DNA from: a virus
Reading direction: 5' to 3' (one strand)
DNA: 27,002 nt
IMG/VR virus record: IMGVR_UViG_3300019487_000087
Location: 1 to 27,002 of that record
Shown one piece after another: positions 1 through 27,002 of this stretch. The notes under the pieces were generated by a model, which saw only the letters and a list, made by a program, of their open reading frames with translations, was not told the DNA's origin and did no database searches. The position numbers and the translations under genes were made by a program. The first letter of the stretch is position 1, and every line of letters starts with the position of its first letter.

Positions 1-197
1 AGTCGGTCAATCTGCTCCGTGTACTGCTTCTCACGAGCCTCGAAGGACTTGGAAATCGCGTCAAGCTTGTCCTCCCATGGCTCGCGATTGGTGGGTTCAG
101 CGGCCGGCTCGGGAAGGCTCTCCGCCCCGGGGAACTCAAGCGTGGTTGGCAGGCCAACGATTTCGACGGGCTTAGCTTTGGCGGGTTTCTTAGTCAT
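1..197 (-). CDS. Partial coiled-coil protein, probable capsid scaffold
   Basis: The frame opens with ATG at 197-195 and stays open to the window edge, giving 65 codons. The N-terminal 25 residues are rich in Lys, Pro and Ala (MTKKPAKAKPVEIVG). Residues about 42-65 are charged and helical with a heptad-like pattern (EDKLDAISKSFEAREKQYTE). The gene lies downstream of the portal in a virion operon, where scaffold proteins often sit, and its start overlaps the stop of the preceding gene. A scaffolding role is inferred from this order and the coiled-coil character; only the N-terminus is present, so another head protein is possible. Confidence 0.6.
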   Translation of the reverse strand, partial: MTKKPAKAKPVEIVGLPTTLEFPGAESLPEPAAEPTNREPWEDKLDAISKSFEAREKQYTEQIDR

Positions 198-495
198 TTA
201 GGGCTCCTTTGTTTAGCAGATGGTCTACACGTACTGATGCATTATGCCCCACGCGCGCCTTCATACGCAACAAGTTGCGGAGGCGTAGGTAGGCAGCCTT
301 CTCTATCCAAGCCTGCACGGCGGCGTCGGGGTCCAATGGACCGGCTAGGATCAGCCCCATGATACGCTTATCGACCGCGGACAGGAGGGTGTCGAGGAAT
401 GGTTCTAATTGGGCTAGTAGGGCCTCGGAGACATTGCCGAGGGCGGCTTGTTCCAATAGCGGGTCGGCCACCCCAGCGGGGATGTTGACGGTCAC
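190..495 (-). CDS. Small conserved-type virion operon protein, unknown function
   Basis: This 101-residue protein starts at a GTG (495-493) whose bases overlap the TGA of the upstream gene, a coupling seen repeatedly in this operon. It is largely alpha-helical in appearance, with Leu/Ala-rich stretches (LLEQAALGNVSEALLAQLEP) and a basic C-terminal third. No signal peptide or membrane segment is seen. The position between portal and probable scaffold suggests a head-assembly accessory role, but I do not recognise a family. Confidence 0.75.
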   Translation of the reverse strand: MTVNIPAGVADPLLEQAALGNVSEALLAQLEPFLDTLLSAVDKRIMGLILAGPLDPDAAVQAWIEKAAYLRLRNLLRMKARVGHNASVRVDHLLNKGALND

Positions 496-668
496 GTGAA
501 CTGCTTTCTGCGCTGGCGGCGCGGTTGTGGAGAGGGTGGCTTGGGGATCATCATACGGATAGCAGGGTTGACTCGGCCTGGGTCTTTGAACTCGAATTCC
601 ATAGGGTGTCGCTTAAGGAAGTCAAATGCACCGGGCTTCTTACGGGCCGGCGATTTATTAATTGCCAT
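492..668 (-). CDS. Small basic protein of the portal-scaffold interval
   Basis: The chosen start is ATG 668-666, giving 58 residues (MAINKSPARKKPG...). A purine-rich stretch resembling a ribosome binding site lies just upstream inside the preceding gene. An in-frame upstream start exists at 695, but it would overlap the preceding gene by 38 bases, so the internal start is preferred. The protein is very basic, with Lys/Arg-Pro clusters at both ends (PARKKP and PRRQRRKQFT), which suggests nucleic-acid contact. No family is recognised. Confidence 0.6.
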   Translation of the reverse strand: MAINKSPARKKPGAFDFLKRHPMEFEFKDPGRVNPAIRMMIPKPPSPQPRRQRRKQFT

Positions 669-822
669 CTTTGCTCTTTCTCTTAGCCCTAGCAATCGAC
701 GCCGCTATAGCCTTGGCTTGTTCAGGATTTCTGACCACCGGCCCACCTTGGCCAGAATGTAGCCTGCCTTTGCTAAATTCTCGCATAACGTCTCGGAATG
801 GGTTCTTCTTTCCAATAGGCAT
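658..822 (-). CDS. DUF6496-like small phage protein (54 aa)
   Basis: An ORF of 54 codons runs from ATG 822-820 to TAA 660-658 and sits immediately after the portal stop. The translation contains VMREFSKGRLHSGQGGPVV followed by RNPEQAKAIAASIARAKRKS. This is the pattern of the small DUF6496-type phage proteins, with their M-x-E-F-x-x-G-x-L-H-S-G core and N-x-x-Q-A-x-A-I-A helix. Its 3' end overlaps the next gene's ATG. These proteins are often encoded beside portal or capsid genes and their function is unknown. Confidence 0.75.
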   Translation of the reverse strand: MPIGKKNPFRDVMREFSKGRLHSGQGGPVVRNPEQAKAIAASIARAKRKSKDGN

Positions 823-824
823 TG

Positions 825-2648
825 TTACCCCGTCGTCTGCCTGACGGCGCCGGGCGCAGAGGCCCCAGCCGCCGCGGGACCTCCTGGCAGCGGGGGCGAC
901 CCGCCCGTAGCCCCCGCCGGCCCTTGCCCGGCGCCGGTTATAGCAGCAATTGCCTGCTCCCGAGGTGAGAGGGAGAGCTTGTCTAGATCGATGCCACGAA
1001 GGGCAAAGAGCTCATCAATGAGCTTGCCGGGATCGATCTTTTGCATCAGGCGCTGGAGCAGTATGGGGTTCTGGCCCACAACGCCAAGGATTTGTAAGAT
1101 ATCCCGCAGCTTCTGGGCGCGGGCGATGTGCTCGGATATACCCCGGACCTGGAATGTAATGGGCCGAGAAAGAAGCTCCTTACGCTGCTGCACCAGGGCA
1201 GCGTACATCTCTGGCCCGGCCGCCTGGGCCAGCTTGGGGTCGTTAGGGTCCATGTGCTGGACGCCGGTTTTCCACACGAGGTTCAGCAACACCTCCACCA
1301 CGCGCTCCTCGATGGTCTTTGCCATCGACGATATCACCTCGTTGCTGTTCTGCTCCGTGGCCACGATCTCGGAGGCCGATGTACGGCCCTTGGGCGCGAA
1401 GCCACCGAGGGCGATCTCGTTAAACTTGGCCGCCTCGCGGAGTTCGTTCTTGATGGTCTGCCAGACCTGCACGGCCTCGGCTGGCAACTTGCCCAGGTCG
1501 ATCTCTTTGATGAAGTCCTGGGGGCGCCCAACGCCGCCGTCAAGGCGGAACATGACGTTGGGGTAGATACCCTGCTCTAGCTGCAACGGGTCTTCCAACA
1601 TCGTCGGGTCCACGGCAAAAGCCTTGATGGACGACGTGAATGTGGCGTCAATGATGAGGTTGGTGAGTTCGGTAAAGGTACGGGCTAGGGGGCCGAAGTC
1701 TTCCATGTACGTGCGGCCGTACGGGGACAGGGGAACTGGGATCACGGCCGTAGTGACCACCCAGTCCTGCTTGTGCCAGAATGGGTTAGCCTCCGGGCCT
1801 CGGATCAAGAACTTCTCATCCGCCACCACGCACAGTGCGTCCTTTGCGACCATGCGGCCATCGGGGGTGATGAGGGTGGCGAGGTATTCGTCCAGGAACA
1901 ACGGCTGCCGGTTGGAGGTAATGGTAGGGTCCTGGCCGGACAGCCTGCGGCGATCCTCTTGCATTTGGGAGTTAATGGACGTGGCTAGGAGTTCTATCTG
2001 ATCCAGATCATAAAGCGGCTGGCCGCGGCCGTCGGTCTGCCGGGCGAGCTCCATGAGCTGGGTTTTGTCTACCTCTAACCGCCGCACACGGTACAGCCCG
2101 CGGCCGGTATGGTCAATCCATACATTGCGGGGGTCGATGGTGTCCACGGCCACATAGCCATGGCCATCGCGCTGGTCTAACTTCCACGTCACCATCGCGG
2201 CCGGATTCATCATCCCGGCGAGTTTCATCAGGTCCTCAAACACGGCCGGAAAGGCCACAGGATGGCCTTGGGGCGTGCGCCCACATTCCGACAGCCACAC
2301 GTCCATTAGGCGGCGAATAGCGCGGCCAAGGTCGCCTTCCTTGTCAGCCGGGTCCACGATGGTGTAGAAGTTCTTCGAGCTCGTCAACGCTTCCTTCATC
2401 GACGCCGCGAAGCGGTCGATGAACTGGGGTACCTCTGGCATTACCTCACGGGCCTGCCAATCGGCCTTGTTAGAGAAGTCAAACCGGTTCCAGTACAGGT
2501 CCACGTTATCGCGCCAGCGCTGGTCGCGGGGGTTATCGCCAGATTCGCGGGCGCGCTTGGCTTCTGTGCGGTAGCCCTCCAGAATCTGAACGATCTCCGC
2601 GGGCATAATCGCCGACGGAGCAGGGACCTTGGCGGGTTTGCGGGGCAT
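825..2648 (-). CDS. Portal protein (head-tail connector)
   Basis: This 607-residue protein is the size of podovirus-type portals and follows the terminase cluster. Typical features are an N-terminal helical region with RDQRWRDNVDLYWNRF, a central region with WVVTTAVIPVPLSPYGRTYM, and a long helical segment (about 400-470) containing ELREAAKFNEIALGG and GRTSASEIVATEQNS. The last 30 residues are low-complexity Gly/Pro/Ala. Twelve copies of this protein form the ring through which DNA enters the capsid and to which the tail docks. The start ATG 2648-2646 overlaps the upstream TAA (TAATG). Assignment rests on length, motif style and operon order. Confidence 0.85.
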   Translation of the reverse strand: MPRKPAKVPAPSAIMPAEIVQILEGYRTEAKRARESGDNPRDQRWRDNVDLYWNRFDFSNKADWQAREVMPEVPQFIDRFAASMKEALTSSKNFYTIVDPADKEGDLGRAIRRLMDVWLSECGRTPQGHPVAFPAVFEDLMKLAGMMNPAAMVTWKLDQRDGHGYVAVDTIDPRNVWIDHTGRGLYRVRRLEVDKTQLMELARQTDGRGQPLYDLDQIELLATSINSQMQEDRRRLSGQDPTITSNRQPLFLDEYLATLITPDGRMVAKDALCVVADEKFLIRGPEANPFWHKQDWVVTTAVIPVPLSPYGRTYMEDFGPLARTFTELTNLIIDATFTSSIKAFAVDPTMLEDPLQLEQGIYPNVMFRLDGGVGRPQDFIKEIDLGKLPAEAVQVWQTIKNELREAAKFNEIALGGFAPKGRTSASEIVATEQNSNEVISSMAKTIEERVVEVLLNLVWKTGVQHMDPNDPKLAQAAGPEMYAALVQQRKELLSRPITFQVRGISEHIARAQKLRDILQILGVVGQNPILLQRLMQKIDPGKLIDELFALRGIDLDKLSLSPREQAIAAITGAGQGPAGATGGSPPLPGGPAAAGASAPGAVRQTTG

Positions 2649-2923
2649 TAGTCTAGGCCGATGATGGTGGCCGTGGCAGTGGTGCCGGTGGAGCGGACAA
2701 AGGCTACGCTGATGTCAAGCTCGTAGAACCCGGTGGGGATGGGAATGGTAACGTCGGCCGTATCGTTCATGGCCCGGATAACGAGGTTGCCGGCTGCTGT
2801 ACAGTTGATGAGCAGAGCACGGGCCTTGTTGGCGTTGGTGTCGTGGGCAGTAATAGTGCGTGCGAACTGCGCCGGATGGCTAACTCGAGCGGAAACCGGC
2901 CCTCCCTGCGGCGTAACGGTCAT
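2648..2923 (-). CDS. Spike-base-like small virion protein
   Basis: This 91-residue beta-type protein has an N-terminal segment (HPAQFARTITAHDTNANKA), a central core RALLINCTAAGNLVIRAM and a C-terminus PTGFYELDISVAFVRSTGTT. That layout, with a short lead, a hydrophobic core saying the value is a plain scalar, then 'G.y.i.v..v..TGTTAT', resembles the small spike-base proteins of the RCAP_Rcc01079 type. A strong AGGAGG lies 5 bases before ATG 2923-2921. The stop overlaps the portal start. It is probably a structural baseplate or spike component; family assignment is from memory of the pattern. Confidence 0.6.
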   Translation of the reverse strand: MTVTPQGGPVSARVSHPAQFARTITAHDTNANKARALLINCTAAGNLVIRAMNDTADVTIPIPTGFYELDISVAFVRSTGTTATATIIGLD

Positions 2924-3060
2924 GCTAGCCTCCTTCCAGGCCTAAAACCTATACCAAGCCAGAATCCCAAGGGCTGCTTAATAGCCGGCCCAGCGCCGCC
3001 GGACCCGGCTTCTATAGCACCCCTATGGAACTTGAACATTACCAGTTGGGTTAGTACCAT
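2920..3060 (-). CDS. Possible 46-aa leader-like ORF
   Basis: An ORF of 46 codons from ATG 3060-3058 ends in a TGA that overlaps the ATG of the spike-base-like gene (ATGA). The product (MVLTQLVMFKFHRGAIEAGS...) is Gly-rich with a hydrophobic GFWLGIGF stretch. It fills the only gap in an otherwise tightly packed operon, and the overlap matches the local style. Against it, there is no clear ribosome binding site at 3061-3072 and no recognisable family. The alternative is a plain intergenic leader. Confidence 0.3.
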   Translation of the reverse strand: MVLTQLVMFKFHRGAIEAGSGGAGPAIKQPLGFWLGIGFRPGRRLA

Positions 3061-3081
3061 GTCAATGTTCCACACATATGA

Positions 3082-3705
3082 TCACACTCGCTCGACACTG
3101 GCGTGAAAGCGTCGAGCGCTTAGGTTAGCGCTAGCTGTACTCCATGTAAATGATACGCGTAATGTCTGAGCTGCTGTGCTATCGACGCTAATAGTGTTGA
3201 AGATTGGCGAGCTGCTCTCGATCTCGTCTGTGTCGAGATCGCCGATTCCTGTGAGCGCTCCACCACTCGTTCCGAGAGAGAAGTTGCCAAAAAACGCTTG
3301 CGCATTAGTTGCGTTGTTTGCACACAACGAAAATGTCAGCCACCAAGGGCGGCGCGAGGCGCTGGTAGAACTGATGGACACCGTGTCGTTATAGATCGTC
3401 GTCCCACCGTAATAAACGATGAGGCTAAGTGCGTTAGTGATGTTGTTGTTATTGAGGTAGTCGCCTCCCATCTCGACGCGTAGCTTTCGCGTGCTGCCTA
3501 ATTCATTAGCAGGAACGGAGTAATTAAGAATGTCGGTTTCCGTGGTTGTATTGGTGACGTCGACCGTCGTCGCTTCCCGCGCCAGAACCGCAGTGACGTC
3601 TTCGCCGCCAATCTTGTTGTTGCCGCCGCCGCGGGCGACAACAAATTCATCGCTCGGCTGTAGCGGCGTTCCGTCTGTTAGGGCACTGATCTTCGAATCG
3701 GCCAT
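3082..3705 (-). CDS. Tail fibre or virion surface protein
   Basis: This 207-residue protein opens with KISALTDGTPLQPSDEFVVA then RGGGNNKI. That is the common N-terminal attachment motif of phage fibre and spike proteins (I-S-A-L ... D-x-F-x-V-x-R-G). The remainder is Ser/Thr/Asn-rich and beta-strand-like (STSASRRPWWLTFSLCANN, and AQTLRVSFTWSTAS near the end), as in trimeric receptor-binding or decoration proteins. It is part of the fibre/decoration cluster between terminase and portal. Receptor binding is an inference. Confidence 0.65.
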   Translation of the reverse strand: MADSKISALTDGTPLQPSDEFVVARGGGNNKIGGEDVTAVLAREATTVDVTNTTTETDILNYSVPANELGSTRKLRVEMGGDYLNNNNITNALSLIVYYGGTTIYNDTVSISSTSASRRPWWLTFSLCANNATNAQAFFGNFSLGTSGGALTGIGDLDTDEIESSSPIFNTISVDSTAAQTLRVSFTWSTASANLSARRFHASVERV

Positions 3706-3708
3706 CGG

Positions 3709-3864
3709 TTACTCCAACAAGATGAAGCCACTGGTATCTTCAAGAATAAACTTCGACGTTCCGTCTTCCTGTAACAGGAAGCTTGCCGCTGGCGGCGTGA
3801 ACGTCGGCGGTTTGAACGGAATCGGCCCGGCGACCATGTTTTGCTGCGTCGTAATATGACTCAT
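3709..3864 (-). CDS. Small virion-operon protein (51 aa)
   Basis: ATG 3864-3862 overlaps the TGA of the upstream gene (ATGA), and a TAA at 3711-3709 ends the ORF just before the next start. The product is MSHITTQQNMVAGPIPFKPP followed by a Pro/Ala linker. It ends in two copies of a short beta motif, FLLQEDGTSKFILEDTSGFI. The duplicated 'hydrophobic x-x-E-D-x-T' unit is common in tiny phage fibre-associated proteins. Function is unknown. Confidence 0.65.
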   Translation of the reverse strand: MSHITTQQNMVAGPIPFKPPTFTPPAASFLLQEDGTSKFILEDTSGFILLE

Positions 3865-4496
3865 GCGGCGATGTAGTATTCAGTAATGTTGATATCGACG
3901 TCGCCGGCTGCGTCCAAATTGACATTCAGCAGCGTGTTGGCTGTCAATTTCCAACCGCGCGAACCGAAATCGAAAGCGGCGCCGCCGCCTTCGGCAGCGA
4001 CTTCAGCGCGCCACCTAATCGTTCCACCTGCACCATCTTCGAGCCGTACGAGACGATTCGTCGCCGCGCGGTTATGAATAGAGCCCTTGCAAATGTAAAG
4101 CGATAACGATGCTCCCGGCGCCGAGATCACAGTCGTATTGCCGCTCGCCGTCGCGTTCAGGCTGATTGGCGCCTCAGGATTAGCATGGCCAATCAGGACC
4201 ACCTGCCGCCCAATGCGATCCGCCCAGATGTCTACCGCCTCGTCGTCCGCGGACACCGCCGACGGCTCGTTCGCGTTTGACCGCGCGCCAATCCGAATGG
4301 GATTCCCAACCACTGCGGCGTCGTGCGCGGCGGCGCCCTGGATCGGGAGGGCAGACGCGCCTGTATCTACCTGGGTGGCCGTGTCTGACGGCCCCCATTC
4401 GACCTTGGTCTTCGGGTGATGGATGCCGCCGATGTCGTCCGTAGCAAATGTTATGCCGGGCGTGACTACAGTCTCGGCCTGGACGTTATCAGCCAC
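3861..4496 (-). CDS. Virion decoration or fibre-type protein
   Basis: This 211-residue protein starts at GTG 4496-4494, supported by AAAGG about 8 bases upstream. It carries FATDDIGGIHHPKTKVEWGP at residues 17-36, then AAAHDAAVVGNPIRIGARSN and DEAVDIWADRIGRQVVLIG. These are a widespread sequence pattern in phage virion proteins encoded next to portals and spike bases. The C-terminal half looks like a beta-sandwich (residues about 120-211). It probably sits on the capsid or baseplate surface. No enzymatic motif is seen. Confidence 0.7.
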   Translation of the reverse strand: MADNVQAETVVTPGITFATDDIGGIHHPKTKVEWGPSDTATQVDTGASALPIQGAAAHDAAVVGNPIRIGARSNANEPSAVSADDEAVDIWADRIGRQVVLIGHANPEAPISLNATASGNTTVISAPGASLSLYICKGSIHNRAATNRLVRLEDGAGGTIRWRAEVAAEGGGAAFDFGSRGWKLTANTLLNVNLDAAGDVDINITEYYIAA

Positions 4497-4499
4497 AAG

Positions 4500-4799
4500 T
4501 TAGCCTTTCAGAAGATTGAACGCGGCGTCGTACTTCTTTTCTTTCTCGGCCACATCTGCGGCTCTAGCAGCCACGGCCTTGGCTTTGGTTTCTAGTTCTT
4601 TGTTCCACGCGTCTGCTACGGCCTGGGCCTTTTCAGCCTTTTCCTGCGATGCTATGGCCTCGTCTATGGCCTTAGAGGCTTTCTCGTATGCCGCGTTGTA
4701 CTCGGCCAGCTTGCCAACCCATACGTCCGGATTCTTGATGATCTCCAAAAACCCCTGGATCAGTTCCTCGCCCTTCAGCGGCCCCGGTACGTTTAGCAT
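4500..4799 (-). CDS. Coiled-coil protein downstream of terminase
   Basis: The 99 residues include a long, highly charged Ala/Lys/Glu helix from about residue 35 to 92 (KASKAIDEAIASQEKAEKAQ; AARAADVAEKEKKYDAAFN), which predicts a coiled coil. The N-terminus is hydrophobic (LKGEELIQGFLEIIKNPDVW). ATG 4799-4797 overlaps the terminase TAA (TAATG), so translation is probably coupled. Similar small coiled-coil proteins occur near scaffold or tail genes. The function is unknown. Confidence 0.7.
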   Translation of the reverse strand: MLNVPGPLKGEELIQGFLEIIKNPDVWVGKLAEYNAAYEKASKAIDEAIASQEKAEKAQAVADAWNKELETKAKAVAARAADVAEKEKKYDAAFNLLKG

Positions 4800-7327
4800 T
4801 ATTGGTTTCCTCTCTTGTCCGTTGAGCTTGTGTCCCTGGCCCAGATGTAACTAGCACCCTGCCCACGGGCGCGAGCTTGTTCTAAAGTCTTAGGGAGTTT
4901 ATCAGTTGGCCGGCCTCGAAGCAAGGGATCGCGGGTGCGTGTGCTGGCCGGGGGCTTGCCTTGCCAACCGAACCCAGCCGCGGCGGGGATGTTGACTGGC
5001 CTGCCGGTTCCTTGTTGCATCTTACCCATCGGAAACAGCACCGCGGCCCCGTAGCCCATCGCATCGCCGGGATGGGAATGCATGTCCTTGACGGGCTCGT
5101 GGCTAGTGACGCCAGCCCGGGTGACGTTGTAGTGCCAGCCGCCGCGAAGGGCGTGCCACACAGGCGCGGCCCTGTGACGGTCCACGCGGACCATGCCAAC
5201 GCCGCCGTTCTGCTTGACGAGGGCGGCCTTCAGCGGCTGCACCCTGCCGTCGATGTTCTTAGGCCCAGCCCGCCACTGCCCTCCGAGCTTTTTGATTAGC
5301 ATCCGTACCGCAGTCTGCCTGCTTGCGGACTGCTCACGGGCCGCGCCCTGCGGGTCGCCTATGTGCGACCATGTGTGCTGTCGATAGCGGGTTGTCAGCA
5401 GTGGGATTACCCACTCGTCGCACAATTCCTCGACGCCGATGCCGTCGCCGACCATGGCATCGAGGACCAGCCACGACCGCTGGGGCGTGACTTGGGTGAT
5501 GATGCACGTCGGATTGAGGCCGAAGTCCCAAAGCAGGGTGATAGGCACGCCGCGGACGGGGGTGAGGCCAAGGGCAAGGTGTACGTCGTCCGCCCATTCA
5601 GGAGTCACGGCCTTGCCAATGGACTGGAATCCAAATTTGCCGTCGATAAACCGGCGTTGCAGGTCTGGGCGGTGCGCCCAGAGGCGCCTTAGGCCTTCGT
5701 AGTAGTCTGCTGGCAGGTTGTGGGCGTTCTCCGGCACCACCGGCTGCCACACCGCGAACCCGTCAGTACCCGGCTGCACAAATCGACGGTAAGACCAGTG
5801 CGTTTCGTCTGGGTTATTCTCCGCAAGCTTCATGCCGTACCAATGCATGGCCGGCTGCCGAAGCCGGCTGAGAGAGATGTCGAATACCAGCTCGTCTATC
5901 CCGCCCGAGCCCTGGGCGGGGGCAGGTTCGTCCATGCAAACGCCCGCTAGTTCCATTGACTGGAGCTTAGTAGCATCCGCTGGGTCGTCTAGGCCCATGA
6001 AAAGCACCTCGCCCGAGGCCACGCCATCGGCCCAGGTAAAGCATTTGCGCGTGTGGTGGTAGGTGCCCATTATTCCAGGCGGAAACCACTTGAAGAATTC
6101 CTTCATGGTGGTGCGTTCTAGGTTTTCATGGGTATCGCGGAGGATTAACCACCGTGCGCCGGGGTTATGGACTGTGTGGTAGTATGGCGCCCATGCCAAG
6201 GCGGCGGAGTTATGCGTTGGAACCAAGTGCTTGCTTGCTAGAAACAGCCTGGATGGGCTGTCAACAGCAATGCATTTCACGAGAACACTCGGCACAGCCT
6301 CGCACCCGACAATCATGCGGCTCATGGACAGCGGGCGTGTTGGAGGAAGCTCTGGCTGCCGAACGCGCTTCCGAGCAAGTTTGAAGACCGGAGTGCCTTT
6401 TGGGGCTTGAAACCGAATTCGAAATCTAGTACCCACGACGCGGCCGTTCAAAACCGCCGGGTTCACTGTCATGGCCCCACGAAACCCCAGCGAGCGCACC
6501 AATTCCAGCGCCCCTTCTGCGAGTTTCCGACGCATGAGAGTTAGCCCTACTTGGCCACGATGAGAAATAGTACCATCCGTATCCAGTAACCCTTGAAGTA
6601 GCTCTATGCGCTGGGCCTTAGAGGCCCGCATATATGCCGCTGGGATATGCTTGTTATGTTGCAGGCTCGCTTGGCGGAGGCGCGTAGTCAAGCCTATAAC
6701 TCGATAATATCCATTAGACCCTGTTCCGCCCTTTGGGCCAACTATTTCCCCTGCGGCCCGCATGTGATTAATGATTTCAGTGTCCGTATCCGCGATTGTA
6801 ATTCGTCCGCCACAACTATTGCCATCCCCAAGCCAAACCCCAAGTACATACGGGTCGATGGGTAATGTACGCTCGGGCAAATCTAGCGCCTCTGCAATGG
6901 CGACCCGGTGGTTCCATTTATTGGAAAGGCTGTGAGCCACAAGGGTAGCGGCGATTTCTTCCGTTGTGCGGGTTTTTGTGGTGTCGCGTTCCGGCCTGTT
7001 GTGCGTTGTCGTTAGCCAAAGGTGCTTCGCGTCAGCAATAATTTCCGCGCCATCCGAGAACTTCACTCTGAAACACGGGCGTCCTGCCATGACGTCTGAA
7101 ACGGCCATGACCCGACAAGGCTGGCCCCGCTCATCAAACACAAAATCTCCCGGTGCAAGTTCGCCCATGGTAGCCCAGCCAGAGGGGGTGGGGATCGGGC
7201 AGTCTACGCTAAGAGCTTTGCCCTCCCCCATACGGCTGCTGAAGAGGTCTGCGACGGCACGGGACTCGATAAACTGCTTTTGGAGGGGGTTGGGGTTGAA
7301 AGTGCTTTCCCAATTGGCCTTAAACAT
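4799..7327 (-). CDS. terL: Terminase large subunit, interrupted by an intein
   Basis: The 842-residue product is a DNA-packaging motor of about 506 residues plus a 336-residue intein at 38-373. After splicing, the P-loop reads RMGEGKSAALAWA. Walker B is AGVCMDEP (residues 461-468, Asp466/Glu467). The C-terminal RNase H-like nuclease shows LLWDFGLNP (Asp601), VLDAM (Asp623) and HSHPGDAMGYG (Asp755), the expected acidic set. The enzyme uses ATP to pump DNA through the portal and cuts concatemers. The intein inside Walker A means the ATPase cannot work until splicing occurs. The start overlaps the preceding gene by 8 bases. Confidence 0.92.
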   Translation of the reverse strand: MFKANWESTFNPNPLQKQFIESRAVADLFSSRMGEGKALSVDCPIPTPSGWATMGELAPGDFVFDERGQPCRVMAVSDVMAGRPCFRVKFSDGAEIIADAKHLWLTTTHNRPERDTTKTRTTEEIAATLVAHSLSNKWNHRVAIAEALDLPERTLPIDPYVLGVWLGDGNSCGGRITIADTDTEIINHMRAAGEIVGPKGGTGSNGYYRVIGLTTRLRQASLQHNKHIPAAYMRASKAQRIELLQGLLDTDGTISHRGQVGLTLMRRKLAEGALELVRSLGFRGAMTVNPAVLNGRVVGTRFRIRFQAPKGTPVFKLARKRVRQPELPPTRPLSMSRMIVGCEAVPSVLVKCIAVDSPSRLFLASKHLVPTHNSAALAWAPYYHTVHNPGARWLILRDTHENLERTTMKEFFKWFPPGIMGTYHHTRKCFTWADGVASGEVLFMGLDDPADATKLQSMELAGVCMDEPAPAQGSGGIDELVFDISLSRLRQPAMHWYGMKLAENNPDETHWSYRRFVQPGTDGFAVWQPVVPENAHNLPADYYEGLRRLWAHRPDLQRRFIDGKFGFQSIGKAVTPEWADDVHLALGLTPVRGVPITLLWDFGLNPTCIITQVTPQRSWLVLDAMVGDGIGVEELCDEWVIPLLTTRYRQHTWSHIGDPQGAAREQSASRQTAVRMLIKKLGGQWRAGPKNIDGRVQPLKAALVKQNGGVGMVRVDRHRAAPVWHALRGGWHYNVTRAGVTSHEPVKDMHSHPGDAMGYGAAVLFPMGKMQQGTGRPVNIPAAAGFGWQGKPPASTRTRDPLLRGRPTDKLPKTLEQARARGQGASYIWARDTSSTDKRGNQ
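6209..7216 (-). mobile_element. Class 3-type intein with LAGLIDADG endonuclease in TerL Walker A
   Basis: The intein spans Ala38 to Asn373 of the precursor; junctions are GEGK/ALSVD and VPTHN/SAALA, with Ser as +1 residue. The first residue is Ala rather than Cys or Ser. The triad that marks class 3 inteins appears present: Trp104 after the block B His (KHLWL), Cys352 in block F (VKCIAVDS) and Thr371 in block G (VPTHN). The two endonuclease motifs are YVLGVWLGDG (160-169) and LLQGLLDTDG (243-252), so it is a potentially active LAGLIDADG homing element. It is inserted exactly before the Walker A Ser, a common intein hot spot. Confidence 0.88.
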
Positions 7328-7628
7328 CGTCTACTTTCATGTATACGACCGAAGATACCCACACGTTGGGGATGGCAAAGCAGTTTGTGGCCTCGAAGTA
7401 GCCATCCTGGGAGCTTTCGGACACAGTAGAGGCCAGGTGAATAGATGTTTCGTCCCATGCCAGCAGCCGCGCGACGGTTTCAACCTCGTCTGGCTGCATT
7501 CGTATGGCATCCTCTAAGCTGGTCCAGGTGCTCCAGGCCACCGCGTCACGCCACTGAACGCGGACGAGTGGCGGCAGGGGTTCTTTTTCACTCTTATTCC
7601 ACCTATACGTCGGCATCGACGGGTTCAT
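7320..7628 (-). CDS. Small conserved phage protein upstream of terminase
   Basis: This 102-residue protein contains PPLVRVQWRDAVAWSTWTSL and then LLAWDETSIHLASTVSESSQ. It ends with AIPNVWVSSVVYMKV. This layout (P-L-V-x-V-x-W-x-D ... D-E-x-x-x-x-L-A-x-x ... I-P) recalls a widespread small phage protein often found near terminase genes. Its function is unknown. The start ATG 7628-7626 is inside the upstream gene; a second in-frame ATG at 7616 is possible. The 3' end overlaps terL by 8 bases, which implies coupling. Confidence 0.7.
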   Translation of the reverse strand: MNPSMPTYRWNKSEKEPLPPLVRVQWRDAVAWSTWTSLEDAIRMQPDEVETVARLLAWDETSIHLASTVSESSQDGYFEATNCFAIPNVWVSSVVYMKVDDV

Positions 7629-8025
7629 ATTCGACCTCTATTGGTTCCTGGACGCGTTGGGCTGGGACTTCAAGCTTGTAGATGGATGCGCCGGGCGATG
7701 CGGCCGTGCCACCCTGGCCTAGGTCCAACGTGGTATTGATCTGGATGGCCATGGCAGGCGTATTGGGTTGCCGATCACCGAATTCAAGCGGCGATAGCCG
7801 GGCGGCGGCCCAGCGAAGTTGGTCCATAGCGGCCTTGATCGCGGCGACTTGGGGGGCCGTGTACGTGGCGGCGCTGAGATCGCGAGCCAGCCGCATGGCC
7901 TCGTTAAAGCACGCCCGCGCCTTTCGCTGCCGACCCGCAGTGCTGATGTCTTTAGCGCCGTCCACGGTCGTGACAGGCAGTGTGATGGCTGGCGGGGATG
8001 GGTTCTTGTGGTAATCGACGGTCAC
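7603..8025 (-). CDS. Unknown protein in the small-terminase position
   Basis: The 140-residue product starts at GTG 8025-8023, overlapping the TGA of the preceding gene. Residues about 30-80 look helical (QRKARACFNEAMRLARDLSA; AIKAAMDQLRWAAARLSP). The C-terminus is acidic and Pro/Val-rich (EPIEVEYEPVDADV). Its place two genes before terL fits a small terminase subunit, but no helix-turn-helix DNA-recognition motif is evident. The assignment therefore stays at unknown. Confidence 0.7.
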   Translation of the reverse strand: MTVDYHKNPSPPAITLPVTTVDGAKDISTAGRQRKARACFNEAMRLARDLSAATYTAPQVAAIKAAMDQLRWAAARLSPLEFGDRQPNTPAMAIQINTTLDLGQGGTAASPGASIYKLEVPAQRVQEPIEVEYEPVDADV

Positions 8026-8252
8026 GGCGATTCAATCCTGGCGGCTTGCCCACGGCCCAAGGCTTCGAGCTCCGCCCGCAGCGACCGCTCCACAGACCGG
8101 GCCTTCTGAAGCTCCTCCATATACCGCTGCCTGGACATGGTGTGGAATGTGTTTCTACATGTCTCGGTATGGAACCGCTGCCAGTATCGTTTGGGCGCGA
8201 ACTCCCGGCCGCATAGAAGGCAGTTTCTAACCTCGGGTTGCTTATCAAGCAT
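8022..8252 (-). CDS. Zinc-finger-like small protein, first gene of the leftward operon
   Basis: The 76 residues hold CLLCGREFAPKRYWQRFHTE followed by TCR, a C-x2-C...H-x3-C arrangement that could bind one zinc ion. Residues about 42-70 form a charged helix (EELQKARSVERSLRAELEAL). It begins at ATG 8252-8250 with AAGGAG 9 bases upstream. A candidate promoter at 8275-8303 would give a leader of about 15 bases. As the first gene of the virion operon it could be a DNA-binding regulator or packaging accessory; that is inference. Confidence 0.75.
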   Translation of the reverse strand: MLDKQPEVRNCLLCGREFAPKRYWQRFHTETCRNTFHTMSRQRYMEELQKARSVERSLRAELEALGRGQAARIESP

Positions 8253-8274
8253 TATGGCGGCTCCTTATGTGTTA

Positions 8275-8303
8275 CATATATGTATACCATAGGCCGGTTT
8301 CAA
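8275..8303 (-). promoter_or_regulatory. Candidate sigma70-type promoter for the leftward operon
   Basis: Reading the minus strand, TTGAAA (8303-8298) and TATATG (8280-8275) are separated by 17 bases, close to the bacterial consensus. Transcription would start about 8267, just before the AAGGAG and ATG of the first leftward gene. The -10 lies within a perfect 12-base palindrome, TACATATATGTA (8273-8284), a possible operator. This is a sequence match only. Confidence 0.5.
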
Positions 8304-8379
8304 GGGCAACGGGGCCCTGGCCGCCGGTTTGCGACGCCGTATATCCCGCCTGCGCCACCGTTGGGCAGTCGTATCGGGG

Positions 8380-8391
8380 GGCGCAAGCGCC
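8380..8391. repeat. Palindrome GGCGCAAGCGCC, hairpin family member
   Basis: This is a perfect arm pair GGCG/CGCC around CAAG. It shares the core GCGCAAGCGC with sites at 9359-9372 and 10364-10379, and (as reverse complement, GCGCTTGCGC) with 8418-8433. Confidence 0.55.
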
Positions 8392-8417
8392 ATATGATCT
8401 TCCCGAGTCCGGTTAGG

Positions 8418-8433
8418 GGCGCGCTTGCGCGCC
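8418..8433. repeat. Palindrome GGCGCGCTTGCGCGCC
   Basis: The arms GGCGCG and CGCGCC are perfect six-base complements around a CTTG loop. The hairpin is followed on the plus strand by AGGATTTTGG, so a weak rho-independent terminator reading rightward is possible. It is the longest member of the GCGCAAGCGC family. Confidence 0.55.
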
Positions 8434-8491
8434 AGGATTTTGGCCTTCGACCCCTGGGGCCGGTAGGGGGATAGCGGGGGTGTTGGTGACC

Positions 8492-8523
8492 TATGCGTGT
8501 GCGTACGTGTGCGTGTATGTGCG
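8492..8523. repeat. Alternating purine-pyrimidine tract (Z-DNA-prone)
   Basis: For 32 bases the sequence strictly alternates purine and pyrimidine, built from GT, GC and AT steps (ATGCGTGTGCGTACGTGTGC is its core). Directly after it lies GGGGTTTTTATTTTTTA (8523-8539), the most T-rich run in the region. Such tracts can form left-handed DNA under negative supercoiling, and the adjacent T-rich segment could melt easily. Confidence 0.6.
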
Positions 8524-8654
8524 GGGTTTTTATTTTTTATCCTCCACCCCCAGTATGGACCACCCCTCGCTCCGCTCGTCCCCGGCCCTGTCAAGGGGGG
8601 CGGGTAGGGGGAAAGTGCATACCGGGTATGCGGCGGGCGCATGGCCAGGGCGGA

Positions 8655-8690
8655 TCACGGATTGTAACAGGGCCGCGTTACAAATCGTGA
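8655..8690. repeat. 14-bp imperfect inverted repeat with 8-base spacer
   Basis: The left arm TCACGGATTGTAAC (8655-8668) and right arm GTTACAAATCGTGA (8677-8690) are complementary at 12 of 14 positions around AGGGCCGC. A consensus-like TTGACA follows at 8692-8697, but no -10 lies at normal spacing. It could be an operator or an RNA hairpin. Confidence 0.55.
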
Positions 8691-8734
8691 TTTGACACAA
8701 CGGTTTGGCACATAGCCGGCCCAGGCCGGCCAAG

Positions 8735-8751
8735 ATGCGAATGAGTCGCAT
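8735..8751. promoter_or_regulatory. Inverted repeat ATGCGA-N5-TCGCAT, candidate operator 1
   Basis: Six-base arms are perfect around ATGAG. The half-site TGCGA recurs in the inverted repeat at 8803-8823, with the two dyads 70 bases apart centre to centre. Paired dyads with the same half-site in a divergent control region suggest binding of a dimeric repressor or replication initiator. Confidence 0.45.
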
Positions 8752-8802
8752 TTGCAGCGTTAGAACAAACGGTGGCCGTGCGTACGCCATACGCGTGAAA
8801 CA

Positions 8803-8823
8803 TATGCGACAACATGTCGCATA
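8803..8823. promoter_or_regulatory. Inverted repeat TATGCGACA-N3-TGTCGCATA, candidate operator 2
   Basis: Nine-base arms are perfectly complementary around ACA. It shares the ATGCGA/TCGCAT half-sites of the dyad at 8735-8751. The perfection of an 18-base dyad argues for selection. Confidence 0.5.
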
Positions 8824-9358
8824 GCCTCCCAGCCCCCGCCGGCCCATCTTCCGCGCACGGCCCACGGGCCGCCGGGCACAGGTCGGTCACACGGCCGTTG
8901 AGCCGCCCGCAGCAGGTCCAGAAAGAGACCGTTAGAGCCAGAGCGCAGCGGGTACCTACCAGCCGCGTGTCCGTAAGGGATCGCTGGCCAGCCGTGGCAC
9001 CGCGCAACGGCGCGATACGCGCCGTAGGTCGTCCAACGGTTGAGCCAGTCACGCCAGCGGAGCGCAGCCGCAAGAGCAGTAGGGAACCTGTCCCGGGCGG
9101 CCTAGGGCCGCCTTAAGCAACCATGCCCCGGATAGCAGGGGCGGCACCGCGTCCCCCACGGCCAAACGGCCGGTTGCGTGGGCCGATCGGTTCCAATGCC
9201 ATGCTATCCAATCGCCCTACGGTGACCGCTGACGCGCAAGTGTCGGACGGGCGCTGTAGACGGCCCACGCGGGCCGGTCGGCGGTTTGTACGGGGCGGAA
9301 ATGCAATCCTAGCTGCGGTCCGCGGTCAACGTGCTGTAGCGGCCGGCTTAGCAACCGG

Positions 9359-9372
9359 GTGCGCAAGCGCAC
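9359..9372. repeat. Palindrome GTGCGCAAGCGCAC
   Basis: The five-base stem GTGCG/CGCAC is perfect around CAAG. It shares the GCGCAAGCGC core with the other sites of this dispersed family. Confidence 0.5.
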
Positions 9373-9406
9373 AAGCCACAAGGTAGTGCGGACCAGGGCG
9401 GATTGC

Positions 9407-9433
9407 ACGGCGGCCCAGGACTACGGCCGCCGT
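9407..9433. repeat. 9-bp perfect inverted repeat
   Basis: ACGGCGGCC (9407-9415) and GGCCGCCGT (9425-9433) are perfect complements around a 9-base spacer. No T-run follows on the plus strand, so a terminator is not supported; an RNA structure or protein site is possible. Confidence 0.45.
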
Positions 9434-9540
9434 AAAGAAATGGATGCCCCAACGGCATCGCGATCCGTTGGACAAGGGACTAGCCCGACGGCCAGCCGAC
9501 ATGATTTGCCCTGCTCGGCCGCCGTCGGTTGCTAGCCTTG

Positions 9541-9573
9541 GTCATGGCCCTGCCGGGCAGCAATGCCCATGAC
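9541..9573. repeat. Nested inverted repeats upstream of the first rightward gene
   Basis: Outer arms GTCATGG (9541-9547) and CCATGAC (9567-9573) enclose the inner palindrome CTGCCGGGCAG (9550-9560). The structure sits about 60 bases before the start at 9630, within the probable untranslated leader. Confidence 0.45.
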
Positions 9574-9629
9574 GGACCATGGCCCTAGCTAGCAGGGTTA
9601 GCTGGTACATGCACAAATGGAGCATGACA

Positions 9630-10202
9630 ATGTTGGAGTACAATGAAATCGTGAAGCGCATTTCGCGGCTCCGCCGCGTCACCGGCAAGGTGATGGATGA
9701 GGTCCAGGCCTTGGCGCTGGCAACAATGGAGCACGCGCAGTCGTGCGGCGACACGACTCTGGCGTCCAAGCTGTTCGACGCCATGGGCGCCGGGTTGTCG
9801 CGGGCGGCGCTGGCCGCGTACATCTCGGCCTACTTCCCCGTAGAGGTGAAGCCCGCGAGGCGGGAGACCAAGGACACGTTCACCGTGAACGGCAAGGCGT
9901 ACGCGGTGTATGTCAGGAAGGACTGGAACGCGCCGGAGACGGTGTGGAATTTCGACGCGGCTCGCGGCGTCATGTGGTACGAGGCGAAGGCCGAGGCGAG
10001 TGTCACGGCATTCGATCCCATGAAGCTACTGGCGTCATTCGTCAAGCGCGCCGTAAAGGCGTCCGAGGCGGGTACGCTCAAGGCGGCGTGGACCGACGCG
10101 GACACCAAGCTGGTCAAGTCTGTCGGCAAGCTCATCGGGCAGGACGTGGACTTTACGCCGACGTTCGGGCCGGAGCCGGCGACAGAAGGCCAGTCGGCCT
10201 AG
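9630..10202 (+). CDS. Conserved-type phage protein of unknown function, first rightward gene
   Basis: The chosen start is ATG 9630, because GGAG (9619-9622) lies 7 bases before it; upstream in-frame ATGs at 9579 and 9624 are less well placed. The product has 190 residues (MLEYNEIVKRISRLRRVTGK...). An N-terminal helical, basic part contains KLFDAMGAGLSRAALAAYIS, followed by the beta-like VNGKAYAVYVRKDW and a C-terminal helical part (FVKRAVKASEAGTLKAAWTD). Codon use is strongly GC-biased. As the first gene rightward of the control region it may be an early, abundant protein. I do not recognise the family. Confidence 0.75.
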   Translation: MLEYNEIVKRISRLRRVTGKVMDEVQALALATMEHAQSCGDTTLASKLFDAMGAGLSRAALAAYISAYFPVEVKPARRETKDTFTVNGKAYAVYVRKDWNAPETVWNFDAARGVMWYEAKAEASVTAFDPMKLLASFVKRAVKASEAGTLKAAWTDADTKLVKSVGKLIGQDVDFTPTFGPEPATEGQSA

Positions 10203-10229
10203 CAGCAAACGGCGCACGGACACTTGTCA

Positions 10230-10254
10230 GAGGGGCGGCAACGCGCCGCCCCTC
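10230..10254 (+). terminator. Strong GC hairpin after the first rightward gene
   Basis: GAGGGGCGGC (10230-10239) and GCCGCCCCTC (10245-10254) form a perfect 10-bp stem around AACGC, 27 bases after the stop at 10202. No T-run follows (CGCATAAG), so it may be an attenuator or mRNA-stabilising hairpin rather than a full terminator. Confidence 0.5.
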
Positions 10255-10283
10255 GCATAAGTGGCTAAGAGGAGGGTTATAGC

Positions 10284-10472
10284 ATGGCCGACTATGCAAA
10301 CGACAACCGGCCACCTGCGCGGCTGCCGGGCTCGCGTGGCGTGGGCCATGGTTGCAGGCATCCTGGCGCGCAAGCGCCAACGGTATCGTTTCAGGACTAC
10401 CGTCAAGCCAAACTCGCGGCCGAGATGGCCGCTTTGGTGCACTATTTGCTGGCCTTCGCACCAAGGGCATAG
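10284..10472 (+). CDS. Small protein, unknown function (62 aa)
   Basis: A strong AGGAGGG precedes ATG 10284. The product opens MADYANDNRPPARLPGSRGV and ends in a helical PTVSFQDYRQAKLAAEMAAL segment. The GCAA-loop palindrome at 10364-10379 lies within it. A longer overlapping reading frame beginning with GTG at 10261 has no ribosome binding site and is rejected. Confidence 0.6.
   Translation: MADYANDNRPPARLPGSRGVGHGCRHPGAQAPTVSFQDYRQAKLAAEMAALVHYLLAFAPRA
10364..10379. repeat. Palindrome TGGCGCGCAAGCGCCA
   Basis: A perfect six-base stem TGGCGC/GCGCCA closes a GCAA loop. It is the fourth member of the GCGCAAGCGC family and lies inside the small gene at 10284-10472. Confidence 0.5.
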
Positions 10473-10491
10473 CAGAGGAGGACATGAAACC

Positions 10492-10677
10492 ATGATCAGC
10501 AATAGCTATATGCGGGCGCTCGCAGTATCCCGCGACGACGGGTTGCAACTGGATGCTATGCTCCGCTCAGCGAAACGGCTGGTCCGCGCGGGGATTGTGG
10601 ACAAATCCACGGCCGCGAATGAACTGCGGGCCCTGGGCGCATGCGAGCCTGAGATCACGGAAGCGTTGGCATCATGA
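10492..10677 (+). CDS. Small helical protein, unknown function (61 aa)
   Basis: ATG 10492 is preceded by AGGAGG at 10476-10481, 10 bases away. The product is MISNSYMRALAVSRDDGLQL... with a helical SAKRLVRAGIVDKSTAANEL segment. Its stop overlaps the next start (ATGA). The function is unknown; size and coupling suggest an early accessory protein. Confidence 0.6.
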   Translation: MISNSYMRALAVSRDDGLQLDAMLRSAKRLVRAGIVDKSTAANELRALGACEPEITEALAS

Positions 10678-10829
10678 CGGCTTTGGTGTACCGCGTTGCC
10701 GCTTGGCACTATGTGGTAGAGGCTGGTAATTTACGCGCCAGTTACGATACGCGCGAAGAGGCAAACGCAGCGGCCATTGCCATAGGCGTAAGACGCATTG
10801 TGTCAGTGTTCTATGACAAGACGCTGTAA
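10674..10829 (+). CDS. Small protein, unknown function (51 aa)
   Basis: ATG 10674 overlaps the preceding TGA (ATGA), which supports coupled translation. The product (MTALVYRVAAWHYVVEAGNL...) looks like a beta-hairpin followed by a helix, DTREEANAAAIAIGVRR. No family is recognised. Confidence 0.6.
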   Translation: MTALVYRVAAWHYVVEAGNLRASYDTREEANAAAIAIGVRRIVSVFYDKTL

Positions 10830-10854
10830 TGGTCCCCTCTAAGGGAGGTTGTGC

Positions 10855-11454
10855 ATGCAGAGGTATGATGATTTTTCACCTTCTACAGACTACAACAGTA
10901 GTCCGGCGCTGGCAGTAGACGATCAACCCCAGAACACCGTTGAACCGCCTATCATCTTCCTTGACATGGACGGCGTGGTGGTGACAGAGAGGTCGTGTAT
11001 TAACGACAAGGGGACTATGGGTGTGCCCGATCCTGTTGCGGTGGAAATGATCAACAAGCTGTGCGAGGACTTCGGCGCCAAGATTGTGGTGTCGTCGTCG
11101 TGGCGGAATTTGTTTGATCGCAGGGCCATGTATCACATTCTCAAGGGCATGGGGTTTAGGGATGAGCACCTGTACGGATACGGGTCTATGGAAAACATAA
11201 ATGGCTTCTATACCCCATCCCTTAAATCGGCGTGCCGTGGCGAAGAAATCGCCAGATGGTTAGGCGCGCATCCAGGGGTTGAAAGGTACGTGATTTTAGA
11301 TGATACCCCTGATATGTTGTCGTGGCAGGCGCCGTGTTCGGTGATTACCGATGGGTTTGACGGCATGGCGTACTCAGACTACAGGTATGCACGTAGTATC
11401 TTGGCCGCAGGAAGGCCGGAGCGGCCATCGGAGACAATCTATGGGGTACCGTGA
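10855..11454 (+). CDS. HAD-family phosphatase of the RNA-repair-associated (HAD_SAK) type
   Basis: The start is ATG 10855 with GGGAGG (10843-10848) six bases upstream, giving 199 residues. Motif I is IIFLDMDGVV (nucleophile Asp37, acid/base Asp39), motif II is VVSSSWRN (Ser80-82) and motif IV is YVILDDTPD (Asp149/150). The compact core with S-S-S-W resembles HAD domains found in Swiss-army-knife RNA-repair proteins, which remove terminal phosphates from nucleic acids. The 30-residue N-terminus is Ser/Asp/Gln-rich and probably disordered. It begins a locus with a PEP-synthase-like protein and a tyrosine-phosphatase-like protein. The substrate is unknown; nucleotide or RNA ends are an inference. 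Confidence 0.8.
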   Translation: MQRYDDFSPSTDYNSSPALAVDDQPQNTVEPPIIFLDMDGVVVTERSCINDKGTMGVPDPVAVEMINKLCEDFGAKIVVSSSWRNLFDRRAMYHILKGMGFRDEHLYGYGSMENINGFYTPSLKSACRGEEIARWLGAHPGVERYVILDDTPDMLSWQAPCSVITDGFDGMAYSDYRYARSILAAGRPERPSETIYGVP

Positions 11455-11455
11455 A

Positions 11456-11530
11456 ATGATTGGGCGTTTATTGGCTATTTTGGCCCTATTGTACCTATAC
11501 GCGGTGGCCCTGGAATTGTTTTCACCATAG
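11456..11530 (+). CDS. Possible 24-aa hydrophobic peptide
   Basis: A short ORF encodes MIGRLLAILALLYLYAVALE followed by LFSP, which could form a single membrane helix. Its TAG overlaps the ribosome binding site (GGAGA) of the next gene. There is no good ribosome binding site of its own, so it may instead be a leader. Support is weak. Confidence 0.3.
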   Translation: MIGRLLAILALLYLYAVALELFSP

Positions 11531-11543
11531 GAGACGTTGGCCC

Positions 11544-11834
11544 ATGACTATACAGTTCTTCTACAACGGCATAGGCTACAGCGGCCCGGCCGCGTTGTCG
11601 CAGGTTGAGCGATCTCGACAGTGTCGCGGCGCGTCCGAGCGGTGGCTCAAGAAATGGGCGGGGAAGTCGGGTAGCGCAGGGGGCGGCGATAGGCGCGGGG
11701 CAAAGATGCGCCCTGGCAGAAAGCGTACGCTGGCAATCATGGCCAGGGCTTTGTATGCCGATGCCAGGTCTCGGAGGCGGGAATCGAGGCCGGTTGCTCC
11801 GGCGCCGACCGCAGCCATTGTTCCGCCAGTTTAG
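11544..11834 (+). CDS. Basic small protein, unknown function (96 aa)
   Basis: ATG 11544 follows GGAGA (11530-11534) by 9 bases. The product starts MTIQFFYNGIGYSGPAALSQ and continues very basic, with RGAKMRPGRKRTLAIMARAL and an RSRRRESRP stretch. A nucleic-acid-binding role is plausible from charge. It lies between the HAD protein and the PEP-synthase-like protein, both on the same strand. Confidence 0.6.
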   Translation: MTIQFFYNGIGYSGPAALSQVERSRQCRGASERWLKKWAGKSGSAGGGDRRGAKMRPGRKRTLAIMARALYADARSRRRESRPVAPAPTAAIVPPV

Positions 11835-11852
11835 CTATAGGAGGACTAAAAA

Positions 11853-13448
11853 TTGCTAGACGAAAAAACGATGTACAAATACCGCACACAAAAAGCCAAA
11901 GGGCTAGGAGAATTATGCCTCTTCCCTGATGGGATAAATATGTGGCCCTGTAGCCACATATCGGCCATATATGGCGCCAATGTATGGCCGCATGAGTTTC
12001 ATACAAGATTGCCAGCATTTGCGCGGCCTTGTCCTACCACGCCACGCCATGGGTTTGTGGAGAGTAGGCCGGTACGTTACTTGGATGATGCCCTGCGTGT
12101 CATCAGCGACACGTTAGCCGCGGACCCAAATGGGGAAGTTATTTTTATGGACATAATCCCCGCCACGGTGAGCGGCATCATGACCAACGGTGGGATGGTG
12201 ATTGGCCCAGGAAACGACGGGGCCACGTCGGGGCATGGAAGTTACACAGTGCCTGCGCCAATAGGCGCAGCTCGTTGGAAGGATTTATGGAGGCCGCAAA
12301 TCGGGGATATGCCATGGTCCATTAAAAACACGCCATATATAGAATGGGTATCCGGAGAGCGAGACAGGGTGGAGATTGTCCAAAGTCGCGATGGGCCAGA
12401 AAGCCCAGCTAGTGACAATTACATTCCAGAGGACTTTACTGTAAGGAATGTTTTAAATGCAGGGGGAGATTTGCTGGAATGGGAGGAGACTGTAAAGATA
12501 CTTACAGGCGAGGAAGGCACGGTAGTCTATCATCCTGGGGGCTCGCTGGCGTCCCATTACGCCGTGCATTGCATACTTCACCGTATCCCTGTGTTTGTCA
12601 CTAAGTTTCCTGAAGAAGGCCGGCGTTACGTGGCAGAGTGTGAAATCCCAATGTGGACTGAGAGGGATTACAAACACCTAGCGCACGCAATTAGCCTCGG
12701 CACAGGCTTGCGTTGTGCCAATAGCCGAAGCCAAGCCAATATGGCCGTGGCCGCCATGCATGCAGGGGTATTGTGGACGCCAAAGGATCATCTAATAGAC
12801 CTGCTAGGCATTGGGGTTGTGTATGCAGCCCGATACATTGCCGCGGCATGCGCAGGGGAGGGACGACATTTTTGGGATTCTGGGCCGGGGCGGTTTGACC
12901 CTACCGTTGACAAATCAAAATCGACTTATAACAGATACGATAAACCATACAACCATCACGGCGATTGCCACTACAAGGCTTGGGTTGATAAGAATACCCC
13001 ATGGAGATCACACCTTGGGGCGCTGTTAGCGACCCCTGATCGTGATACTGTTTATGAACAAGCGTTCGACTGGCCTTGGGACAAGCTGCGCGGTATGTTA
13101 GATGCCCTGACTAGGGATTTTGAGGCCGATTGGCGCAGAGGATACGGCGGCCAGCCGTGGGTTAATGTAGCTACAGCCGGAAGCAAGCTTGTAGAGGCCG
13201 TGGACGATTTTATCGCCACACCATCTAATGATCACAGGAAAGCCATGATTTCTGCATGGAACTACGCCATTAATGTCGCCCACAACGGGGGGAAGGTAAT
13301 GACGAAGTGGGTAAGTACAGCTGGTATGAAAAGTATGGCTCATGTGCCGGCATTCGGGTTTTCTTCTGAGGCCGCTTACAAAGTTTGCCGATCGACAGTG
13401 TGGGCGGATTTGAAGGATGAATTACGGACAGCACGGAAGCCGGGTTAA
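11853..13448 (+). CDS. PEP-synthase-like protein: partial ATP-grasp plus phosphohistidine swivel domain
   Basis: The start is TTG 11853, chosen because AGGAGG (11839-11844) is 8 bases upstream; the first ATG (11871) is 26 bases away. The product has 531 residues. Residues 94-137 (GEVIFMDIIPATVSGIMTNG) resemble the end of an ATP-grasp domain of PEP synthase/PPDK, and YIEWVSGERDRVEIVQSRDG (162-181) matches its I-E-W...I-V-Q-S-R signature. Residues 222-250 (GTVVYHPGGSLASHYAVHCI) match the swivelling domain; His235 would be the phospho-carrier. Residues 260-531 match nothing I know. The usual large N-terminal ATP-binding part and the PEP-binding TIM barrel are absent. The substrate is unknown. 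Moderate AT content distinguishes it from neighbours. Confidence 0.7.
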   Translation: MLDEKTMYKYRTQKAKGLGELCLFPDGINMWPCSHISAIYGANVWPHEFHTRLPAFARPCPTTPRHGFVESRPVRYLDDALRVISDTLAADPNGEVIFMDIIPATVSGIMTNGGMVIGPGNDGATSGHGSYTVPAPIGAARWKDLWRPQIGDMPWSIKNTPYIEWVSGERDRVEIVQSRDGPESPASDNYIPEDFTVRNVLNAGGDLLEWEETVKILTGEEGTVVYHPGGSLASHYAVHCILHRIPVFVTKFPEEGRRYVAECEIPMWTERDYKHLAHAISLGTGLRCANSRSQANMAVAAMHAGVLWTPKDHLIDLLGIGVVYAARYIAAACAGEGRHFWDSGPGRFDPTVDKSKSTYNRYDKPYNHHGDCHYKAWVDKNTPWRSHLGALLATPDRDTVYEQAFDWPWDKLRGMLDALTRDFEADWRRGYGGQPWVNVATAGSKLVEAVDDFIATPSNDHRKAMISAWNYAINVAHNGGKVMTKWVSTAGMKSMAHVPAFGFSSEAAYKVCRSTVWADLKDELRTARKPG

Positions 13449-13467
13449 TAGAAGGACTGCACATATC

Positions 13468-14673
13468 ATGGGCAAGCGAGGTAAGCGGCAAAGACACCAG
13501 CGTCGGGCAGAGGAGCGGAGGCAAAAAAAGGGATTAGAAATGCATGCGGGGTATGATAGCGATAGGGATTGGCACGGACCCACACTATGGCGGCCAAATA
13601 ATGATTGCCATAAAAAAGTGACTAAGGTTTGGGAGAAAGGCTCGTTGAGGATATGGTGCGGCGATAGGGCGTCGGTGGGGTTTAGTACGAATAAATTTAA
13701 CCTGTACATCAGTGCAGCAGGGCTGACATGCAGGATTAACCCGCCGGTGTTTTTGACGACAGGGGCTGCGACGCTGCTGGGCTACAATCCCCAATTCGAC
13801 GACATAGGAGATATGCCGCATTTGTTTATCGAATGCTCCGATGGTTGTGCCCCGCCGCTAGATGCACAGCATTGGGTTTCTATTGCCGACAAGTTGTTGG
13901 AGTTCACAACATCTGAACATCCGTTCGACGTGGTAGTGTTCTGCGAGGGCGGGCACGGCCGCACAGGTACTGTAGCGGCAGTGTTGTTGTACTTCCTGGG
14001 GGCTTTTGACTCAGAAGCCAAGCCCATGGACCCTGCGTGGTGGTTGCGAAATAGGTATTGTATGGAGGCTGTAGAGACATATAACCAAGCCGAGTATATC
14101 ACCAACATGACGGGGATGGAGGTCAAGGTTGCTCCAAGTTTGGAGGCGATCCCCAATACCTGGGGGGCCGGCATTGATACCAGCGGCACAGGAAACGGCT
14201 ACGCAAAACCGGCCGGTGGCGCGACTAACGCGGCCGATCCCAAAAACACATACGAAGAGGTCTATGTCCGGGATAATGACGTGTTGTGGAGGCTGACGGT
14301 AAATAAGGCGGGGGATATTCTCTACCGTGAGGCCATAACGCAGCCAGGGGCGGGGTCGGAGGGGGCGCCGAGGGCCAGAAAAGGCCACGAGGCCGTCTAT
14401 GCAAGCTGGTTGGGGCCAGAGTATGTGAATGAGAGGGCAAGGTGGATACTGGCCGGTAAGCCAGACCGGGAGGCATGGGCGCAGCACAGGGACAATTCCA
14501 ATCGGCCAGCAGCGGCACTAACGGACCAGGATAATGGTGCCGGAAGCAGGCCGTGGCTGAGCTGGCTGCCCGTGGCCGTACGTGGGGTTACAAAACAGTT
14601 GAACCAGAAGGCCGCGGAGGACGGTACAGCACCAGCACCGCTACCGCCGGGCCGGGATGTGGAGAGTCACTGA
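13468..14673 (+). CDS. Dual-specificity or tyrosine-phosphatase-like protein
   Basis: ATG 13468 is preferred (GAAGGA 11 bases upstream) over ATG 13417, which lies inside the previous gene. The 401-residue product begins with a very basic tail (MGKRGKRQRHQRRAEERRQK). The phosphatase loop is VVVFCEGGHGRTGTVAAVLL at residues 155-174, a C-x5-R-T-G signature (Cys159, Arg165). A candidate general acid is Asp125 in FIECSDG. The C-terminal 190 residues are unrelated to phosphatases and end Gly/Pro/Ala-rich. It follows the PEP-synthase-like gene by 19 bases, which suggests a common task. Substrate could be a phosphoprotein, capped RNA or phosphorylated nucleotide. Confidence 0.75.
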   Translation: MGKRGKRQRHQRRAEERRQKKGLEMHAGYDSDRDWHGPTLWRPNNDCHKKVTKVWEKGSLRIWCGDRASVGFSTNKFNLYISAAGLTCRINPPVFLTTGAATLLGYNPQFDDIGDMPHLFIECSDGCAPPLDAQHWVSIADKLLEFTTSEHPFDVVVFCEGGHGRTGTVAAVLLYFLGAFDSEAKPMDPAWWLRNRYCMEAVETYNQAEYITNMTGMEVKVAPSLEAIPNTWGAGIDTSGTGNGYAKPAGGATNAADPKNTYEEVYVRDNDVLWRLTVNKAGDILYREAITQPGAGSEGAPRARKGHEAVYASWLGPEYVNERARWILAGKPDREAWAQHRDNSNRPAAALTDQDNGAGSRPWLSWLPVAVRGVTKQLNQKAAEDGTAPAPLPPGRDVESH

Positions 14674-14804
14674 TGTTAAGCAAACGAGAAAGATGGCTTT
14701 TAAAACGACTGGTCAAAGTCTTATCTCAGCTATCGTATGCTAGGTCAACACTAGCGTACTATCAATGGCGTTACGGTCGATGCCAAGGGAGTCAAGAAGA
14801 ATGA
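14673..14804 (+). CDS. Small basic protein, unknown function (43 aa)
   Basis: ATG 14673 overlaps the upstream TGA (TGATG), and GGAGAG lies about 7 bases before it. The product is helical and basic (MLSKRERWLLKRLVKVLSQL then SYARSTLAYYQWRYGRCQGS), with an amphipathic pattern. No family is recognised. Confidence 0.55.
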   Translation: MLSKRERWLLKRLVKVLSQLSYARSTLAYYQWRYGRCQGSQEE

Positions 14805-15008
14805 GAGCCTTCAGCTTCCCCACCATTAATCGCCCGCATCGCCGGGCTCGCAAGCATAGCCGCAATACCGGCAGGTGGCAGGGGTGCGTCGAGCACACAA
14901 TGCTGTTGCAAACCCCCGCGTCCCTCGCGTGCTGCTGCAATGGCGGCCTTCCATGCGGCCGTGAGTGTTGGCGTTTGTGTGTCGGTGCTCATAGGAGTAG
15001 TGTACCAC
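14805..15008. other. 204-base gap before the helicase gene
   Basis: No plus-strand gene with a ribosome binding site is seen here. On the minus strand a 66-codon frame (14992 to 14792) looks fairly protein-like but also lacks a ribosome binding site. The only clear signal is AGGAG at 14993-14997, which serves the helicase gene downstream. Confidence 0.4.
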
Positions 15009-15815
15009 ATGCCGAAGATGCAAGCTAAGCTGAGCCGCCGGTGGTACCGCGGGGCCGAGATCGAAGCCCTGCCAGACCCGCAATGGTTGATCGACGGCGT
15101 GCTGCCCGACAAGTCATTCGCGATCCTGTTCGGGGAGCCAGGGTGCGGGAAGTCATTCTTGGCCCTGGACTGGGCGCTGTCGGTGGCGCACGCAAGGCCG
15201 TGGCTGAGCCGCAGCGTCGGGGACGGTGATGTGGTGTACATCGCGGCCGAGGACGCGTCGGACCTTAAGTACCGCCGTAGGGCGTGGGTGCTGACACACC
15301 TGCGGCCCAAGGAACGCGACCCAGACGGCCCAGATGAGCGCATCGCGTTCATGCCAGAGGCCTGGGACATTGTGGCAGGGTACCCAACGTTGGTCAGGGA
15401 TATCCACACGCTGGGCTGGAAGCCAAGGTTGGTGATTGTGGATACACTAGCACGCTGCTTTGGCGGGGATGAGAACTCCGCCCAAGAGGTCGGGCAGTTC
15501 ATCCGTGGGTGTGACGTGATACGGCGGGCGTTCCCGCGCACGGCCCTGTTGGCCGTCCACCACACGGGCAAGGACGTGGAGCGGGGCGCAAGGGGCAGCA
15601 GCGCGCTCAAGGGCGCGGCCGACGTGGAGATGCTGTTGACCAACGGCGCCCGGGGACTCAAACGGCTGACATGCCTGAAGATGAAAGCAGCAGAGCCGTT
15701 TGCGCCGGTAGTGTTTCGGCTAGGCGCGGCCGTGAAAGTGGCGCCGAATGGCAGAACTAGTTGCACCGTGCTGCCGGTTGGGGCAGCGGGCAGGAAAGGA
15801 GGCTTAGATGTCTAA
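15009..15815 (+). CDS. RepA/KaiC-like replicative helicase ATPase
   Basis: The start is probably ATG 15009, 11 bases after AGGAG; ATG 15018 is an alternative and the upstream ATG 14940 adds a stretch with no homology. The 268-residue protein has Walker A FGEPGCGKSFLALDWALSVA (residues 41-60), VVYIAAEDASD (75-85), Walker B RLVIVDTLARC (140-150) and the sensor AVHHTGKD (182-189), then RGARGSSALKGAAD. This is the RecA-fold pattern of RepA-like hexameric helicases (AAA_25) that unwind phage or plasmid origins. No primase domain is fused. The stop overlaps the next gene. Confidence 0.85.
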   Translation: MPKMQAKLSRRWYRGAEIEALPDPQWLIDGVLPDKSFAILFGEPGCGKSFLALDWALSVAHARPWLSRSVGDGDVVYIAAEDASDLKYRRRAWVLTHLRPKERDPDGPDERIAFMPEAWDIVAGYPTLVRDIHTLGWKPRLVIVDTLARCFGGDENSAQEVGQFIRGCDVIRRAFPRTALLAVHHTGKDVERGARGSSALKGAADVEMLLTNGARGLKRLTCLKMKAAEPFAPVVFRLGAAVKVAPNGRTSCTVLPVGAAGRKGGLDV

Positions 15816-16086
15816 AGTTACGAAAGACGACAAGAATATTAGTTTCATTCCATTTTCTAAAGCGGTTGCGGCGCCAGAGGGGAATATATACCACTGCAAG
15901 AATCGTTGGTGGTGTTGTGACCCGGAACGGGGGTTGATCTTGTGGCGCGGGAGACCGCAGTGCAATAGCAATGAGCTTGTAGCCCGCCTGCTGCAAGCAG
16001 GCATATACCCATGGGCTGAACTAAAATTCATGCCATCGGCATTCATCCCAGTAGACCCTGCCGACTACGGCAGTGAGGAGGGATAA
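15808..16086 (+). CDS. Small protein with conserved-looking Cys/Trp core, unknown (92 aa)
   Basis: GGAGG lies 5 bases before ATG 15808, which overlaps the helicase stop. The product contains GNIYHCKNRWWCCDPERGLI followed by QCNSNELVARLLQAGIYPWA. Three or four cysteines could bind a metal. The function is unknown; the position suggests a helicase partner. Confidence 0.65.
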   Translation: MSKVTKDDKNISFIPFSKAVAAPEGNIYHCKNRWWCCDPERGLILWRGRPQCNSNELVARLLQAGIYPWAELKFMPSAFIPVDPADYGSEEG

Positions 16087-16087
16087 T

Positions 16088-16402
16088 ATGTCTGGATGGA
16101 CTAAAGAACTACCCCACAATGACGGCTTATACTGGCGATACATATCGAAAGGCCATGGGGGAGACAGGAACGCGGACGTAGTAGAAATCTCCGACGGGAT
16201 CGTTTACGGCTGGGGCGAATATGACCACTTTGTTTCAAGCTACAAAGGTACGGATGTTTGGTGGCATCCTGCTGAGCTTATTCATCCCACGCTTCCTGAT
16301 GAATTGCAGGCCCAAGGCAATAAGAGCCCAGTGACGCCGTCAGATATCATCGACGCTGCCCGCAGGCGGGCGGAGGCCAATACGCCGTGGATGGAAAAGT
16401 AA
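16088..16402 (+). CDS. Trp-rich DUF551-like small protein
   Basis: ATG 16088 follows AGGAGGG by 4-5 bases, so this start is chosen over an upstream ATG at 16073. The 104-residue product has LPHNDGLYWRYISKGHGGDR, then DGIVYGWGEYDHFV and DVWWHPAELIHP. The layout (G-L-Y-W ... V-Y-x-W ... W-W-H-P) recalls small phage proteins with DUF551-like beta folds. The function is unknown. Confidence 0.65.
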   Translation: MSGWTKELPHNDGLYWRYISKGHGGDRNADVVEISDGIVYGWGEYDHFVSSYKGTDVWWHPAELIHPTLPDELQAQGNKSPVTPSDIIDAARRRAEANTPWMEK

Positions 16403-16443
16403 GCCTACTACCACCTCTAGGTGCGCTTCCGCCTAATCTGCGT

Positions 16444-16488
16444 GTGCAAGGGATGGGACCCCCATCCCCCGGAGGGGGTCCCTTGCAC
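16444..16488 (+). terminator. Large GC-rich hairpin between genes
   Basis: An outer stem GTGCAA/TTGCAC (16444-16449, 16483-16488) is stacked with a perfect inner stem GGGACCCCC/GGGGGTCCC (16455-16463, 16474-16482), with a GGGAT bulge and a 10-base loop. No T-run follows, so transcription could be attenuated or a factor-dependent stop could act here. The whole intergenic stretch 16403-16567 has no gene. It also holds GGTATGGCATACC (16494-16506), another near-palindrome. Confidence 0.5.
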
Positions 16489-16567
16489 CGTAAGGTATGG
16501 CATACCATATATAGGATATACAGCATAGGCTTTAGCCGTAGGCTCTATACCCTATGGGAGGTATTTA

Positions 16568-16960
16568 ATGCCCAATTCAAATTCCAACTTCTTTATCATC
16601 AATCGACGCATGGAACTACAAGGCCTTGTTACCGGGGCAAAGGCCGGCCGCCCATGCCATGACTGCGGCGAAAAGTTCGGCCTTCCGGCCATGAGGTTTG
16701 TTCACCGGCAAGGGGAGAAGAAATTATTCACCATTCCACAGGGAATCCACAAAGCCATTACACCAGCTAGCATGCTAGAAGAACTAGAGAAATGTGATCT
16801 GGTGTGTGCGAATTGTTGGTACCTTCGCCCAAAGGCGTCGAAGCCCGAGGCCACAGCCGACGATAGCCAGCCAGAAGAGGCTGTAGCAAAACCCTCTGCA
16901 TCTACCCTAGATGCCGACAAACACATTGCAGAATACCTACGCTCCGGAGGCCGGCTATGA
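16568..16960 (+). CDS. HNH-like zinc protein with altered catalytic positions
   Basis: The start ATG 16568 is preceded by GGGAGG. The 130-residue product has GRPCHDCGEKFGLPAMRFVH (residues 27-46), GEKKLFTIPQGIHKA and KCDLVCANCWYLRPK (75-89). These match HNH endonucleases of the C-x2-C ... F-D-H ... K-C-x-L-V-C-A-N-C-H layout. However, the Asp of F-D-H is Val (FVH) and the final His is Trp (CANCW). Both zinc CxxC pairs remain, so fold and metal binding are likely kept while cleavage may be lost. The C-terminal 40 residues are acidic and disordered-looking. Confidence 0.7.
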   Translation: MPNSNSNFFIINRRMELQGLVTGAKAGRPCHDCGEKFGLPAMRFVHRQGEKKLFTIPQGIHKAITPASMLEELEKCDLVCANCWYLRPKASKPEATADDSQPEEAVAKPSASTLDADKHIAEYLRSGGRL

Positions 16961-17478
16961 ACTACTGGTTCATCTCCGACACCCATTTCTCCCACAATCT
17001 AATGGCCGCCAAGCGCGGCTACGCCACCGTGGCCGAGATGAATGATGCCATCGCCGCAGTATGGGCTGATACCGTGAAGCCGGGGGACCGAGTGTATCAC
17101 CTCGGGGACGTGACGTTTAGGCCACAACTAGACCTCCCGCTGCTGGCCAAGCTACCAGGTCATAAGCGTTTGATCGCTGGCAACCACGACACAGTAACGG
17201 CCGAGTGGTTCAAGGCATTCCAACGTGTTCGCGGCGGCCAACGGTTTGGCGGTAGCCCTGGGGGCAACGATGGCTTATGGCTAACCCATGTGCCGTGTCA
17301 TCCCAATCATATCCGTGGGGCAGTTAACGTCCACGGCCACGTCCATAGCGGCTGCGTTGTGGACTTTGCTGCCATGCCATTAGCCGACGCCCGTTACTTC
17401 AACGTCAACTGGGACGTCGTTGGCCGCCTTGTTCCCGCCGACGAACTACTTGCCTATGCTGCCACTACTGGCGCATAA
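16957..17478 (+). CDS. Calcineurin-like metallophosphoesterase
   Basis: The 173-residue product shows all metal-binding motifs in order: FISDTHF (Asp7, His9), YHLGDVTF, IAGNHDTV, LTHVPCH and NVHGHVHSG. This is the compact phage-type phosphoesterase fold with a two-metal centre that cleaves phosphodiester or phosphomonoester bonds. The ATG overlaps the upstream TGA (ATGA). Phage enzymes of this kind act on nucleotides or nucleic acids, but the substrate cannot be read from sequence. Confidence 0.9.
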   Translation: MNYWFISDTHFSHNLMAAKRGYATVAEMNDAIAAVWADTVKPGDRVYHLGDVTFRPQLDLPLLAKLPGHKRLIAGNHDTVTAEWFKAFQRVRGGQRFGGSPGGNDGLWLTHVPCHPNHIRGAVNVHGHVHSGCVVDFAAMPLADARYFNVNWDVVGRLVPADELLAYAATTGA

Positions 17479-17507
17479 TGGGAACACGTACAAGAAAGGA
17501 GTTCCCC

Positions 17508-17936
17508 ATGTTCAAGTCCACCATTGCTGCCTTGTTTGCCCTGCTGCTGCTGGCGCCCAGCACCGTACGCGCCGACGGCGACACCGACGGCTGCGTGTCG
17601 CCGCAGGAAGTACTACAGTACTTCATCTCCCCGCCTGAGCCGTGGGCCGATATGCGCCCCGTTGGGTCCCTGCGCGGCGACGCTGCTCGGTCATTCCTGA
17701 CCGGCCTACGGTTCCCGGGCGTGGTTTCAAACGTTGAGATTGTGATTGCGTTCACTTCCAACGCCAATACCCCTGGCAGGGTCTTTGTCGTACCCTTCAA
17801 CGCCGATGGTTGTGGGCTGATGAGTAACGGTGGGCAGGCGTCCAACAACCCGTCCGCCACAGGCGGGCGCAACGTGCCTGCGGGGGCGTGGCTGCCTAGG
17901 GCTATTTGGAACACGGCCAACGGCCTTGGAGCCTAA
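17508..17936 (+). CDS. Secreted protein with signal peptide, unknown function
   Basis: ATG 17508 is preceded by AGGAG with a good spacing and starts a typical signal peptide (MFKSTIAALFALLLLAPSTV then RADG), probably cut after the RA-D site. The 142-residue product continues with GCVSPQEVLQYFISPPEPWA and FRFPGVV-type beta segments, including VEIVIAFTSN and RVFVVPFNADGCGLMSNGG. Two mature cysteines (in DGCVSP and DGCGLM) could form a disulfide. An exported protein within a replication-side operon is unusual for a phage. It could act on the host envelope or superinfection exclusion; this is inference. Confidence 0.7.
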   Translation: MFKSTIAALFALLLLAPSTVRADGDTDGCVSPQEVLQYFISPPEPWADMRPVGSLRGDAARSFLTGLRFPGVVSNVEIVIAFTSNANTPGRVFVVPFNADGCGLMSNGGQASNNPSATGGRNVPAGAWLPRAIWNTANGLGA

Positions 17937-17947
17937 CTAACAAACCT

Positions 17948-17965
17948 CCACCACCACCACCACCA
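17948..17965 (+). repeat. Trinucleotide microsatellite (CCA)6
   Basis: Six perfect CCA units occupy the gap after the secreted-protein gene and precede a hairpin at 17974-18005. Slippage-prone repeats are rare in compact phage genomes. Confidence 0.65.
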
Positions 17966-17973
17966 CTCCCTCC

Positions 17974-18005
17974 GGGCGGCTTGGGCTTGAACCCCCAAAC
18001 CGCCC
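17974..18005 (+). terminator. Hairpin terminator candidate
   Basis: GGGCGG/CCGCCC (17974-17979, 18000-18005) continues into TTGGG/CCCAA (17981-17985, 17994-17998) with one mismatch, around an 8-base loop. It is followed by TTACTATATCTAT, only partly T-rich. It lies between the secreted-protein gene and the next ribosome binding site. Confidence 0.55.
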
Positions 18006-18032
18006 TTACTATATCTATAGGAGCACACACAA

Positions 18033-18407
18033 TTGTTGCCAGTGGAGATTTCTCAAGAAATTAACCAATTTCTACGTTGGCTACGGGAATCGAAGCCGGG
18101 TGGGACATATCGTTACCATCGTGGATTGTTGACTGTGGACCGGCAGCGGATGTATTACGAACACACCAGCGCCGGGGGCCGGCGCCCCGTGCTGGTGTTT
18201 GTTGAACCGTGCCATACCCTAGCCACAGTGGCCTACGGTGCCGCTATGGCCGGCATCGCACACCTAACCCAACACCGTCGCGGCGAGGGCGATTACGCCT
18301 ACATTGCCACCCGTACTGCCGCGACTGGGGATACAACCCAGGCCGGCCTTGTGGCCGCGGCCAACACCGCCACCGAGCCCTACTTTCCCATATCCAACCA
18401 CAACTAA
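18033..18407 (+). CDS. Conserved-type phage protein (124 aa), unknown function
   Basis: No ATG is well placed; TTG 18033 lies 9 bases after ATAGGAG and is taken as start. The product includes GGTYRYHRGLLTVDR (residues about 23-38), followed by VAYGAAMAGIAHLTQHRRGE and GDYAYIATRTA. This 'Y-H-x-G-x-L ... D-R ... G-x-x-x-L-x-Q-x-R ... Y-x-Y-I-A' layout is one I recognise from many phage genomes as a small protein without known function. The C-terminus is Ala/Thr-rich. Confidence 0.6.
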   Translation: MLPVEISQEINQFLRWLRESKPGGTYRYHRGLLTVDRQRMYYEHTSAGGRRPVLVFVEPCHTLATVAYGAAMAGIAHLTQHRRGEGDYAYIATRTAATGDTTQAGLVAAANTATEPYFPISNHN

Positions 18408-18419
18408 CAGAGCCCCACC

Positions 18420-18629
18420 ATGCCCAAGAAACCCGACGCCAACACAATAATCGACACTATCGCCGCCACGCCGGCCTTGGATAACTTCTTCAAACGCGCC
18501 CCTGCCCTCGTAACTACCGACGACATCATGGATGTTGTAGCCCATTATCGCCGTGAGCGGGTAGCGTGGCTGGAAGGGGTAAAAAAGAAAATGGAGAAGA
18601 AAAGCGCGAAGGACGAATTGTCCAAATAA
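18420..18629 (+). CDS. Small helical protein, unknown (69 aa)
   Basis: ATG 18420 follows the previous stop by 12 bases. The product MPKKPDANTIIDTIAATPAL continues with FFKRAPALVTTDDIMDVVAH and ends in a Lys-rich tail (KKKMEKKSAKDELSK). It resembles small phage proteins with a D-D-x-x-x-V-x-H-x-R-x-x-R-x-x-W helix. The function is unknown. Confidence 0.6.
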   Translation: MPKKPDANTIIDTIAATPALDNFFKRAPALVTTDDIMDVVAHYRRERVAWLEGVKKKMEKKSAKDELSK

Positions 18630-18660
18630 CCTGCGTTACGTCCTAAGCCAGGAGCCTTTC

Positions 18661-19200
18661 ATGTCCGACCGAGCGCCATACAATACCCCTATCTCTGAAT
18701 ACCCCGACAGCGTGCAGGGAGAAATCTTTGACATCTTTCGGGCTAACATACAGGAAATTATGTGGGCTGCAAATTCTTTAAATGACAACAAAATCCGCCA
18801 TACCGACAGTGATAGCTGCACGCGTCTGATAATGAACATAGCAGAAAGAATCATCAAGGTATTTCTAAAACGGCATGGATTTGTTGAAGAAGCCGCGGCA
18901 ATTGCTTTCCAAGAAAAATTGAAGGAAGCCATTAGCTTCCATGATAGGGAGTATATAAGAGATCGTACCCTATCCCGCGGGCTGCATGAGCTAAAATGGC
19001 TTGTGCCAGACATCTATGAGGCACTAGATAAAGTACTTTCCACCACTCCATTTAATGCCGACACGCTTCATGCATACCAAGCCAGTCTTTTGAAGGTATT
19101 CGACGCCCGTAACAATAAACGCCGCAAAACAGAGCCTAAAATGAAATTCCCTGCAAAGCCGCACGGCAAGCTCAAGGACAATTCCCATGGCTATCAATAG
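18661..19200 (+). CDS. Helical protein of unknown function (179 aa), AT-richer
   Basis: ATG 18661 is preceded by AGGAGCC. The product is helical throughout (SVQGEIFDIFRANIQEIMWA; IMNIAERIIKVFLKRHGFVE), with a basic C-terminal tail. Codon use is clearly more AT-rich than that of the neighbouring nuclease gene, which suggests recent acquisition. No catalytic motif is visible. Confidence 0.65.
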   Translation: MSDRAPYNTPISEYPDSVQGEIFDIFRANIQEIMWAANSLNDNKIRHTDSDSCTRLIMNIAERIIKVFLKRHGFVEEAAAIAFQEKLKEAISFHDREYIRDRTLSRGLHELKWLVPDIYEALDKVLSTTPFNADTLHAYQASLLKVFDARNNKRRKTEPKMKFPAKPHGKLKDNSHGYQ

Positions 19201-20167
19201 CCTTTACTCCCCCACCGATCCACGTGTACAAATAGTATGGGACCCCACCACCATTCGTGAGGCCATGACGTGCAACAGGCGGTACCGTTTTGGTATGCGC
19301 CAGGGTTGGCGGTTGCAGTCCAATGCCCATGCCAATTGGGGCCACATGTGGCACAGCACACAAGAGGTGTTCGACGAGACGTTGGCGGGATTGAGTCTTG
19401 GCGGAAAAATGTCGCCTACGTATGCTAAAGACTTAGCTCTGGCAAAAGCCCTCCGACACGCACACGCAATCAGCGCCGATTTCGAAGACCACGACGACGG
19501 AAAGAAAACCCGCGCGAACCTGATCCGTGCATTGTGCTGGTACGTGGACGAGATGCCTGCCGATAAAGAATCATGGTTCCTACCGTGGCGAATGCCTAAT
19601 GGACAGCTTGCAATAGAATGGCCGTTTCTTCTACCGCTACCTATCACAACCCGTTGGGGCGAACCGTATATGTTATGTGGCACGCTGGACCAGATTACCG
19701 TCTGGGGCGGCGAGCATTACATACGCGAACGCAAGACCACGGGCACAACGCTAGGGGCCAACTACTTCAACCGCTACACTCCCGACCCACAGATCGACAC
19801 CTACGACCTCGTGGGCTGGTTGTTGTTTGGTGACACGTTGCAACTACAGGGCGTGCTGTTGGAGGCCGCCCAGGTGGCCGTGAACTTTGTCCGGTTTGTA
19901 CGGCAGCCCATATACCGCACCCCAGGCCAGCGCGAGGAGTGGATGGCGAAGCTGTGCCGATGGCTCAAGGAACAAGAGGACCTCGCCATCGCGGACGTGG
20001 ACGAGTACAACCCCGCTGCGTGCGCCCTCTACGGCGGATGCCCGTTTAACCGTGTGTGTAACAAGGACCCGGGCGTGCGGCACATGTACCTCAAGGGCGG
20101 GGATTACAAGCAAGAATTCTGGAACCCGTTGTCAAAACACCTACCGCAGGAGACTGCAGATGGCTAA
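19187..20167 (+). CDS. Cas4/AddB-like PD-(D/E)XK exonuclease with Fe-S cysteines
   Basis: The 326-residue product carries GTLDQI (Asp168) and HYIRERKTT (Glu181, Lys183), followed by the Q-x3-Y element (Gln202, Tyr206). These are the active-site signatures of RecB-like PD-(D/E)XK nucleases. Four cysteines are placed as in Cas4 and AddB: Cys29 in EAMTCNRRYRF and Cys279, Cys285, Cys291 in the C-terminal CALYGGCPFNRVC. They probably hold a 4Fe-4S cluster. Such enzymes resect DNA ends with 5'-to-3' or 3'-to-5' polarity. In this operon it likely prepares ends for the Sak4-like ATPase. The start overlaps the preceding gene by 14 bases. Confidence 0.85.
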   Translation: MAINSLYSPTDPRVQIVWDPTTIREAMTCNRRYRFGMRQGWRLQSNAHANWGHMWHSTQEVFDETLAGLSLGGKMSPTYAKDLALAKALRHAHAISADFEDHDDGKKTRANLIRALCWYVDEMPADKESWFLPWRMPNGQLAIEWPFLLPLPITTRWGEPYMLCGTLDQITVWGGEHYIRERKTTGTTLGANYFNRYTPDPQIDTYDLVGWLLFGDTLQLQGVLLEAAQVAVNFVRFVRQPIYRTPGQREEWMAKLCRWLKEQEDLAIADVDEYNPAACALYGGCPFNRVCNKDPGVRHMYLKGGDYKQEFWNPLSKHLPQETADG

Positions 20168-20411
20168 CACTACAGAGTTCGTCAAGTTCATGGCCGTTAC
20201 AGGTCCACTCCTCTCCGACCGCAGGCCCTTATACGTGGCCCGCGATGACATCCGCGGCATCATTGAGCAGCCCCCAGAGGGCACCATTGGTATCATAAAC
20301 TCTGCCCTGTTTGTCCGTGGTTTCGCGTCACCGCTGGTCGTGAGTGGAGGGGCAGATATGAACTTTGGCCGTGCGCTGGGGCCGGCAGAAGAGGTGGACC
20401 ATGCCCAATGA
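20160..20411 (+). CDS. Small beta-type protein, unknown (83 aa)
   Basis: ATG 20160 overlaps the nuclease stop. The product contains TEFVKFMAVTGPLLSDRRPL, then YVARDDIRGIIEQPPEGTIG and FVRGFASPLVV. The alternation of short strands resembles the FlbD-like small phage proteins. The same layout appears at 21400-21723. No function is known. Confidence 0.6.
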   Translation: MANTTEFVKFMAVTGPLLSDRRPLYVARDDIRGIIEQPPEGTIGIINSALFVRGFASPLVVSGGADMNFGRALGPAEEVDHAQ

Positions 20412-20637
20412 AATGAATCACAAAGCTACGGCGAAGATGCGATATTGCTGGAGTTGCGGCGGCGAACTCGGCGTGATCGAACGGCGTCACTACGCCCCGC
20501 GAGATCCGCGCGCCCCGGACTATTCGCGTCCCGGCATCTTCGCCACGCACAACTGCTGGAAGTGCCGCGACGGACAACAGCCGTGCGCACAGGGCGATCC
20601 GCGCCGCTGCGAATTTCCACATGCGAGGAATGATTGA
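20401..20637 (+). CDS. Zinc-ribbon small protein (78 aa)
   Basis: ATG 20401 is preceded by AGAGGTGG and overlaps the preceding stop. The product has YCWSCGGELGVIERRHY and, 30 residues on, HNCWKCRDGQQPCAQGDPRR. The two CxxC pairs suit a zinc ribbon. The function is unknown; it may bind DNA or protein. Confidence 0.6.
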   Translation: MPNEMNHKATAKMRYCWSCGGELGVIERRHYAPRDPRAPDYSRPGIFATHNCWKCRDGQQPCAQGDPRRCEFPHARND

Positions 20638-20855
20638 TGAGCCGATATCCGAATGAAGGCGTAGCCCGGTTCGACCAGCAATTTGCGAAAACAACCGAGG
20701 AGCGTAACAACGAACATTGGCGGCGTCGAGCGCGACAGCGTCAGCGAGCAATCGAGACGCTGGATGGCTCTGCTCCCATCGACTTCGATGAAGTTATGGC
20801 GCGCTTGGGGTGGCGCCGTGAAGACAACGGAAAGGAAAATGAGGATGCGAGTTAA
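20637..20855 (+). CDS. Basic small protein, unknown (72 aa)
   Basis: ATG 20637 shares bases with the preceding TGA (TGATGA). The product is MSRYPNEGVARFDQQ..., with a basic helix EERNNEHWRRRARQRQRAIE and an acidic tail. Its 3' end overlaps the next start. No family is recognised. Confidence 0.55.
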   Translation: MSRYPNEGVARFDQQFAKTTEERNNEHWRRRARQRQRAIETLDGSAPIDFDEVMARLGWRREDNGKENEDAS

Positions 20856-21141
20856 CATCTACGCTGAGGAGATGACAGAGCGCCTGGAAATCATCTCGAA
20901 AGAGATCGACGGCCGCACGTTTACCGGCCTGCGGTTATACCTGGAGTTGCCTGCCACAGTTGGCGGCCGACAATATCGGGGGCCATTCATGCACAGACCC
21001 GGCGACGACGACAGCAGCGCCGTTACATTTTGGGGCAAGCGAGATATGCGGAAGGTTCTCAGACAGGCGCTCGCAATGTTGGACGCTCACTATGAAGGCT
21101 GCCGGCCGGGTGTCATAGAGGAGAAACGGAAAGGAGAATGA
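20845..21141 (+). CDS. Conserved-type phage protein with DDDSSAVTFW motif (98 aa)
   Basis: ATG 20845 is chosen over ATG 20839 because GGAAAGGA lies about 8 bases upstream. The product reads RVNIYAEEMTERLEIISKEI, then GLRLYLELPATVGG and GDDDSSAVTFWG, and ends in a helix for DMRKVLRQALAMLDAHY. The pattern is one I associate with small proteins of Rhizobiales phages. The function is unknown. Confidence 0.65.
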   Translation: MRVNIYAEEMTERLEIISKEIDGRTFTGLRLYLELPATVGGRQYRGPFMHRPGDDDSSAVTFWGKRDMRKVLRQALAMLDAHYEGCRPGVIEEKRKGE

Positions 21142-21143
21142 GG

Positions 21144-21320
21144 ATGGCCTGTAACTGTCCCTTGTGCGGGAACCTGCATGATCGTCCAGCAGCGGCGCCG
21201 AAGACCGCCTCGCCAGCCACGCCGCGGGGCGACCCCGGCGCCTCATTGATCCAGAGAGCGCATGAAGAAGAGCGGGAGAGGATCGCGGATTGGTTATATC
21301 TGATGATGACCCAGACATAG
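21144..21320 (+). CDS. Small Cys-containing protein (58 aa)
   Basis: The chosen ATG 21144 follows AAAGGAGAATGAGG (start ATG 21138 is also possible). The N-terminus CNCPLCG could ligate zinc, followed by a Pro/Ala linker and a helix (AHEEERERIADWLYLMM). The initiation region is an almost exact copy of that at 20828-20847. Confidence 0.55.
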   Translation: MACNCPLCGNLHDRPAAAPKTASPATPRGDPGASLIQRAHEEERERIADWLYLMMTQT

Positions 21321-21365
21321 CGCGTCGCACGCTCGCCGCCGCCATCCGTAAGAATGAGCTGTAAG

Positions 21366-21386
21366 CAACAACAACAACAACAACAA
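21366..21386 (+). repeat. Trinucleotide microsatellite (CAA)7 in a gene leader
   Basis: Seven perfect CAA units lie 14 bases before the ATG at 21400, with only GAAGG between as a possible ribosome binding site. CA-rich unstructured leaders can raise translation; slippage would change spacing but not frame. Confidence 0.65.
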
Positions 21387-21399
21387 CGAAGGCAAAGCC

Positions 21400-21723
21400 A
21401 TGCCACACAACCCACCTGACTTCATCTTAATCCCAGTAGTTCTAGGCCCAGGCAAAACCGTTGACATGTGGCTCCGGGCCGCATCCATCGAGGCCTTCCA
21501 ACCCGCGGGCGGGAATTCAATGGGGGTACGTAGCTACGTGCGCACTAAGTACAGCACAGAATTGATCCCGTCCTTGGAGCCGTGCAGCCGGTTACTGGCA
21601 GCACTACGGGGCGAACAAGCAGAAATAGCTGAAAACATAGTGCTGTTTCCCGCCGGGGCAAACGGCCCACAGGCACGATTCGACGCCCCTTACGATCCCG
21701 ATAACAATGGAGAACCAGCATAA
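21400..21723 (+). CDS. FlbD-like small protein, unknown (107 aa)
   Basis: ATG 21400 follows GAAGG. The product contains ILIPVVLGPGKTVDMWLRAA, SIEAFQPAGGNSMGVRSYV and TELIPSLEPCSRLLAALRGE. The order (substituent strand, position strand, S-I-x-A-x-x-P, G-x-x-S-x-V, E-x-x-x-x-L) recalls FlbD-like proteins often found in phages. The C-terminus is Pro/Asn-rich. The function is unknown. Confidence 0.6.
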   Translation: MPHNPPDFILIPVVLGPGKTVDMWLRAASIEAFQPAGGNSMGVRSYVRTKYSTELIPSLEPCSRLLAALRGEQAEIAENIVLFPAGANGPQARFDAPYDPDNNGEPA

Positions 21724-21914
21724 TGTCTATTACAGAACTCATCATACCAGAATTTGGAACAGGATATGAAAATGCACGATTAGTGCTTAGGGGGAAATAT
21801 TATTATTTCGAATCTGCTGACGATATTGTAGCTATATCCGCGAAATTGCCTGATTATTTGGCAGAGGCCTTTCTTAGGTATATAGAGGAGCATCTAGATG
21901 CCAACTATGAATGA
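21723..21914 (+). CDS. Small AT-rich protein, unknown (63 aa)
   Basis: The start ATG 21723 overlaps the preceding TAA (TAATG). The product (MSITELIIPEFGTGYENARL...) ends in an acidic helix (YLAEAFLRYIEEHLDANYE). Codon use is more AT-rich than the flanks. No family is recognised. Confidence 0.55.
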   Translation: MSITELIIPEFGTGYENARLVLRGKYYYFESADDIVAISAKLPDYLAEAFLRYIEEHLDANYE

Positions 21915-22803
21915 CATGAATACGGCAGGACAAAGAGGCCTACGCATCGCTGCGCTCGGCCGCCCTGGTACGGCCAAGACCGGCGCCCTGGCGGCCCTTG
22001 CCAACGCTGGCTACAAGCTGCGTATTCTGGATTTCGACGGAAACACAGAGCCGTTGTTTCAGTACATTGACAAGCCCAACTGGGGGAACGTAGACATCGC
22101 GATCATGGAAGACAAGCTCGTGGCCGGGCCAGACGGCATCCTGAAGCCCATGGGAGTCCCGACCGCGTTTCGCAATGCTATCAAATACCTCAGCGCGTGG
22201 AAGTATAGTGAGGGTGCGGGCGAGGTGGACCTCGGCTCCATCTACGACTGGGGCAACGACACAGTGCTGGTCGTGGACTCGGGCAGCGGCGTGTCCGCTG
22301 CCGCGATGAACCAAGCCCTTGCCCTACAGGGCCGCACGCAGCTTACCAAGATCGGCCAAGATTGGGGCGTGTCGATGGCGCAGGAGATGGCGTTCTACCA
22401 GCTTATCACCCAAGCCTGCATCAACTGCCACGTCTACGTCACATTCCACACCAAGCTCATGATGCCTGATATGCCTGGCGAGCAGAGTTGGTCGAAGAAC
22501 AAGCCCAGTCCCACGGCACAACAGGCAGCAGACGATCTCAAGATCGCAGTGGCAAACGTGTTCCCTATCAAATGGGTTCCAAATGTGTTGGGTCAGAACA
22601 ATCTCAGCGTTACTGCCTCGCATTTCCCTATCATGTTGTACTTCGATACCGAGGCCAATGGCGATAAGGTAAAGCGCGTAATCCGTACCATACCTGCCGC
22701 CGACGTGGACGTGAAGGTGCCGGCCAAGGGGCTGCCGGCCAAGCTGCCAGTGGAGACTGGGCTGCTGACGATCTTCAACACGCTGCTAGGAAACGGCCGC
22801 TAG
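21898..22803 (+). CDS. Sak4-like recombination ATPase (AAA_24)
   Basis: The product has 301 residues (start ATG 21898; ATG 21907 is also possible). Walker A is GRPGTAKTG (residues 21-29), a P-loop near the N-terminus, and Walker B is DTVLVVDSGSG (121-131). Further motifs are ILDFDGN (43-49) and VYVTFHTKL. This matches AAA_24 (Sak4-like) RecA-fold ATPases that, with a phage SSB, promote single-strand annealing. The next gene is a probable SSB, as is common for this pair. Confidence 0.82.
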   Translation: MPTMNDMNTAGQRGLRIAALGRPGTAKTGALAALANAGYKLRILDFDGNTEPLFQYIDKPNWGNVDIAIMEDKLVAGPDGILKPMGVPTAFRNAIKYLSAWKYSEGAGEVDLGSIYDWGNDTVLVVDSGSGVSAAAMNQALALQGRTQLTKIGQDWGVSMAQEMAFYQLITQACINCHVYVTFHTKLMMPDMPGEQSWSKNKPSPTAQQAADDLKIAVANVFPIKWVPNVLGQNNLSVTASHFPIMLYFDTEANGDKVKRVIRTIPAADVDVKVPAKGLPAKLPVETGLLTIFNTLLGNGR

Positions 22804-22822
22804 GCCGCCAGGATGGCACCTC

Positions 22823-22853
22823 TTGACGGGGGCGGGTGTCATCGCCATATACT
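22823..22853 (+). promoter_or_regulatory. Candidate promoter before the SSB-like gene
   Basis: TTGACG (22823-22828) and TATACT (22848-22853) resemble -35 and -10 elements with a 19-base spacer, slightly longer than the usual 17. It lies in the 83-base gap before the SSB-like gene and could also drive the tRNA. Confidence 0.4.
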
Positions 22854-22886
22854 ACTAGTCCCCGATAACCCAAATGGAGCACATGC

Positions 22887-23360
22887 ATGACTGCATCCAA
22901 CGCCGCCGCGGACTACGACTCCATCCTCAACACCATGATGGACGAGGTCGAAGCGCCGCCCCTGGTGCCGGTTGGCACCTGGGTTCTCAAGGCCGCGTTC
23001 GCTTCTTTCAAGGAAGCCGACAACGCTGAGGACCCGGATATCGTGCTGTTTGGCTACGACCCTGAGTCCGCCGAGGAAGACGTTGACCCAGACGAGGCCG
23101 CCACGGCCGACACTGGCCAGCGTTTGTGGCAGCGGTTCCAGATCAACAAGACCAGCAAGAAGTCTGACCTGTTCCGCATCCGCCAGCACATCGAAAAGCA
23201 CGGCATCGACATGTCGGGCCGGACCCTTGGTCAGGCCCTGGACGCCTTGAACAAGTCCAAGCCTGTAGTCAGGGCGCTTGTTGGCGTCAGAACCTACACC
23301 AACAACATTGGTCAGGTCGTCACGACCAACACGACCAAGAACTTCACGAGCGTAGACTAA
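22887..23360 (+). CDS. Probable single-stranded DNA-binding protein
   Basis: ATG 22887 has ATGGAG upstream. The 157-residue product shows VPVGTWVLKAAFASFKEADN, a strongly acidic stretch (DPESAEEDVDPDEAATADTG, residues about 58-77), a basic helix and LVGVRTYTNNIGQVVTTNTT near the C-terminus. Beta-strand alternation and its place right after a Sak4-like ATPase suit an OB-fold SSB, as phage SSBs pair with Sak4. The acidic segment lies inside the protein, not at the C-terminus as in E. coli SSB. The identification rests mainly on context. Confidence 0.6.
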   Translation: MTASNAAADYDSILNTMMDEVEAPPLVPVGTWVLKAAFASFKEADNAEDPDIVLFGYDPESAEEDVDPDEAATADTGQRLWQRFQINKTSKKSDLFRIRQHIEKHGIDMSGRTLGQALDALNKSKPVVRALVGVRTYTNNIGQVVTTNTTKNFTSVD

Positions 23361-23367
23361 CGCCCAC

Positions 23368-23444
23368 TGCGGGGTGGAGGAGCGGCCGTCCTCGCCAGTC
23401 TCATAAACTGGAAATCGCGGGTTCGAATCCCGCCCCCGCTTCCA
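23368..23444 (+). tRNA. tRNA with CAU anticodon, initiator-like
   Basis: The cloverleaf is complete: acceptor stem 23368-23374/23434-23440, D arm GAGG/CCTC, anticodon stem CCAGT/ACTGG with loop CTCATAA (anticodon CAT at 23402-23404), five-base variable loop, T arm GCGGG/CCCGC with TTCGAAT, and an encoded CCA. The first pair is unpaired (T1 opposite T72), and position 11-24 is A-T. Both are hallmarks of bacterial initiator tRNA, and the 5' part GCGGGGTGGAG equals that of E. coli tRNA-fMet. But the three G-C pairs of the anticodon stem are missing. Confidence 0.9.
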
Positions 23445-23562
23445 ACTAGGGTCGGATGGAGGCTGTTCCCTCGCCACCTACGGTCCAGAATGCGAAACGC
23501 CAAAAGCGTGTAAGCCGAGGTCCTAGGCCGATTGTGGAGCCATCATGGTAGAGGCCCTAACC
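23445..23562 (+). ncRNA. Possible structured RNA between tRNA and terminator
   Basis: No ORF is convincing here. A closing helix TAGGGTC (23447-23453) with GGCCCTA (23553-23559) is followed by A-CCA, like an acceptor end. Inside are GAGG/CCTC and ACGC/GCGT hairpins. No T-arm TTC motif exists and the length (about 117) exceeds a tRNA, so it is not called as one. A tRNA-like or other structured RNA is possible. Confidence 0.35.
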
Positions 23563-23602
23563 AGCGGACACAGCAAGGAACAGGCTGCGTCCGCTCCCTT
23601 TT
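23563..23602 (+). terminator. Rho-independent terminator after the tRNA unit
   Basis: AGCGGACACAGC (23563-23574) pairs with GCTGCGTCCGCT (23584-23595) at 11 of 12 positions around a 9-base loop, then CCCTTTT. It separates the tRNA segment from the next gene, whose ribosome binding site CAGGAG follows directly. Confidence 0.7.
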
Positions 23603-23614
23603 CAGGAGATACTA

Positions 23615-23827
23615 ATGAAAATTATTGACTGCGTATATATCTGCAACGATGGAGTTGGAGAGGTTCAAGGAATGTTTGAGGGTGGAAAGTTACTGGGGGC
23701 GTGGTCCCTGAACGATGGACAGTGGAGCGGGGAGTATTTTGATGGGTTCTTGAAAAAACTGGGAATCCAAGTCCGATATGCTAACGACCGAGAGTTAGAA
23801 GACAAACTGCGTAAAGAATTCCTGTAA
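23615..23827 (+). CDS. Small beta-type protein, unknown (70 aa)
   Basis: AGGAG lies 7 bases before ATG 23615. The product (MKIIDCVYICNDGVGEVQGM...) has short strands and the motif GAWSLNDGQWSGEYFDGFLK, ending in a charged helix. Only one base separates it from the polymerase segment that follows. No family is recognised. Confidence 0.6.
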   Translation: MKIIDCVYICNDGVGEVQGMFEGGKLLGAWSLNDGQWSGEYFDGFLKKLGIQVRYANDRELEDKLRKEFL

Positions 23828-23828
23828 C

Positions 23829-24845
23829 ATGCCCCTCCAACATGTCCCACCCCAATACCCCACCACTGGCACCCGGGCCCACATCGCATTTGTGGGCATG
23901 GCGCCTAGCGACCGTGAACTGGTCACGGGCGTGCCTCTCACGGGACCTAGTGGCCGCGTGTTTGACCAGCTACTTGCTACCGCTAACATTGACCGCGGGC
24001 GCTGTTTGGTCACTAACTTGTTTGATGAACAAGCCCCGAATAACGACATCAGGCCGTGGATCAAAGAGAGCGGCCCGCGGCTAGCCAACAATCTTGAGCG
24101 CTTGCGCACCGAGCTTGCGGCCGCCAGCGCCCCCGTAGCTGTGCCCCTAGGAGCGGACGTGTTGGGTCAATTCACCGGCGTGGATTTGATCAGCAAGGCC
24201 CGTGGCGCGGTGAGCAAGGCAACGATACTGGTGCCCGGGCAGAAGATCGTGCCCACTTATCACCCCGCCCACGTGCTGCGAGAGTGGAAGATGTTCCCAA
24301 TAGTGTCCGCCGATTTTATCAAGGCCGATATGGAGGCGTGGCGGGGGCCCCTGATTGTGCCACCACGTATGGAACTCTGGCTCGAACCTACCCTGGCCGA
24401 TATGCAGTACTTCCGGCAACAATTCCTGGAGCACGCCGACCCTATCAGCATCGACATCGAGACCAGCCCCGCCCGACGGCAGATCACATGCGTTGGCTTT
24501 GGCTCCGGCCCCGACCGTGCCATCACGGTGCCGTTCTGTGACGGGCGCAAGCCGTCGGGGTCGTACTGGCGTACGGTAGAGGAGGAGGTCGCGGCCTGGA
24601 ACTGGGTCCGGGAGGTGTGCGCCATGCCGGCCCGCAAGCTGCTACAGAACGGCACCTACGACGTTTATTACTTGTGGAATACGGTAGGAATTCCTATCCT
24701 TAATTACTGTGAAGACACACGCCTATTACATCACGCATTATACCCTGAGCTCCCGAAGGACCTTGCCTTCATGGGCGCCTGTTATACCGGCCAAGGACCA
24801 TGGAAGTTAATGGGCTTTAACCAGGATGACAAAAGGTTTGGATAA
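23829..24845 (+). CDS. Uracil-DNA glycosylase-like domain fused to partial 3'-5' exonuclease (polymerase part 1)
   Basis: The 338-residue product begins with a UDG-superfamily domain (about 15-170): FVGMAPSDRELVTGVPLTGP (residues 21-40, the G-x-x-P ... G-x-P-x-x-G-P-S-G motif) and PTYHPAHVLR (142-151). The Fe-S cysteines of family 4 are absent. Residues 205-300 carry Exo I ISIDIETS (Asp209, Glu211) and Exo II LLQNGTYDVYYLW (Asn274, Asp278). It then stops just before the Exo III motif, which lies in the second gene (25042-26661). Removing uracil ahead of synthesis is the known role of UDG-polymerase fusions. Codon use becomes AT-rich after about 24660. Confidence 0.82.
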   Translation: MPLQHVPPQYPTTGTRAHIAFVGMAPSDRELVTGVPLTGPSGRVFDQLLATANIDRGRCLVTNLFDEQAPNNDIRPWIKESGPRLANNLERLRTELAAASAPVAVPLGADVLGQFTGVDLISKARGAVSKATILVPGQKIVPTYHPAHVLREWKMFPIVSADFIKADMEAWRGPLIVPPRMELWLEPTLADMQYFRQQFLEHADPISIDIETSPARRQITCVGFGSGPDRAITVPFCDGRKPSGSYWRTVEEEVAAWNWVREVCAMPARKLLQNGTYDVYYLWNTVGIPILNYCEDTRLLHHALYPELPKDLAFMGACYTGQGPWKLMGFNQDDKRFG

Positions 24846-25042
24846 TGAAATGGGGTTATCAGTCTACCAAACAAGACGATAGTCAATGGCACCTATGGTT
24901 TGCTTGGTTTCCTGTACGAATGGAAAACTGCATTTGGTGTTGGGGCGAATGGATAAAACGAAGGTGGGTTCATATACCCCCTTTGGATGCTCAAGGGGCA
25001 TGGAGATATAGAGAATACGAAGATAGCGGCCGAGGATATTAA
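24845..25042 (+). CDS. Small Trp-rich protein between the two polymerase genes (65 aa)
   Basis: Both ends overlap neighbours by one base (TAATG at 24843-24847 and 25040-25044), so its translation is coupled to both. The product is MKWGYQSTKQDDSQWHLWFA with WFPVRMENCIWCWGEWIKRR, a Trp-rich small phage type, and is AT-rich compared with its flanks. No endonuclease motif is visible. It sits exactly in the linker where a normal exonuclease domain would be continuous. Confidence 0.7.
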   Translation: MKWGYQSTKQDDSQWHLWFAWFPVRMENCIWCWGEWIKRRWVHIPPLDAQGAWRYREYEDSGRGY

Positions 25043-26661
25043 TGGCCCACATCCTAACTGCCCACGACCTCCTAACCGCGCCCCCAACCGGCCTGCTCAA
25101 ACACTGGGCCTACAACTCCCTTGACTGCACCGTAACCCGCGGCGTATGGGACGCCCTTCACCCTCGCCTCACCCCCCAAACCGCCCGCACCTACCACTAC
25201 GAGCTTGGCATGCAAGCCCCCGCCATGACCATGATGCAGCGTGGCGTGCTGGTAGATGAAAAAGCCCGCCAGGAGGCCCTTGGCGCTCTTCGCACCGAGG
25301 CCGAAGCCAAGACGGCAAGACTCAACGAGCAACTTGTCTATCTGTGGGACAAGGTTGAGACCACTCCCGGTCCCTGCCCTGGCGGGCTCCCAATGCCCAC
25401 GAAGAAGGAGCCAGGGGCGTTGGCCTCGGCCCGTGCACACCACCTCTGGCCTCGTGGAATCCTGCCCGTCGAGGCCAAGTGTCGCTGTTGTGGCATCCCC
25501 CGCAACCGCATCGCTGCGTTCAACCCCATGTCAGACGATGACGTAGCCCACCTGCTGCATGGCCTGCTAGGTGTTCCAGTGATGCAGAACAAGAAAGGCA
25601 AAGACAGTGTAGATAAAGAAGTTAGAGAACGAATTGGGCGGCGCTATCCTAAGGCAGCTTGGGCGGTGTTATGGATCGACAAGATTAGACGGTTGCGAGA
25701 TCAAGCTTCAGTCCTCAGTAGCACCGTTTCTACCGACGGGCGAATGCGGTCTACATTTGGAGTTGGTGTTGCGGACACGGGCCGGTGGTCGTCGTCTGCA
25801 AATCCATTTGATGAAGGCACCAATCTCCAGAACATAGAAGAACGCCTGCGCTACGTCTTCCGCGCCGACCCGGGCCGTGTTATGTTCTATGCTGACCTCG
25901 AACAAGCGGAGTCCTGTTGTGTCGCATACCTTGCCCAAGACGAAGCCTATATCAATGCACACAAATCCGGCGACGTGCACACCTACGTCTGCCGCCTCAT
26001 ATGGCCCGAGATCGCATGGACTGGGGAGTTGGCAGCGGATAAGAAACTGGCTGAAGAACTACACCCGGATTGGGACAAAGAGCACAGCTACCGATACAAC
26101 TCCAAGCGCATCCAACATGGCTCCAACTACCTTCTCACCGGGATTGGCTTGGCGCGCCTCGCTCGCCTACCACAGCGGATTGGATGCGAGGTCCAGGAGC
26201 GATACTTCGACCAATTCCCTGGCATACGGGTCTGGCAAGCAGGAATTGTGAATCAAGTCCGCTCGTATGGGTTTGTGGTCACACCGTTGGGCCGGCGGCG
26301 GCAGTTGTTTGGCAGGCCATGGGATCAGCACACTTGGAAACAGGCCGTGGCACAAATCCCCCAGTCTATGGTCGCCGATATCCTGTCGTGTGGCTTGTGG
26401 CAGATATGGGATACGATGGACCCCAACGAGGTATGGCTGATGGCACAAGTCCACGATGCGCTGCTGGGTACAGTCGAGGGCGCGTGGGGTACGGCGTCAA
26501 CGACCGAGGCGCTGGACAGTTTGTTGGCCAAGATGCTCGTCCCCGTCACCATCCACGGCCGCGAGATGGTGATCCCAGTGGATTGCAAGTCCGGTGGGAA
26601 TTGGGGGAAGTATAACGACAAAGAACAGAAAGGACGGCTAAATGCCAATGGACTACGATAA
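25042..26661 (+). CDS. Family A DNA polymerase, part 2 (Exo III plus polymerase)
   Basis: The 539-residue product starts with LLKHWAYNSLDCTVTRGVWD (residues 18-37), whose Y-x3-D (Tyr24, Asp28) is the Exo III motif that completes the exonuclease of the upstream gene. Polymerase motifs follow: TGRWSS (246-251) and NLQNIEERLRYVF; motif A FYADLEQAES (Asp285); motif B/O-helix YRYNSKRIQHGSNYLL (350-365); motif C AQVHDALL (His471, Asp472). The usual motif A I-E-L-R is A-E-S-C here. A CxxC element (KCRCCG, residues 146-151) sits in an insertion seen in UDG-linked polymerases. It is the replicative polymerase, probably working as a complex with the first part. Confidence 0.88.
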   Translation: MAHILTAHDLLTAPPTGLLKHWAYNSLDCTVTRGVWDALHPRLTPQTARTYHYELGMQAPAMTMMQRGVLVDEKARQEALGALRTEAEAKTARLNEQLVYLWDKVETTPGPCPGGLPMPTKKEPGALASARAHHLWPRGILPVEAKCRCCGIPRNRIAAFNPMSDDDVAHLLHGLLGVPVMQNKKGKDSVDKEVRERIGRRYPKAAWAVLWIDKIRRLRDQASVLSSTVSTDGRMRSTFGVGVADTGRWSSSANPFDEGTNLQNIEERLRYVFRADPGRVMFYADLEQAESCCVAYLAQDEAYINAHKSGDVHTYVCRLIWPEIAWTGELAADKKLAEELHPDWDKEHSYRYNSKRIQHGSNYLLTGIGLARLARLPQRIGCEVQERYFDQFPGIRVWQAGIVNQVRSYGFVVTPLGRRRQLFGRPWDQHTWKQAVAQIPQSMVADILSCGLWQIWDTMDPNEVWLMAQVHDALLGTVEGAWGTASTTEALDSLLAKMLVPVTIHGREMVIPVDCKSGGNWGKYNDKEQKGRLNANGLR

Positions 26662-26785
26662 AGACGACGGCCGTACAGTTAGATGGTGCGGCCAATGTTA
26701 CCGTTGGATGTACGAAATGTGTAACCCTGACACATGCCCCAACAACCGCCCGTTGGAAGAGGACCCAGATGACCAAACTAGTTGA
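26642..26785 (+). CDS. Small zinc-binding-like protein (47 aa)
   Basis: ATG 26642 lies inside the end of the polymerase gene (20-base overlap), with AAAGGA upstream. The product contains RWCGQCYRWMYEMCNPDTCP, a C-x2-C ... C-x4-C arrangement able to bind zinc, and an acidic tail. Its 3' end overlaps the next gene. Confidence 0.6.
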   Translation: MPMDYDKDDGRTVRWCGQCYRWMYEMCNPDTCPNNRPLEEDPDDQTS

Positions 26786-27002
26786 CTGCTCTTTCCGGCT
26801 ACCTGAGCGTGGCGGCATGGCGGACCTAGCCCGCCTTGTAAACCGAGTACGGGATGCCTATATTAAGGATGTGCCCCCCGCTGCCACCTACGAAATCATC
26901 TGCTTCCCAGACATCGGCTTGTTGCGCTTCCGGTCCCCAGGTCGGTCACCGGCCTCTGTGATCGACCGCGCCTACGACCCCACCCTTAAACCGGAGTACA
27001 CC
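26769..27002 (+). CDS. Partial unknown protein at the right edge
   Basis: The frame from ATG 26769 stays open to the window end, giving 78 codons. The product reads MTKLVDCSFRLPERGGMADL, then a helix RLVNRVRDAYIKDV and a strand YEIICFPDIGLLRFRS. It overlaps the preceding gene by 17 bases, in keeping with the operon. The rest of the gene lies outside the window. Confidence 0.65.
   Translation, partial: MTKLVDCSFRLPERGGMADLARLVNRVRDAYIKDVPPAATYEIICFPDIGLLRFRSPGRSPASVIDRAYDPTLKPEYT

Follow-up and report, generated by a model that had tools for sequence, protein, structure and literature searches.

Organization of the Polymerase Locus

The window, which is the whole stretch of DNA that was analysed, is a virus contig of 27,002 bases that carries a terminase, a portal/head-tail adaptor, a helicase-like gene and a Sak4-like gene. 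Close to its end lie two polymerase genes, referred to here as A and B, with a small open reading frame between them (Table 1). The coordinates and motif positions that the original prediction gave for A, B and the intervening 65-codon ORF were confirmed from the sequence and its translation. Gene A ends 12 aa past a conserved WK, and in gene B an N-terminal extension of ~20 aa precedes Exo III. A GAGG Shine-Dalgarno sequence is located 6 nt upstream of the gene B ATG, and the polymerase residues of B are D285, K355, Y363 and H471-D472. A tRNA-Met (CAT) gene was observed just upstream of the polymerase genes (23368-23444), followed by ~170 bases without an obvious gene, and elsewhere in the window a 418-aa ORF (13417-14673) has a thymidylate-synthase PHROG match over 65 residues only (171-235).

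Table 1. Features of the split polymerase locus in the window
Feature	Position	Strand	Description or evidence
Gene A	23829..24845	+	338 aa, UDG domain and DEDDy exonuclease Exo I/II
UDG domain of gene A, family-4-like	residues 16-155		Pfam UDG, 8.7e-17
Exo I codons D209-I-E211, gene A	24453..24461	+	translation, alignment
Exo II codons N274-x3-D278, gene A	24648..24662	+	translation, alignment
TAATG stop/start overlap, gene A to 65-codon ORF	24843..24847	+	sequence
65-codon ORF in the A/B slot	24845..25042	+	AT-rich, Trp-rich small phage protein
TAATG stop/start overlap, 65-codon ORF to gene B	25040..25044	+	sequence
Gene B	25042..26661	+	539 aa, Exo III followed by family A polymerase
Exo III codons Y24-x3-D28, start of gene B	25111..25125	+	translation, alignment
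DNA_pol_A domain of gene B	residues 159-522		Pfam, 8.6e-30

Pfam searches with the two chains returned only UDG and DNA_pol_A. PHROG 17 (phage DNA polymerase) matches A at profile positions 477-788 and B at 808-1235, so that a single profile continues across the gap. The family A polymerase, the DEDDy Exo I/II/III motifs and the N-terminal UDG domain of the PHROG 17 type are all present, spread over two chains; the continuous chain of that type is absent, both from the 94 of 94 A/B pairs described below and from a further contig, L187. Motif A of the UDG domain is unusual, reading GMAPS in the window, with E24 found in 79 of 86 pairs and GEAWG frequent in the clade. As this motif is degenerate in the window the glycosylase activity is uncertain, and a role in uracil sensing is possible.

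Distribution and Phylogeny of the Split

The original prediction called for a survey of related phages for the same split, and the split was found in all 95 related A/B pairs that were examined. These comprise the window, Caulobacter phage Kuura, 92 IMG/VR contigs and one MAG contig. Scans of IMG/VR with single sequences (window B or the 65-aa ORF product) gave nothing usable, but two-sequence alignments of window and Kuura proteins worked and returned 93 loci, among them L025, which ends before gene B. The MAG contig is L187, a Terriglobia contig that was the sole match in the genome collection and is also split; it lies outside the sample of 94 pairs, including the window and Kuura, on which the following counts are based. 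The exonuclease is cut at the same point in 94 of 94 pairs with both genes. These pairs form 52 clusters at 90% B identity, and the pairwise B identity among the split lineages ranges from 25 to 88%. An assembly error had been named as one way in which the split could prove false; the identical break in the isolate genome of Kuura and in all other two-gene related loci excludes it. The split is old, conserved and apparently functional, and is neither decay nor a private accident.

It had also been stated that in UDG-polymerase fusions these parts form one chain. This holds for the sister lineages, as queries with single-chain proteins (Mel-JY34, ctMlz233, and a Desulfofustis phage) showed that a single ORF encodes both exonuclease and polymerase at 79 of 80 loci, whereas it does not hold for the clade of the window. 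Alignment to the intact UDG-exo-pol polymerases, another proposed check, gave the same domain order and motifs, with window A ~28-30% identical. The single-chain enzymes, such as those of Microcystis phage Mel-JY34 and Caudoviricetes vir526 (PHROG 17), differ in having a short linker in place of the A tail and the B extension.

Trees built from the exonuclease and polymerase columns place 51 of the 52 split lineages in a single group, and in a tree of a 38-row subset the 18 main-clade rows fall together with a support of 99 (branch support by SH-aLRT). The exception is L026, whose sister is the unsplit Desulfofustis phage (support 100). A single-origin topology, in which L026 is included in one split clade, was examined by the AU test (IQ-TREE) and gave p=0.024, which disfavours it only moderately, and the deep branches are long. 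Based on this placement and test, the same loop has probably been cut at least twice, with L026 a second independent split. At L026:6880-7300 a 56-aa ORF fills the gap, and there is a TAATG overlap there as well.

Occupants of the Slot between A and B

The 65-codon ORF differs in composition from its neighbours, with a GC content of 45% compared to 59% in A and 58% in B and a GC3 of 0.38 compared to 0.70 and 0.66. A stop-free frame of this length has a ~1% chance of occurring in shuffled sequence. Pfam and PHROG searches with the ORF gave no match, and weak tblastn matches identified relatives in Pseudomonas phage Astolliot and Rhizobium phage RHph_I1_23. The product of the window ORF has the motif WHxWFAWFPVR...W..W.RR and is 31-35% identical to the other two proteins, with 12 invariant alignment columns. 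By this alignment, the ORF belongs to a small family of Trp-rich proteins that occurs in phages unrelated to one another and is not part of the polymerase.

It was originally suggested that the small ORF may have split a one-chain gene by invading it, and its AT-rich, compositionally foreign sequence and its exact fit in the break speak for such an event. However, in many relatives A and B abut and the slot is without an ORF, which makes the 65-codon ORF a later occupant rather than the cause of the split. Additionally, at least 51 lineages inherited the split from a common ancestor, and the inserts in relatives are unrelated to the window ORF, which itself comes from a family present elsewhere. 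Even within a single cluster with B at least 90% identical (L082), the slot is empty in L075, L095 and L098, holds 194 nt in L082 and L092 and holds 225 nt in L083 and L094. The empty slots and unrelated inserts refute the 65-codon ORF as the cause, and we regard its invasion as extremely improbable.

The inserts found in the relatives include HNH_3 (L061, L050, L068), LAGLIDADG_3 (L091), KTSC, DUF1937, DUF7768 and DUF6378, and the slot of Kuura contains two unrelated ORFs of 98 and 102 aa. Homing endonuclease domains have no Pfam match in the break of the window, and HNH_3 or LAGLIDADG_3 is present at the same site in four relatives. Because such genes occupy the slot in these four, an older homing endonuclease invasion may have been the original cause of the split. 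The sequence GAYGAATGA flanks the 225-nt insert on both sides (in L083) and is present once at the empty site (the L095 junction), a pattern in which the inserts seem to keep an overlapping stop/start at each join.

The intervening stretch could instead be an intron, an intein or a recoding signal, such that a single chain is made after all. Group I introns are frequent in phage polymerase genes, and this explanation was raised by the authors who described phage MEP401 for their own split (PMC10580990). Several observations make it very improbable here. Direct overlap or abutment of A and B (spacer -4 to 0, through ATGA or TAATG) is seen in several lineages and leaves no room for an intron, and Rfam searches at strict and loose thresholds found no intron in the window and 12 relatives; both results speak against a polA gene interrupted by a group I intron. 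No Pfam intein domain was found, and the extensions at the break are only ~12 aa (A) and ~20 aa (B). The frames of A and B occur in all three registers relative to each other (22, 19 and 11 clusters). Gene B also has its own start codon and Shine-Dalgarno sequence, with a Shine-Dalgarno match of at least 4 nt in 20 of the 52 clusters compared to a background of 9%.

Conservation of the Proofreading Site

Across the alignment of the 94 pairs, the proofreading residues hardly vary on either chain. In A, Exo I is conserved as D209 (92/92) and E211 (92/92) and Exo II as N274 (93/93) and D278 (93/94), the sole exception being D278E in L033, and in B, Exo III is conserved as Y24 (94/94) and D28 (94/94). 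In the polymerase domain, D285 and K355 are invariant, position 363 is Y in 87 sequences and F in 4, and H471-D472 is found in 90 of 90. Gene B starts ~20 aa before its domain in nearly all pairs.

The dN/dS values were determined from 18 disjoint pairs of moderate divergence, several of which come from the same cluster, and are 0.117 for the exonuclease part of A, 0.136 for UDG, 0.045 for the Exo III part of B and 0.112 for the B polymerase. The tail of A after WK gave 0.013, a value derived from only 33 synonymous and 2 non-synonymous changes. Judged by these ratios, A and B are both under strong purifying selection. They also evolve in step, their distance matrices being correlated at r=0.935 (47 lineages), a value reached in 0 of 2000 permutations.

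These data bear on whether proofreading was lost, the second of two outcomes that the original prediction had offered, in which B would be an exo-minus polymerase and A would be kept for its UDG domain only. The split does separate the catalytic residues, and the exonuclease activity is itself predicted. Against this, the Exo residues are invariant on both chains at pairwise B identities of 25-88%, the exonuclease part of A has a lower dN/dS than the UDG domain beside it, the Exo III part of B has a lower value than the polymerase, and the A+B model described below is complete. A loss of proofreading thus finds no support and is very unlikely. In principle, the exonuclease could be constrained by an activity of A that is independent of B, though Exo III is in B. 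The other outcome, an active site reassembled from two chains, is supported by the same features, namely essentially invariant catalytic residues, low dN/dS and the complete model.

Predicted Structure of the Two Chains

In L041-L043, A and B are in the same frame and are separated by a single TAA (the junction is at L041:4334-4339). Read-through of this stop would yield one chain, and ~1/3 of loci would be in frame by chance. For AlphaFold2 (AF2), the L041 A-B chain was modelled with the separating TAA read as Q. The resulting A+B model has a pLDDT of 95.1 and a pTM of 0.92, and only two stretches of at least 3 residues fall below 50, one at the natural junction (329-337) and one made up of the last 3 residues (835-837). 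The Exo III helix spans residues 353-378. Residues 181-810 of the model align with the Klenow chain 1kfs 329-928 (Z 30.7, 548 residues), and the model also aligns with Bst polymerase I across both the A and the B parts. A and B are therefore predicted to fold together as a complete Klenow-like enzyme, and the docking is consistent with a complex but is not independent proof of one, since AF2 knows the Klenow fold and the alignment included unsplit relatives. Window B alone was modelled with a pLDDT of 87.6, its N-terminal blocks scoring 71-88. An N-terminal strand of B (339-342) in the L041 A+B model is absent from the model of window B alone; two different proteins are compared here, and the difference suggests that the B extension docks on A.

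Comparison with Other Split Polymerases

Split phage polymerases are already known, and the closest precedents are cut elsewhere or belong to another family. The same split in the same clade is found in Caulobacter phage Kuura, in which Kuura_029 (A) and Kuura_026 (B) are 42% and 38% identical to the window proteins; its two slot ORFs are unrelated to that of the window, and its A gene is annotated only as a hypothetical protein. The split goes unmentioned in the paper describing Kuura (PMC9959647). In the T4-like Aeromonas phages 25 and 44RR, gene 43 is split into gp43A and gp43B with an intercistronic element or a homing endonuclease between them, and the two chains of phage 25 co-purify and polymerise (PMC2988022). 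This is likewise a two-chain phage replicative polymerase, but it belongs to the PolB family, compared to family A in the window, and has no UDG domain, and the review of these phages does not describe its break as falling between exonuclease catalytic motifs (PMC2988022). The OM43 phages MEP401 and MEP402 also have a family A polymerase encoded by two ORFs with a small unknown ORF between them, an arrangement that is conserved in the phage group (PMC10580990). Unlike in the window, the cut in MEP401/402 lies inside the polymerase domain, and the exonuclease remains together with the N-terminal polymerase part. A literature search that covered few subscription journals, in which such a report may exist, revealed no description of a family A polymerase cut between Exo II and Exo III throughout a clade.

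Other breaks were observed in related polymerase genes. A second recurrent break, in Vibrio phage VS-ABTNL-3 and an IMG/VR contig (L008:4600-5280 and L175:5600-5960), lies inside the polymerase domain just past an NLQN(I/L)P motif (HMM positions 194/195) and has unrelated inserts. A third, at L004:2900-3200 (MW202554, ctLwi270), is located just after Exo III and contains an NrdR-like zinc ribbon frame (Pfam PF22811, E 4e-15). Such polymerase genes seem to have been repeatedly fragmented by small ORFs.

Proposed Model and Implications

We consider it probable that A and B form an obligate two-chain UDG-exo-pol in which the proofreading site is shared, the dimerisation being inferred. The two proteins would be subunits of one phage replicative enzyme, with A contributing UDG, Exo I and Exo II and B contributing the Exo III helix and the whole polymerase. 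Both would be expressed from one operon, A being translated first and then B, each from its own start codon. Binding of A to B would complete a DEDDy proofreading site, with its predicted exonuclease activity, at the interface. The break lies in a loop that connects the helix following Exo II to the Exo III helix, where the conserved ~20-aa extension at the N-terminus of B and the conserved C-terminal tail of A probably act as a clasp. This loop would have become a neutral operon slot, in which small genes (HNH, LAGLIDADG, KTSC, DUF and the 65-codon ORF of the window) come and go.

The association of A and B might alternatively be reversible, so that the phage runs a proofreading and a non-proofreading polymerase and A serves as a detachable subunit for proofreading and uracil sensing. 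With their separate starts and the variable slot between them, A and B could be expressed unequally, and B has a complete polymerase domain while A has UDG and most of the exonuclease. The A tail and Exo III are very strongly constrained, which suggests tight and constant assembly instead, and we consider reversible association unlikely. It is similarly doubtful, though conceivable, that a whole phage clade has a detachable proofreading subunit, with A docking on B and the A:B ratio tuning replication fidelity and the uracil response.

Textbooks present Pol I-type proofreading as the classic example of an exonuclease that forms part of one polypeptide. In the clade of the window the active site has been cut between the second and third catalytic motifs, and strong selection has maintained the two halves across dozens of lineages. 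The split enzyme would offer a natural two-part system for examining how proofreading is assembled and controlled, and the A/B arrangement offers a marker for a large, barely described phage group in which A is otherwise annotated as hypothetical. The locus also illustrates how an essential gene, once broken up, can accumulate homing endonucleases and small cargo genes within it.
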